DNA of 64,000 nucleotides from Ramlibacter montanisoli (GTDB taxonomy: Bacteria > Pseudomonadota > Gammaproteobacteria > Burkholderiales > Burkholderiaceae_C): contig NZ_JABFCS010000001.1 in NCBI RefSeq assembly GCF_013087525.1, positions 682,001 to 746,000 on the forward strand, given 5' to 3'. Made by a program: the position numbers and the translations under genes. The notes beneath the pieces are model-generated. The model had not been told where the DNA came from and did no database searches. It was given only the letters and a program-made list of their open reading frames with translations. Shown here one piece after another: positions 1 through 64,000 of this stretch. Position 1 is the first letter of the stretch. Every line of letters starts with the position of its first letter.

Positions 1-131
1 TAGACAAGGGCCGAATCCACGCTCACGATCTCGCCATCGAGGGCCTGCGCCAGCAGGAGGGCCGCGGCGCTCTTGCCGGAGGCCGTCGGGCCGGCGAGCG
101 CCACCAGGGCGGGCAGCGCGTCGGTGGACAT
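1..131 (-). CDS. miaA: tRNA dimethylallyltransferase MiaA, N-terminal fragment
   Basis: Only the first 43 codons lie in the window; the gene runs off the left edge. The product isopentenylates A37 of tRNAs reading UNN codons. The visible part holds the P-loop GPTASGKS (about residues 14-21) and the following EIVSVDSALVY segment, both diagnostic for MiaA. The start is ATG at 131-129. No Shine-Dalgarno is present, but TAACCT (rc of 139-144) sits exactly 7 nt upstream of ATG, so the message may be leaderless. In many proteobacteria miaA directly follows mutL; here mutL lies 2.5 kb upstream, with three or four genes between. Confidence 0.9.
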   Translation of the reverse strand, partial: MSTDALPALVALAGPTASGKSAAALLLAQALDGEIVSVDSALV

Positions 132-237
132 CCGGTCGAGGTTAGCAGATGCGACAGCCGTGCTGCGGGTACGCAATTGGTTGCAACGCCAACCGTTCGG
201 CAGCGTGTGCACCGAGAATGCGTAAAGTTAATTTTGG

Positions 238-636
238 ATGGAGTTCGGCGTGGAACTGAGGGTGTTCCTGGTGGAAGACCTCCAGCGCATGCGTAGTTTG
301 CTGGCCGACCTCTTCTCGTCCATGGGTGGACTGAAGGTCGTCGGGTCGTCCAGCACCGAGGCAGAAGCGAAGCTCTGGCTCGAGGAACACGGCGGCGAAT
401 GGGATGTCGCGGTGATCGACCTGGTGCTCGACCAGGGCGCAGGCATGGAAGTGATCCGCCGCTGCAAGGCGGATCCCGGCGGTGGCAAGATCGTCGTCTT
501 CAGCAGCTATGCGACCCCGGGCGTGCGGCAGCACTGCCTGGACCTGGGCGCGGACGCGGTGTTCGACAAGAGCGAGACCGCGGGCTTCATCTCCTGGTTC
601 AGCGAGCTGAACGACCGCGAGAACTCCGGCCCCTGA
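238..636 (+). CDS. Single-domain response regulator (receiver only)
   Basis: A 132-residue stand-alone receiver (CheY-like) domain with no output domain. Acid pocket E13-D14, phospho-acceptor D61 (VIDLVLDQG), switch Ser in FSS (about 89-90) and K111 are all present, so phosphorylation should be possible. No histidine kinase is adjacent, so the partner is unknown. ATG at 238 is used; a GTG 12 bases downstream is an alternative. Candidate roles are a phosphorelay intermediate or regulation by protein contact. It is divergent from miaA. Confidence 0.8.
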   Translation: MEFGVELRVFLVEDLQRMRSLLADLFSSMGGLKVVGSSSTEAEAKLWLEEHGGEWDVAVIDLVLDQGAGMEVIRRCKADPGGGKIVVFSSYATPGVRQHCLDLGADAVFDKSETAGFISWFSELNDRENSGP

Positions 637-721
637 GCCGCTGTCCCGCTGTCGGACACTTCGTACAGCAATCTCCGCGCCAGATGACAGCATCGGCCCG
701 GCCAGCCGTTAGATTTACAGT

Positions 722-952
722 ATGAATGGAGATCGATCAGGGGGCATGCACGACGACGGCGACTCGGGCACGTGGACGAGCGAGACGCTACCCCTTTCCG
801 TGCGCAAGGAGTTGCTGGAACGCGAGCTGAAGAAGCTCGGTTTCCGCAAGGGTGGATCCCACGAGGGCGGCAGCGCGCAACAGCAGCAGCCCCAGGGTGG
901 CAGCAGCAGCCATCCCAGCGCCGACGGCGACGGCGCCGGCCACGGCGACTGA
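722..952 (+). CDS. Small hypothetical protein, 76 aa
   Basis: The frame encodes an acidic start, a short basic amphipathic helix (about residues 28-45, rich in R, K, E, L) and a low-complexity Gly/Ser/Gln tail that is probably disordered. No family is recognised. It is co-directional with the receiver gene upstream and aroD downstream. A TTTACAGT stretch directly before ATG could be part of a promoter. A second ATG lies in frame at 746. It may be real but could also be a chance frame in GC-rich DNA. Confidence 0.4.
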   Translation: MNGDRSGGMHDDGDSGTWTSETLPLSVRKELLERELKKLGFRKGGSHEGGSAQQQQPQGGSSSHPSADGDGAGHGD

Positions 953-1069
953 CCTCCCTTCTTCCCGCTTCTCCCCGCTTCGTACAATTCGCCCCGCGCA
1001 TCCAGCGCGGGAGCGGCACTTGCATCCACGAGCGATCATCCTGGGGGACGTCCCCTGGCCGGCGGGCGC

Positions 1070-1795
1070 GTGCCCGCCATCTGCGCGCCCCTGGTCGGGC
1101 GCACGCGGGCCGCGCTGGCGGCCGAAGCCGCGGCGGTGGCCGCGCGCCAGCCGGACCTGATCGAGTGGCGGGTCGATTTCTTCGAGCCGCTGGCCGACAC
1201 CGGCGAAGTGCTGGCGGCGGCCGCGGCGGTGAAGCAGGCCGCCGCCGGCATCCCGATCCTGTTCACGCGCCGCGCCCAACGCGAAGGCGGCCAGCCCATC
1301 CCCTTGTCCGAATCCCGGGTCCTCGACCTCTATGCTGCCGTGGCGGCCAGCGGCACCGTGGACGCGATGGACTTCGAGATGGAGAACGCGCCGGCCGACG
1401 TGGCCCGGGTGCGCGAACTCACGCGCGCCCACGGGCTGGCGCTGGTCCTGTCCTTCCACGACTTCCAGCGCACGCCGCCCACGCCCGACCTGCAGCAGCG
1501 CTTCGCGCAGGCCCAGCGCCTGGGCGCCGACGTGGCCAAGCTGGCGGTCATGCCGCAGTCCATGGAGGACGTGCACCGGCTGCTGGGCGCCACGCTGGCG
1601 GCCAGCCAGTCGCTGACCATTCCCGTGGTCAGCATGGCGATGGGCGGGCTGGGGGCGGTCAGCCGCTTGTGCGGCGGGGTGTTCGGTTCGGCCCTGACCT
1701 TCGCGGTGGGCGCGGCGGCCTCGGCGCCGGGGCAGGTCCCGATCGACGAAGTGCGGGCCACCCTGGCCGTGCTGCAGCGCGCTACTGGAGCCTGA
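1070..1795 (+). CDS. aroD: 3-dehydroquinate dehydratase, type I
   Basis: Converts 3-dehydroquinate to 3-dehydroshikimate in the shikimate pathway, forming a Schiff base. From the in-frame GTG at 1070 the protein has 241 residues with the type I signature: E32/R34 (EWRVDFFE), H130 (SFHDF) and Schiff-base K157 (KLAVM), then the C-terminal SMAMGGLGAVSR loop. The family N-terminus normally starts about 15 residues earlier. In the same frame, without a start codon, the upstream codons read GGRPLAGGR. A TTG at 1020 opens MHPRAIILG in another frame and joins it if one G is restored to the G5 run at 1043-1047. The true start is therefore probably 1020. The 3' end overlaps the convergent hydrolase gene by 14 bp. 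Confidence 0.88.
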   Translation: MPAICAPLVGRTRAALAAEAAAVAARQPDLIEWRVDFFEPLADTGEVLAAAAAVKQAAAGIPILFTRRAQREGGQPIPLSESRVLDLYAAVAASGTVDAMDFEMENAPADVARVRELTRAHGLALVLSFHDFQRTPPTPDLQQRFAQAQRLGADVAKLAVMPQSMEDVHRLLGATLAASQSLTIPVVSMAMGGLGAVSRLCGGVFGSALTFAVGAAASAPGQVPIDEVRATLAVLQRATGA

Positions 1796-2627
1796 ACAGC
1801 TGCGCCAGCGCCTCGCGGTACTGGGAGTGGCCCACCGCCATGGTGCTGAAGTGCGAGCCGCCCTCGACCAGCAGGAAATGCTTGCGCCCGGTGGCCGCCT
1901 CGTAGAGCTTGCGCCCCAGCTCGCTCTGGATCAGCGAGTCGTTGGCGCCGTGCACCACCAGCAGCGGCGACTGCAGCTTCGCCACCTTGCGGATCGATTC
2001 GAAGCGCTGCGTGATCAGCGGCCCCACCGGCAGCCAGCCCCACTTCATGGAACTGGCGACGTCCGGGATGGAGGTGAAGGTGCCTTCGACGATCACGCCC
2101 TTCTCGTCCTCGACCTTGGAGGCCAGGTCGATGGCGATCGCGCCGCCCAGCGAATGGCCGAACACGTAGCGGGCGCGCTGGGGGTACTGCTGCGCCAGCC
2201 AGTCCCAGGCCGCGCGCGCGTCCTCGTAGGCCATGTCCTCGGAAGGCAGGCCGGGGCTGGACTTGCCGAAGCCGCGGTAGTCGATGGCCAGCACGGAAAA
2301 ACCGAGCTGCTGCATGCGGCGGATGCGCGGCGCCGAGCCGGTGACGTTCCAGCGGGCGCCGTGCAGGTAGAGCAGCACGGGGGCGGTGTCGGGCCGCTGG
2401 TCGGCGGGCAGCCAGAGGCCGTGCAGCTTCGCTTCCTCGCCGGTCACCTTGGAAGGGAAGGCGATCCAGATGTCCTGCATGCCCTCGGCCAGGGCCGCGC
2501 TGCCGCCCCAGCTGCGGTCGCCGGGCTGGAAGATCCACTCGCGCTGGCGCTCGTCCAGCGTGCCGCAGCCGACCGTGAGGGCGGCGGCCACGGTCACGAG
2601 GGCGGCGAACAGGTAGGGACGCTTCAT
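1782..2627 (-). CDS. Alpha/beta hydrolase lipoprotein
   Basis: A 281-residue exported hydrolase. Residues 1-21 form a lipoprotein signal with cleavage before C21 (LTVG|C). The alpha/beta fold shows the oxyanion segment LLYLHG (about 85-90), nucleophile S159 in GHSLGG, acid D230 in HGANDSL and H259 in GGSHFS, a complete catalytic triad. The arrangement resembles BAAT/FrsA-type serine esterases; the substrate cannot be told. It is likely tethered to a membrane on the periplasmic side. It is transcribed alone, convergent with aroD. Confidence 0.8.
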   Translation of the reverse strand: MKRPYLFAALVTVAAALTVGCGTLDERQREWIFQPGDRSWGGSAALAEGMQDIWIAFPSKVTGEEAKLHGLWLPADQRPDTAPVLLYLHGARWNVTGSAPRIRRMQQLGFSVLAIDYRGFGKSSPGLPSEDMAYEDARAAWDWLAQQYPQRARYVFGHSLGGAIAIDLASKVEDEKGVIVEGTFTSIPDVASSMKWGWLPVGPLITQRFESIRKVAKLQSPLLVVHGANDSLIQSELGRKLYEAATGRKHFLLVEGGSHFSTMAVGHSQYREALAQLFRLQ

Positions 2628-2694
2628 GGGAAAGGCAGAGTAACGCGAATCGGTAAAGTTCGCGTGTCTGGGGCTATGCCCGGGCGTCGGGCGA

Positions 2695-4516
2695 CTAGCG
2701 GCCGCGCAGGAACAGGGCGTCGAGCTCGCGCAGGGTGAGCTGGCGCCAGGTCGGCCGGCCGTGGTTGCACTGGTCGGAGCGCTCTGTCTCCTCCATCTGC
2801 CGCAGGAGGGCGTTCATCTCCTCCAGCGTCAGGCGCCGGTTGGCCCGCACGGCGCCGTGGCAGGCCATGGTGGCCAGCAGCTCGTTGCGGGCGCGCTCGA
2901 CCACGCTGCTGGCGTCGTGCTGGGCGAGCTCCGCCAGCACGCTGCGGGCCAGTTCCACCGCATCGCCCTGCGCCAGGGTGGCCGGCACGGCGCGCACTGC
3001 GAGCGTCTTGGGCGTGAAGGGCGTGATCTGCAGGCCCAGGGTCTCCAGGGCGTCCTGGCAGGCTTCGGCGGTCGCGACTTCGGCCGGCGTGGCCGGGAAG
3101 GTGGCGGGGATCAGCAGCGGCTGGCTGCGGATGGCCTGCGCGTCCATCTGGGCCTTCAGGCGCTCATAGACGATGCGCTCGTGGGCGGCGTGCATGTCGA
3201 CCACGATCAGGCCGTGGGCGTTCTCGGCGAGGATGTAGATGCCTTGCAGTTGGGCGATGGCCTTGCCGAGGGGCCAGGCTCCCTCGGGCATGGGAACCGC
3301 GGAACTCGTAGGCTGGTGGTGAGCGGAGCGAACCCCAGCATCCTCCGAGGGCGCGCCGCGCGCATCGCTGGGGTTCCTGTCGTCACCCCAGCCTACGGGT
3401 TTCCATGGCGGGCGGGACTCATGCGCGAACGCGATCCCCGGCTGCCGCCACGCGGGCTCCGCCACCGGCAGCTCCGCCTGCGCCCAGCGGCACCGCCGCC
3501 GCCCGCGGGGCCGACAGCGCCGACTCCACGGCACGGCGCACCGCCTGGTGCACCTCGCGGCTGTCGCGAAAGCGCACCTCGATCTTGGTCGGGTGCACGT
3601 TCACGTCCACCCGCGTGGGGTCGATCTCCAGCTGCAGCGCGTACACCGGCTGGCGCTGGCCGTGCAGCAGGTCCTCGTAGGCGCTGCGGGCCGCGTGCGT
3701 GATCACCTTGTCGCGCACGTAGCGGCCGTTGACGTAGGCGAACTGCCAGTCGGCGCGCGAGCGCGCTGCGTCGGGGATGCCGGCGCGGCCGGTCACGCGC
3801 AGGGGACCGGCCGTGTGGTCGATCACGACGCTGTCGGCGAGGAACTCCTCGCCCAGCACGTCGGCCAGGCGCTGGTCGCGCGAGCCGGGACGCCACTGCT
3901 CGCACAGCTTGCCTTCGTGCCAGACGGTGAAGCCGACGTCGGGCCGCGCCAGCGCATGGCGGCGCACCGCTTCCAGGCAGTGCGCCAGCTCGGTCGCATC
4001 GGTCTTGAGGAACTTGCGGCGCGCCGGCGTGCTGAAGAACAGCTCCTTCACCTCCACCGTGGTGCCGGTGGAGCGCGCGGCGGGCCGCAGTTCGCCGCTG
4101 GTGGCGTCGAGCAGGAAGGCGCTGGCCTGGCCCGCCGTGCGCGACAGCAGGTGCAGCTCGGACACCGAGGCGATGGCTGCCAGCGCCTCGCCGCGAAAGC
4201 CCATGGTGGCCACCGATTCCAGGTCGGCGAGCGAGCCGATCTTGCTGGTCGCGTGGCGCTTCAGGGCCAGCGGCAGCTGCTCGCGATCGATCCCGCCGCC
4301 GTCATCCTCCACCGAGATCAGGCGCACGCCGCCGGCCAGCAGGCGCACCGTGACCTGCGTGGCGCCGGCGTCCAGAGCGTTGTCGACCAGCTCGCGCACG
4401 ACCGACGCGGGCCGCTCCACCACCTCGCCGGCCGCGATCTGGCTGACCAGCTCGTCGGGCAGTTCCCGGATCGGTCGGCGCGGGGCGGGGGAGAGCACGG
4501 CACTCATCTGTTCCAT
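2695..4516 (-). CDS. mutL: DNA mismatch repair protein MutL (frame broken near 3483)
   Basis: MutL couples MutS mismatch recognition to strand incision. The N-terminal GHKL ATPase (NALDAG, DDGGGI and GFRGEALA motifs) ends in one frame; the C-terminal part reads in another. The join is within a GGGC run near 3483 in the poorly conserved linker, where dropping one G restores [15 protein letters not shown]. The C-terminal domain carries [12 protein letters not shown], the ACHGAVRA block and CNHGRPTW, the metal-binding motifs of endonuclease-proficient MutL, as expected in an organism without MutH. The linker also contains a translated palindromic repeat (3308-3396). ATG 4507 lies 7 nt after TACAAT and is the likelier start than ATG 4516. 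Confidence 0.92.
3308..3396. repeat. Dispersed palindromic (REP-like) repeat, copy A, inside mutL
   Basis: An 89-bp imperfect palindrome. It starts GTAGGCTGG and ends CCAGCCTAC; each half has the form GTAGGCTGG..GTGA...AACCCCAGC, so it could fold into a long hairpin. Copy B at 17050-17128 matches it in reverse orientation. This copy is translated in the MutL linker as about 30 residues without a stop. Its form resembles REP/RAYT-type bacterial palindromes; no RAYT transposase is in the window. Confidence 0.85.
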
Positions 4517-4532
4517 TGTAGGCAGGGATAAT
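4515..4532. promoter_or_regulatory. Divergent -10 elements for mutL and the dedA gene
   Basis: TACAAT (minus strand, 4520-4515) lies exactly 7 nt before ATG 4507 of mutL. GATAAT (plus strand, 4527-4532) lies exactly 7 nt before ATG 4540 of the DedA gene. With the usual 6-7 nt from -10 to transcription start, both mRNAs would begin at or next to the A of ATG. Neither start has a Shine-Dalgarno. Confidence 0.6.
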
Positions 4533-4539
4533 CGGCCCC

Positions 4540-5187
4540 ATGGAACTCGTCTCCTTCCTCATCGACTTCATCCTGCACGTGGACAAGCACCTGGAGGCCT
4601 TCGTGACGAATTACGGCGCCTGGGTCTATGCGCTGTTGTTTCTCATCATCTTCGTGGAAACCGGCGTGGTGGTCATGCCCTTCCTGCCCGGGGACTCGCT
4701 GCTGTTCGTGGTGGGCGCGCTGTGCGGCGTGGGCCTCATGAGCTATCCGCTGTCGGTGGGCCTGCTCACCGCCGCCGCCATCATGGGCAACCAGAGCAAC
4801 TACGCGATCGGCCGCTACTTCGGGCCGCGCGTGTTCCAGTGGGAGGACTCGCGGCTGTTCAACAAGCGCGCCTTCACCTCCGCCCACCTGTTCTACGAGA
4901 AGTACGGCGGCATCACCATCGTGCTGGCGCGCTTCATGCCTTTCCTGCGCACCTTCGCGCCCTTCGTGGCGGGCGTGGCGCAGATGACGCGCAGCAAGTT
5001 CACCTTCTACGACGTCACCGGCGGCGCGCTCTGGGTGGGCAGCATCGTCACCGCCGGCTATTTCTTCGGCAGCATCCCCTGGGTCAAGGAGAACCTGGAC
5101 AAGATCATCTGGGCGATGATCCTGATCCCCGGCGTGATCGTGCTGGCCGGCGCCTGGCAGGCCAGGCGCAACGCCGCGCAAGCCTAG
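4540..5187 (+). CDS. DedA family (VTT domain) membrane protein
   Basis: A 215-residue polytopic inner-membrane protein of the DedA/SNARE-associated family. The conserved core is visible: FVETGVVVMPFLPGDSLLF, then G-N-Q-x-N-Y-x-I-G-R, then the membrane-re-entrant ARFMPFLRTFAPFVAG segment with its Arg residues and W near GALWVGS. Members are linked to undecaprenyl-phosphate or phospholipid flipping and proton-motive-force homeostasis; the exact substrate here is not shown. It is divergent from mutL by 23-32 bp and convergent with the MddA-like gene. Confidence 0.88.
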   Translation: MELVSFLIDFILHVDKHLEAFVTNYGAWVYALLFLIIFVETGVVVMPFLPGDSLLFVVGALCGVGLMSYPLSVGLLTAAAIMGNQSNYAIGRYFGPRVFQWEDSRLFNKRAFTSAHLFYEKYGGITIVLARFMPFLRTFAPFVAGVAQMTRSKFTFYDVTGGALWVGSIVTAGYFFGSIPWVKENLDKIIWAMILIPGVIVLAGAWQARRNAAQA

Positions 5188-5206
5188 GGCCTGCGCGGCA
5201 GGGCGG

Positions 5207-5983
5207 TCAGCGGCCCGCGTGCAGCGGTGCCTCCGGCTGCACCGGCAGGTCGCCCTGCGCGCCCGGCAGGCCGGGGACGAAGGCCGGCGTCCTGCGGCGG
5301 TACTGCACGTAGTCCTTGCCGAGCGAGCGGACCAGGTCGCGTTCCTCGTGGTGCACGCCCACCAGGATGTAGACCGTCATGCCGGCGGCGAACAGCAGGT
5401 GCCCCACCGTCATGTGCGGCGTGAACCAGAACGCCAGCAGGAAGCCCAGCATGATCGGATGGCGGACGATCCGGTACAGCAGGGTGGTCCGGAAGGCCAG
5501 GGGCACCAGCGGGCGATCGAGCAGGTGCATCCAGCTTTGCCGCAGGCCGAACAGGTCGAAGTGGTTGATGAGGAACGTGGACAGCAGCACGGTCGCCCAG
5601 CCCAGGGCGAACAGCGACCACAGCAGGATCGCGACGCCGCCTCCCGCCTGCCACACGGTGGCGCCGAGCGGACGCCACTGCCAGAACAGCAATGCGAGCA
5701 CCAGCGACGCGGCCAGCACGAAGGTGCTGCGCTCGATGGCGGGCGGCACGATGCGCGTGATGCGCCGCTTGAAGGCCGGCCGCGCCATGACGGAGTGCTG
5801 CAGGCCGAACAGGGCGATCAGCAGCAGGTCGATCGCCAGCGCGGTCGCGGTGTCGGCGCCCGGGCCGACATCCACCGAGCGCGGCACGCCCAGGTTGCCG
5901 ACGAAGGCGATCAGGTAGAGGAACACGGCCAGGAACAGGCCATAGGCTCCGAGGCTGTAGAGGAACATCGCTGCGCGGGCCAT
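5207..5983 (-). CDS. MddA/NnrU-like integral membrane methyltransferase
   Basis: A 258-residue protein with about six hydrophobic segments. It carries the C-terminal signature of the isoprenylcysteine methyltransferase-like superfamily: RHPIMLGF, then HHEERDLVRSLGKDYVQYRRR. The closest family by pattern is methanethiol S-methyltransferase (MddA), which makes dimethyl sulfide from methanethiol with S-adenosylmethionine; NnrU-like proteins are the alternative. ATG 5983 is preferred because AAGGGAG lies 8 nt upstream. It is divergent from a TetR regulator, which probably controls it; the AT-rich 6008-6024 segment is a candidate operator region. Confidence 0.75.
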   Translation of the reverse strand: MARAAMFLYSLGAYGLFLAVFLYLIAFVGNLGVPRSVDVGPGADTATALAIDLLLIALFGLQHSVMARPAFKRRITRIVPPAIERSTFVLAASLVLALLFWQWRPLGATVWQAGGGVAILLWSLFALGWATVLLSTFLINHFDLFGLRQSWMHLLDRPLVPLAFRTTLLYRIVRHPIMLGFLLAFWFTPHMTVGHLLFAAGMTVYILVGVHHEERDLVRSLGKDYVQYRRRTPAFVPGLPGAQGDLPVQPEAPLHAGR

Positions 5984-6062
5984 GGGGGACTCCCTTGCGT
6001 GAATTGAACGGACGTTTAAATTAATCCTCCCGGACCGCCACGTCAAATCCCATGAACAAAGG

Positions 6063-6794
6063 GTGGTTGCCTTGCTGCCGGCTTGCCAGTACCATCAAAA
6101 CGTTATACATGCGTTCAACTGCCACCCCTCCCATCCCGGCTGCCGACACGGCCCCGCGCGCGGCGACACCAAGGCGCGCATCCTCGAGGCGGCCTACCAG
6201 CGGCTGGCGCGCGAGGGCTACGCCGCCCTGAGCGTGCGCGAGATCGCGCGCGACGCCGGCGTGAACTTCGCGCTCATCAACTATCACTTCGCCAGCAAGG
6301 ACAAGCTGGTGCTGGCCGTGCTGGACGAGGCGAACCGGCGGCTGCTGGAGCGCCAGCAACGCATGTACCGCTCCGGCGGCGGCTACGCGGAGAAGTGGGC
6401 GCAGGCGCGGCGCTTCTACGAGAACGACCTGGCTTCCGGCTTCGTGCGCGTGCTGATGGAGCTCTATGCGGCCAGCATGTCCAACCCCTCGCTGCGCGAG
6501 GAGTTCCGCCCGCGCATCAACGCCTGGTTCGACGTGATCGGGCAGGTGGTGCGCGAAGCGGTGGCGGAGTACCGCCTGGACCTGCCAGTGCCGCCGGAGG
6601 TGATCGGCTGCTGGATCAGCAATTTCTGGATGGGGATGGAGCTGGCCATGCTGGCCGGCACCGGCGATGCGAAGCTGCACCTGCAGTCGCTGGACGCCAT
6701 GGAGGCGATCCTGCGCAAGCTCGATGACGCGCACCGACCGGCGCCTGCCAGGCGCGCCGTGAAGCCGCGCAAGCCGGCCACCCGGCCGTCCTGA
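6063..6794 (+). CDS. TetR family transcriptional regulator
   Basis: The N-terminal helix-turn-helix is clear: GDTKARILEAAYQRLAREG, then LSVREIARDAGVNFALINYHF and SKDKLVLAVL. An all-alpha ligand-binding domain and a basic Arg/Lys/Pro tail follow. The open frame begins with GTG 6063, but the first residues look unnatural. ATG 6110 opens MRSTATPPIPAADTAPR in another frame and joins RGDTKARIL if the CGCGCG run near 6158-6166 is off by one or two bases, so 6110 is the likelier start. It probably represses the adjacent divergent MddA-like gene. Confidence 0.85.
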   Translation: MVALLPACQYHQNVIHAFNCHPSHPGCRHGPARGDTKARILEAAYQRLAREGYAALSVREIARDAGVNFALINYHFASKDKLVLAVLDEANRRLLERQQRMYRSGGGYAEKWAQARRFYENDLASGFVRVLMELYAASMSNPSLREEFRPRINAWFDVIGQVVREAVAEYRLDLPVPPEVIGCWISNFWMGMELAMLAGTGDAKLHLQSLDAMEAILRKLDDAHRPAPARRAVKPRKPATRPS

Positions 6795-6803
6795 GCCGCG
6801 GCC

Positions 6804-9364
<2,561 letters not shown>

Positions 9365-9463
9365 TCACGCAACGATCCGGCACGCGTGCCGTGGGCGCTC
9401 CCCGCCGCCCTCCTCGGCGACCGGGGAGCGAGTTCATATTCCCAAAACTGGAATCGCATGGGA

Positions 9464-9477
9464 TTGCGTTGGCTCAA
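9464..9477. promoter_or_regulatory. Possible FNR/NNR-type site upstream of nirS
   Basis: TTG-N8-CAA (TTGCGTTGGCTCAA) has the outer bases of the FNR/DNR consensus TTGAT-N4-ATCAA but not the inner ones. It lies about 120 bp before the nirS start and 74-87 bp before the TonB receptor start, so it could serve either. Support is weak. Confidence 0.3.
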
Positions 9478-9550
9478 ATGAATGCGTCGGTGCGATGGAA
9501 TAGGCGCGGCGGTCCGCCCGAATAATCGGCCAGCAGACTTCGCCGAGCAC

Positions 9551-11818
9551 ATGCAAGAACTCCAACGATTTCCCCCGCGCGCACGGCCTGTCGCGCTCGT
9601 AACATCCCTCCTGTGCCTGCTGGCTTCCGGCGTTGCGGCGCAGCCCATCGCCACCTTGCGCGAAGTGGTGGTCAGCGGCAGCCGCAGCGAGCAGTTCAGC
9701 GACGAACTGCCCGTGTCCACCGACGTCGTCGGCGAGCGCGCAATCGAGCGGCAGCAGATCCAGGACATCCGCGACCTCGCGCGCGACCTGCCCAACGTCA
9801 CGGTGCGGCATGCGCCCTCGCGCTTCGCGGTGACCGGGCCCGCCAACAGCACCGGCCGCGACGGCAACGCCGGCTTCAACATCCGCGGGCTGGGCGGCAA
9901 CCGCGTGCTGATGATGGTGGACGGCATCCGGCTGCCGCGCAGCTATGCCTTCGGCGGCAACGCCTTCGGCCGCGACTCGCTCTCGCTGGACCTGGTCAAG
10001 CGCGTGGAGCTGGTGCGCGGCGCCGGCTCGGCGCTGTACGGATCGGACGCGATGGGCGGCCTGGTGCACTTCATCACCTACGAGCCGGCCGACTTCCTGG
10101 CCATGCCCGACGGAACGCGCAAGGCGATCGGCGGGCGCGTCGCCGCCGGCTGGAGCGGCGACGACAACGGCCGCAGCCTCGCGGGCACCGTCGCGGCGCG
10201 CGCCGGCGACAGCGCCGAATGGATGCTGACCGCCTCGGCGCGGCGCGCGCATGCGCTGGAGAACCAGGGCACGATCGGCACGCCCGACGTGAACCGCACC
10301 ACCCCCAATCCGCAGGAGGACCGCGACGACGCGCTGCTGGCGAAGGTGGTGCTGCGGCCCACGGGCGCGCAGCGCCACGTCCTGGCCTTCGAGCGGGTGG
10401 AGCGCCAGTCCGAGGTGAACCTGCTGTCCAGCCGCGCGGTGCGGCCGCTGACCGGTAACGCAACGACCATTGCATCGGCCGTGCTGGACGAGCGCGGCTC
10501 CATGGACATGGTGCGCAACCGGCTGACCTGGGACGGGCGCTGGCGCATCGACACGCTGCTGGCCGACCAGGTGCAGGCGGTGATCGGCCTGCAGGATGCC
10601 GCCTCGCGCCAGCTCGGCTCCAGCGACCTCAACACGCGGCCCGACCGCTTCCGCGACGTGCGCTACGAAGAGCGCACCTGGCAGGCGGGCCTGCAGGCGC
10701 AGCGCAGTTCGGCGCTGGGCGCGGGCTGGGGGCGCACCGTCACCTATGGCGTGGACTTCACGCGCGCCAAGATCACCAACCTGTACACCGGCATCAACTC
10801 GCTGCCGCCGGAGGTGTTCCCGCTCAAGCGCTTCCCCGACACGCGCGAGACCACCGCTGCCCTGTACGGGCAGGCCGAATGGGCGTCGGACCGCTGGAGC
10901 GTCGTGCCGGGACTGCGCTACGACCGCTTCGAGCTGGACGTGCTGTCTCAGGACCTGTTCTTCCCGCCCGCGGCGCGGCCGGCGCGCTCGCTGTCGGGAT
11001 CGGCGCTGTCGCCCAAGCTGGGCGTGCTGTACCGCGCCACGCCGGCCTGGAGCGTGTTCGGCAGCTACGCCGGCGGCTTCCGCGCGCCCAACGCGAACCA
11101 GATCAACGGCTATTACGAGAACGCCGCGGAGTTCGTGCAGGTCGTGCCCAACCCCGACCTGCAGCCGGAGAAGAGCCGCACGCTGGAGCTGGGCCTGCGC
11201 GGACGCCTGCCCGGCTTCGAACTCGATGCGGCGGTGTTCACCGGCCACTTCTCCAACCTGATCGTGGACAACGTGCTGCTCTCGGGCACCGGCGTCGCCG
11301 GCGATCCCAAGCTGTTCCAGACCCGCAACATCGAACGCGCGCGCATCCACGGTTTCGAGCTCAAGGGCCACGCCGGCCTGGGCAACGCGCTCGGCGGCGC
11401 CTGGATCACGCACTTCGCCTATGGCCAGGCGCGCGGCACCAACAGCACGACCGGCCGTCCGCTCAACTCGATCGATCCGGCGCAGGCCAGCCTGGGGCTG
11501 GAGTACCGCCGCGCCAGCTGGGACCTGCGGCTGGATGCGCGCCACCGCGAGGCCAAGCCGGCCGAGGACATCGACAGCGGCGGCCTGGTGAAGCCGCCCA
11601 ACACGCAGTTCACCGTGCCAGCGTCCACCACCTTCGACCTGTCGGCGCAGTGGCGCATCCGCCCCGGCCTGCGCCTGACCGGCTCGGTGGTGAACCTCAC
11701 GGACCGCAAGTACTGGGTGTGGGCGGACGTGCAGGGGCTGGCGGCATCGACGCGTGTAGCCGATGCTTACACGCAGCCGGGCCGGCACCTCAAGATCTCG
11801 CTGGTCGCCGACTTCTGA
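9551..11818 (+). CDS. TonB-dependent outer-membrane receptor, haem/haemoglobin-type
   Basis: A 755-residue receptor with a signal peptide (to about residue 31, ASGVAAQ), a TonB box-like stretch LREVVVSGSRS, a plug with NIRGLGGNRVLMMVDGIRLP and VELVRGAGSALYGSDAMGG, and a 22-strand barrel. The segment FRAPNANQINGYYEN plus NPDLQPEKSRTLELG is typical of the haemoglobin/transferrin/lactoferrin receptor family, and the last residue is Phe, as expected for BAM recognition. It is probably a haem or iron-siderophore importer. ATG 9551 is chosen because it begins the signal peptide; an upstream in-frame start at 9482 would add 23 atypical residues. It is divergent from nirS, whose enzyme needs haem. 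Confidence 0.87.
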   Translation: MQELQRFPPRARPVALVTSLLCLLASGVAAQPIATLREVVVSGSRSEQFSDELPVSTDVVGERAIERQQIQDIRDLARDLPNVTVRHAPSRFAVTGPANSTGRDGNAGFNIRGLGGNRVLMMVDGIRLPRSYAFGGNAFGRDSLSLDLVKRVELVRGAGSALYGSDAMGGLVHFITYEPADFLAMPDGTRKAIGGRVAAGWSGDDNGRSLAGTVAARAGDSAEWMLTASARRAHALENQGTIGTPDVNRTTPNPQEDRDDALLAKVVLRPTGAQRHVLAFERVERQSEVNLLSSRAVRPLTGNATTIASAVLDERGSMDMVRNRLTWDGRWRIDTLLADQVQAVIGLQDAASRQLGSSDLNTRPDRFRDVRYEERTWQAGLQAQRSSALGAGWGRTVTYGVDFTRAKITNLYTGINSLPPEVFPLKRFPDTRETTAALYGQAEWASDRWSVVPGLRYDRFELDVLSQDLFFPPAARPARSLSGSALSPKLGVLYRATPAWSVFGSYAGGFRAPNANQINGYYENAAEFVQVVPNPDLQPEKSRTLELGLRGRLPGFELDAAVFTGHFSNLIVDNVLLSGTGVAGDPKLFQTRNIERARIHGFELKGHAGLGNALGGAWITHFAYGQARGTNSTTGRPLNSIDPAQASLGLEYRRASWDLRLDARHREAKPAEDIDSGGLVKPPNTQFTVPASTTFDLSAQWRIRPGLRLTGSVVNLTDRKYWVWADVQGLAASTRVADAYTQPGRHLKISLVADF

Positions 11819-11822
11819 AGCA

Positions 11823-11844
11823 GGCCGGCCCCCGCGGGCCGGCC
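11823..11844 (+). terminator. GC-rich hairpin after the TonB receptor gene
   Basis: A perfect 9-bp stem (GGCCGGCCC / GGGCCGGCC) with a 4-nt loop starts 5 nt after the receptor stop. No T-run follows, so it may be a weak or Rho-assisted terminator or an mRNA-stabilising hairpin. Confidence 0.45.
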
Positions 11845-11893
11845 CGCCGGACCGGATTGCCAGGCATGCAATGATTGGCGGCAGGAGACCGCC

Positions 11894-13221
11894 ATGAACG
11901 CCCCCGAAACCCTGTCGCGCTGGCCAGGCGCCGGCGCCAGCCGCGTGCCTTTCTGGGCCTATACCGACCGCCGCTGTACGCCAAGGAGCTGGAGAGGATC
12001 TTCTACGGCCCGCACTGGTGCTACGTCGGCCTGGACATCGAGGTCCCCAACATCGGCGACTACCGGCTCACGTGGGTGGGAGAGCGGCAGGTGATCATGG
12101 TGCGCGATCGCGTCGCGCCCAAGGACCGCGGCAGCGACCACGGCATCCGCGTGGTGGAAAACCGCTGCGCCCACCGCGGCGTGCGTTTCTGCCAGCAGCC
12201 GCAGGGCAGCGCGCGCAGCTTCGTCTGCCCCTACCACCAGTGGACCTACAAGCTCAATGGCGACCTCGCCGGCCTGCCGTTCAAGGACGGCGTGCAGGCC
12301 ACCGACGAACAGGGCCAGCCTTGCGTGAACGGCGGCATGCCGGCCGGCTTCGACCTGAAGGACCATGGCCTGACCAAGCTGCGGGTCGCGGTGCTGCATG
12401 GGCTGGTGTTCGCCACCTTCAGCGAGGACGCCGAGCCCATCGAGCAGTACCTCGGCCCCGCGGTCATGCCCTGGCTGGAGCGCATCTTCCAGGACCGCCA
12501 GCTCACGCTGCTGGGCTACAACCGCCAGCGCATCCCGGGCAACTGGAAGCTGATGATGGAGAACATCAAGGACCCCTACCACCCGGGACTGCTGCACACC
12601 TGGTTCGTCACCTTCGGCCTGTGGCGCGCCGACCAGAAGAGCCGCATGGTGATGGACGGCCACGGCCGGCACGCGGTGATGATCTCGCGCCGCAACGAAG
12701 GCGGCGAGAACAAGGCGGTGACGCAGGGCGTGACCAGCTTCAAGGCCGGCATGGCGCTGAACGACACGCGCCTGCTCGACGTGGTGCCGGAACCCTGGTG
12801 GAAGATCGCCGACCCCTCCAACCCCGGCACCGAGATCACGCCGACGGTCACCATGCTCACGCTGTTCCCGAGCGTGATCATCCAGCAGCAGGTGAACTCG
12901 CTGTCCACCCGGCACATCGTGCCGCGCGGCGAGGGCGAGTTCGATTTCGTCTGGACGCACTTCGGCTTCGCCGACGACAGCGAGGAGGAGATGCAGCGGC
13001 GCCGGCTGCGGCAGGCCAACCTGTTCGGCCCCGCCGGCTTCGTGAGCGCCGACGACGGCGAGGTGATCCAGTTCAGCCAGGAGGGCTTTCGCCAGTGGGG
13101 CGAGGAGGGCGAGACGCTGTGCGAGCTGGGCGGCACGGACACGCAGGGCACCGAGCACATGGTGACCGAGACGCTGATCCGCAGCATGTACGCCTACTGG
13201 CGCAAGGTGATGGGCGTATGA
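11894..13221 (+). CDS. Rieske non-haem iron oxygenase, large subunit, salicylate 5-hydroxylase-like (frame broken near 11968)
   Basis: Large (alpha) subunit of an aromatic-ring hydroxylase. The Rieske [2Fe-2S] ligands are CAHRG and CPYHQW. The mononuclear iron site is the D-x2-H-x4-H pattern in KDPYHPGLLH. The local sequence around LLGYNRQRIPGNWKLM and LLHTWFVTFGLWRAD most resembles salicylate 5-hydroxylase (NagG) and related anthranilate-type enzymes. ATG 11894 has AGGAGA upstream and encodes MNAPETLSRWPGAG. The frame breaks at GACC near 11968; one extra C restores YTDPPLYAKELERIF. It overlaps the small subunit by ATGA. No ferredoxin or reductase gene is nearby, so electron donors must come from elsewhere. 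Confidence 0.87.
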
Positions 13222-13697
13222 ACGAGCGCCTGCTGCTGCAGCTGGAGATCGACCAGCTCAATGCCGCCTATGCCGCCGCGCTGGACGAGCGCCGCTTCGA
13301 CGACTGGCCGCGCTTCTTCCTGGAGGACGGCCGCTACACCGTGCAGGCGCGCGAGAACTTCGACCGCAAGCTGCCGCTGGCGCTGATCGCGCTGGAGAGC
13401 CAGGGGATGATGAAGGACCGCGTGTACGGCATCACGCAGACGATCTACCACGGGCCCTACTACACGCGGCACGTGCTGAGCCCCCGCGCGCAGCTGCTGG
13501 GGGAGGAGGGCGGCCGCATCCGCGCGCAGGCCCACTACGCGGTGTTCCGCACCCGGCCCGGCGACGCCAGCGAGGTCTACAACGTGGGGCGCTACATCGA
13601 CGAGATCGTGCGCACGCCCGACGGCCTGAAGTTCGCGAGCCGCAGCTGCGTGTACGACAGCGAGATGGTGCTCAACTCGCTGATCTACCCGATCTGA
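13218..13697 (+). CDS. Aromatic-ring hydroxylase small subunit (NagH-like)
   Basis: A 159-residue protein of the SnoaL-like/ring-hydroxylating beta-subunit fold, with the typical opening LEIDQLNAAYAAALDERRFDDWPRFFLEDGRYTVQAREN and the conserved YHGPYYTRHVLS segment. It partners the large subunit in an (alpha-beta)3 enzyme and has a structural role. Its ATG overlaps the large-subunit stop (ATGA), indicating translational coupling. A strong terminator follows. Confidence 0.87.
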   Translation: MNERLLLQLEIDQLNAAYAAALDERRFDDWPRFFLEDGRYTVQARENFDRKLPLALIALESQGMMKDRVYGITQTIYHGPYYTRHVLSPRAQLLGEEGGRIRAQAHYAVFRTRPGDASEVYNVGRYIDEIVRTPDGLKFASRSCVYDSEMVLNSLIYPI

Positions 13698-13704
13698 AAA
13701 ACGA

Positions 13705-13734
13705 AAGAGGGCACGGGAGACCCCGGGCCCTCTT
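13705..13734 (+). terminator. Rho-independent-type terminator after the oxygenase pair
   Basis: AAGAGGGC and GCCCTCTT pair perfectly around a 14-nt GC-rich loop, just after the small-subunit stop. It could also serve the convergent lipoprotein gene, because the outer A/T pairs read both ways. Confidence 0.7.
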
Positions 13735-13779
13735 CGTCGGTTCGGAAGGCGATGGCCTCAGGCCACGCCTCGAGCCCGA

Positions 13780-13986
13780 TCAGCGCTTGGCAGCCTGGTT
13801 GCCCAGGTAGGCACCGGCGCCGGCGCCCAGGATCGTGGCACCCGTGCCACCCACCGCGCTACCGACCAGGCCGCCGACGACGGCGCCGCCCACGGTACCC
13901 ACGGTCGTGCGGTCCATGGTGGCGCAGCCACCCAGGCCCAGCAGGGAAATCGACGTCACGACAGCAGCAATGAATTTCGTCTTCAT
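13780..13986 (-). CDS. Glycine-zipper lipoprotein, 68 aa
   Basis: A small exported lipoprotein. MKTKFIAAVVTSISLLGLGG|C is a signal with lipobox, followed by a glycine-zipper membrane segment of repeated G-x3-G (TVGGAVVGGLVGSAVGGTGATI). It resembles OsmB/SlyB-type 'glycine zipper 2TM' proteins. GGAAGGTG lies just upstream of ATG 13986, so this start is preferred to GTG 13995. It is transcribed alone. Confidence 0.78.
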   Translation of the reverse strand: MKTKFIAAVVTSISLLGLGGCATMDRTTVGTVGGAVVGGLVGSAVGGTGATILGAGAGAYLGNQAAKR

Positions 13987-14181
13987 GAGGATCACCTTCC
14001 AATCGAATTATTCGAACACCGCTCGAGGCGCGGCAACCTGTGCGAATAACTCTAAGGACTCACCGCATGCGGAACTGTAGGAACCGCTCCACCCCCGTGT
14101 CGTCGTGCGGCACCGGCCTTTGCAGGGGAGCGGATCAGTGGCTGAGGCAGGATGGGCGCGGTCCTGGCCCAGCCGGGAGGA

Positions 14182-15507
14182 TCAGAGCGGGCGGCTGCGC
14201 GCCAGCGGCGGGTTCTTCGCGAAATAGCGCTCGATACCGCGCATGAGCGCGTCGGCCAGCTGCTCCTGGTAGTCGCCGCTGCGCAGCTTGGCTTCTTCTT
14301 CCGGGTTGCTGATGAACGCCGTTTCCACCAGCACGCTGGGGATGTCCGGCGCCTTCAGCACGGCGAAGCCCGCCTGCTCCACCTGCGCCTTGTGCAGGCG
14401 GCCGACGTTGCCGATCTCGCCCAGCAGCGCGCTTCCGAGCTTGAGGCTGTCGTTGATCTGCGCGGTGGTGCTCATGTCCAGCAGCGCGCGCTTGACGTGC
14501 ATGTCGTGCGTCTTGATGTTCAGGCCGCCGATCAGGTCCGCCTTGTTCTCCTTGTCCGCCATCCAGCGCGCGGCGGTGCTCGACGCGCCGTTCTGGCTCA
14601 AGGCGAACACGCTGGCGCCGCGCGCGGTGGGCGTCATCCAGGCGTCGGCGTGGATGCTCACGAACAGGTCGGCCTGCACGCGCCGCGCCTTGTCCACGCG
14701 CACGTGCAGGGGCACGAAGAAGTCGGCATCGCGGGTGAGGAAGGCACGCATCGGGCTGCCCTTGACGCTGGTGGCGTTGATGCGCTCGCGCAGCATGTGG
14801 GCGATGCGCAGCACCACGTCCTTCTCGCGCGTGCCGCCGGGGCCGACGGCGCCGGGGTCCTCGCCGCCGTGCCCGGGGTCGAGCGCGACGATGATCAGGC
14901 GGTCGGTCTTGGCCATGGACAGCGCAGGCCGGGCCACTTCGGAGGCTTGCACGCGGGTGGTGCGCTGCGTCTGCTGCGCGATCAGCTCGCCCAGCGGGTC
15001 GTTCGTGACCTGCGACGGCGGCTCGGGCGCGGTCACCAGCGGCCTGTCCTTTTCCTTCAGGCGCTCGGCGATCAGGGCCGCCAGCGGGTCGGCCGCCTTG
15101 GGCGGGAAGAAGTCCACCACCAGCCGGTGCTTGTACGCGGCCACGGGCGGCAAGTTGAACAGCTGCGGCAGGGTGGACTGCTTCAGGTCCACCTGCAGGC
15201 GTACCGTGTTGGCCGCGTGCTGCATGACGCGGATGCCGGCAATGTAGGGGTCGTCGGCGCGCACCTTGGCGACCAGTTCGCGCAGCGTGGGGTCGAGCGC
15301 GATGCCCTCGATGTCCAGCGCCAGGCGCTGGGGCGAGTGCACCAGCTTGCTGGTGAGGAGGCCATCGGACTCGATGGTCAGGCGCGTGTACTCAGGCGCC
15401 GGCCACAGTCGCACGGCGACGATGGTGGCGCCGCGCGCGATCTGGTGCGCGCCCAGCAGCAGTACCACGCTGCCTGCCTGGAGGATATTGCGGCGTTTCA
15501 GGCTCAT
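14182..15507 (-). CDS. amiC: N-acetylmuramoyl-L-alanine amidase AmiC
   Basis: A periplasmic cell-separation amidase that cleaves the amide bond between MurNAc and the stem peptide. 441 residues: an N-terminal SLKRRNILQAG twin-arginine-like signal, an AMIN septal-targeting domain (about 35-135), a linker, then an Amidase_3 zinc catalytic domain with DPGHGGEDPGA, the Glu in REKDVVL, SIHADAW and VLVETAFISNPEEE. AmiC proteins are usually Tat-exported and activated by EnvC/NlpD. Its ATG overlaps the stop of tsaE (ATGA), so the two form an operon, a common arrangement. Confidence 0.93.
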   Translation of the reverse strand: MSLKRRNILQAGSVVLLLGAHQIARGATIVAVRLWPAPEYTRLTIESDGLLTSKLVHSPQRLALDIEGIALDPTLRELVAKVRADDPYIAGIRVMQHAANTVRLQVDLKQSTLPQLFNLPPVAAYKHRLVVDFFPPKAADPLAALIAERLKEKDRPLVTAPEPPSQVTNDPLGELIAQQTQRTTRVQASEVARPALSMAKTDRLIIVALDPGHGGEDPGAVGPGGTREKDVVLRIAHMLRERINATSVKGSPMRAFLTRDADFFVPLHVRVDKARRVQADLFVSIHADAWMTPTARGASVFALSQNGASSTAARWMADKENKADLIGGLNIKTHDMHVKRALLDMSTTAQINDSLKLGSALLGEIGNVGRLHKAQVEQAGFAVLKAPDIPSVLVETAFISNPEEEAKLRSGDYQEQLADALMRGIERYFAKNPPLARSRPL

Positions 15508-15941
15508 GACAGCAGCTCCGACCCGCGCGCCGTGTTGGCCTGCAGCCGGACGTGTCGGCGCCCATCGTCGGCCAGGGTGAGGTGGATGTCGAGGTCGGCC
15601 ACCGGCAGCATGGCCGCGGCCTTCTCGGGCCATTCGGCGACCTTCAGGCCGGCGCCGGCGAACACGTCGCGAAAGCCCGCGTCCTCCCATTCGCGCGGGT
15701 CGTCGAAGCGGTAGAAGTCGAAGTGCCAGGCGGCCAGGCCCGGGAGTTCGTAGGGTTCCACCACCGCATAGGTGGGCGACTTGATGCGGCCCTGCGCGCC
15801 CAGCGCGCGCAGCAGGTGACGCACCAGCGTGGTCTTGCCGGCACCCAGTTCGCCGTGCAGCGCGATGAAGGCGTCGGCGATCGCCGGGTGGCGCGCGAGC
15901 CGCTCGGCGAACACGCGCGTGTCCTCCTCACCCTCCCACAC
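15504..15941 (-). CDS. tsaE: tRNA threonylcarbamoyladenosine biosynthesis ATPase TsaE
   Basis: A P-loop ATPase of the TsaBDE complex that makes t6A37 in tRNA. Visible motifs are GELGAGKTTLVRHLL (Walker A), SPTYAVVEPYE, HFDFYRFDDPREWEDAGFRD and EWPEKA. The start is uncertain: no ATG is available near the 5' end. GTG 15941 begins VWEGEEDTRVF; non-ATG codons further upstream, such as ATT in front of GTAGGAAGC, are alternatives. It overlaps amiC by ATGA and is divergent from queG. Confidence 0.88.
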   Translation of the reverse strand: MWEGEEDTRVFAERLARHPAIADAFIALHGELGAGKTTLVRHLLRALGAQGRIKSPTYAVVEPYELPGLAAWHFDFYRFDDPREWEDAGFRDVFAGAGLKVAEWPEKAAAMLPVADLDIHLTLADDGRRHVRLQANTARGSELLS

Positions 15942-15977
15942 GAGGGGTCGGGAGGCGCTTCCTACAATCGGCGCGTG

Positions 15978-17012
15978 ATGAACGACGGCAGTCAGGGCGA
16001 TGGTCCTTTGCGGGTGCACGATATCCGGGACTGGGCCCGCGCGCTCGGATTTTCCCAAATTGGCGTGACCGGCGTGGACCTTTCTGCGGCCGAACCCGGT
16101 CTGCTCGCCTGGCTTGCCAACGGTTTTCACGGCGAGATGGCCTACATGGAAGCCCACGGTGTGCGCCGCGCGCGCCCCGCGGAACTGGTGCCGGGCACCA
16201 CCTCCGTGATTACCGCACGCATGGATTACCTCCCCGCCACACCCGAGGGCTGGCAGGAGGTGGAGTTCGCGCGTCTGGAGCGGCCCGCCGAGGGCGTGGT
16301 CTCGCTTTACGCACGGGGACGCGACTATCACAAGGTGTTGCGTTCGCGCCTGCAGAAACTGGCCGAGCGCATCGCGGCGGCGGTCGGGCCCTTCGGCCAT
16401 CGCGTCTTTACAGACTCGGCGCCGGTGCTGGAGGTGGAACTCGCCGCGCGCAGCGGCCAGGGGTGGCGGGGGCGCCACACGCTGGTGCTGAACCGCGAGG
16501 GCGGCTCCATGTTCTTCCTGGGCGAGATCTACGTGGACCTGGCGCTGCCCGCCACCGAGCCGACCGGCGACCACTGCGGGACCTGCCGCGCCTGCCTGGA
16601 CATCTGCCCGACCGGCGCCATCGTCGCCCCCTACCGGCTCGACGCCCGCCGCTGCATCTCCTACCTGACCATCGAGCACGCCGGGCCCATCCCGGTGGAA
16701 CTGCGGCCCCTCATGGGCAACCGCATCTACGGCTGCGACGACTGCCAGCTGGTGTGCCCCTGGAACAAGTTCGCGCAGGCGGCGACGCTACCGGACTTCG
16801 CGCCGCGCGAAGGGCTGGTCGGCCAGCCGCTGGTGGCCCTGTTCGCGTGGAGCGAGGAGGAGTTCCTGCGCTTCACCGAGGGCAGCCCGATCCGGCGCAT
16901 CGGCCATGAGAGGTGGCTGCGCAACATCGCGGTGGCGATGGGGAATGCGCTGCGGCGGGGGAGGACGGGGGATCCGGGAAGCCTTGCAGTCACGGGCGGA
17001 CCATCCGAGTGA
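15978..17012 (+). CDS. queG: Epoxyqueuosine reductase QueG
   Basis: Cobalamin- and iron-sulfur-dependent last step of queuosine synthesis in tRNA. 344 residues. The C-terminal ferredoxin-like part holds two [4Fe-4S] motifs: CGTCRACLDICPTGAI and CDDCQLVCPWN. The N-terminal cobalamin-binding region includes YARGRDYHKVLRSRL and RVFTDSAPVLEVELA. ATG 15978 follows TACAAT (15962-15967 area) by about 9 nt without a Shine-Dalgarno. It is divergent from tsaE, an arrangement common in betaproteobacteria. Its message runs into repeat copy B. Confidence 0.95.
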   Translation: MNDGSQGDGPLRVHDIRDWARALGFSQIGVTGVDLSAAEPGLLAWLANGFHGEMAYMEAHGVRRARPAELVPGTTSVITARMDYLPATPEGWQEVEFARLERPAEGVVSLYARGRDYHKVLRSRLQKLAERIAAAVGPFGHRVFTDSAPVLEVELAARSGQGWRGRHTLVLNREGGSMFFLGEIYVDLALPATEPTGDHCGTCRACLDICPTGAIVAPYRLDARRCISYLTIEHAGPIPVELRPLMGNRIYGCDDCQLVCPWNKFAQAATLPDFAPREGLVGQPLVALFAWSEEEFLRFTEGSPIRRIGHERWLRNIAVAMGNALRRGRTGDPGSLAVTGGPSE

Positions 17013-17049
17013 TTTGGTGCGCGAACACGTGGCCTGGGCACTCTCCTCA

Positions 17050-17128
17050 TAGGCTGGGGTGACGCAGGAACCCCAGCTTGCTGGCGGCGCCCGATCGCTG
17101 GGGTTCGCTACGCTCACCACCAGCCTAC
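17050..17128. repeat. Dispersed palindromic (REP-like) repeat, copy B
   Basis: A 79-bp imperfect palindrome that begins TAGGCTGGGGTGACG and ends CACCAGCCTAC. In reverse orientation it aligns with copy A at 3308-3396; the central loop differs in length and sequence. The terminal CCTAC provides the TAG stop codon of the minus-strand permease (17127-17125). It lies between convergent genes and may act as a transcriptional or mRNA-stability element. Confidence 0.85.
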
Positions 17129-18048
17129 GCGGAGACCACGAGCCCCCGCAAGAACCCCAACGCGAACGGCAAGCTCGCCAAGCCCAGCAGCGTCGACAAG
17201 GTCACCAGCCCCGCCACGTAGGCCCCGTTGTAGCCCATCCGCGAGGCCAGCACATAGCAGCTGGACGCCGTCGGCAGCGCCGAGAACGCCAGCAGCACCG
17301 TGGCCTGCGCCGCATCCAGACTGAAGGCCCAGGCCAGGCCGGCGGCCACCAGCGGCAGCAGCAGGTGCCGGATCGCCAGCACCCCCGTGGTCAGCGCCTT
17401 CTGCTGCGCCAGGTGCGCCAGCCGCATGCCGGCGCCGGCCGCCATCAGTCCCAGCGGGATCGAGGCGCCGCCGACCCGGGAGACCGTGGGCTCCAGCCAC
17501 ACCGGCACGCGGAAGCCGGCGAAGTTGGCGGCCAGGCCCAGCGCCGTGGCGATGATCAGAGGATTGCGCACCAGCGCGCGCAGGAAGCCGGTGTCGGAAT
17601 GGCGGGCCATCGGCCACACCGCGCCCACGTTGAACAGCGGCACGCACACCCCGATCAGCACCGCGATCAGCAGCAGGCCCTGCGTGCCCGCCACCCGCTC
17701 CGACAGGGCCAGGGCGATGTAGGAGTTGAAGCGGAAGGCGACCTGCGCGGCGCCGGCGTGCTCGCGCCGGTCGATGTGGCGGCCCAGGCCCGGGAGGTGC
17801 GGCAGCAGGTAGGACAGGCCGATGCCGCTGAGCCCCAGCAGCAGGCCGGCGCCGATCAGGCTGGACGTGGCCCCCAGGTCCAGCGGGCTGCGCACGATGG
17901 ACTGGAACAGCAGGACCGGGAACAGGAAGAAATAGACCAGGCTTTCCACCTGCTCCCAGACCGTGCGGTTCAAGGCGGTGTAGCGGCAGACCAGGTAGCC
18001 AAGCAGGATGAGCGCGAAGTCGGGCAGGAGCAGCTGGAGAAAATTCAC
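17125..18048 (-). CDS. AEC family transporter (auxin efflux carrier-type permease)
   Basis: A 307-residue inner-membrane protein with about ten hydrophobic helices and the family's repeated N/P-rich segments ([33 protein letters not shown]). Members move organic anions such as malonate or malate; the substrate here is unknown. The start is GTG 18048. The stop codon lies inside the end of repeat copy B, so the last codons may have been reshaped by repeat insertion. It is divergent from a tricarboxylate-type binding protein gene. Confidence 0.88.
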
Positions 18049-18121
18049 GGGAGGCAGGATAGCTGTTTACGTTCTGCACTTAGGATTGCAGCTTTCGCAT
18101 TCCATCGAACCAGGAGAAGCA

Positions 18122-19092
18122 ATGAAACGTCGTGTGTGGATCGCCTTCGCCGCCGCCGGCCTCGCAGCGGCGGCCGGCCCCGTGCTGGCCCAGAGTTATC
18201 CGAACAAGGTGGTCCGGCTGCAGGTGCCTTTCGCGCCCGGCGGCACGACCGACATCATCGCCCGCGTGATTTCCGAGCCGCTCGGCAAGAACCTCGGCCA
18301 GAGCGTGATCGTGGAGAACAAGGCCGGCGGCGGCGGCGTGGTGGGCGCCACCGAGACCGTGCGCGCGACGCCCGACGGCTACCTGCTGGGCGTGGCCACC
18401 GTGTCCACGACGGCCGCGAACCCGGCGATCAACCCGAAGATCCCGTACAACCCGCTGACCGACTTCACGCCGATCATCAACATCGCGCCACGCCCAACGT
18501 GATCGCCGTGCATCCGAGCTTCCCGGCCAAGGACTACAAGGCCTTCCTGGCGGAGCTCAAGCGCAACCCGGGCAAGTACTCCTACGCCTCCTCCGGCACC
18601 GGCGGCATCGGCCACCTGCAGATGGAGCTGTTCAAGAGCATGTCGGGCTCTTTCGTGACGCACATCCCGTACCGCGGCGCCGGCCCGGCGCTGAACGACA
18701 CGGTGGCCGGCCAGGTGCCGATGATCTTCGACAACCTGCCCTCGGCACTGCCCTTCATCCAGTCCGGCAAGCTGGTGCCCATCGTGGTGGCCGCGCCGCA
18801 GCGCCTGAAGGAGCTGCCCAACGTCCCGACCTTCAAGGAGATGGGGCTGGAGCCGGTGAACCGCATGGCCTACTACGGCATCCTGGGTCCCAAGGGCCTC
18901 CCCAAGGACGTGGTGGACAAGGTGCACGCCGCCACCGTGAAGTCGCTGCAGGACCCGGCGGTGCGCAAGCGCATCGAGGACACCGGCTCGATCGTCATCG
19001 GCAACACCCCGGAGCAGTTCGGCGCGCAGATCAAGGCGGAGTACGAGGTGTACAAGAAGGTCGTGGATTCGGCGAAGCTGAAGCTCGATTGA
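18122..19092 (+). CDS. Bug-family tripartite tricarboxylate binding protein, TctC-like (frame broken near 18486)
   Basis: A periplasmic solute receptor. The signal peptide ends at about residue 23 (GPVLAQ). It is followed by the family hallmarks [35 protein letters not shown], then [28 protein letters not shown] and [12 protein letters not shown]. The frame breaks in CATCGCGCCACG near 18486; one extra base restores [16 protein letters not shown]. No tctA/tctB membrane genes are adjacent, as is usual for the expanded orphan Bug proteins of Burkholderiales. The ligand is unknown. Confidence 0.9.
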
Positions 19093-19114
19093 TGCGCGAC
19101 ACCGACGGGACGCC

Positions 19115-19998
19115 ATGAGCGACGCCGTCAACGCCTTCATCGACGCCCTCTGGCTGGAGGAGGGCCTGTCGCGCAACACGCTCTCGGCCTACCGGCGCGA
19201 CCTGGAGCTGTACGAGAAGTGGCTGGCCGAACACGGCCGGCCGCTCCAGGCCACCACCGAGTCCGACCTGCACGGCTATTTCGCCGCGCGCCACGCCGAC
19301 ACCAAGGCCACCTCGGCCAACCGTCGCCTGACCGTCTTCAAGCGCTACTTCCGCTGGGCGCTGCGCGAGCGCCTGGTCGACGCCGACCCGACGCTGCGCC
19401 TGCAGTCCGCCAAGCAGCCGCTGCGCGTGCCCAAGACCCTGACCGAAGCGCAGGTGGAGGCGCTGCTGGACGCGCCCGACGTGGACACGCCGCTGGGCCT
19501 GCGCGACCGCACGATGCTGGAGCTGATGTACGCCAGCGGCCTGCGCGTGAGCGAGCTGGTGGGCCTGAAGACCTTCAACGTCGGCATGAACGAAGGCGTG
19601 CTGCGCGTCATGGGCAAGGGCAGCAAGGAGCGGCTGGTCCCCTTCGGGCAGGTCGCGCGCGACTGGATCGTGCGCTACCTGGCCGAGGCGCGCGCCGCCA
19701 TCCTGGGCGGCCAGCAGACCGAGGACCTGTTCGTCACCGCCCGCGGCGAGGGCATGACGCGCGCGATGTTCTGGGTGATCGTGAAGAAGCATGCGCTGGC
19801 CGCCGGGATCACGGCGCCGCTGTCGCCGCACACGCTGCGGCATGCCTTCGCCACCCACCTCCTGAACCACGGCGCCGACCTGCGCGCGGTGCAGATGCTG
19901 CTGGGACATGCGGACATCTCCACCACCACCATCTACACCCACGTCGCCCGCGAACGGCTGAAGGTGCTGCACTCGCAACACCACCCGCGCGCGGCTGA
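19115..19998 (+). CDS. xerD: Site-specific tyrosine recombinase XerD
   Basis: Resolves chromosome dimers at dif together with XerC at the septum under FtsK control. The N-terminal SAM-like core-binding domain spans about 1-90 and the catalytic domain about 105-292. The active site is complete: R144 (ASGLRVSELVGL), Lys in GKGSKER, H239 and R242 (HTLRHAFATHLL), H265 (LGHAD) and nucleophile Y274. The natural end HHPRG-stop (TGA 19996-19998) is reached only if the CCGCGCGCGG run near 19985-19993 is two bases shorter. As written, the frame runs on to 20146 and overlaps the next gene by 140 bp. Confidence 0.93.
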
Positions 19999-20006
19999 GG
20001 CCTGCC

Positions 20007-20987
20007 ATGACACGCGCACCCACCCCGATCTCCCGCCGCATGCTGCTGGCCGCGCTCGCCGCGCTAGGCCTTCCGGCGCACGCGCAGCTGTGGCCCGCGC
20101 GGCCGCTGCGCATCATCGTCCCTTACCCCACGGGCGGCATCAGTGACCTGGTCGCGCGCGCGATGGCCGAACGGCTGGCCGCGCAGCTCGGTCAGCCGGT
20201 GGTGGTGGAGAACAAGGCGGGCGCCAGCGGCACCATCGGCATGGATGCGCTCGCCAAGGCGCCGGCCGACGGCTACACGCTGGCCTTCTCGGCGATCAGC
20301 CCGATCGCGCTCAGTCCCGCCCTGGGCAAGGTGCCTTACGACCCCGAGCGCGATTTCACGCCGGTGGCCAGCGCGATGGTGTCGCCGGTGCTGCTGCTGG
20401 CGACCAGCGCACTCGCCGCGCGCGACTTCGGCGAGCTGGTGGCGCGCGCCAGGGACTGGCCGGACACGATCCGCTGGGCGACCTCGGGCCAGGCCTCGCT
20501 GGGCCACCTGATGCTGGAGCAGCTGCAGGCCGCGGCGAAGCTGCGCATGGTGCACATCCCCTACAAGGGCGGCGGCCAGCAGATCACCGATGCGCTCGGC
20601 GGCCAGTTCGAGGTGCTGTCGGTCAACACCAGCCCGGTGCTGATGGAGCACATCCGCGCCGGGCGGCTGCGGCCGCTCGCCGTGGGCGGGCCGCGCCGGC
20701 TGGACAGCCTGCCGCAGGTGCCGACGCTGGCGGAGCTGGGCCATCCGGCCGCCAACCTCGCATCGCATTTCGGCGTGTTCGCGCCCGGCAACCTGCCGGT
20801 GCGGCTGCTCGACCGCCTCAACAGCGAAGTGAATACCGCGCTGGAACATCCGGACGTGCGCGGCCGGCTGTTGGCCAGCCAGAACGTGCCGACCGGCGGC
20901 ACCGCGCGCGAGTTCGCGCGGCAGATCGCCTCCGAGGCGGACAACACCGCCCGGGTCGTGCGCGCCGCCAACATCAAGGCCGAGTAG
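20007..20987 (+). CDS. Bug-family tripartite tricarboxylate binding protein, second copy
   Basis: A 326-residue periplasmic receptor with a SRRMLLAALAALG twin-arginine-like signal and the family motifs IIVPYPTGGISDLVARAMAERL, VVVENKAGASGTIGMDAL, MVHIPYKGGGQQITDALGG and LPQVPTLAELG. It is only moderately similar to the copy at 18122-19092, so this is not a recent tandem duplicate. It sits 8 nt after the corrected xerD stop and could be read with it. No membrane components are nearby; the ligand is unknown. Confidence 0.9.
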   Translation: MTRAPTPISRRMLLAALAALGLPAHAQLWPARPLRIIVPYPTGGISDLVARAMAERLAAQLGQPVVVENKAGASGTIGMDALAKAPADGYTLAFSAISPIALSPALGKVPYDPERDFTPVASAMVSPVLLLATSALAARDFGELVARARDWPDTIRWATSGQASLGHLMLEQLQAAAKLRMVHIPYKGGGQQITDALGGQFEVLSVNTSPVLMEHIRAGRLRPLAVGGPRRLDSLPQVPTLAELGHPAANLASHFGVFAPGNLPVRLLDRLNSEVNTALEHPDVRGRLLASQNVPTGGTAREFARQIASEADNTARVVRAANIKAE

Positions 20988-21093
20988 CCGGCCAGGGCGC
21001 GCCGCGGGAACGCCGGCGGAACTCGCGGCGTCTATCCCTGCAGACCCGGTGCGGACCTTGATGGTGCGGCCGGGCAACCAGGAGATCTTCCCC

Positions 21094-21619
21094 ATGCGAA
21101 TGTTCCAGTCCGCGCTGCTCGCCTTCGTCGCCGCCGCCTTCCTCCCCGTCCAGGCCCAGCAGGGTCCCAGCGATCCGCAGATCGCCGCCATCGTCGTCAC
21201 GGCCAACCAGGTGGACGTGGATGCCGGCAAGCTCGCCAAGCAGCGCAGCAAATCGAAGGACGTGCGCCAGTTCGCGCAGCAGATGATCACGGACCACACC
21301 GGCGTCAACAAGCAGGCCACCGCGCTGGTGAAGAAGCTGAAGGTGAAGCCCGAGGCGAGCGACACCAGCCGCAGCCTGAAGAAAGGCGGCGACGAGAACA
21401 TCGCCCGCCTGAAGACGCTCAAGGGCAAGGAATTCGACAAGGCCTACGTCGACCAGGAGGTGGGCTACCACCAGGCCGTGCTGGACGCGATCGATCGACA
21501 AGACGCTGCTGCCCTCCGCGAAGAATGCCGAACTCAAGGCGCTGATCGTCAAGGTGCGGCCGGCGATCGCCGCCCACCTGGAACATGCGAAGCACCTGCA
21601 GGCCGACCTGGGCAAGTGA
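21094..21619 (+). CDS. DUF4142 periplasmic protein (frame broken near 21490)
   Basis: An exported, helical, ferritin-like DUF4142 protein of about 174 residues. The signal peptide ends VQAQ; the conserved parts are VTANQVDVDAGKLAKQRSKSKDVRQFAQQMITDHT and AYVDQEVGYHQAVLDAID. The frame breaks because ATCG is duplicated (GCGATCGATCGACAAG near 21488-21496); removing four bases restores AIDKTLLPSAKNAELKALIV. AGGAG lies upstream of ATG 21094. It leads a group with a cupredoxin and an ECF sigma factor; the function is unknown, possibly envelope stress. Confidence 0.82.
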
Positions 21620-21620
21620 C

Positions 21621-21935
21621 ATGCAATTCGCGCGCATGGCGACACTGGGCTTCCTGCTGGCGGCGGCCTTGCCGCTCGCAGCAGGGGCGGCCACCCACAC
21701 CGTCACCATCGAGGGCATGAAGTTCGTGCCCGACACGCTCACGGTGAAGAAGGGCGACCGCGTGGTCTGGAAGAACAAGGACGTCGTTCCCCACACGGCC
21801 ACGGCGAAGCGCGGGTTCGACTCGCGCTCGATCGCGGCCGGCAGGAGCTGGAGCCACGTGGCGCGCAAGCCGGGACGCCACGACTACGTGTGCAGCTTCC
21901 ACCCTGGCATGAAGGCGACATTGGTGGTGCAATGA
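21621..21935 (+). CDS. Cupredoxin (plastocyanin/azurin-like copper protein)
   Basis: A 104-residue exported type 1 copper protein. A signal peptide (to about residue 24) is followed by one cupredoxin domain with HTVTIEGMKFVPDTLTVKKGDRVVWKN. The expected copper ligands are H58 (VPHTA), C91, H94 and M97 (CSFHPGM). It probably carries electrons or buffers copper in the periplasm. Its stop overlaps the sigma factor start (ATGA), so the two are translationally coupled. Confidence 0.88.
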   Translation: MQFARMATLGFLLAAALPLAAGAATHTVTIEGMKFVPDTLTVKKGDRVVWKNKDVVPHTATAKRGFDSRSIAAGRSWSHVARKPGRHDYVCSFHPGMKATLVVQ

Positions 21936-22633
21936 ACCGCATGAAACCCCTGCAGGCGGAAACCCTCCGCCCGGACAACGACGACGCCTCGCTGGCCGCG
22001 CGCGTGCTGGCGGGCGACACCGCCGCCTTCGAGCTGGTGATGCGCCTGCACAACCGGCGGCTGTACCGCGTGGCGCGCGCCATGCTGCGCAACGCGGCCG
22101 ACGCCGAGGACGCGCTGCAGGACGCCTACCTGTCGGCCTTCCAGGCCATGGGCAACTTCCGCGGCGAGGCGAGCCTCGCCACCTGGCTGTCGCGCGTGGT
22201 CGTCAACCAGTGCCTGGGCCGCCTGCGGCGCCAGGCGCGCCGCGACAACATCGTGCCGATCGTCAGCATGGGTGCCGCGGAGGAACAGGAGCAGGCCGCC
22301 ATGCCGAGCGAAGACACCGAAACACCCGACCAGGCCCTGGTGCGTGCGGAACTGCGGGCGGTGCTGGAGCGCAAGCTGGACGAACTGCCCGAAGCCTTCC
22401 GCACCGTCTTCGTCATGCGCTGCGTGGAGGAACTGAGCGTGGAGGAGACGGCGCAGAGCCTCAACATCCCCGAGGCGACCGTGCGCAGCCGCCACTTCCG
22501 CGCGCGCAGCATGCTGCGCGAGTCGCTGGCGCAGGACATCGACGTGGCCGAGCGCGACGTGTTCTCCTTCGACGGCGAACGCTGCGACCGCATCGTCGCC
22601 CGCGTGCTGCAAAGGCTGCGCGACGAAGGCTAG
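21932..22633 (+). CDS. ECF RNA polymerase sigma factor
   Basis: A 233-residue group IV sigma factor: region 2 (FELVMRLHNRRLYRVARAMLRNAADAEDALQDAYLSAF) and region 4 (LDELPEAFRTVFVMRCVEELSVEETAQSLNIPEATVRSRHFRARSML), joined by an acidic linker. A C-terminal extension of about 35 residues follows region 4. No anti-sigma factor follows it; the coupled cupredoxin and DUF4142 genes upstream suggest a metal- or envelope-linked signal. ATG 21932 is fixed by the ATGA overlap. Confidence 0.9.
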   Translation: MNRMKPLQAETLRPDNDDASLAARVLAGDTAAFELVMRLHNRRLYRVARAMLRNAADAEDALQDAYLSAFQAMGNFRGEASLATWLSRVVVNQCLGRLRRQARRDNIVPIVSMGAAEEQEQAAMPSEDTETPDQALVRAELRAVLERKLDELPEAFRTVFVMRCVEELSVEETAQSLNIPEATVRSRHFRARSMLRESLAQDIDVAERDVFSFDGERCDRIVARVLQRLRDEG

Positions 22634-22672
22634 CCGCAACGGGGTGCCGGGGCTGCGTATCATCCTGCGCCC

Positions 22673-23333
22673 ATGAGCACCCGAATCTTCCTCGCCGTCC
22701 TGGCGATCGCGCTGGCCGCCGCCATCGGCGGCGCCACCTGGTTCTACTCCGCGGACCGCGCGGGCTCCGGCCCCGCCGTCGTGCGCAACCAGGAGGCGCT
22801 GGTGCGGCCGCACGCGCCCACGCTGGGCAACGTGCAGGCGCCGGTGCACATCGTCGAGTTCCTCGACCCCGCCTGCGAGACCTGCGCGGCCTTCTATCCG
22901 CTGGTCAAGCAGGTGATGGCGCGCCATCCGGACCGCATCCGCCTGACCATCCGCTACGCGCCCTTCCACCGCGGTTCCGCCGACGTGGTGCGCATCCTGG
23001 AAGCCAGCCGCTTGCAGGGCCGTTACTGGGAGACGCTGGAAACGCTGCTGCGCAAGCAGGCCGACTGGACGCGCAACCACAGGGCGCATCCCGAGCTCGC
23101 GCTGCAGGCCGTGGCCGGCACCGGGCTGGACCTGCAGCGGCTGCAGGCGGACATGCGTTCGCCGCAGATCGACCGCATCCTGGCGCAGGACGAACAGGAC
23201 GCGCGCGCTGGAAGTCGAGAAGACCCCCGAGTATTTCGTCAACGGCCGGCCGCTGCCCGAATTCGGCATGGAGCCGCTGGTGGCGCTGATCGAGCAGGAG
23301 CTGCGCCGGACCGCCGCGGCGGCGGCCCGCTGA
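22673..23333 (+). CDS. Periplasmic DsbA/DsbG-like thioredoxin-fold protein (frame broken near 23205)
   Basis: A membrane-anchored thiol-disulfide protein. An N-terminal signal-anchor (about 5-25) is followed by a DsbA-type fold with active site C68-E-T-C71 (FLDPACETCAAF), FHRGSADVVRILEASRLQGRYWE, and a C-terminal TPEYFVNGRPLPEFG strand with the cis-Pro region. The frame breaks in GACGCGCGCGCTGG near 23205, where two bases (CG) seem lost. ATG 22673 follows TATCAT by 9 nt. It may reduce or isomerise disulfides; the partner is unknown. Confidence 0.85.
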
Positions 23334-23466
23334 CCCGCCCCGACCGCGTTTCCGCGCGGCAATTGACGCAGCGCAAGCGGGCGCGTCGCCCCGGCGTTCG
23401 ACCGGGCGCGCGGCTCCCTAGAATTTCCGCATGCCAGGCGCTCCCGCCCGGCCCGAAGGAGATCCC

Positions 23467-24183
23467 GTGTTCCGTTCCGTCCTGATCGCCGCCGCCGCGC
23501 TCGCCGTGCTGGGTGGCTGCGCCAAGAAAGACTCCGACGCCGCTTCCGCCGCGGCCCCCGCTCCCGTGACCGCCGCCCAGGCGCCGGCCGCGCAGTCGAA
23601 CGCCATCTTCGCCGCCGCGCCCGCGCAGCAGGCGCCCGCGCGCAACCTCGGCAAGGTGCTGCAGGCGCAGGACGGCGGCGGCTATACCTACGCGGAAGTG
23701 CAGACCGCCGCCGGCCAGAAGGTCTGGATCGCCGGTTCGCAGATCGACGCCAAGCCGGGCACCGAAGTGCAGTGGGGCAATTTCGCCGTCATGCGCAACT
23801 TCGAAGCCAAGTCCATCGGCAAGAACTTCCCCGAGATCCTGTTCGTGGACCGCTGGGGCCCGGTCGGCCAGGCGGCCAAGGCGGTCGCGCCGCACGGCAC
23901 CTTCCCGCAGCCGCAGGCGGCCGTCTCGGGCGCTGCCCCTGCCGCTGCCGGCTCCGGCGCCGGCGGCACCGTCAAGAGCGTGACCAATGCGGGCGGCTAC
24001 AGCTACATCGAGGTGGACCAGGGCGGCCAGACCGTCTGGGTCGCCGCGACCGAGACGCCGATGAAGAAGGGCGACAAGGTCGAATGGCAGGGCGCCAGCC
24101 AGATGAGCAACTTCACCGCGCGCTCGCTCAACCGCACCTTCGACAAGATCATCTTCGCGCAGTCGGTCGCCGTCACGAAGTAG
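23467..24183 (+). CDS. Lipoprotein with two tandem NrfJ-like beta-barrel repeats
   Basis: About 238 residues. A lipoprotein signal ends at LAVLGG|C; an Ala/Pro linker follows, then two homologous domains of about 65 residues. Each has G-K/T-V, GGYTYAEV or GGYSYIEV, K/TVWIA or VWVA, G-(T/D)-x-V-x-W, M-x-N-F-x-A-(K/R)-S-(I/L)-x-(K/R)-x-F, and a final IxF strand. The pattern resembles the short NrfJ-related proteins seen near respiratory genes, but here it is duplicated in one chain. GTG 23467 has AAGGAG 5 nt upstream; ATG 23431, 6 nt after TAGAAT, is an alternative. The function is unknown. Confidence 0.75.
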   Translation: MFRSVLIAAAALAVLGGCAKKDSDAASAAAPAPVTAAQAPAAQSNAIFAAAPAQQAPARNLGKVLQAQDGGGYTYAEVQTAAGQKVWIAGSQIDAKPGTEVQWGNFAVMRNFEAKSIGKNFPEILFVDRWGPVGQAAKAVAPHGTFPQPQAAVSGAAPAAAGSGAGGTVKSVTNAGGYSYIEVDQGGQTVWVAATETPMKKGDKVEWQGASQMSNFTARSLNRTFDKIIFAQSVAVTK

Positions 24184-25072
24184 GCGCGCGAAAGCGCGTC
24201 AGCTCGCTGCGCGCGAAGGCGATGAAGGCCCGCGTGCGCGCCGGCAGCAGGCGCGCGTGCGGGTAGACGATGCTGATCGGCCGCGGCGCCAGCTCGTAGT
24301 CCTGCAGCACGACGCGCAGCTTCTTCTGCGCCAGCAGCGGCTCCACCTGGTAGGAAAAGAACATCCCGAAGCCGGCGCCCTCGGCGCAGGCCTGCACCGC
24401 CGGCCAAAGGTGGTTGAACTCCAGGTTGCCGGTCACCGGTACCTGGAACACCCGGCCGTTCTCCTGGAAATCGCCCCAGCCCGTGCGCGTGGACAGCACG
24501 CGGATGCAATTGGCCCGCAGCAGGTCGCGCGGGTGGGCGGGCACGCCCGCGCGCCGCAACAGGTCCGGCGTGGCCACCACCACGCGCCGCACCTGGCCGA
24601 TCGGCTGCGCCACCAGCGAGGAATCCTCCATGCGGCCGATGCGGATGCCCAGGTCCAGGCCTTCCTCCAGCAGGTTCACCACGCGGTCGAAGAGCAGCAG
24701 CGAGCAGCCCATGCCCGCATGCTGCTGCACGAAGCGCGTGACCAGAGGCGCCACGTACATCTGCCCGAACAGCACCGGGGCCGTGATGCGCAGCTGGCCG
24801 CTGGGCGTGGCCGCACCCGCGCTCAGCGCCGACTCGGCATCCTCCAGCGCCGCCAGCACCTGCCGTGAGCGCTCCAGGTGCTGCCGCCCTTCGTCGGTCA
24901 GGGTGATGCGGCGGGTGGTGCGCTGGAACAGCCGCACGCCGAGCTCCCGCTCGTAGGCAGCCAGCGCGCGCACCACCGCCGGCAGCGAGCTGCCCATCCC
25001 GCGCGCGGCGCCCGTCAGGCTGCCCGCATCCGCGATCCGCACGAAGGTCTGCATGGCCTTGAACTTGTCCAT
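24173..25072 (-). CDS. LysR family transcriptional regulator
   Basis: A 299-residue LTTR. The N-terminal winged helix-turn-helix is MDKFKAMQTFVRIADAGSLTGAARGMG with RLFQRTTRRITLTDEG. The effector domain (about 92-290) has the SGQLRITAPVLFGQMYVAPLV opening typical of the CrgA/DhcR-like subgroup. It is divergent from a flavin-type oxidase-fold gene, its likely target; the 111-bp gap (25073-25183) should hold the operator. Its 3' end overlaps the tandem-repeat lipoprotein gene by 11 bp. Confidence 0.9.
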   Translation of the reverse strand: MDKFKAMQTFVRIADAGSLTGAARGMGSSLPAVVRALAAYERELGVRLFQRTTRRITLTDEGRQHLERSRQVLAALEDAESALSAGAATPSGQLRITAPVLFGQMYVAPLVTRFVQQHAGMGCSLLLFDRVVNLLEEGLDLGIRIGRMEDSSLVAQPIGQVRRVVVATPDLLRRAGVPAHPRDLLRANCIRVLSTRTGWGDFQENGRVFQVPVTGNLEFNHLWPAVQACAEGAGFGMFFSYQVEPLLAQKKLRVVLQDYELAPRPISIVYPHARLLPARTRAFIAFARSELTRFRAPTS

Positions 25073-25183
25073 GGCCCGGGATTATTGCTGCGTGCAGCGC
25101 AGGAGTGTTATCCGTTGGACACCATTTATTCAGGGAAATGGAGCAAACAGAATCGGCCCGTCTTCCCTCCACGAAAGCGAACG

Positions 25184-26098
25184 ATGCATCCCGCAGCCAC
25201 TGCCCGGTCGGTCTGGCACGAGGGCGAACGCGCGCTGCAGCAGCGCACCGGCGTGGCCGCGCGGCTGGCGGAGATCGGCCCGCGCGTACTGCGGGACCAC
25301 ATGCCGCAGCAGCACCGCGAGTTCTTCGCGCTGCTGCCCCTGCTGTTCACCGGCACGCTGGATGCGCAGGGGCAGCCCTGGGCCTCGCTGCTGGCCGGAC
25401 CTCCGGGCTTCCTGTCCGCGCCGGCGCCGGAGCTGCTGCAAATCGCGGCAGGGCCGCTGCCCGGGGACCCTGCCGCGGACCACTGGAACCAGGGCGCAGC
25501 GGTGGGCCTGCTCGGGCTGCAGGCGCACACCGGCCGCCGCAACCGCTTGAACGGCTGGATCGACGGGACCGGGGACGCCACGGCGGTGCGGGTGGGCCAG
25601 AGCTTCGGCAACTGCCCGAAGTACATCCACCCGCGCGAGGCCGAGTACGCGCCGCAGGCGCAGGCCCCGGCGCAGGTGCACCGGTCCGGGCAGATGGACG
25701 AGCCATCGTTGCGGATCGTGCGCGAGGCCGACACCTTCTTCATTGCCAGTGCCCATCCGGAAGCGGCGGTGTCGCAGGATCCGGCCCGGGGCGTCGACGT
25801 GTCCCACCGCGGCGGGCCGGCCGGCTTCGTGGCGGTGGACGGCGACCGGCTGCTGGTGCCGGACTACGCGGGCAACACCTTCTTCAACACGCTGGGCAAC
25901 CTGCAGCTGCAGGCGCGCTGCGGCCTGCTCTTCATCGACTTCGCGCGCGGCACCCGCGTGCACCTGGCGTGCCGTGCGCAGCTGCTGCCCGATGCCCCCG
26001 ACCCCGGTCGCTGGCCCGGGGCGCTGCGCCTGCTCGCGCTGCAGGTGCACGAATGCGTGCGCATCGAAGGCGGGCTGCCGCTGCGCTGGCACGGCTGA
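25184..26098 (+). CDS. Pyridoxamine 5'-phosphate oxidase-fold flavoprotein
   Basis: A 304-residue cytoplasmic protein of the FMN-binding split-barrel superfamily. Key stretches are FFALLPLLFTGTLDAQGQPWASLLAGPPGFLSAP, FGNCPKYIHPR and DVSHRGGPAGFVAVDGDRLLVPDYAGNTFFNTLGNL. Similar proteins are often fused to a ferredoxin-reductase module; this one ends after the barrel. The substrate is unknown. It is divergent from the LysR regulator that probably controls it. Confidence 0.82.
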   Translation: MHPAATARSVWHEGERALQQRTGVAARLAEIGPRVLRDHMPQQHREFFALLPLLFTGTLDAQGQPWASLLAGPPGFLSAPAPELLQIAAGPLPGDPAADHWNQGAAVGLLGLQAHTGRRNRLNGWIDGTGDATAVRVGQSFGNCPKYIHPREAEYAPQAQAPAQVHRSGQMDEPSLRIVREADTFFIASAHPEAAVSQDPARGVDVSHRGGPAGFVAVDGDRLLVPDYAGNTFFNTLGNLQLQARCGLLFIDFARGTRVHLACRAQLLPDAPDPGRWPGALRLLALQVHECVRIEGGLPLRWHG

Positions 26099-26159
26099 GA
26101 GCCACTTCGGCGTGCGGGACTACGACTGGCGCGGCCGGCGGCGCGTAAACTGTCCAGCC

Positions 26160-27050
26160 ATGCCCAATGAACACCGCGTTTGCCTCGCGTACGAGGTGGA
26201 ACTCGGTTACCAGGTCGAGGCGCCGGACGCCGATTTCATCTTCAACGTCCAGCCCGCCCGCACCCCGCGCCAGCGGATCGTGCACGACCTGCTCACCGTT
26301 TCTCAACCCGTCGCCCGGCACGAATACACCGACCCGGCGACCGCCAGCCGCTTCCTGCGCCTGCGCGCCGGGGTGGGCCCGCTGACGCTGCGTTACTCCG
26401 GCACCGTGGAGCTGACGCCGTTCCACGAGGAACCCGAGCGCATTCCGGAAACCTGGATCCCCAACCTGCCCGGCGAGGTGCTGCCCTACCTGTACCCCAG
26501 CCGCTATTGCGAGTCCGACGTGCTCAACGGCTTCGCGATGAGCCAGTTCGGCAGCCTGTGGCAGGGCTACGGGCGGGTGCAGGCGATCTGCGACTGGGTC
26601 AGCAGCCACGTGGCCTTCGTCTCCGGCAGCTCCAGCGGCACCACCAGCGCCGCCGAGACCCTGCGCACGCGCCAGGGCGTGTGCCGCGACTTCGCGCACC
26701 TGATGATCGCCTTGTGCCGCGCCATCAACATCCCCGCGCGCTTCACCACCGGGCTGGACTACGGCGCCGACCCGGCCCTGGGCCCCACCGACTTCCACGC
26801 CTACGTCGAAGCCTACGTGGGTGGCCGCTGGTACATGTTCGACCCTTCCGGCACCGCCATCCCGATGGGCTTCGTGCGGCTGGCCTCGGGCCGCGACGCC
26901 GCCGATGCGGCCTATGCCTCGATGTTCGGCAAGGTGACGCCCACCACGCGCTGGCTCGGCATCCAGCCGGTCACCGCCAGCGACGGCGTGCTGCGCATTC
27001 CCGTCCGCGTGCCGCACGCGATCTCCACCGACGACGGCCCGCCCCACTGA
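26160..27050 (+). CDS. Transglutaminase-like cysteine protease family protein
   Basis: A 296-residue protein with an N-terminal beta-sandwich and a transglutaminase core. The catalytic triad is visible: Cys in TRQGVCRDFAHLM, His in TDFHAYVEAYV and Asp in YMFDPSGTA. No signal peptide is present, so it is probably cytoplasmic. ATG 26160 lies 8 nt after TAAACT with no Shine-Dalgarno. A second, different transglutaminase-like gene is in the 58-64 kb operon; this one stands alone, and its substrate is unknown. Confidence 0.85.
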   Translation: MPNEHRVCLAYEVELGYQVEAPDADFIFNVQPARTPRQRIVHDLLTVSQPVARHEYTDPATASRFLRLRAGVGPLTLRYSGTVELTPFHEEPERIPETWIPNLPGEVLPYLYPSRYCESDVLNGFAMSQFGSLWQGYGRVQAICDWVSSHVAFVSGSSSGTTSAAETLRTRQGVCRDFAHLMIALCRAINIPARFTTGLDYGADPALGPTDFHAYVEAYVGGRWYMFDPSGTAIPMGFVRLASGRDAADAAYASMFGKVTPTTRWLGIQPVTASDGVLRIPVRVPHAISTDDGPPH

Positions 27051-27095
27051 AGGGGCGTGCCGGGAGCGGCTCCAGCGCCACGGGGCGTTCGCCGG

Positions 27096-27292
27096 TACAA
27101 TGAGGGACCCGTTCACGTAACGGCGTCCCAGCCAGACCTCTGGCCTCCGCGCGAGGACCACCCCCAAGTCTGCACACCACCGGTCCGCCAGGACCGGCCT
27201 GTTGCTCCCGGAATCCAGCCGCCTGGCACGTGCTCCGGCAACGCAGCGTCAAGAAAGCCCAGCGCCAGCTGCTGTGCGAATGAAGGGGCTCC
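27096..27292 (+). promoter_or_regulatory. Promoter and long structured leader of infA
   Basis: TACAAT (27096-27101) is a good -10. From there to the infA ATG is about 185 nt with no convincing ORF. The leader holds a 7-bp hairpin (CCGGTCC 27180-27186 / GGACCGG 27191-27197, 4-nt loop) and ends with AAGGGG as Shine-Dalgarno. A long 5' UTR on a cold-shock-fold translation factor suggests post-transcriptional control. Confidence 0.45.
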
Positions 27293-27580
27293 ATGGCCAA
27301 GGAAGAACTGATTGAAATGCGCGGACGCGTGGAAGAAGTGCTGCCCGACTCGCGCTTTCGCGTCGTGCTGGAAAACGGGCACACGCTGGTCGCGTACAGC
27401 GGCGGCAAGATGCGCAAGCACCGCATCCGCGTGATCGCCGGTGACGACGTCACCCTGGAACTCTCGCCCTACGACCTGAACAAGGGGCGCATCATGTTCC
27501 GCCACCTGCCGGAGCGCCGCCCCATGGGTGCGCGACCCGGTGCCCCCTCCCGTCCCGGCGGCCCGGGCGCGCGGCGGTGA
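27293..27580 (+). CDS. infA: Translation initiation factor IF-1
   Basis: A 95-residue OB-fold protein that binds the ribosomal A site during initiation. The S1-like core [45 protein letters not shown] and [11 protein letters not shown] is intact. After residue 72 comes an Arg/Pro/Gly-rich extension (about 20 residues) absent from the 72-residue E. coli protein; such tailed second IF-1 copies are common in Burkholderiales. The GTGA overlap couples it to the protease gene downstream. Confidence 0.93.
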
Positions 27581-28377
27581 CCGAGCCGCTGCTCCTCAGC
27601 ACCACGCGGATTTCCACCTTTCGCGGAAAACAACTGCTGACGGCAGCGACGGCCTTCTTCTTCAAGCGATCGGAGCGGCTCTACCTGGTCACCAGCCGGC
27701 ACGTGCTGCACGATCCGCCCACGGGCCACTTTCCCGACCGCATCGAGATGCGGCTGCACGTGGACCCGCAGAACCTCACCCGCACCGAAGTCCTGTCCGT
27801 ACCGCTGTACCAGGACGCGCTGGCACTGTGGCGCCAGGGCCGTGACTCCTTCGGCGAGGTGGACGTGGCGGTGGTGGCGCTCGACCGGGACGTGCTGCCC
27901 AAGGCGCTGGTGCTGCATGCCTTCGAGCCCGAGCACCTGCTGCACGCCTTCGAGGAGGCCGAGGTCGGCGCGCACCTGCTGGTCACCGGTTTTCCGCTGG
28001 GCTTCTACGACACCGTGCACCACCTGCCCGTGGTGCGGCACGCGATCATCGCCTCGGCGTTCGGCGTGCGCTTCCAGGGCGAGGGCTATTTCCTCACCGA
28101 CGGCCGCATGCACCGCGGCTCCAGCGGCGCGCCGGTCGTGATGCGCCGGCACGCGCCGGGCAGCACCTTGCCCTGGCGCCTGCTGGGCGTGCACTCCGGC
28201 CGCATGGACATGGGCACGCGCGACGCCGTGATGGACGAGTCGCTGGGGCTGAACTGCGCCTGGTACGCCGACATCCTGATGACCCTGACCGCCGACACGG
28301 CGGAGCCCAATCCCGCGGCCATGGGCCCGCGGCGCGACAAGCGCTCGCCGCTGCGCAGCACCGAACGCAACACCTAG
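27577..28377 (+). CDS. Cytoplasmic trypsin-like serine protease
   Basis: A 266-residue S1-fold protein. The catalytic triad fits H42 (VTSRHVLHD), D96 (EVDVAVVAL) and S183 ([10 protein letters not shown]). There is no signal peptide, so it should remain in the cytoplasm, unlike Deg/HtrA proteases, and no PDZ domain follows. GTG 27577 overlaps the infA stop (GTGA), so it is translationally coupled to IF-1. Its role is unknown. A hairpin at 28419-28442 inside the convergent gene may end its message. Confidence 0.78.
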
Positions 28378-29176
28378 GGTGTTCCGCCGGCCGAGAGCCA
28401 GGCGAGCTCCTCCGCACTGAAGCCCGCCCGCAAGCGGGCTTCTTCGTTGAAGGGGGATGCAGGCGCGGCGCGGCGTAGCGCTCCACCAGGGCTTGCGTAA
28501 TGCGCCACCGGATCCAGCCCGTCGCGCGCGCACAGCCAGCGGTACCAGCGGTTGCCGATCGCCACGTGGCCGACCTCGTCGCGCAGGATCACGTCCAGGA
28601 TCTCCACCGCGCGCAGCGCCGCCGGCGTTCCCACCTGCCGCAGCTTCGCCTGGATCTGCGGCGTGGCGTCCAGCCCGCGCGCTTCCAGCGTGCGCGGCAC
28701 CAGCGCCATGCGCGCGACGATGTCGCCCGCCGTCTTCTCGCACATGGACCACAGGCCGTCGTGCGCGTCGAAGTCGCCGTAGGAAAAGCCCAGCGACTGC
28801 AGGTGATCGGCCAGCAGCGTGAAGTGAAAGGCCTCTTCGGCCGCCACGCGCAGCCAGTCGTGGTGGAAGGACTCGGGCATGCCCTCGAAACGCCACGCGG
28901 CGTCCAGCGCCAGGTTGATCGCGTTGAACTCGATGTGTGCGATCGCATGGAGCAGGGCGGCCAGGCCCTCGGGCTTGGCGGGCGACCGCCGCGGCACCTT
29001 GGCGGGATGGATCAGCCGCGGACGCTCCGGCCGGCCGGGCAATCCCTTCGGGGCGGGGGTGCGGTTGGGGACAGCGTCAACTGCGTCGCATGCCCGTGCA
29101 GCGAGCGCGCCAGCGCGGCCTTCTCGCGCGGGTCGGCCGTGCAAAGGACCCGCAGAGCCTGTTGGCGTAACTCCAT
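28374..29176 (-). CDS. DUF455 ferritin-like protein (frame broken near 29057)
   Basis: A ferritin-like four-helix protein (DUF455), about 267 residues. Conserved acidic/His pairs typical of a di-metal site are seen in HIEFNAINLALDAAWRF, AAEEAFHFTLLADHL and VILRDEVGHVAIGNRWYRWL. The N-terminus MELRQQALRVLCTADPREK reads from ATG 29176. The frame breaks at a G5 run on plus (29055-29059), where one base is missing. TACAAT lies exactly 7 nt before ATG, so a leaderless message is likely. The physiological reaction is unknown. Confidence 0.85.
28419..28442 (+). terminator. Hairpin that may terminate the protease message
   Basis: A 9-bp perfect stem (GAAGCCCGC / GCGGGCTTC) with a 6-nt loop and TTCGTT after it lies 42 nt past the protease stop. 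It is inside the coding end of the convergent DUF455 gene. Confidence 0.4.
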
Positions 29177-29178
29177 CC

Positions 29179-29190
29179 CTACAATTGTAG
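29179..29190. promoter_or_regulatory. Palindromic bidirectional -10 element
   Basis: CTACAATTGTAG is its own reverse complement, so TACAAT is presented on both strands. On minus it is 7 nt before the DUF455 ATG. On plus it is 25 nt before the carbonic anhydrase ATG, which has GGAAC as a weak Shine-Dalgarno. The two divergent promoters share one -10 palindrome and should compete for polymerase. Confidence 0.6.
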
Positions 29191-29210
29191 TTTTGCCCCT
29201 GGAACAAAGA

Positions 29211-29732
29211 ATGGCTCTCTACGAACTCGACGGCATGGCGCCGCAACTGGGACAAGGCGCCTGGGTCGCCGACAACGCGGAGGTGATCGGGCAGGTCGAG
29301 CTGGGCGACAACGCCAGCGTCTGGTACGGCTGCGTCGTGCGCGGCGACACCGAGAAGATCCGCATCGGCCGCAACACCAACATCCAGGACGGCTCCGTGC
29401 TGCATGCGGACTTTGGTGTACCCCTGGTCATCGGCGACAACGTGACGGTGGGCCACCAGGTCATGCTGCACGGCTGCACCATCGGGGAGGGTTCGCTGAT
29501 CGGCATCCAGGCGGTGGTGCTGAACCACGTGAAGATCGGCAGGAACTGCATCGTGGCTGCCGGCAGCCTTGTGCCCGAAGGCAAGGAATTCCCGGATAAC
29601 TCGATGATCATGGGCTCGCCCGCCAAGGCGGTCCGCACGCTGGATGCGGACCAGATCGCGCGCTTCCAGCCCATCACGCAGCACTACGTGGAAAACGCCC
29701 AGCGCCACGCCCGGCGCAAGAAAATCGGCTGA
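29211..29732 (+). CDS. Gamma-type carbonic anhydrase family protein
   Basis: A 173-residue left-handed beta-helix (hexapeptide repeats such as VIGQVELGDNASVWYGCVVRGD). The three zinc-ligand histidines of the gamma family fit H65 (VLHAD), H82 and H87 (VGHQVMLHGC). Proteins of this YrdA/PaaY-like subgroup are active or cryptic CO2 hydratases. Its stop overlaps the hslO ATG by one base, so the two are co-transcribed. Confidence 0.9.
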   Translation: MALYELDGMAPQLGQGAWVADNAEVIGQVELGDNASVWYGCVVRGDTEKIRIGRNTNIQDGSVLHADFGVPLVIGDNVTVGHQVMLHGCTIGEGSLIGIQAVVLNHVKIGRNCIVAAGSLVPEGKEFPDNSMIMGSPAKAVRTLDADQIARFQPITQHYVENAQRHARRKKIG

Positions 29733-30692
29733 TGTCCGAGCTGCACAAGTTCCTGTTCGAAGGCCTGCCGGTGCGCGGGATGATCGTGCGGCTGACCGAT
29801 GCCTGGCAGGAGATCCTCACGCGGCGCCATGCCGACGACGCGAGCGCGCCCTGGCCCTGGCCGGTGACCTGCATGCTGGGCGAGATGGCCGCCGCCGGCG
29901 TGCTGATGCAGTCCAACATCAAGTTCAACGGCGCGCTGGTGATGCAGATCTTCGGCGAGGGCCCGGTGAAGGTGGCCGTGGCCGAGGCAGCACGACCTGA
30001 GCCTGCGCGTCACCGCCAAGGTGGTGGGCGAGGTGGCAGCCGATGCGCACCTGCAAGAGCTGGTGAACGTCAACGGCCGCGGCCGCTGCGCCATCACGCT
30101 CGACCCCAAGGACCGCGTGCCGGGCCAGCAGGCCTACCAGGGCGTGGTGCCGCTCAACGCCACCTATGGCGCGGGGCAGCCCAACCTGGCCGACGTGCTG
30201 GAGCACTACATGCGGCAGTCGGAGCAGCTGGACACCAAGCTGGTGCTGGCCGCCGACGGCAAGGTCGCCGCCGGCCTGCTGATCCAGCGCCTGCCGGCCG
30301 AGGGCAAGGGCAACCTCGGTGACCAGGACATGGACGCCGCCGAGCAGCTGGAGCACTTCAACCGCATCGCCACGCTCGCCTCCAGCCTGACCGGCGAGGA
30401 GCTGCTGCAGCTGGACGTGGAGACCATCCTGCGCCGCCTGTTCTGGCAGGAGAAGATCCTGCGCTTCGACGCGCAGGCGCCGCGCTTCGCCTGCACCTGC
30501 AGCCGCGAGCGCGTGGCCGGCATGATCCGCGGCCTCGGGCAGGAGGAAGCGGAGAGCATCCTGGCCGAGCGCGGCGAGATCGACGTCAGCTGCGACTTCT
30601 GCGGCCAGCATTACCGCTTCGACGCGGTGGACGCGGCGCAGGTCTTCATGGCGCCGGGGGACCGGCCGCCGGCGACCTCGACGATGCAGTAG
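29732..30692 (+). CDS. hslO: Redox-regulated chaperone Hsp33 (frame broken near 29988)
   Basis: A holdase activated by disulfide formation under oxidative stress. N-terminal segment MSELHKFLFEGLPVRGMIVRLTDAW and the NGRGRCAITLDPKDRVPGQQ core are present. The zinc-binding redox switch has CTC and CDFC (C-x-C near residue 266, C-x2-C near 297). The frame breaks in GCCGAGGCAGCACGAC near 29988; two added bases restore AVAEAQHDLSLRVTAKV. It lies directly behind the carbonic anhydrase gene. Confidence 0.92.
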
Positions 30693-30701
30693 CCGCTGCG
30701 C

Positions 30702-31517
30702 TCACATCGGCGAGCCGCCCACCACCAGCCGCTGCGCCGGCGTCGCGGCGAGCACCGCGTCCTCCTTGTGGCCCACCAGCTCCAGCTGCAGCTGGTACTC
30801 GCCCTTGGGCGGGTTGAGCCAGACCTCGGTCTGGCCGCCGCGGAAGTCCAGCACTTCGGCGGGCTTGCCCGCGCGCGCCAGCGTCAGCCGGAAGCGGCCG
30901 GTGCCCGGCACCTGCGCCGCCGCGTGCGCCACCTGGAAGCCGCTTGCATGGAACTGCACGCGCAGCGGGCCGCGCACGTTCTCGCCGGGGGCGGGCCGCA
31001 GGATCTCGACGCGGGCCGGGCCGGTCGCGCTCTCCGTGGGCGCCAGGGTGCGCCGCTTGGCGACGGTCAGCCGCAAGGGCTTGCTGAACACGAAGTAGGG
31101 GATGTGGCCCTGGTCCGCCAGCAGCAGGTTGAAGGTGTAGGTGCCCGGCGGCAGGTCCACCACGTGCTCCATCTGCCCCTTGCCGAAGTGGATGTACTTG
31201 TCGGTGAAGGGCAGCGGCTTCTTGAAGTCCAGCGGCAGCGGCTGGTTCACGAGCAGGTGGTGGTGGCCCGCCCGGCCCGCGGTCTTTCCCGCCGGGACCA
31301 GGCCGCGCATCGACAATCCGAAGCGCAGCACGAAGGGCGCCTCCACCACGTCGCCGTCCTTCGCGTTGGTGAAGTAGGCCTCCGGTTCGCGGTTGGGCGG
31401 GGGCACCACCCAGGGGTGCGCGAGCACCTCGGGTTCGGAGGCGGCCGCCGTGGGAACCACGGCCAGGGCAGCGGTCCCGGCCAGCAGCAGCGCAGCCAGC
31501 TTGCGTTCGATATTCAT
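30702..31517 (-). CDS. Exported DUF4399 protein
   Basis: A 271-residue periplasmic protein. The signal peptide ends near AAASEP. A DUF4399 domain follows ([64 protein letters not shown]), then a second immunoglobulin-like beta domain (about 165-265, [22 protein letters not shown]). The function is unknown. It is divergent from a B12-type MerR regulator, with a perfect palindrome (31546-31559) in the shared region, so it is a likely target. Confidence 0.8.
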
Positions 31518-31545
31518 CACGACGTCCTTTGATAAGTGTGTAGCA

Positions 31546-31559
31546 TTGTCGTACGACAA
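31546..31559. promoter_or_regulatory. Perfect 14-bp palindrome, probable MerR-family operator
   Basis: TTGTCGTACGACAA is fully self-complementary. It lies 29 bp before the DUF4399 ATG and about 90 bp before the MerR-type start. TACAAT on plus begins 4 nt after it (31563-31568). This position would let a bound regulator control both promoters. Confidence 0.6.
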
Positions 31560-31648
31560 AGATACAATTGCTTGCCTTTGGTCGGAGGCGGGCGGGGCCG
31601 GGTTTGGCCGGCGCCCGCCCGTGGTCCACGGCGCGCGAAAATAGACCG

Positions 31649-32582
31649 ATGCCCCCCTGCCCATCGCCGAAGAAGGCCTGCCGATCGCCGCCGTGGAACA
31701 GGCCACCGGCATCGCGCGCGCCACCCTGCGCATCTGGGAGCGGCGCTACGGCTTTCCCCAGCCCGGCCGCGACCTGCGCGGCGAGCGCAGCTATCCGGAC
31801 GAACAGGTCCGCAAGCTGCGCCTGATCGCCGACCTGATGGCGCGCGGCCACCGCCCCGGCCGCCTGGTCGAACTGAGCGCCACGCAGCTCGCCTCCCTGG
31901 CGGGCCCGTCGGGGAGCGGCCGCAGGCGGCCGCGCGCAGCGCCTCGCCCTCGGCCGATCCGGTGCTGGCCATGCTTCGCGACCATGACGTTCCGGGTGTC
32001 GTCCGGCTCCTCGAGGAATCGATACGCAGCGAAGGGCTGGCCGGATTCATCACCGGGCGGGTGCCGGCGCTGAACGTGGAGGTGGGGCGCGCCTGGGCCT
32101 GCGGCGAGGTGCAGGTGTACGAGGAGCACCTCTACACCGAGGTGCTGCAGCAGGTCCTGCGCTCGCACATGGCGCGCATCGGGGAGCCGGCCGCGACCGG
32201 GCCGCGCGTGCTGCTGGCCACCTTTCCGGAGGAGTCGCACGGCATCGGCCTGCTGATGGCGCAGTGCATGCTGGCGCTGGCCGGCTGTCCCTGCACCTCG
32301 CTGGGCGTGCGGGTGCCGGTGCAGCAGATCGTGGCCGCCGTCTCGGCCTTCCGCGCCGATGCGGTCGGCCTGAGTTTCACCGCCAGCCTGAACCCGGCGC
32401 ACGTGCTGCGCGGGCTGGAGCAGTTGCGCGGCGAGCTGGCGCCGCACGTGGCCATCTGGGCCGGCGGCAGTTCGCCCGTGCTGGCGCGGCACCGCGTCGC
32501 CGGCGTGCAGCACATGCCGCACATCCGCGACCTGCAGCCCGCCGTCGCACAGTGGCGCGGCACGCGCGCCGCCCTGGCCTGA
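31649..32582 (+). CDS. MerR family regulator with cobalamin-binding domain, LitR/CarH-like (frame broken near 31655 and 31906)
   Basis: N-terminal MerR winged helix: [29 protein letters not shown] and [18 protein letters not shown]. The C-terminal part has a B12-binding fold, with a helical cap ([34 protein letters not shown]) and a Rossmann-like domain. ESHGIG matches the (D/E)xHxxG cobalamin motif, here with Glu for Asp. Such proteins are light- and B12-responsive repressors. The likely start is ATG 31649, which needs one extra C in the C6 run; GTG 31693 is an alternative. A second break at GGCCCG near 31906 needs one more C. It is divergent from the DUF4399 gene. Confidence 0.82.
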
Positions 32583-33260
32583 TCAGCGCGCCGCGGCGTC
32601 CTCGTCGCCCGAGCGCGCCAGCTTGAACAGGCGGTGCTCGCAGGCCGGGTCGCTGCATTTCTCGCAGACCCACACCCAGGCGCGCCGCGCATCTGTGTCC
32701 ACCGTGCGATCGACGATGCCCGCGGGCAGCACGCCGGCGGAGACCAGCGCCTGCAGCGCCGAGTCCAGCCGCTGCGGGCCCTGGCCGTAGATCACCTGGA
32801 AGGCAAGCTGCGCGCCCTGCAGCAGCGAACGCAGCAGCGCGTCCACCTCTTCGCGCGGCTGCGCGGCGTCGCGCTGCAGGCCGTCGGCCACCCAGGGCAG
32901 GTCCAGGCCGGTGAGCAGGGTGGTGTCGTAGCGCTTCTGGCGGTCGATGGCGAAGCGCAGCAGCTCGCCCTCGGGGAAGAGCATGCCGGCGTAGACCGCC
33001 ACCATCAGCGCCGTCGTGTCGGCGATGACGATGTCTGCCTGCGCCGCCGCATCGTCCGTGCGCCGCTCCTGTTCCTGCGCGATGGCGAGCTGTTCCTCCG
33101 GCCGGGGCGTGCGTCCCTCGCGGGTGCACCATTCGCGCAGCACTTCGGGCACGGCCACGGCGCGCAGGCCGCGGCCCCGCAGGTGCGCGGCGAGCTCGGT
33201 GGAGAGCCGGGTCTTGCCGGTGCTTTCGGCACCGAGCAGGGCGATGCGCCGCGCGCTCAC
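32583..33260 (-). CDS. NadR-like AAA ATPase/kinase
   Basis: A 225-residue P-loop protein. Walker A is GAESTGKTRL (about 9-18); the NadR-type AAA fold shows VPEVLREWC, IVIADTTALMVAVYAGMLFPEG and RYDTTLLTGLDLPWVADGLQRD. In NadR this domain has ribosylnicotinamide kinase activity, but here there is no adenylyltransferase domain, so the substrate is open. The C-terminus carries CEKCSDPACEHRLF, a possible zinc cluster. The start is GTG 33260. It is the last gene of the eno-ftsB group. Confidence 0.75.
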   Translation of the reverse strand: MSARRIALLGAESTGKTRLSTELAAHLRGRGLRAVAVPEVLREWCTREGRTPRPEEQLAIAQEQERRTDDAAAQADIVIADTTALMVAVYAGMLFPEGELLRFAIDRQKRYDTTLLTGLDLPWVADGLQRDAAQPREEVDALLRSLLQGAQLAFQVIYGQGPQRLDSALQALVSAGVLPAGIVDRTVDTDARRAWVWVCEKCSDPACEHRLFKLARSGDEDAAAR

Positions 33261-33264
33261 GGCA

Positions 33265-33540
33265 TCACTTCACGATTTGTACGAGGATCTCGTTGGGCTT
33301 GACCATGCCCAGTTCGCCGCGCGCCTTCTCCTCGACCATGTCGAGGCCCTCGCGCAGGTCGCGCACCTCGGCGGCCAGGCGCTCGTTGGCGGACTGCGCG
33401 ATCGCGTTGTGCGCCTTCTGCTCGTCCAGCTTCTGCTGCATCTGCGCGACGTCGCCCACGCTGCCCCGGCCGATCCAGAGCTGCGCCTGCACCACGGCCA
33501 GCAGGCCGACGAGCAGGGCGGCGACGACGCGGCTGTTCAA
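33265..33540 (-). CDS. ftsB: Cell division protein FtsB
   Basis: A 91-residue bitopic septum protein that bridges FtsL and FtsQ. One N-terminal membrane helix (VVAALLVGLLAVVQAQLWIG) is followed by a coiled coil (about 28-70, QMQQKLDEQKAHNAIAQSANERLAAEVRDL) and the conserved GLDMVEEKARGELGMVKPNEI end. The start is TTG 33540, 3 nt after the eno stop, so it is likely coupled to eno. The eno-ftsB order is conserved in proteobacteria. Confidence 0.92.
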   Translation of the reverse strand: MNSRVVAALLVGLLAVVQAQLWIGRGSVGDVAQMQQKLDEQKAHNAIAQSANERLAAEVRDLREGLDMVEEKARGELGMVKPNEILVQIVK

Positions 33541-33543
33541 CGC

Positions 33544-34826
<1,283 letters not shown>

Positions 34827-34863
34827 TCAGGTTTTCTTCTTTGAAGTTTTGGGAATCCGCGTC

Positions 34864-35169
34864 TCAGACCGGGGCTGCCACACCCTCGACCAGGACCATG
34901 TTGAAGTATTCGGTGGCGCCCTGGCGGAAGCTGCGCGCCTGCGTGTACATCTCGCCGTCGTAGAAGGCCTTGGCCTGCTCGTAGCTGGGGAAGCGCAGCA
35001 TCGCCACGCGGTGCGGCTGCCAGTCGCCTTCCAGCGTCTCGTGCTTGCCGCCGCGCACCAGGTACTCGCCGCCCGCCGCCTTCACGGCCTGCGGCGCGCG
35101 CGCCATGTATTCCTTGTACTGCTCGGGATTGGAGATGTTCATCTCCACGATCAGGTAGGCAGCGGGCAT
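34864..35169 (-). CDS. DUF1330 family protein
   Basis: A 101-residue dimeric alpha-beta barrel (ferredoxin-like) protein. Typical DUF1330 stretches are AYLIVEMNISNPEQYKEYMARAPQAVKAAGGEYLVRGG and VAMLRFPSYEQAKAFYDGEMY. No catalytic role is established for the family. It sits between kdsA and eno, 13 nt after the kdsA stop, and is probably in the same transcript. Confidence 0.88.
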   Translation of the reverse strand: MPAAYLIVEMNISNPEQYKEYMARAPQAVKAAGGEYLVRGGKHETLEGDWQPHRVAMLRFPSYEQAKAFYDGEMYTQARSFRQGATEYFNMVLVEGVAAPV

Positions 35170-35182
35170 GGGTCCTCTCCTG

Positions 35183-37725
<2,543 letters not shown>

Positions 37726-37843
37726 TCAGGTCGGGAGGGCCGCTCCCGGGGAGGTGGTAAAGCGAGATTATAAGGAAGGTGCTCATCCTGGCTTCCTGCT
37801 GTGCCGAAAAAGCCGCAGTCGAGGCCCCTTACACTCCCGCCTC

Positions 37844-39058
37844 ATGAACGACCTTGCGGGCAAGCACATCGTCCTGGGACTCACCGGCGGCATCGCCTGC
37901 TACAAGTCCGCGGAGCTTTGCCGGGCGCTGGTCAAGGAAGGCGCCACCGTGCAGGTGGTGATGACCGAGGCGAGCGAGCAATTCATCACGCCCGTGACCA
38001 TGCAGGCGCTGTCCGGACGGCCGGTGTACACCTCGCAGTGGGACCCGCGCGAGCCGAACAACATGCCGCACATCAACCTGTCGCGGCAGTCCGACGCCAT
38101 CCTGATCGCCCCCTGCAGCGCCGACTTCATGGCCAGGCTGGTGCACGGGCGGGCCGACGAACTGCTGTCGCTGATGTGCCTGGCCCGCCCGATCGACCGC
38201 GTGCCGCTGCTGATTGCCCCGGCCATGAACCGCGAGATGTGGGCGCATCCGGCCACCCAGCGCAACATGGAGCAGCTCGCGGCCGACGGCGCCACCATCC
38301 TCGGCGTGGGCAGCGGCTTCCAGGCCTGCGGCGAAACGGGCGACGGCCGCATGCTGGAGCCGCAGCAATTGCTGGAGGACCTGGTCGCCTTCTTCCAGCC
38401 CAAGGTGCTGGCGGGCCGCAAGGTGGTGATCACCGCCGGCCCCACCTTCGAGGCGCTCGACCCGATCCGCGGCATCACCAACCACTCCTCGGGCAAGATG
38501 GGTTTCGCGATCGCCCGGGCGGCGCGCGAGGCCGGGGCCGAGGTCGCCCTGATCGCCGGGCCGGTGAGCGTGGCCACGCCGCGCGGCGTGCGCCGCATCG
38601 ACGTGAAGTCCGCGCGCGACATGCTGGCGGCGACGCAGGCGGAAGTGCCGGCGGCCGACATCTTCATCGCCGCCGCCGCCGTGGCGGACTGGCGGCCCGT
38701 GGCCGAGGCGGACCAGAAGATCAAGAAGGACGGCAGCGGCGAGGTGCCCGTGCTGCGCTTCACCGAGAACCCCGACATCCTCGCGACCGTCGCGCAAGGC
38801 GAGCGCGCCAAGAGCAGGGCGCTGTTCTGCGTCGGCTTCGCGGCCGAAAGCCACGACCTGGTCAAGCACGCCAAGGCCAAGCGCGAACGCAAGGGCATCC
38901 CGCTGCTGGTGGGCAACATCGGGCCGCTGACCTTCGGCCAGGACGACAACCAGATGCTGCTGGTGGACGAGAAGGGCGTGCAGGAGCTGCCGCGCGCGCC
39001 CAAGATCGAATGCGCCCGCCAGCTCGTGGGCGAGATCGCGCGCCGCCTGCCCCGTTGA
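37844..39058 (+). CDS. coaBC: Bifunctional phosphopantothenoylcysteine decarboxylase / phosphopantothenate-cysteine ligase
   Basis: Two consecutive steps of coenzyme A synthesis. The N-terminal flavoprotein CoaC half has [18 protein letters not shown], the catalytic His in [17 protein letters not shown] and the [10 protein letters not shown] lid Cys. The C-terminal CoaB half has [25 protein letters not shown] and AAAVADWRP, and a KxKK segment. 404 residues, intact. ATG 37844 lies 8 nt after TACACT, without a Shine-Dalgarno. dut follows after 10 nt. Confidence 0.95.
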
Positions 39059-39068
39059 ACGAGAACCC

Positions 39069-39515
39069 ATGAAAGTCGACGTCAAGATCCTCGATCCGCG
39101 CATGGCGGACCAGTTGCCCACCTATGCCACGCCGGGCAGCGCCGGGCTGGACCTGCGCGCCTGCATCGACAAGCCGCTGGACCTGGCGCCCAACGCCTGG
39201 CAGCTGGTGCCCACCGGCATCGCCATCTGGCTGAAGGACCCGGGCTATGCCGCGATGATCCTTCCGCGCTCGGGCCTGGGGCACAAGCACGGCATCGTGC
39301 TGGGCAACCTGGTCGGCCTGATCGACAGCGACTACCAGGGCCAGCTCATGGTGAGCGCCTGGAACCGCAGCGACACGGCCTTCACGCTGCAGCCGATGGA
39401 GCGCCTCGCGCAGCTGGTGATCGTTCCGGTGGTGCAGGCCTCGTTCCACGTGGTCACGGAGTTCCCCGCCACGCAGCGCGGCGCGGGCGGTTACGGCTCT
39501 ACAGGGAAGAGCTGA
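39069..39515 (+). CDS. dut: Deoxyuridine 5'-triphosphate nucleotidohydrolase (dUTPase)
   Basis: Hydrolyses dUTP to dUMP and pyrophosphate, keeping uracil out of DNA. A 148-residue trimeric dUTPase with the five motifs in order: [34 protein letters not shown] and the C-terminal [10 protein letters not shown] arm. The coaBC-dut pair is conserved in proteobacteria. A 7-bp stem (39521-39527 / 39532-39538) just after the stop may protect or end the transcript. Confidence 0.95.
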
Positions 39516-39676
39516 TGTATGCCGGCGTGCGCGCCGGCTGACACCTTGTCCATCGATCTCCTACGCCAAGGAGGGAGATTCCCTGCGCCCGCGCATGTCT
39601 TTCCCCCGATTCAATGGCTGTACAGGGCGCCTGCCGGGCTGCCATGTGGAACACGTTTCGAATCAAGGAGAATTTC

Positions 39677-40177
39677 ATGCGCAAGATTTCCCGTCTGTCC
39701 TCGCTGGTCCTCGGCGGCGTCGCCGCGTCCATGCTGGCGGCCTGCTCGTCCTATGGCCCGACCGCCCCGGTCTATCCGACGGTGTCGTCCCCGACCTATC
39801 CCGCCGCTTCCTACCCGGTCGCCGGCATGGAGTACGGCCGCATCGTGAACATCGAATACATGCCGGTCGGCACCAGCGCACCGCGCAACACGAGCATCCT
39901 GGGTGCCGTGGTCGGCGGCGTGGCCGGCGCCGTGCTGGGCAATCAGATCGGCAGCGGCTCGGGCCGCACCGCGGCGACCGTGCTCGGTGGCGTGGCCGGC
40001 GCGGCCGTCGGCAACCAGATCGCCCGCAACCAGCAGGGCGTGACCACCACCCCCGGCTACCGCATCACGATGCAGACGGACCAGGGCGTGATCCGCACGT
40101 ACGAAGTGCCCGCCACGGGCGACCTGCGCGTGGGCGACCGCGTGCGCGTCGACAACGGCGTCATCTACCGCGGCTAA
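39677..40177 (+). CDS. Glycine-zipper 2TM outer-membrane lipoprotein (SlyB-like)
   Basis: A 166-residue lipoprotein with signal MRKISRLSSLVLGGVAASMLAA|C, a Pro/Tyr-rich linker, a GRIVNIEYMPV strand, a glycine zipper hairpin (ILGAVVGGVAGAVLGNQIG ... GGVAGAAVGNQIARN) and a C-terminal beta segment (YRITMQTDQGVIRTYEV). The order matches SlyB/PcpY-type lipoproteins, which maintain outer-membrane integrity. AAGGAGA precedes ATG 39677. A strong terminator follows. Confidence 0.88.
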   Translation: MRKISRLSSLVLGGVAASMLAACSSYGPTAPVYPTVSSPTYPAASYPVAGMEYGRIVNIEYMPVGTSAPRNTSILGAVVGGVAGAVLGNQIGSGSGRTAATVLGGVAGAAVGNQIARNQQGVTTTPGYRITMQTDQGVIRTYEVPATGDLRVGDRVRVDNGVIYRG

Positions 40178-40194
40178 ACCCCGCGCATGATGGC

Positions 40195-40222
40195 AAAACG
40201 CCCGGCAGTGCCGGGCGTTTTT
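40195..40222 (+). terminator. Strong bidirectional Rho-independent terminator
   Basis: AAAACGCCCGGC and GCCGGGCGTTTT pair perfectly over 12 bp around a 3-nt loop, with a T-run on each strand. It lies between the SlyB-like gene and the convergent FKBP gene and can serve both. Confidence 0.9.
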
Positions 40223-40236
40223 CATGGGGGAGGCAC

Positions 40237-40731
40237 TCAGTCGCCGATGCGGAAGAAGCCCGCGCCCAGCGTCCCGCGGCCGGTTTCCTCCTCGGTCGCT
40301 TCGCGCACGGCTTCGACCTTGACGTGCAGCCGCAGCGCGATGCCCGCCAGCGGATGGTTGCCGTCCAGCACCACGTGTTCGGGATAGATCTCGGTCACGG
40401 TGTAGAGGAGGTTCTGCGGAGCGTCCGGGCTGGTGGCGCCCGCCGGCATGCCTTCGTAGGTCATGCCTTCCTCGAGTTCCTTGGGAAACACCGAGCGCGG
40501 CTCGAGGAACACGCGCGTCTCGTCGTAGTCGCCGAAGGCGTCCTCGGGTTCCAGGTGCAGGTCCAGGAGGTCGCCGGGTTCGTGCCCTTGCAGGGCGTCC
40601 TCGATCTTGGCCAGCAGGTCGCGGCCGCCGACCAGGAACTCCACGGGCTCCTCCAGGCGATCGAGTTCCTCGCCCAGCGTGTCCTTCAGGGTCCAGGTGA
40701 GCGCGACGACGCAGTGCGGTGTGATTTCCAT
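40237..40731 (-). CDS. FKBP-type peptidyl-prolyl isomerase, SlyD-like
   Basis: A 164-residue FKBP with an inserted IF (chaperone) flap: MEITPHCVVALTWTLKDTLGEELDRLEEPVEFLVGG, GDLLDLHLEPEDAFGDYDETRVF and VVLDGNHPLAGIALRLHVKVEAVREATEEE. The NHPLAG motif is typical of SlyD. The His-rich metal-binding tail of E. coli SlyD is missing. It is a cytoplasmic folding catalyst. GACAAT lies 6 nt before ATG 40731. It is divergent from the RoxA-like gene by 24 bp. Confidence 0.9.
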   Translation of the reverse strand: MEITPHCVVALTWTLKDTLGEELDRLEEPVEFLVGGRDLLAKIEDALQGHEPGDLLDLHLEPEDAFGDYDETRVFLEPRSVFPKELEEGMTYEGMPAGATSPDAPQNLLYTVTEIYPEHVVLDGNHPLAGIALRLHVKVEAVREATEEETGRGTLGAGFFRIGD

Positions 40732-40755
40732 AGGAGAATTGTCGCACCACGCCCG

Positions 40756-41889
40756 ATGCACACCGACCGACCCCTGCCCCTGCTCGGCGGCCTCACGCCC
40801 GCCCAGTTCATGAAGCGGCACTGGCAGAAGAAGCCGCTGCTGGTGCGCAACGCCATCCCCGGATTCCAGCCCCTGCTGCCGCCGCGCGAGCTGTTCGCGC
40901 TGGCCGCGCGCGAGGAGGTCGAGTCGCGCGTGGTGGTGCGTGAGGGCGCCGGCTGGCGGCTGCAGCGCGGCCCCTTCGCGCGCCGTGCACTGCCGCCCCT
41001 GAAGCAGCGCGAGTGGACCCTCCTGGTGCAAGGCGTGGACCTGCACGACCGCCGCGCCCACGAGTTGCTGCACGGCTTCTCCTTCGTGCCGGCCGCGCGC
41101 CTGGACGACCTGATGATCAGCTTCGCCAGCGACGGCGGCGGCGTGGGACCCCATTTCGACAGCTACGACGTGTTCCTGCTGCAGGCCCAGGGGCAGCGCC
41201 GCTGGCGCATCGGCCGGCAGAAGGAACTGCGGCTGCAGCAGGGCGTGCCGCTGAAGATCCTGGAGGATTTCGAGCCGGAAGAGGAATACGTGCTGGACCC
41301 CGGCGACATGCTCTACCTGCCGCCGCGCTATGCGCACGACGGCATCGCGGTGGGCGAGTGCCAGACCTACTCGATCGGCTTTCGCGCGCCGGCGCAGGCG
41401 GAGCTCGCGCGCGAGCTGCTGCAGCGCATCGCCGACGAAGCCGCGGAGGAAGAGGGCGAACCGCGCCTGTATCGCGATGCCGGCCAGGAGGCGACCGACG
41501 CGCCGGGGGCGATCCCCGCGGGGCTGGGCGCGTTCGCGCGGCAGGCGCTGGCCGCGGCGCTGAAGGACCCGTCCGCGCTGGACAGGGCGCTGGGCGAATA
41601 CCTCAGCGAACCCAAGTCCAACGTGTGGTTCGAGCCCGGCGCCGCGCCGCGCCGCCTGCGGTCGATCGAACTCGACGCGCGCACGCGGATGCTGCACGAT
41701 CGCCTGCATGTGTTCATCAACGGACAGGCCTGGCGCGCCGGCGGCCGGGATGCGACGCTGATGCGGCGGCTGGCCGACCGCCGCCGGCTGGATGCGCGCG
41801 AGCTCGAAGGCGCGAGCGAGGCCGCGCGCGAGCTGCTGCTGTCCTGGTGCGAAGCCGGCTGGGCGCACGCCAATGGAGGTGCCACATGA
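40756..41889 (+). CDS. Ribosomal protein uL16 arginine hydroxylase-like JmjC/cupin oxygenase (RoxA/YcfD family)
   Basis: A 2-oxoglutarate- and Fe(II)-dependent oxygenase of 377 residues. GLTPAQFMKRHWQKKPLLVRNA is the family opening; the iron site fits H-x-D in GPHFDSYDVFLLQ with a distal His in LPPRYAHDG. The C-terminal winged-helix part has LGEYLSEPKSNVWFEPG. YcfD/RoxA hydroxylates an Arg of ribosomal protein uL16; the same job is inferred here. It overlaps the next gene by ATGA. Confidence 0.88.
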   Translation: MHTDRPLPLLGGLTPAQFMKRHWQKKPLLVRNAIPGFQPLLPPRELFALAAREEVESRVVVREGAGWRLQRGPFARRALPPLKQREWTLLVQGVDLHDRRAHELLHGFSFVPAARLDDLMISFASDGGGVGPHFDSYDVFLLQAQGQRRWRIGRQKELRLQQGVPLKILEDFEPEEEYVLDPGDMLYLPPRYAHDGIAVGECQTYSIGFRAPAQAELARELLQRIADEAAEEEGEPRLYRDAGQEATDAPGAIPAGLGAFARQALAAALKDPSALDRALGEYLSEPKSNVWFEPGAAPRRLRSIELDARTRMLHDRLHVFINGQAWRAGGRDATLMRRLADRRRLDARELEGASEAARELLLSWCEAGWAHANGGAT

Positions 41890-42398
41890 ACGACGACAAG
41901 CCATCGGGTTCCCCCGCGGCACTGCCTTCCCGGCGCTTCGAGGGCCGCGAGGAATTCCGCCAGCTGGTGCGGGACGCGCTCGCCACGGCCGCGCGCGACG
42001 GCTGGCACGAGATCATCCTCAGCGATGCCAGCTTCGACGAATGGCCGCTGGGCGAGCGAGCCGTGGCCGACTCGCTGCAGGCCTGGGCGCGCGGCGGCCG
42101 GAGCATGGTGCTGCTCGCGCGGCAGTATGACCGCGTGGTGCGGCAGCATGCGCGCTTCGTGCAGTGGCGGGTGACCTGGTCGCACATCGTGACGGCCCAC
42201 GTGTGCCCGAGCGCCGATCCGCTGGACCTTCCCAGTGCCATCTGGAGCCCGGCCTGGGTGCTGGAGCGGCGGGACATCGAGCATTCCAACGGCTTCTGCG
42301 GCAGCGAACCGGAGCGGCGCGTCGCCCTGCGCGAGACGCTCAACGAGTGGCTGCGCAAGTCCACGCCGGGTTTCGCGGCCAGCACCCTCGGCCTCTAG
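41886..42398 (+). CDS. Conserved hypothetical protein coupled to the RoxA-like gene
   Basis: A 170-residue protein without signal peptide or membrane segment. Stretches such as GWHEIILSDASFDEWPLGERAVADSLQAWARGGRSMVLLARQYDRVVRQHARFVQWR suggest an alpha/beta fold. Similar proteins seem to follow RoxA-like genes in related bacteria, possibly the DUF7931 family, but I cannot confirm the assignment. The ATGA overlap shows translational coupling to the oxygenase, so a related role is possible. Confidence 0.7.
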   Translation: MNDDKPSGSPAALPSRRFEGREEFRQLVRDALATAARDGWHEIILSDASFDEWPLGERAVADSLQAWARGGRSMVLLARQYDRVVRQHARFVQWRVTWSHIVTAHVCPSADPLDLPSAIWSPAWVLERRDIEHSNGFCGSEPERRVALRETLNEWLRKSTPGFAASTLGL

Positions 42399-42440
42399 GT
42401 CGCGGGCAGCCCGCACCCCACGCTGCAAATGCGGATCAAG

Positions 42441-42446
42441 CTATAA
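42441..42446 (+). promoter_or_regulatory. -10 element of the Ala/Pro-rich lipoprotein gene
   Basis: TATAAT is the consensus -10. No clear -35 is seen. The 5' leader from about 42453 to ATG 42557 would be about 100 nt and has no clear ORF; an AAGGA Shine-Dalgarno precedes the start. Confidence 0.55.
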
Positions 42447-42556
42447 TCGTTGGCTGAGCTGGAAAGGGCTCGAGCCTCTCCGCTCGGTCACTAGCGGCCC
42501 CGACCGCCTGGACAAACTTCCGGAAATTGCGTCCCATCCCTAAGAAGGAAACTGAA

Positions 42557-42799
42557 ATGAAGAAATCCCTCGTTCTCGCCATGCTGGTTGCCGCCGCTGC
42601 CCTGGCCGCCTGCGGCAAGAAGGAAGAGCCGGCGCCTGCCCCGGCCCCCGCTCCCGCTGCTGCTCCGGCGCCCGCCCCGGCCCCGGCCGCTGCTCCCGCC
42701 GCCGATGCCGCCGCTTCCGCTGCTGCTGGCTCCGCTTCCGCTGCTGCCGGCTCTGCCTCCGCCGCCGCGGGTGCTGCTTCCGCTGCCGCTTCGCGCTAA
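42557..42799 (+). CDS. Low-complexity Ala/Pro/Ser-rich lipoprotein, 80 aa
   Basis: A small exported lipoprotein: signal MKKSLVLAMLVAAAALAA|C, a short GKKEEP segment, then about 20 Ala-Pro repeats and an Ala/Ser-rich tail. The mature part should be an extended, disordered tether in the envelope. The gene has its own TATAAT promoter and a strong terminator, so it is likely a short, well-expressed transcript. The function is unknown. An in-frame start at 42527 would remove the clean signal. Confidence 0.75.
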   Translation: MKKSLVLAMLVAAAALAACGKKEEPAPAPAPAPAAAPAPAPAPAAAPAADAAASAAAGSASAAAGSASAAAGAASAAASR

Positions 42800-42816
42800 G
42801 CACTGCACGCTTGCAG

Positions 42817-42842
42817 AAAAGCCGCCCTCGGGCGGCTTTTTC
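42817..42842 (+). terminator. Strong Rho-independent terminator
   Basis: AAAAGCCGCCC and GGGCGGCTTTTT form an 11-bp stem with a 2-4 nt loop and a T-run, 18 nt after the lipoprotein stop. It faces the convergent metallo-beta-lactamase gene. Confidence 0.9.
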
Positions 42843-42864
42843 TTTGGGCGTTCGAAGAGGGCGA

Positions 42865-43641
42865 TCAGGCGCTGAGCCAGCCGCAGCCGGAAGGCCCGTC
42901 GGCCACGTGGACCTCCACCGCGCTGCCCAGCGCATCGGCCAGCGCCTGGCGCACCAGTTCGGGCTTGTTGTTCTGCTCGCTCAGGTGCGCGGCCAGCACC
43001 TGGCGCAGCATGCCGGCGCCCACCAGCGATTGCGCCAGCGCGGCCGCGGCACTGTTGGCCAGATGGCCCCAGGCACCGCCCACGCGGCGCTTGAGGAAGG
43101 GCGGATAGGACGAGCTCGCCAGCATGGCCTCGTCGTGGTTGCATTCCAGCAGCAGGGTGGCGCAGCCTGACAGTTCCTGCAGCACGTGCGCGCTGACGTG
43201 GCCCAGGTCGGTGGCCAGTCCCAGGCGCACGTCGCCGTCGGTGCAGGTGAGCTGCAGGGGCTCGCGCGCGTCGTGCGGGACGGTGAAGGGCCGCACCTGC
43301 AGGTCGCCGATGGCGATCGCCTGCGCGTCGCAGGCCAGGCGCAGCAGGCCTTGGAAGTCCGGCTGGCCGAGCGCGGCATAGGTGCCTTCGCTCATGTACA
43401 CGGGGATGCGCTCGCGCAGGGCGAGCTGGCGCGCGCAACCGATGTGGTCGCCGTGCTCGTGGGTGACGAAGATCGCGTCGACCTGCTCGGCCAGCATGCC
43501 GGCGGCACCGAGGCGCTTGTCCAGCTCCCGGATGCCCAGGCCGCAATCGACCAGCAGGTGCGTGAGCCCCGTGGCGCCGCGCGCCTGGATGACGGTGGCG
43601 TTGCCGCTGCTGCCGCTGCCCAGGCTCTTGAAGCGCAGCAC
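42865..43641 (-). CDS. MBL-fold metallohydrolase, YycJ-like
   Basis: A 258-residue metallo-beta-lactamase-fold hydrolase with FKSLGSGSSGNATVIQ, the di-zinc motif THEHGDHIGCARQL, a second-shell His in TVPHDAREP, DLGHVSAHVLQEL and LLLECNHDEAML. These match the YycJ/'MBL fold, SGSSGN' subgroup, proposed to act as a nuclease or phosphodiesterase. The start is GTG 43641, 1 nt after the bamC stop, so it is translated with bamC. Confidence 0.88.
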   Translation of the reverse strand: MLRFKSLGSGSSGNATVIQARGATGLTHLLVDCGLGIRELDKRLGAAGMLAEQVDAIFVTHEHGDHIGCARQLALRERIPVYMSEGTYAALGQPDFQGLLRLACDAQAIAIGDLQVRPFTVPHDAREPLQLTCTDGDVRLGLATDLGHVSAHVLQELSGCATLLLECNHDEAMLASSSYPPFLKRRVGGAWGHLANSAAAALAQSLVGAGMLRQVLAAHLSEQNNKPELVRQALADALGSAVEVHVADGPSGCGWLSA

Positions 43642-43642
43642 C

Positions 43643-44721
43643 TTACTTCAGGTCGTCGGCGATGACCTGCACGATGCGCTGCGCGTTCTGGGAAGCCTCG
43701 GGCGCGCCGTTGGCATTGAGCACGGAGACCGTGGTGGTCTGGCCTTCCGTCTTCAGGTTGATGCGGTACTTCAGCGGCTGCTCGGCGGGCGCGTTGCGGC
43801 TGAAGATGCGGCCCAGGAAGCCGGGCTCCTTCTTGTCGGCGTTCGGCGGCACGTAGCGCACGAAGTAGGTGCCCTGGCTGCGGTCGCGGTCCTCGACGGT
43901 GAATCCGGTGCGGTCCAGCGCCAGGCCGACGCGGCGCCAGGCGCGGTCGAAGGGCTCGTCGATCACCACCACCGGCTGGCTGTTGAGGGAGGCGACGCGC
44001 GAGGTCGGGCGCTCGCTGGCCACTGCGGTGGCGGCCTGCGCCTGCACCTGCGGCGCGCCCAGGCGCACCATCAGGCGGCGCAGGAATTCGGCTTCCAGCT
44101 CGGGGTCGGCCGCGCGCGGCTGCCAGACCGTCTGGTCCTTCTGCGCATTGGAGTACACCTCGATCATGCCGCGGTGGCTGACGAAGATCTCGGTGCCGCC
44201 GGTGGGCGAGCGCTCCAGGCGCGTGCGGAACTTGTCGCGCTCGGCGGTCGAATAGACGGAGTCGAGCACCTTGCCGATCGCGTTGCGGATGAAGTCCTGC
44301 GGGATCTTGGCGCGGTTCTCGGCCCAGTCGGTTTCCATGATGCCCAGGTTGGGCTGGTCCATCGCCAGCAGGAAGCCGCTTTCCTGCCAGAAGTCGCGCA
44401 CGGCGGGCCACACCTGGTCGGCCGGGCGGTTCACCACCAGCCAGCGCTGGTTGCCCGCGCGTTCCACGCGCACGTCGCCGATGGCGTGTGGGCGGTCGGC
44501 ACGCCGGGCAGCGTCTGCCCGAGGGCATAGGTGCTGGCGGACACCGGGCCGCCGGGCACGACGTAGCGCGAGTCGCGCGACAGCTGGGTCAGGTCGGGCG
44601 GCACTTCCAGGGTCTGGCCCTTGGTCGCGCTCCTGTAATCGATCTTGTCGCCGTCCAGCACGGAACAGGCGGACAGGGCGGCAGCCACGGCAACGAGGCC
44701 GAACTTCACGGTCAACTTCAT
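43643..44721 (-). CDS. bamC: Outer-membrane assembly lipoprotein BamC (frame broken near 44487)
   Basis: Component of the BAM complex, about 359 residues. A lipoprotein signal MKLTVKFGLVAVAAALSA|C, then the unstructured lasso region (DYRSATKGQTLEVPPDLTQLSRDSRY) that binds BamD, then two helix-grip domains (NQRWLVVNRPADQVWPAVRDFW ... and PVVVIDEPFDRAWRRVGLALDR...). The frame breaks in CACACGCCATCGG near 44487; one altered base restores PTAHAIGDVRVERAGNQR. It follows dapA, the conserved dapA-bamC order. Confidence 0.93.
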
Positions 44722-44752
44722 GGGATTCCTCTAACTCTCTTGCTCGCGGCGC

Positions 44753-45640
44753 TCAGCGCAGCAGGCCGCAGGCGCGCAGCGCCTGTTCGACCACGGCTTC
44801 GTTGCCCTTGGCCAGCGGCGTCATCGGCAGGCGCAGCGCGCCGCCCATCAGGCCCATGCGGGCCATCGCCCATTTCACCGGGATCGGGTTGGCTTCCACG
44901 AACAGGTGCTTGTGCACCGGCATCAGCTGGAACTGGATTTCCATCGCGCGCTTGGCGTCGCCGGCGATCGCCGCGTCGCACAGCTCGTGCATCAGGCGCG
45001 GCGCCACGTTGGCGGTGACGCTCACGTTGCCCTGGCCGCCGCACAGCATCAGCGCCACCGCGGTCGGGTCGTCGCCGGAATAGATCGCGAAGCCCTTGGG
45101 CGCCTCGCGGATCAGCCACTGCGCGCGCTCGATGTTGCCGGTGGCTTCCTTGATGCCGACGATGCCCGGCACTTCGGCCAGGCGCAGCACGGTGTCGTGC
45201 AGCATGTCCGCGACCGTGCGGCCGGGGACGTTGTACAGGACCATCGGCAGGTCGCCGGTCGCTTCCGCGATGGCGCGGAAGTGCTGGTACTGGCCTTCCT
45301 GCGTCGGCTTGTTGTAGTAGGGGACGACCTGCAGCTGGCAGTCGGCGCCGACCTTCTGGGCGTACCTCGCCAGCTCGATGGCTTCGAGGGTGGAGTTCGC
45401 GCCGCAGCCGGCCATGATCGGCACGCGGCCGTTGGCCTGTTCGACGGCCACGCGGATGATCTCGCGGTGCTCCTCGACGTCCACGGTCGGCGACTCGCCG
45501 GTGGTGCCGACCACGCCGATGCAGTCGGTGCCTTCCTGGATGTGCCAGTCGACGAGCTTGCGCAGCGCCGGGTAATCGACGCTGCCGTCGTCGTGCATCG
45601 GCGTCACGAGCGCCACGATGCTGCCAGTAATCGGTGTCAT
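44753..45640 (-). CDS. dapA: 4-hydroxy-tetrahydrodipicolinate synthase
   Basis: Condenses pyruvate and aspartate semialdehyde in lysine/diaminopimelate synthesis. A 295-residue TIM barrel with [20 protein letters not shown] (active-site Tyr), LYNVPGRT, Schiff-base Lys in [11 protein letters not shown], and SGDD. The frame is intact. bamC follows after about 30 nt on the same strand. Confidence 0.96.
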
Positions 45641-45675
45641 GGGGTTGTTGTTCCCGGGGAATACGAGATTCTAGG

Positions 45676-46211
45676 CTAGAGCAGGTATCGGTTCGGTGTA
45701 CGGCTGGGCCGCTCGCGCACGGCCGCGATCCGCTGGACGAAGCGGTCGGGCTCCGGGAGGAAGCCATCCTCGTACGCCAGGATGCGCAGGCTGGGGTAGG
45801 CCTGCAGCAGTTCCCCCGGCGCCAGCAGGAAGTCCGGCCGCGAGGGCTTGCCCACGGTCTCGTTCCCCTGGGCGAAGGTCTCGTGCAGCAGCAACCCGCC
45901 TTCGGCCACCGATTCGAGGATGCGCGGGAACAGCGGCCGCCACAGGTAGTTGGTGACGACCACGGCGGCGAACTGCCGGCCGGCCAGCGGCCAGGGCCCG
46001 TTCTCGATGTCGGCGGCGACGGTCTCGCCCACGCCCTGCAGCGTGGCCAGCGCTTCGGCATCGCGGTCGACGCCGACCACCGGGTGGCCGCGCGCGGCGA
46101 ACCAGCGCAGGTGGCGCCCGCGGCCGCAGGCGAGGTCGAGCACCGTGCCGCCCGCAGGCACCAGCGGGCCGAAGCGGACGATCCAGGGGAGGGGGCTTCG
46201 CTTCCGTGCAT
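45676..46211 (-). CDS. Class I SAM-dependent methyltransferase (frame broken near 46187)
   Basis: About 178 residues with a Rossmann core: motif I LDLACGRGRHLRWF, then VVGVDRDAEAL, the DIENGPWP loop, FAAVVVTNYLWRPLFPRI and GGLLLHETFAQGNE. The pattern resembles TehB/SAM methyltransferases acting on small molecules; the substrate is unknown. ATG 46211 opens MHGSEAPSP, and one missing base in the GGGG run (46186-46189) hides the link to WIVRFGPLVPAGGTVLDL. It begins 3 nt after the dehydrogenase stop. Confidence 0.83.
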
Positions 46212-46214
46212 GGT

Positions 46215-47028
46215 CTAGTGCGGACGCGCCTCGTCCTTCAGCGCCGCCAGGGCCATGTCGTCCACCACGCCCGGCGCCAGCAAGCTTCAGGAAGCGGCCC
46301 AGCTTGCCCTTGGCCGTCATCACCACCTCGCGCTGGCGGCGCTCCATGCCGTCGACGATCAGGCGGGCGCATTCCTCGACCGACATGGCGTCGTCTTCCT
46401 TCAGCCCGCTCTTGCCCAGCGGGCGGCCCTGCGCGTTGTAGCCGCGCACGCGGATGTTGGTGGTGACCACGCCGGGGAAGGCGGTGGTGACGCTCACGCC
46501 GCGCAGCTTCACTTCGGCCCGCAAGGCCTCGAAGAAACCGGTCATGGCGAACTTGGTCGCGGCGTAGGCGGTGCGGCCCGGCACGCCGATCAGGCCCGAC
46601 AGCGAGCTGACGGCGACGATGCGGCCGCGGCTTTCCAGCAGGTGCGGCAGGGCGGCGTGCGTGCACCAGACGGCGCCCCACAGGTTCACCCGCATCAGGT
46701 CCTCGTACCAGTGCAGGTCCTCGGCCTTCACTTCCTCGAACAGCGCCTGCGCCGACATGCCGGCGTTGTTGACCAGGGCGTCGATGCGGCCGAAGCCCGC
46801 CACCGCCTGGTCCACCAGCGCGCGGCACTGCGCTTCATCGGCCACGTCCATGGCGACGCACAGCACCTGGGCGCCGTGCGCGCGGCACTGGGCAGCCACC
46901 GCATCCAGCTTCTCGCTGCTGCGCCCGGCCAGGACCAGGGCAATGCCCTGCCGGTGCTTGCCGGCGAGCTGGCGGGCCATCTCGGCGCCGATGCCGTCGG
47001 AGCCGCCGGTGATGATGGTGACGTTCAT
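46215..47028 (-). CDS. Short-chain dehydrogenase/reductase (frame broken near 46283)
   Basis: A classical SDR of about 270 residues: cofactor motif TGGSDGIGAEMA, NNAGMSA, catalytic Ser in VAVSSLSGLIG and YxxxK in YAATKFAM. The PGVV/PGxVxT-type segment is present too. The fold and pattern resemble cytoplasmic 3-ketoacyl or long-chain reductases; the substrate is unknown. One inserted base in AAGCTTGCTGG near 46283 pushes the frame into the methyltransferase; without it, the protein ends LKDEARPH at TAG 46217-46215. Confidence 0.87.
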
Positions 47029-47038
47029 GGGCCGCAAT

Positions 47039-47170
47039 CTACTGGAAGCAGGCCCAGATCATGTCTCCCAGCGCCACCATCATCTGCGGGCGCGTGTAAA
47101 GGGCGAACACGGCGAGCAGCGCCACCACGGCGGCGGACCAGGCGGCAAGCTTCTTCGCGCGCAGGCTCAT
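47039..47170 (-). CDS. Small single-pass membrane protein, 43 aa
   Basis: The frame encodes a basic N-terminus (MSLRAKKLAAW), one hydrophobic helix (SAAVVALLAVFALY) and a short second hydrophobic end. Its ATG overlaps the MFS transporter stop (ATGA), so it is translationally coupled. A role as small partner of the transporter is possible but unproven. It is short enough to be missed by gene callers. Confidence 0.55.
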   Translation of the reverse strand: MSLRAKKLAAWSAAVVALLAVFALYTRPQMMVALGDMIWACFQ

Positions 47171-48387
47171 GCCGGCTGCGGCGCGGGGCCGCGTGCGATC
47201 GGCGCCTCGCGCACCGGCAGGTTCACCAGGGCCGCGAACACGCCCAGGGCGATGGCGATGTACCAGACGATGTCGTAGCTGCCGGTGCGGTCGTACAGCA
47301 GGCCGCCCAGCCAGACCCCCATGAAGGAGCCGATCTGGTGGCTGAAGAACACGAAGCCGCCCAGCATGGACAGGTGGGCCACGCCGAAGATCTGCGCGAT
47401 CGTGGCGTTGGTCGGCGGCACGGTGGACAGCCACAGCACGCCCATCACCGCGGAGAAGATGTACACCGACATCGGCGTCAGCGGTGCCCACAGGAAGAGG
47501 GCGATGGCGATCGAGCGCCCGAGGTAGATCGCCGCCAGGATCTTGCGCTTGGCCAGCTTCTGGCCCAGGCTGCCGGCGAGGTAGGTGCCGAACACGTTGA
47601 ACAGGCCGATCAGCGCCAGCGCGTAGCTGGCGACCTGCGGCGACAGGCCCTTGTCCTTCAGGTAGCTGGGCATGTGCACGCCGATGAACACCACCTGGAA
47701 GCCGCACACGAAGTAGCCCGCCATCAGCAGCTGGAAGCTGGGGTACTTGAAGGCTTCGCGCAGCGCCTGCAGGATGGTCTGGTCCCGCTGGGGCGCCGAC
47801 ACGCCGCCGAAGCCCGGCTCGCGCAGGCCGAAGGCCAGCGGCACGATCAGCAGCACGAACAGCGACAGCGCCAGCAGCGCCTGCTGCCAGCCGAAGCCGC
47901 CGATCAGGAAGCCTTCCACCGGCACCATCAGGAACTGGCCGAAGGAACCCGCCGCGGCCGCCACGCCCATGGCCCACGAGCGCTTCGAAGGATCGATCTG
48001 CCGGCCGATCACGCCGTAGATCACCGCATAGGTGGTGCCGGCCTGCGCGGCGCCGATCAGCACGCCGGCGGTCAGGGCGAACACCAGCGGCGTGGGCGAC
48101 AACGCCATGCCCGCCAGGCCGAGGCCGTACAGCACGGCGCCCCCGACCAGCACGCGGAAGGCGCCGAAGCGGTCGGCCGCCATCCCGGCGAAGATGCCGA
48201 AGAAGCCCCAGGCGATGTTCTGGATGGCGATGGCGAAGGAGAAGGTCTGGCGGCTCCAGTCCTGCGCCTGCGTGATCGGCTGCAGCCACAGGCCGAAGCC
48301 GTGCCGGATACCCATGGAGAGCGTGACGATCATGGCGCCGCAGGCCAGGACCTGCATCATCGACAGCTTGCGTTCGGCGGATTGCAT
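47167..48387 (-). CDS. MFS transporter
   Basis: A 406-residue protein with 12 predicted membrane helices in two halves and the loop 2-3 motif GMAADRFGAFRVLVGG. The layout, with N-terminal GIRHGFGLWLQPITQAQDWSRQTFSFAIAIQN, resembles the OFA/monocarboxylate-type MFS group, so an organic anion substrate is plausible. ATG 48387 lies 8 nt after TACAGT. It is divergent from parE by 161 bp and coupled to the 43-residue membrane protein. Confidence 0.88.
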   Translation of the reverse strand: MQSAERKLSMMQVLACGAMIVTLSMGIRHGFGLWLQPITQAQDWSRQTFSFAIAIQNIAWGFFGIFAGMAADRFGAFRVLVGGAVLYGLGLAGMALSPTPLVFALTAGVLIGAAQAGTTYAVIYGVIGRQIDPSKRSWAMGVAAAAGSFGQFLMVPVEGFLIGGFGWQQALLALSLFVLLIVPLAFGLREPGFGGVSAPQRDQTILQALREAFKYPSFQLLMAGYFVCGFQVVFIGVHMPSYLKDKGLSPQVASYALALIGLFNVFGTYLAGSLGQKLAKRKILAAIYLGRSIAIALFLWAPLTPMSVYIFSAVMGVLWLSTVPPTNATIAQIFGVAHLSMLGGFVFFSHQIGSFMGVWLGGLLYDRTGSYDIVWYIAIALGVFAALVNLPVREAPIARGPAPQPA

Positions 48388-48480
48388 GGGCGGCAACTGT
48401 AGCGAGAAGGCCTCACGCCCGCTTGCCGCGCGCCTGACAACCCTGTTGAAATGTTTTCGCGGGATTGATGACGGTGCCGC

Positions 48481-48508
48481 ATGAATGGTATCTTGGCTGT
48501 ACATTCAT
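48481..48508. promoter_or_regulatory. Inverted repeat between MFS gene and parE
   Basis: ATGAATG and CATTCAT are perfect 7-bp arms separated by 14 bp, a spacing that fits a dimeric regulator on one DNA face. It is about 40 bp before the parE start and 95 bp before the MFS start. The regulator is unknown. Confidence 0.35.
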
Positions 48509-48548
48509 CCAGTGGCCGGCGCGGCGCCGACTACAATCCCCACCCTCT

Positions 48549-50513
48549 ATGGCGACCAAACCGAACGAGTACTCCGAAGGTTCGATCCGCGTGCTCAAGG
48601 GCCTGGAGCCCGTCAAGCAGCGGCCCGGCATGTACACGCGCACCGACAACCCCCTGCACGTGCTGCAGGAAGTCGTGGACAACGCCGCCGACGAAGCGCT
48701 GGCCGGCCACGGCAAGCGCATCCGCGTGACCATGCATGCCGACGGCTCGGTCAGCGTGGAGGACGACGGCCGCGGCATCCCCTTCGGCCTGCACCCGGAG
48801 GAAAAGGCGCCGGTGATCGAGCTGGTGTTCACCCGGCTGCACGCGGGCGGCAAGTTCGACAAGGGCAAGGGCGGCGCCTACAGCTTCTCCGGCGGCCTGC
48901 ACGGCGTCGGCGTCTCGGTCACCAACGCGCTGGCGCGCCGGCTGGAAGCCACCAGCTACCGCGACGGCGAGGCCGCCACCATCACCTTCTCCGGCGGCGA
49001 CGTCACCGAGAAGCTGAAGAAGCGCAAGGCCGGCGCGGACGACCGCAAGCAGGGCACCACGGTGCGCGTGTGGCCGGACCCGAAGTATTTCGACAGCATC
49101 GCGGTGCCGATGGCCGAACTGGCCCACCTGCTGCGCAGCAAGGCGGTGCTGATGCCCGGCGTGACCGTGCAGCTGACCGACGAGAAGAAGAAGGACACCC
49201 AGACCTGGCAGTACAAGGGCGGCCTTCGCGACTACCTGATGCAGACCCTGCCGGCGGACCCCGTGATCCCGCTGTTCGAGGGAGAGGGCTACGCGGACAG
49301 CAACGAGAACTTCGCCGAGGGCGAGGGCGCGACCTGGTGCGTGGCCTTCACCGAGGACGGCAACCCGGTGCGCGAGAGCTACGTCAACCTGATTCCCACC
49401 ACCGCCGGCGGCACCCACGACAGCGGCCTGCGCGACGGCCTGTTCAACGCCGTCAAGAGCTTCATCGAGCTGCACAACCTGCAGCCCAAGGGCGTGAAGT
49501 TGCTGCCGGAAGACGTGTTCGCCCGCGCTTCCTACGTGCTCTCGGCCAAGGTGCTCGATCCGCAGTTCCAGGGCCAGATCAAGGAGCGGCTGAATTCGCG
49601 CGACGCGGTGCGGCTGGTCTCCAGCTTCGTGCGGCCGGCGCTGGAGCTCTGGCTGAACCAGCACGTCGAGTACGGCAAGAAGCTGGCCGAGCTGGCGATC
49701 AAGGCCGCGCAATCGCGCCAGAAGGCCGGCCAGAAGGTGGAAAAGCGCAAGGGCTCGGGCGTCGCCGTGCTGCCCGGCAAGCTGACCGACTGCGAGAGCA
49801 AGGAGCTCTCGCACAACGAGATCTTCCTGGTCGAGGGCGACTCCGCCGGCGGCAGTGCCAAGATGGGCCGCGACAAGGAATGCCAGGCCATCCTGCCGCT
49901 GCGCGGCAAGGTCCTGAACACCTGGGAGGTCGAACGCGATCGGCTGTTCGCCAACACCGAGATCCACGACATCGCGGTGGCGATCGGCGTCGACCCGCAC
50001 GGCCCGAACGACACGGTGGACCTCTCCGGCCTGCGCTACGGCAAGATCTGCATCCTGTCGGACGCCGACGTGGACGGCTCGCACATCCAGGTGCTGCTGC
50101 TCACGCTGTTCTTCCGCCACTTCCCCAAGCTGATCGACTCGGGCAACGTGTACGTCGCGCGGCCGCCGCTGTTCCGCGTGGACGCGCCGGCGCGCGGCAA
50201 GAAGCCGGCCTCCAAGCTCTATGCCCTGGACGAAGGTGAACTCACCGCCATCCTGGACAAGCTGCGCAAGGAAGGCGTCAAGGAAGGCTCCTGGACCATC
50301 AGCCGCTTCAAGGGCCTGGGCGAGATGAGCGCGGAACAATTGTGGGAAACCACGCTCAATCCCGACACCCGGCGCCTCCTGCCCGTCCAGCTGGGCAAAT
50401 TCGACTTCACCGGGACCGAGAATCTGATCACCAAGCTCATGGGCAAGGGCGAAGCCGCCGCCCGCCGCGAGCTGATGGAACTGCACGGCGATGCCGTGGA
50501 AATCGACATCTGA
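48549..50513 (+). CDS. parE: DNA topoisomerase IV subunit B
   Basis: ATPase subunit of topoisomerase IV, which decatenates daughter chromosomes. 654 residues, intact: GHKL ATPase (LKGLEPVKQRPGMYT, VVDNAADEALAG, VEDDGRGIPFG, SGGLHGVGVSVTNAL), transducer, then TOPRIM (EIFLVEGDSAGGSAK, LPLRGKVLNTWE, SDADVDGSHIQVLLLTLFFRH). ATG 48549 follows TACAAT by 11 nt with no Shine-Dalgarno. Its partner parC lies 2.6 kb downstream, after three other genes. Confidence 0.96.
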   Translation: MATKPNEYSEGSIRVLKGLEPVKQRPGMYTRTDNPLHVLQEVVDNAADEALAGHGKRIRVTMHADGSVSVEDDGRGIPFGLHPEEKAPVIELVFTRLHAGGKFDKGKGGAYSFSGGLHGVGVSVTNALARRLEATSYRDGEAATITFSGGDVTEKLKKRKAGADDRKQGTTVRVWPDPKYFDSIAVPMAELAHLLRSKAVLMPGVTVQLTDEKKKDTQTWQYKGGLRDYLMQTLPADPVIPLFEGEGYADSNENFAEGEGATWCVAFTEDGNPVRESYVNLIPTTAGGTHDSGLRDGLFNAVKSFIELHNLQPKGVKLLPEDVFARASYVLSAKVLDPQFQGQIKERLNSRDAVRLVSSFVRPALELWLNQHVEYGKKLAELAIKAAQSRQKAGQKVEKRKGSGVAVLPGKLTDCESKELSHNEIFLVEGDSAGGSAKMGRDKECQAILPLRGKVLNTWEVERDRLFANTEIHDIAVAIGVDPHGPNDTVDLSGLRYGKICILSDADVDGSHIQVLLLTLFFRHFPKLIDSGNVYVARPPLFRVDAPARGKKPASKLYALDEGELTAILDKLRKEGVKEGSWTISRFKGLGEMSAEQLWETTLNPDTRRLLPVQLGKFDFTGTENLITKLMGKGEAAARRELMELHGDAVEIDI

Positions 50514-50523
50514 GACGCACCGC

Positions 50524-51075
50524 ATGATGAACGCCGCAGCCGCTTCCTCCCTCCAGCCGATGCGCGTGCGCCTGCGCCCCACCATGCAGAGCGACCTGGA
50601 CTACGTGCTCTCGCTGGAGCGCGACCCGGAGAACCTGCCCTACATCACGCCCTGGGAGAAGATCCAGCACGAGGCGGCCATCCGCTTCCCGGACTTCCGC
50701 CACTTCATCATCGAGGCCGGCCCCGAGCTGGAGCGCGGCGGCTTCCTGATCCTGATCGGCTGCCGCAACCAGCACCAGTCGATCGAACTCAAGCGCATGG
50801 TGGTGCAGAACAAGCACCAGGGCGTGGGCCGCGCGGCGCTGCGCGTGGTCAAGAAGATCGCCTTCGACGACCTCGGCGCCCACCGTTTCTGGCTGGACAT
50901 CAAGAAGCGCAACACCCGCGCGCAGGCGCTGTACGTCAGCGAAGGCTTCGTGTTCGAGGGCAAGCTGCGCGAGGCGGTCAAGGTGGAGGACGGCTACGAC
51001 TCGCTGGTCGTCATGTCCATGCTGCAGGACGAGTACGCCCGGCGCCGCAAGACGGCGATGGAGCTGGCGGGATGA
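50524..51075 (+). CDS. GNAT family N-acetyltransferase (RimJ/RimL-like)
   Basis: A 183-residue acetyltransferase. VRLRPTMQSDLDYVLSLERDPENLPYI opens the fold; the acetyl-CoA loop is QNKHQGVGRAALRVV, and FDDLGAHRFWLDIKKRNTRAQALYVSEGFVFEGKLRE completes the domain. The subgroup modifies N-terminal or small-molecule amines; the target is unknown. It starts 10 nt after parE and its stop overlaps the transglycosylase start (ATGA). Confidence 0.87.
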   Translation: MMNAAAASSLQPMRVRLRPTMQSDLDYVLSLERDPENLPYITPWEKIQHEAAIRFPDFRHFIIEAGPELERGGFLILIGCRNQHQSIELKRMVVQNKHQGVGRAALRVVKKIAFDDLGAHRFWLDIKKRNTRAQALYVSEGFVFEGKLREAVKVEDGYDSLVVMSMLQDEYARRRKTAMELAG

Positions 51076-51913
51076 ACGCCCGGCGGGCCCTGGCCCTGCT
51101 GGCCGCGGTGGTCGCCACCACCTGGCTGGCACCCGCGCGCGCGGAGGTCTGGGGCTACGTCGATGAAAAGGGCGTGGCGCACTTCGCCGCCGAAAAGCTC
51201 GACGAGCGCTACGAGCTGTTCTTCCGCGGTGGCGAGAGCTTCGACACGGCCAGTGGCGTGCAGACGCCGCGCTCGGTGGCCGTGCCGACCCGCTCCCTGA
51301 CCAAGCTGCACGCCTACTTCGACATCTCGCCGAAGTACAAGCAGGTCAAGCACCACCTGCGCGAAGCCTCGCAAGAGCACGGCGTGGACCTCGAATTGCT
51401 GCAGGCGCTGATCGCCACCGAATCCGGCTTCGACCCGCAGGCCGTGTCGCCCAAGGGCGCCGTCGGCCTGATGCAGATCATGCCGGCCACCGCGCAGCGC
51501 TACGGCGTGAACGCGGACCGCAAGGCGCCGATCGCGCTGAAGCTGACCGACCCCGGACCAACGTGCGCACCGGCACCCGCTACCTGCGCGACCTGATCCG
51601 GCGCTACCCCGGCCAGCTGGACCTCGCCCTGGCCGCCTACAACGCGGGCGAGGGCGCCGTGCAGCGCGCGGGCAACCGCATCCCCAATTACCGCGAGACC
51701 CAGAACTACGTGAAGACGGTCATGCAGCTCTATGGCATGTTGAAGCCGCCGGCCATGGCGGCCGCGGCCGCCAAGCCGCCCGTGCGCGTGCAGATGCAAC
51801 TGCCGGCGCCGCCCTCCGTGACGGTCGCCCGCCGCAACATGCCCGCGGGCCTGTCGCCCGCGCCGGTGCCCATCCTCGCGCCCGAGGAGCCGCAGGCCGT
51901 CCTGGACTACTGA
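51072..51913 (+). CDS. Exported lytic transglycosylase, DUF4124-SLT (frame broken near 51553)
   Basis: About 280 residues: a signal peptide (to AEV, about 24), a DUF4124 domain (WGYVDEKGVAHFAAEKLDERYELFF), then an SLT/lysozyme-like domain with catalytic Glu in LLQALIATESGFDPQAVSPKGAVGLMQIMPATAQRYG and AYNAGEGAVQ. It cleaves peptidoglycan between MurNAc and GlcNAc. The frame breaks in GACCCCGGACC near 51553; one added base restores DPRTNVRTGTRYL. It is coupled to the acetyltransferase upstream. Confidence 0.9.
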
Positions 51914-51967
51914 AGGCATGAGCGACTCGCCCGCAGGCGGCCGCTGCCGCCCCGTCCCCTCGCGCGC

Positions 51968-53113
51968 ATGACGGACCCGATCGATCCGGCGCAGCTCTGG
52001 CTGGGCGCCTTCGTGGGCGCGCAGGTTCTGCTGGTCTTCTTCTGCGTGATCAAGGCCAACGTCTACCGCGAGCGCGCGCTGCTGCTGCACGGCGCCGCCA
52101 CGCTGATGTCGGTGGTGGCGGTGCAGTCGCTGATCGGCCAGCATCCGCTGCTGCCGGCCGCCGTGCTGCTGCTGGTGCCGGCGCTGGCCGGCCTGCAGCT
52201 GCTGGACCTCATGAGCCACGCGGGCTCGCTGCGCCAGGCGCGGCGCTGGCTGCTGGCGGTGAGCGCCGGCGTGCTGCCCGCACTGGCGGTGGCGGCGGCG
52301 TACACCTTGTGGGCGCTGGCCGCCGGCATGGTGGTGTGGGCGGCCGTGGTGTTCCTGCTGCTGCTGCGGGCCTGGCGCCAGAGCCAGCCCTGGGTGTGGT
52401 GGCTGGTGCCCGGCTACGCGGCGCTGGTGCTGGCCAGCGGCGTGGTCGCCTTCGACGCGTCGCCGCATTCGATCGAGGACGCGGTCCTCTATGCGGCGTT
52501 GCTCACGGTCTGGTCGGCCTGCACCTACCTGGGCACCGGCTGGCGCGGGCGCATCTTCGGCGAGACGCGCGCGCGCGTCCATGCCCGCAACAGGGTGGAC
52601 CCGCTCACCGGCCTGGCCACGCCGCTGGTGCTGGCCGAGCGCATCATCGCGGCGCGCCACCTGGTGCGCCGCTATGGCCACCCGAGCACGGTGATGGTCG
52701 TGCACATCGAGAACCTCCCGGCGCTGGCCGCGGAGTTCGGGCCGGAGGCGGCGGAGTCCGCGGTGCTGGCGGCGGCCAGCCGCGTGCGCGACGCGCTGCT
52801 GCGCGACGGCGACGTGGCGGCGCGCCTGACCCACGCCCGCATCGGCGTGCTGGCCGAAGGCACGGCCCCCGCCCAGGCGGCCGCCAGCGTGGCAACGCGT
52901 ATCCTCTCGGCGGGGCTCAAGGAGCCGCTGGCCGCGGTGAAGGCCGAGTACCTGCGCTTTCGCATCGTGCTGTCGGGCGTGCCGACGGAGGAGATCCCGC
53001 CCAAGCTGCTGCTGAACCGCCTGAATTCGCGGATGGACCAGGAGCTGAGGATGGCCTCGGAGCGGCGCATCGCGACGGTGCCGCAGGAAGAACTGACAGT
53101 CGACTTGATCTGA
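51968..53113 (+). CDS. Membrane protein with degenerate GGDEF domain
   Basis: A 381-residue protein. The first 185 residues hold about six membrane helices; the C-terminal half has a GGDEF fold with opening [16 protein letters not shown], but the catalytic (S/G)GDEF loop is replaced by LTHARIGVL. It therefore should not make cyclic di-GMP and may be a sensor or a GTP-binding adaptor. It sits between the parE and parC operon halves, 16 nt before parC, which is an unusual neighbour. Confidence 0.8.
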
Positions 53114-53129
53114 TCACCAGAAGAAGAGC

Positions 53130-55487
<2,358 letters not shown>

Positions 55488-55488
<1 letters not shown>

Positions 55489-55688
55489 TGGAACGCCGCA
55501 AGCTGCGCGCGGGCCAGCCGATCACGCCGCAGGAGTTCGACGAGCTGTCGGACGAGGAGCTGGAGCGGCTGGTGCCCAGGCGCTACCGGGAATTCTTCCC
55601 CGGCAAGGACGGCTGCGCCGACGGCTTCTTCTACCTGCACGATGGCACGGCCTACAGCTTCTACCGCGGCGGCCTGCTCGACGAGTAG
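55488..55688 (+). CDS. Small hypothetical protein coupled to parC, 66 aa
   Basis: A basic N-terminus ([17 protein letters not shown]), an acidic helix ([12 protein letters not shown]) and the sequence [29 protein letters not shown]. There is no signal peptide or membrane helix. ATG 55488 shares its A with the parC stop (TGATG), so it should be translated with parC. No family is recognised. Confidence 0.6.
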
Positions 55689-55762
55689 CCACCCGCCCCC
55701 GGAACTGCGCGATTTCCTTAAGATCAGCCCGCCCCGGCCGTGCCGGAACACGGAGCTTTCGC

Positions 55763-56527
55763 ATGCGGTTTTCGAGGTGGTCGCCCCTGTTGCTGGCTGC
55801 AGGCCTGCTGGCGGGATGCTTCCCGCGCAGCGATCCCTCGCAGGCGGTGCCCACGGCCTTCGTCGCCGCGCCGCAAGCGGCCACGCGCATGGTGGTGGTG
55901 CTGCCCGGCCGCGCCGACGACATCCAGGGCCTGCGTGAAAGCGGCATCGTGCAGGCAGTGCAGTCCGCGTGGCCGGATGCCGACGTGGTGCTCACGGGGC
56001 TCGCGCTGCCTTACTACCTGGAAGGCGTCGCCGAGCAGCGATTGCACCGGGAGGTCATCGCGCCGGCGCGGCGGCGCGGCTACGCGCAGATCTGGCTGGT
56101 GGGTGCATCGCTCGGCGGCATGGGTTCCATCATGTACCAGCGCGCCTATCCGGGCGAGGTCACGGGCATGGTGCTGCTCGCGCCTTACCTCGGGGACGAA
56201 CCCATGCTGGCCAGGATCCGCGCTGCCGGAGGCATCGCTTCGTGGGAGCCGCCCTCGAAGCCCGCAGCCGTGAAGCGCAGCAACTTCCAGGAGGAGTTGT
56301 GGCGCCACGTTCAAAGCTGGTCGCGCCGTCCCGAAGCGGCCAGCAACGTGTGGCTCGCCTATGGCCGCAGGGACCAGTTCCGCAACGCGATGCCCTTGCT
56401 GGCCGCCGTGCTGCCGCCGGACCAGGTGCTGGTGCGCGGTGGGGGCCACGACTGGGGCGTGTGGTCGCCGGTCACGCGCGAAGTGCTGTCGCAGATCGAC
56501 CGCCAGCAGAGGGCCAGCGCGGACTGA
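55763..56527 (+). CDS. Alpha/beta hydrolase lipoprotein
   Basis: A 254-residue exported protein: lipoprotein signal MRFSRWSPLLLAAGLLAG|C, then an alpha/beta hydrolase fold with MVVVLPGRADDI, nucleophile Ser in LVGASLGGMGS, acid region AYGRRDQF and His in GGGHDWGVW. It is distinct from the hydrolase at 1782-2627. The substrate is unknown. Confidence 0.78.
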   Translation: MRFSRWSPLLLAAGLLAGCFPRSDPSQAVPTAFVAAPQAATRMVVVLPGRADDIQGLRESGIVQAVQSAWPDADVVLTGLALPYYLEGVAEQRLHREVIAPARRRGYAQIWLVGASLGGMGSIMYQRAYPGEVTGMVLLAPYLGDEPMLARIRAAGGIASWEPPSKPAAVKRSNFQEELWRHVQSWSRRPEAASNVWLAYGRRDQFRNAMPLLAAVLPPDQVLVRGGGHDWGVWSPVTREVLSQIDRQQRASAD

Positions 56528-56611
56528 TTGCGCGCGCCGGGCGCGCGCAATCTGGCAAGGACCGCGGGGGCATTCGCCCGGGCGCGGCACGCATGGCCTA
56601 AACTCGGCGGC

Positions 56612-56734
56612 ATGAACTTCCAGCGCCACACCTCGTTCGCACGCGCCATCCGCGCGCTGCCCGGGTGCGCGCGAACGCCCGCCCGGATGGCGGCGACGGC
56701 GGCCCAGCGGCCGCAGTCGCACGCACTTTCCTGA
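56612..56734 (+). CDS. Possible leader peptide or small protein, 40 aa
   Basis: A basic Ala/Arg-rich frame starts at ATG 56612, exactly 7 nt after TAAACT (56599-56604), with no Shine-Dalgarno. Its stop is followed at once by a 12-bp perfect hairpin (56735-56783). The product has no recognisable domain. It may be a regulatory leader ORF for the genes at 56851 and 57258, or a chance frame behind a real promoter. Confidence 0.35.
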   Translation: MNFQRHTSFARAIRALPGCARTPARMAATAAQRPQSHALS

Positions 56735-56783
56735 GCCCGGCGATTCCTCCTTTCTCCCGCTAGCGCAAGCCGAATCGCCGGGC
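56735..56783 (+). terminator. 12-bp hairpin in the leader before the GreA/B-like gene
   Basis: GCCCGGCGATTC (56735-56746) and GAATCGCCGGGC (56772-56783) pair perfectly around 25 nt. It begins directly after the stop of the 40-residue ORF and no T-run follows, so it may be an attenuator, pause site or mRNA-stability hairpin, not a simple terminator. From here to 56850 no other feature is seen except the AAGGAG Shine-Dalgarno. Confidence 0.5.
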
Positions 56784-56850
56784 CTCCCAAGCGCCCCTCG
56801 CACGCCCCCGCACCCGGGGCGCGTGCCCTTTCGCCGCGAAGGAGACATCC

Positions 56851-57261
56851 GTGCAAGTCAGCACCCCCGTCGAGCGCACGCTCACCCTGCAGGACTACCT
56901 GCAGCTCACCCGGTTCGTTTCGCAGCAGCAGCCGCATGCGGGCGCCGAAGCCCTGCAGGACATGCTGGACCAGAGCGACCTGGTGTCGCTGCCCGAAGTG
57001 CCCGCCACCCTGGTCACGCTGCACACGCACGTGCTGCTGGAGGACCCGTCCGGCCGTTCCTACCAGCTGACCTTGTGCTGGCCGCAGGAGGCCCGGCCGG
57101 CCGAGGGGCTGGTGTCGGTGCTGTCGCCGGTGGGCGCCGCGCTGCTCGGGCTGCACGTGGGCTCGGTGGCGCGCTGGCGCACGCCCGGTGGCGAGCAAGG
57201 CAGCGCGCGCATCCTCGCGGTGCTCGGGCGCCCCGAAACCAAGGTGGGAGGACGCGCATGA
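56851..57261 (+). CDS. GreA/GreB C-terminal-domain protein (Rnk-like)
   Basis: A 136-residue protein. The C-terminal GreA/GreB FKBP-like domain is clear: VTLHTHVLLEDPSGRSYQLTL, SVLSPVGAALLGLHVGSVARW and the final ARILAVLGRP. The N-terminal part is short and lacks the long coiled coil of true GreA, so it resembles Rnk/nucleoside diphosphate kinase regulator proteins that bind RNA polymerase. The start, GTG 56851, has AAGGAG nearby. It overlaps the UspA gene by ATGA. Confidence 0.8.
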   Translation: MQVSTPVERTLTLQDYLQLTRFVSQQQPHAGAEALQDMLDQSDLVSLPEVPATLVTLHTHVLLEDPSGRSYQLTLCWPQEARPAEGLVSVLSPVGAALLGLHVGSVARWRTPGGEQGSARILAVLGRPETKVGGRA

Positions 57262-58136
57262 ACACGCATCCCCTCGGCGAGGTGCTGGTCCCGGTCGACG
57301 GCTTCGGTCCGTCCACCAATGCCGCATGGCGCGCGGCACTGGTCGCGCGCGACCTGGGCGCGCCGCTGCGGCTGCTGCACGTGCGGGAAGGCGTCCACGC
57401 GGAGGCCGATGCGACGCTGCGCCGGCTGGTGCTGGAGATCGGCGAGCGCACCGGCGTCACGCCGCAGCTCGACACGGTCGCCGGCAAGGTGCTGGAGCAG
57501 ACCGTGCGCGCCGCGCGCGATGCGGCGCTGCTGGTGATCGGCCCGCGCCGCGGCAATCCGCTGCGCGCCATGGTCGTCGGCACGCAGGCCGAGCAGCTGA
57601 TCCGCCTGTGCCGCGTCCCGGTGCTGGTGGTGAAGAAGCCCGCGACCGCCGGCTACCGGCGCGTGCTGGTGCCGGTGGAGCTGGTTCCCGCGGCGCGGCC
57701 CATGATCGCCGCGGCGGCGCGGCTCGCGCGCGACGGGCTGGAGGTGCTGCATGCGCTGCAGCCCGGCGACGAGATCGGCATGCGCGCCTGCGAAGTCCCC
57801 GAGTGGGTGGTGCGCCGCCAGCGCCAGCGGGCCGCCGACGAGGCGCGTGCCGCGCTGCACGGCCTGATCGCGCAGGCCGGACAGCCGCGCGGCGTGCGCA
57901 CGATGGTGGGCTTCGGCGATGCCGCGCGCCTGGCGCTCGCGCGCGAGGCCGCGATGCGCGCGGACCTGCTGGTGATCGGCAAGCGCACGCGCGGGCTGCT
58001 GGCGGACTTCTTCCTGGGAAGCGTCACGCAGCGGGTGCTGGCCTCCGCCCGCGCCGACGTGCTGGTGCTGCCGCGGCCCGCGCGCGCCGGCGCCGTCGAG
58101 GCGCCACCGGCCTGGATGTCGCCCGCGCCCGGCTGA
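57258..58136 (+). CDS. Tandem universal stress protein (UspA-UspA)
   Basis: A 292-residue cytoplasmic protein with two UspA domains. The first is EVLVPVDGFGPSTNAAWRAALVARDLGAPLRLLHV to VLVVKKP. The second is YRRVLVPVELVPAARPMIAAAARLARDG to VLVLPRP, with the ATP-binding G-x2-G-x9-G-S pattern partly present (VIGKRTRGLLADFFLGSV). It is coupled to the GreA/B-like gene by an ATGA overlap with GGAGGA as Shine-Dalgarno. A stress-response role is inferred. Confidence 0.87.
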   Translation: MNTHPLGEVLVPVDGFGPSTNAAWRAALVARDLGAPLRLLHVREGVHAEADATLRRLVLEIGERTGVTPQLDTVAGKVLEQTVRAARDAALLVIGPRRGNPLRAMVVGTQAEQLIRLCRVPVLVVKKPATAGYRRVLVPVELVPAARPMIAAAARLARDGLEVLHALQPGDEIGMRACEVPEWVVRRQRQRAADEARAALHGLIAQAGQPRGVRTMVGFGDAARLALAREAAMRADLLVIGKRTRGLLADFFLGSVTQRVLASARADVLVLPRPARAGAVEAPPAWMSPAPG

Positions 58137-58143
58137 AGCGGCG

Positions 58144-58599
58144 TCAGCCGACCTCGGCGATGAGCTCGATCTCCACGCAGGCGCCCATGGGGATCTGCGC
58201 GACGCCGAAGGCGCTGCGTGCGTGCGCGCCCTTGTCGCCGAAGACCTGGCCGAACAGCTCGCTGGCGCCGTTGGTGACCAGGTGCTGTTCGGTGAAGTCC
58301 GGCGTGGAGTTCACCAGGCTCATGACCTTCACGATGCGCTTGACCTTGTTCAGGTCGCCCACCGCCGCGTGCAGCGTGCCCATCAGGTCGACGGCGATGG
58401 CGCGCGCGGCCTGCTTGCCTTCCTCGGTCTGCATGGTCTTGCCCAGCTGGCCGACCCAGGCCTTGCCTTCCCGCTTGGCGATGTGGCCGGAGATGAACAC
58501 GAGGTTGCCGGTGCGCACGAAAGGCACGTAGGCGGCAGCGGGCGTGGCCACCGGCGGCAGCGTGATGTTCAGTTCCTTCAGCTTGTCGTAGACGCTCAT
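58144..58599 (-). CDS. RidA/YjgF/Rid family protein
   Basis: A 151-residue trimeric Rid-family protein (YjgF_endoribonc fold). Key parts are LNITLPPVATPAAAYVPFVRTGNLVFISGH, IAKREGKAWVGQLGKTMQ and the C-terminal SAFGVAQIPMGACVEIEL. Classical RidA removes reactive enamine/imine intermediates with an Arg; the R-S-A-x-G-V context is conserved here. It is 25 nt after the transglutaminase stop on the same strand, so it may be the last gene of the 64-58 kb operon. Confidence 0.87.
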   Translation of the reverse strand: MSVYDKLKELNITLPPVATPAAAYVPFVRTGNLVFISGHIAKREGKAWVGQLGKTMQTEEGKQAARAIAVDLMGTLHAAVGDLNKVKRIVKVMSLVNSTPDFTEQHLVTNGASELFGQVFGDKGAHARSAFGVAQIPMGACVEIELIAEVG

Positions 58600-58624
58600 G
58601 GCTGCTCCTTGGTATGCAGGCATT

Positions 58625-59536
58625 CTAGGGAGCGGCCGGCTCCTCCGGGGCCGCGGCCTCTGCCGGCGTGACGGTGACCGCCACGCGCAGCGAATGGCTG
58701 GCGCCGCCATGGATCACGCCGCGCATGGGCGAGACGTCCGAGTAGTCGCGGCCGATGGCGAGCGTGACGTAGTCCTCGCCCGCGGTCCGGTCGTTGGTCG
58801 GGTCGAAGTCCACCCACAGGCCGGGCCCTTCCCTGGCCGGCAGGTAGAGCGCGACCCAGGCATGCGATGCGTCGGTGCCCACCAGCCTCGGCTGCCCGGC
58901 CGGCGGCTCCGTCAGCAGGTAGCCGCTCACGTAGCGCGCCGGCAGGCCCAGGCTGCGCAGGCATCCGAGCATCACGTGCGCGAGGTCCTGGCACACGCCC
59001 TTGCGCAGGGCCAACGCCTCCAGCGCCGGCGTGTTCACGTCGGTGGCGGTGGTTTCGTATTCGAAGTCGGCGTGGATGCGCTGCATCAGCTCGCGCGCCG
59101 CCTCCACCACCGGCCGGCCCTCGGGGAAGCTGGGTTGCGCGTAGGCCACGAAGGCGTCGTCGCGCGGCACGTAGGGCGAGGCGAAGATGAACTCGCTGGC
59201 CGGGTCGTACTGCGCGCCGCGGTGGTAGCGCATGCGCTCCGTCACCTCCTGCCAGGGCTGGCTGTCCGCGGGCTCTTCGCTGGCGCCCGTCTCCACCAGG
59301 CTTTCCGCCAGCACCCGCAGCGTGTCGTGCGAGAACTGCAGGCTGAAGAAGCTGCGCGTGTTGCCGTACACGTCCACCGCTTCGGTCTGCTGCGCCGGCT
59401 CCGGATCGACCGTGAGGCGGTGGCTCAGGAGGCGCTGGCGGCCCCTGTTCGCGGGCTTGAGGTGCGCCATGTGCTGCGCGGTCCGCACCGGCGGGACATA
59501 GTCGTAGGCGGTCTCGTGCAGGACGTGCAGCAGCAT
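58625..59536 (-). CDS. Transglutaminase-like protein of the ATP-grasp cluster
   Basis: A 303-residue protein. The N-terminal domain MLLHVLHETAYDYVPPVRTAQHMAHLKPA is typical of bacterial transglutaminase_N; the catalytic triad fits Cys in LRKGVCQDLAHVM, His in TDASHAWVALY and Asp in WVDFDPTNDR. It is probably cytoplasmic and may hydrolyse or transfer isopeptide bonds. It starts 8 nt after the ATP-grasp/alpha-E stop, so it belongs to the same operon. Confidence 0.88.
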   Translation of the reverse strand: MLLHVLHETAYDYVPPVRTAQHMAHLKPANRGRQRLLSHRLTVDPEPAQQTEAVDVYGNTRSFFSLQFSHDTLRVLAESLVETGASEEPADSQPWQEVTERMRYHRGAQYDPASEFIFASPYVPRDDAFVAYAQPSFPEGRPVVEAARELMQRIHADFEYETTATDVNTPALEALALRKGVCQDLAHVMLGCLRSLGLPARYVSGYLLTEPPAGQPRLVGTDASHAWVALYLPAREGPGLWVDFDPTNDRTAGEDYVTLAIGRDYSDVSPMRGVIHGGASHSLRVAVTVTPAEAAAPEEPAAP

Positions 59537-59544
59537 GGGAGTCT

Positions 59545-62194
59545 TCAGGCGCCGACGCTGTAGCGTTCGTCGAGCGAATGCGCGAAATAGCGCGCGGTGA
59601 GGTCGTCGGACAGGCGGTAGGATGCATCGACGCAGTGCTGCAGCAGTTCCAGCAACGGGCCGTAGCGGCCTTGCGCGTCGCGCTCGCACAGGGCGTCGAG
59701 CGTCCAGCGTTCCGGGTCCGGCACCGGCATCGCCATCACCGGCATCACGCCCGGGGCGAGCCCGCCAGCTTGGCCAGGCGGCCGCGCAGCGTCTGCGCGA
59801 CCCAGCCGAGCGAGCGCGGGTTGTCGCGGTCCAGCACCAGCAGGTCGAGCAGGGCGGGGATGTCGTGGCGCTGCTGGTACTGCGCGTGGAAGGTGATGGT
59901 GCTGTCGAACAATGCCACCACCGCCTCGAAGCCGCCTTCGTCGTTGATCGCGCCGGTGTCGAAGGCGCTGGCCAGTGCCTGCGCGAGGAATCCCAGGCGC
60001 TCCAGGTGGCGCCCCGTGGACAGCAGGCGCCAGCCGTCGTCGCGCGTCATGCGGTCGGTCTGCGCGCCGGTCATGGCGGCGGTGTGGCCGGACAGCACCT
60101 CCAGCACGCGCAGCGCCTCCACCGAGGAATAGTCGGCCTCGTCGATGCAGGAGGCGCAGCCGAGGCGGAACTCCTGCTCGGCGCGCATGATCAGGTTCCA
60201 CTGCTCCTGCGACAGGCGCTCGCGCACCGCGGCGGCGGAATTGCGCAGCGCGCACAGGTTGTAGCCGACGCTGGTGGCCTTCTTGCTGTCGCCCAGCGCC
60301 GCGATCAGCGAGCGTTCGAACACGCGCCGCGTGTGCGTGGCCGGCGGCACTGCCGGCAGCACGAGCCCGCTGGCCACCGCGACTTCGCTCAGCCAGGCCA
60401 TCAGCGGCTGCGAGGACTGGTCCTCGCCATTGAGGCTCTCGATCGCCAGCCGCGCGAGCCGCGCCGTGTTCTCGGTGCGCTCGGTGTAGCGGCCCAGCCA
60501 GAACAGGTTCTCCGCCGCGCGGCTGGTCACCGTGCGGCTGCGGTGGCGCGTGTCCACCGAAGGATGGTCGTGGTGCAGCAGGCTGGTGGGATCGACCTCG
60601 CCTTCGGTCATCACCCAGGTGTCGGCGCTGCTGCCCCCGCGCTGCATGGACGCGATCTCGAGGTCGCCGGACGCGATGCGCGTCAGCCCGCCCGGCAGCA
60701 CGCGCCAGCCCTGGGCGCCATCGGACACGGCGAACACGCGCAGCAGCAGCGAGCGCGGCAGGATGCGGTCGCCGGTGCGCGCGCTCTTCCAGGTGGGCAT
60801 CTGCGACAGCGGCAGGTAGGCCTGCACCGTGTGCTCGTCGGGCTCGCGCATGATGCGGCCGGCCCATTCATCGAGCTGCCGGCGCGTGAGGTTCTTGCCC
60901 AGCACCGCGCCGGCCCCCGCGCCCGAATACGTCGTCTTGATCACGCCGCTGGCCAGTTGCGGCAGCACCGACAGCATGGCCGCGCGTTCGCCGCACCACC
61001 ACGTGGGCAGTGCGGGCAGCTTGAGCTCCTCGCCCAGCAGGTTGCGGCTGAGCGCGGGCAGGAAGCCGAGCAGGGCGGTGGATTCGAGGAAGCCGGAGCC
61101 CGGGCAGTTGGCGACCAGCACGTTGCCCGCGCGGATCGCCTGCAGCAGGCCCGGCACGCCCAGGTGCGAATCGGCGCGCAGTTCCAGCGGGTCGAGGAAC
61201 TCGTCGTCCAGGCGCTTGAGCACGCCGTGCACCGGCTGCAGGCCCTTGAGCGTCTTGAGGAACAGGCGGTCGCCGCGCACCGTGAGGTCGCTGCCTTCGA
61301 CCAGCGCGATGCCCAGGTAGCGCGCGAGGTAGGCGTGCTCGAAGTAGGTTTCGTTGTAGGGGCCGGGCGTGAGCAGCACGATGCGCGGCTCGCCCTCGCC
61401 GGCCGGGCACATGGCCAGCAGGCTTTCGAGCAGCGCGCGGTAGGTCGCGGCCAGCCGCTGCACCTTCAGGTCGCGGAAGGCTTCGGGGAACTGGCGCGAG
61501 ATGATCAGCCGGTTCTCCAGCAGGTAGCCCAGGCCCGAGGGTGCCTGCGTGCGCTGCGTGACGATCCACCAGGCGCCGGCGGGATCGCGCGCCACGTCGA
61601 AGGCCGCGATGTGCAGGCGCCGCCCGCCGGCCGGACGCGCGCCGTGCATCGGCCGCAGGTAGCCCGGGTGCCCCTGCACCAGCGCCGGCGGCAGCAGGTT
61701 GGCGGCCAGCAGCTTCTGCGGGCCGTAGACGTCGTCGAGGATGCGCTCCAGCAGCTGCACGCGCTGCAGTACGCCGGCCTCGATCTTCTGCCAGCTGGCC
61801 GCCGGGATGATCAGCGGGAACAGGTCCAGGGCCCAGGGTCGCTGCGGACCCCGGCGTCGGCATAGACGTTGTAGGTGATGCCGTTGTCGCGCACCTGCCG
61901 CTGCAGGTCGGTGGTGCGCCGGTTCAGGTCGGCGAAGCCCTCGCGCCCGAGGTTCTCGAAGAAGCGGGCCCAGGGCCGCGCGGGCAGGGCATGCGCGCCC
62001 ACCACCGTGCCCTGCGCCTCGGGCAGCGGGTTCGACACGCCGCCGCGCAGCTCGTCGTAGTGGCCGGCGGCGGCAGGCGGTGCCAGCGCGGCGGCCAGCG
62101 CAGCGGGCGTCTCCCCGGCCTGCGTGCCGAACAGCGATTCGTTGGTGGAGTCCACTTCGCGGCCATTCTCCCATCGGGGGCGCCGCGGGTCCAT
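59545..62194 (-). CDS. Circularly permuted ATP-grasp / alpha-E fusion protein (frames broken near 61851 and 59760)
   Basis: A fusion of about 880 residues. The N-terminal part is a circularly permuted ATP-grasp ligase: ALDLFPLIIPAASWQKIEAGVLQRVQLLERIL, TPGPYNETYFEHAYLARYLGI, VEGSDLTVRGDRLFLKTLKG and NCPGSGFLEST. The C-terminal part is an alpha-E domain (DUF403), with ENLFWLGRYTERTENTARLARL and RMTRDDGWRLLSTGRHLERL. In many bacteria the two parts are separate genes. They are predicted to form a peptide or amide ligase. One missing G near 61851 and one missing base near 59760 break the frame. Confidence 0.87.
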
Positions 62195-62224
62195 GCGGGT
62201 GTTGCCACCCGCGCACGGCCGGCC

Positions 62225-62993
62225 TCAGCCGACCTGCAGCACCAGGCCGGGGTCGAACAGCGCGTTCTCGATGCGGCCGTCGCGGGCGTAGCCGCGCGGG
62301 TTGCAGACCACGCGCGTGCCGGCCACCTCGTAGTCGAAGCTGTCGTGCGTGTGGCCGTGGATCCAGAGCTGGACCCGTTCGCCCCCAGCAGCTGGTCGGC
62401 GTCCGACACGAAGCAGAGGTTGACCGGCGACCCCGCGAAGCGCGGATGGATGCTGCGTCGCGAGGGCGCATGGTGCGTGACCACCACCGTCGGGCCGTCG
62501 TGCGGCTGCGCGAGGCGGGACTGCAGCCAGTCCGCATGCCGGCGGAACTGGGCCGCGCACGCTTGCGGCGTGAACAGCGCATCGTCGTCCTCCTCCAGCC
62601 GGATGCGCTGGAAGTCGCGCATGAAACGGGTCGCGGCATCGACGGCCACGTCGCGTTCCGGCCCCTCGCCGAACAGGCGGAAGTCGGTCCACAGGGTCGA
62701 GCCGAGGAAACGCACGCCCTCCAGGTGGAGCTCGCCGTCATCGAGCAGGTGGATGGCGCTGCCCGCGCACAGCTCGCGCGCAGCGCGCGCGTGCCGTTGA
62801 GGCTGGCGCCGTAGAACTCGTGGTTGCCGGGCACGTAGAGCACGGGCTTGCCGAGTCCCTTCGCCCAGGCGACCGCATCGCGCGGCCGCGCGATGTCCCC
62901 GGCCAGCACCACGAGGTCCGCGTCGGTGGCGGGCGGCTCGAAGCCGGCCTGGCTCAGGTGCAGGTCCGACAGGATGTGCAGCTTCAGCGGCAC
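62225..62993 (-). CDS. Metallophosphoesterase (frames broken near 62393 and 62786)
   Basis: A calcineurin-like phosphoesterase of about 255 residues with all five metal motifs: LHILSDLHL, VVLAGDIAR, YVPGNHEFYG, VVTHHAPSRR and WIHGHTHDSFDY. It is probably cytoplasmic. The start, GTG 62993, is 5 nt after the DUF2126 stop. Breaks at a CGCGCGCG run (62783-62792) and a C5 run (62391-62395, one base missing) are consistent with indels. Its place inside an ATP-grasp/transglutaminase operon is notable. Confidence 0.87.
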
Positions 62994-62998
62994 GGCCT

Positions 62999-64000
62999 TC
63001 AGGCCGCGGTGCGGCGCAGGTCCAGCGTGAACGGGAACTCGCGGCTGCCCGGCACGTCCACCGTTGCCGGCGGCACCTGCAGCCGCCCGGGCGAGTGGCC
63101 CATGCGGAAGAAGCGCGCCAGGCGCCGGCTCTCCGCCTCGTACGCGTTGACCGGGAAGGTCACGTAGTTGCGGCCGCCGGGGTGCGCGACGTGGTACTGG
63201 CAGCCGGCGATGGAGCGGTTCATCCAGGTGTCGACGATGTCGAAGGTCAGCGGCGCATGCATGCCGATGGTGGGATGCAGCGCCGAGGGCGGCGCCCAGG
63301 CCTTGTAGCGCACGCCGGCGACGTACTCGCCGATGGTGCCGGTGGACTGCAGCGGCAGCGCGCGGCCGTTGACGGTGACCACGTGGCGGCTCTCGTTGAG
63401 GCCGTTGACCTTGACCTCGATGCGCTCCAGCGAGGAGTCCACGTAGCGCACGGTGCCGCCGGTGGCGCCTTCCTCGCCCATCACGTGCCAGGGCTCCAGC
63501 GCGTTGCGCAGCGTGAGCTCCATGCCCATGGCCTGCAGGTCGCCCACCATGGGGAAGCGGAACTCGAAGTGCGGCGCGAACCACGCCGTGTCGAAGCCGT
63601 AGCCGGCCTGCCGCATCTCGGCCAGCACGTCCTGCAGGTCCATCCAGATGAAGGTGGGCAGCATCCAGCGGTCGTGCAGTTCGGTGCCCCAGCGGGTGAC
63701 CGGCGCGCGATAGGGCTCGCGCCAGAAGCGGGCGACCAGGGCGCGGATCAGCAGCTGCTGCACCACGCTCATGCGCGCGTGCGGCGGCATCTCGAAGCCG
63801 CGCAGCTCCAGCAGGCCCAGGCGGCCGGTCGCGCTGTCGGGCGAGTACAGCTTGTCGATGCTGAACTCGCTGCGGTGGGTGTTGCCGGTGACGTCGACCA
63901 GGATGTTGCGCAGCGTGCGGTCCACCAGCCACGGCGGCATGCCCTGGCCGTACACCTGCCGGCTGCGCTCGATCTCGCGCATGGCGATCTCCAGCTCATA
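62999..64000 (-). CDS. DUF2126 protein, C-terminal part (runs off the window)
   Basis: The last 333 residues of a large protein; its 5' end is beyond 64000. The visible part is the DUF2126 region, with [66 protein letters not shown] and [22 protein letters not shown]. In related bacteria DUF2126 follows a transglutaminase domain in one long chain of about 1,100 residues; the part beyond the window would be needed to confirm this. It is the first gene of the operon seen here. Confidence 0.9.

Follow-up and report, generated by a model that had tools for sequence, protein, structure and literature searches.

The 89-nt palindrome that lies within mutL in the window (the whole stretch of Ramlibacter montanisoli DNA that was analysed, 64,000 nucleotides long) is very probably a miniature mobile element, a GTAG REP dimer, which sits in frame in a tolerant linker of MutL and has been kept there by that tolerance. 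The preliminary description of this DNA had pointed to an 89-bp palindrome in the frame of the C-terminal half of MutL, reading through as about 30 residues with no stop, and the minus-strand ORF at 2695-3534 bears this out, as it passes through the element without a stop and would on translation place about 30 residues in the MutL linker. A frameshift divides mutL into two ORFs in this assembly; the N-terminal one ends ahead of the element and the insert is confined to the second. The locus comprises the following features:

2695..3534, minus strand: C-terminal ORF of mutL (MutL_C; Pfam PF08676, E 1.7e-49), with the element in frame
3419..4516, minus strand: N-terminal ORF of mutL (ATPase and transducer domains; Pfam PF01119, PF13589), in another frame
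3308..3396, no strand assigned: GTAG REP head-to-head dimer of 89 nt, REPIN-like, with GTAG outermost at both ends
3308..3339, plus strand: REP arm 1, GTAG and a stem, GCTGGTGG...CCCCAGC, in which one base is bulged (profile match, E 1.2e-7)
3340..3366, no strand assigned: spacer of 27 nt separating the two REPs (from the sequence)
3367..3396, minus strand: REP arm 2, GTAG and GCTGGGG...CCCCAGC, a 7-bp stem with a 12-nt loop (profile match, E 7.8e-8)

The element starts with GTAGGCTGG and finishes with CCAGCCTAC, which makes it a near-palindrome. Judged by eye, GTAG lies outside the stem-loop in both arms, in agreement with the definition of GTAG REPs as GTAG beside a stem of 5-13 bp with a loop of 2-20 nt (PMC3733652, Table 1), and the REP-like character assigned to it in the preliminary description can accordingly be narrowed to this class. 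The two inverted REPs and their spacer form one hairpin, as in a REPIN; folded as a single hairpin, the RNA is predicted to reach -55 kcal/mol with a z of -5.0 (91 nt folded), and the DNA fold a z of -6.0. An Rfam scan at a permissive threshold returned one weak, irrelevant match only. The segment 3308-3396 is a GTAG REP dimer and REPIN-like, not a proven REPIN, and we file it as a dimer working like a REPIN because no RAYT flanked by these REPs was found. In the genome of the window (G000; 4.75 Mb, 2 contigs, 90% complete) we found no gene for a transposase with these REPs at its flanks, in an assembly from which a broken gene could escape. Its only Y1_Tnp match (L254 2123-2947, IS200-like) is flanked by AATTGGGGTCAGATTC inverted repeats and not by GTAG REPs, there are no GTAG REP ends in the 5.5-kb segment that holds it, and at 74.8 bits the transposase falls short of the 80-bit cut-off of NF047646 (REP-associated transposases). 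A Y1_Tnp gene is present in 20 of the 21 genomes searched.

A second dimer lies between genes, as had been claimed, with an extent of 17049-17128 rather than a start at 17050; the two copies differ at their first base, which is G in mutL and A here.

15552..17012, plus strand: QueG-like gene flanking the second dimer on one side
17049..17128, no strand assigned: second REP dimer, intergenic (from the sequence and a profile match)
17125..18048, minus strand: gene of a membrane transport protein (PF03547), ending inside the second dimer

It is the GTAG end of the dimer (17125-17128) that provides the transport gene with its TAG stop (17125-17127), a contribution of GTAG REPs to neighbouring genes that has been described before (PMC3733652).

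That the sequence is dispersed and not specific to mutL, as also suspected from the window, is confirmed by the genome, which holds 154 exact 9-mer REP ends as compared with 21 for the reversed pattern, 23 exact full dimers as compared with none, and 66 BLAST matches to the element, a figure in which the strands of a palindrome are sometimes counted twice. A chance palindrome could be imagined in linker DNA of this kind, which is GC-rich, of low complexity and rich in Pro/Ala codons, and within the 64-kb window the 9-mer is indeed not enriched (7 matches with at most one mismatch, 14 expected), so that the case rests on the whole genome. The genome-wide dimer counts, together with the reversed mutL and dnaX sequences (51 and 28 genes), which give no profile match at all, rule such an origin out, and we accord it virtually no probability. 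Of 75 sampled clusters, drawn from the first 100 of the 154 9-mer places, 66 have no coding-like ORF across them in a test that misses gene-breaking copies, and dnaX is counted among these 66 owing to its frameshifts. The other nine comprise two clear in-frame cases, one that is ambiguous (L238) and six dismissed on codon-position GC. A long frame with a REP in G069 (L257) was also dropped, as there is no coding-like frame there.

The split reading frame raises the question of whether mutL is truly broken in the strain, which would make it a mutator and place the element in a pseudogene. The N-terminal and C-terminal parts do not share a frame here, unlike in the other 29 mutL loci fetched, where one ORF covers both, and the break itself is not tied to any long run of one base. 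Against this, the same assembly contains two frame changes in dnaX, close to a 7-A run and a 7-C run, gltB appears to be broken too, and a second assembly (G073; 1 contig, 63% complete) likewise has a fragmented mutL. For an assembly that is 90% complete in 2 contigs, indel errors are the simpler reading, and since dnaX also breaks near 7-base runs, the mutL frameshift is probably an assembly error; a genuine mutator we regard as unlikely. The frameshift had not been foreseen in the preliminary description.

The site of the insert is a linker. In an AlphaFold2 model of MutL from locus L063 (603 residues), positions 339-407, which lie between confident domains, have a pLDDT below 50, and the REP-coded residues 380-403 fall inside that stretch, in keeping with the earlier suggestion of a disordered linker. 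REP-like peptides occur in the linkers of many relatives, ahead of the WPLG motif of the MutL C-terminal domain, and they belong to more than one family, a feature that inspection of the window had not anticipated. The named records that best match MutL come for the most part from Ramlibacter, and some members of the genus have MutL linkers identical to those of named Ramlibacter records, which places the set in this genus. We searched 51 mutL and 28 dnaX genes with REP profiles (E<0.01, reversed sequences as the control), a set without L192, loci lacking anchors and two of the 30 dnaX loci whose frames were shorter than 500 residues. The 24 matches obtained (17 GTAG, 2 CGTC and 5 of the GTTCG type) fall in 15 genes, namely ten mutL (G000, G025, G079, G001, G036, G015, G032, G014, G003 and G074) and five dnaX (G011, G020, G025, G070 and G001). 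All 24 lie between the two domains, in linkers that make up about 16% of the bases, a share that excludes two dnaX linkers without a C-terminal anchor; seven of the dnaX matches lacked that anchor at first and were placed separately. The genomes are related and the matches are therefore not independent events. With this qualification, the pattern is that MutL and DnaX linkers repeatedly take up REPs in frame.

A scan for hairpins in the 135 nt before the anchor points in the same direction for MutL. Strong hairpins (z<-4) were predicted in 11 of 121 MutL linkers and in one of 446 windows taken from other parts of those genes (Fisher p ~3e-7), and at z<-3 the figures were 16 of 121 and 6 of 446 (Fisher p ~2e-7), p values that ignore kinship. 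The 121 linkers, 48 of them from genus loci, are those kept after seven duplicates and all loci without an anchor, or with less than 135 nt before it, were dropped. By profile or by eye, seven of the 11 strong hairpins are REPs (L063, L034, L174, L050, L032, L031 and L037), while the remaining four (L139, L136, L111 and L131) were not identified as such. DnaX was first chosen as a control linker, and by hairpin strength it yields a single window of 169 at z<-4, which is not a GTAG REP. The DnaX linkers of several Ramlibacter genomes nevertheless hold REP-derived peptides (L227; loci among L362-L383) and carry GTAG REPs, and MutL is therefore not unique.

Among the mutL inserts, profile support for the GTAG family extends to G025, G001 and G079, with a decayed form in G036, and the elements of G000, G025, G001 and G079 share the same frame (VGW...QPT) and similar junctions. 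The linker of G015 carries an element of the CGTC type, and those of G032, G014, G003 and G074 carry one of the GTTCG...CGAAC type, all by profile scan. In G010, a genome that like G018 was not among the 51 mutL genes of that scan, mutL (C105:1-423) overlaps a match of the GTTCG type (C105:374-434). On visual inspection, L138, a record from Nitrosomonadales that was not part of the tree, has a GTAG-like peptide in its MutL linker as well. The alignment of relatives proposed in the preliminary description did reveal absences, as no REP profile match was found in mutL of G020, G021 and G027, and the combination that it had named as contradicting a mobile element, the same peptide in all relatives and no further copies in the genome, is thus contradicted in both its parts. 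A clean empty site with matching flanks was not found among the relatives.

The mutL inserts of relatives are, judged by sequence identity, repeats belonging to their own genomes. The G079 element is 92% identical to the best full-length copies of its own genome, as compared with 85% for the closest such copy among 16 other genomes, and single arms reach 97%; the G015 element is 90% identical to own-genome copies and 88% to the best elsewhere, and has matches in 33 of 59 genus genomes. For the G032 element, matched in 25 of the 59, identity to own-genome copies is 86-95%, and its best copies, in G062 and G004, reach 98% over 51-55 of 69 nt. The mutL copy of the window has its closest dispersed match in G020 (85-88%), above the best of its own genome (82-83%).

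How often the linker was entered is less readily read from a tree. Our MutL tree of 65 rows was built by a quick method with the linker left out and midpoint rooting only; L178 (partial) and L192 (fragmented) were dropped and 13 named loci were added as outside rows. A single 16-row set (SH-aLRT 98) contains the five profile-confirmed GTAG rows and the seven read by eye, together with the match-free G020, G021 and G027, and G000 falls in a four-row set (SH-aLRT 96) with G036 (decayed), G011 (decayed by eye) and G020. The minimum number of changes is nine overall with strict labels (four GTAG, four of the GTTCG type) and 13 with loose labels, which beyond the strict profile matches are readings of peptides by eye, and neither count can separate gain from loss. 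Since three REP families occupy the MutL linker, there must have been at least three acquisitions. For the GTAG family we consider the chances evenly balanced that its mutL inserts descend from a single old insertion, made in an ancestor shared by the 16 Ramlibacter rows and subsequently decayed or exchanged with dispersed copies, as opposed to several independent ones. The gathering of all 12 GTAG rows on one side of the tree and the common frame and junctions of four of them favour such a history, whereas the G079 copy is of the sub-type found in its own genome, and a single insertion leaves the inserts of the CGTC and GTTCG types elsewhere unexplained. Furthermore, for each of the five GTAG mutL copies compared the nearest counterpart is a dispersed copy and not another mutL insert, in a pool of dispersed copies that was chosen by likeness to the element of the window, and is biased towards it, and that includes just one own-genome dimer each for G001 and G016; judged from such likeness, this nearness fits re-insertion or exchange, and also divergence from one consensus. 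A single old insertion concerns the history of the element and is compatible with its persistence in a tolerant linker. More speculatively, the MutL and DnaX linkers might be landing pads that are repeatedly rebuilt from the active REP family, with translated copies exchanging with dispersed ones, a scenario that we find rather doubtful; if it were true, a stretch of a core repair protein would follow the REP dialect of its genome.

The explanation that we favour, a mobile dimer held in a tolerant linker, would run as follows. A family of GTAG REP dimers would have spread, presumably by transposition, through the genome of the window and some relatives, and one copy would have landed in mutL, in the segment that encodes the disordered stretch joining the ATPase domain to the dimerisation domain. 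The length and sequence of the dimer keep the frame open, which would allow some 30 residues to be translated, and as the linker tolerates changes of sequence and length, inserts there would escape removal by selection, while those in folded domains or out of frame would mostly be lost. The same filter may account for the presence of different REP families at this position of MutL in other species, and of GTAG REPs in the DnaX linker. With regard to length, the seven in-frame dimers considered (mutL of G000, G025, G079, G001 and G016, and a flavoprotein gene of G000 and G025, in which lengths were counted by hand) all measure 2 mod 3, as do 12 of the 23 dimers of the genome, two of which also belong to the seven; as these dimers are not independent, we draw no conclusion from the agreement.

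The insert is most likely a tolerated, neutral insertion of peptide. It might instead be kept for a function, either as an mRNA hairpin tuning mutL expression or as a linker whose altered length or motif affects mismatch repair. The predicted hairpin is strong and the palindromes are intact in several species; in E. coli, shortening of the MutL linker abolishes roadblock bypass (PMC6902014), which makes an effect of length conceivable, and PMC3733652 raises the speculation that mutators might be favoured by REPs lying in repair genes. Close relatives, however, have no element, or decayed or other inserts, which argues against a sequence-specific function, and overall we judge retention for function improbable.

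That REPs can lie within genes, DNA-repair genes in many cases, has already been reported, and in two Xanthomonas species recB carries different REPs at roughly one and the same position (PMC3733652). The families of that study resemble the present one in their unpaired GTAG end, short GC-rich stem, inverted pairs and many dispersed copies, in the use of GTAG as the TAG stop of a neighbour and in the location of some copies within genes, including DNA-repair genes. Whereas the Xanthomonas recB site is the one shared-site case there, three families meet here in one MutL linker, and neither Ramlibacter nor MutL appears in the main text of that paper. REPINs (PMC3116915 and PMC8049555) are similarly composed of two inverted REPs with a variable spacer in one hairpin, with neighbour distances peaking at 71 and 110 bp; in contrast to the present element, they are described as extragenic and as having cognate RAYT transposases, no REP-flanked RAYT having been found here. 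At the level of titles and listings, we found no report in the open-licence PMC literature that connects MutL with a REP or palindromic element. Ogata et al., as cited in PMC3733652, are reported to have described Rickettsia palindromic elements inserted in frame within ORFs, which would be a similar placement in another host. What the present analysis adds is that three families recur in one and the same linker of MutL, with a parallel in DnaX. It offers a concrete and repeated case in which selfish DNA would supply protein sequence to a core repair protein, a natural experiment on linker evolution, because the MutL linker takes different REP families repeatedly, and a direct route to testing whether mutation rates change when REPs enter repair genes, as speculated in 2013.

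Linkers are not the sole places permitted to these elements, because two further inserts in the genome of the window lie in folded proteins. In MnmE (L014 355-1851) a pair of REPs lies between the GTPase motifs NKAD (G4) and SAK (G5), in an intact frame of 499 residues, and in a TIGR03862 flavoprotein an in-frame REP dimer, predicted to be translated, occupies the same position in both G000 and G025 (L258 2876-4264 and L256 1060-2523). Repeat-like peptides of other types are also seen in the MutL linkers of L191 and L136 (GEGWGGG and PLTRGDRGG type, respectively), and these may derive from other repeat families.
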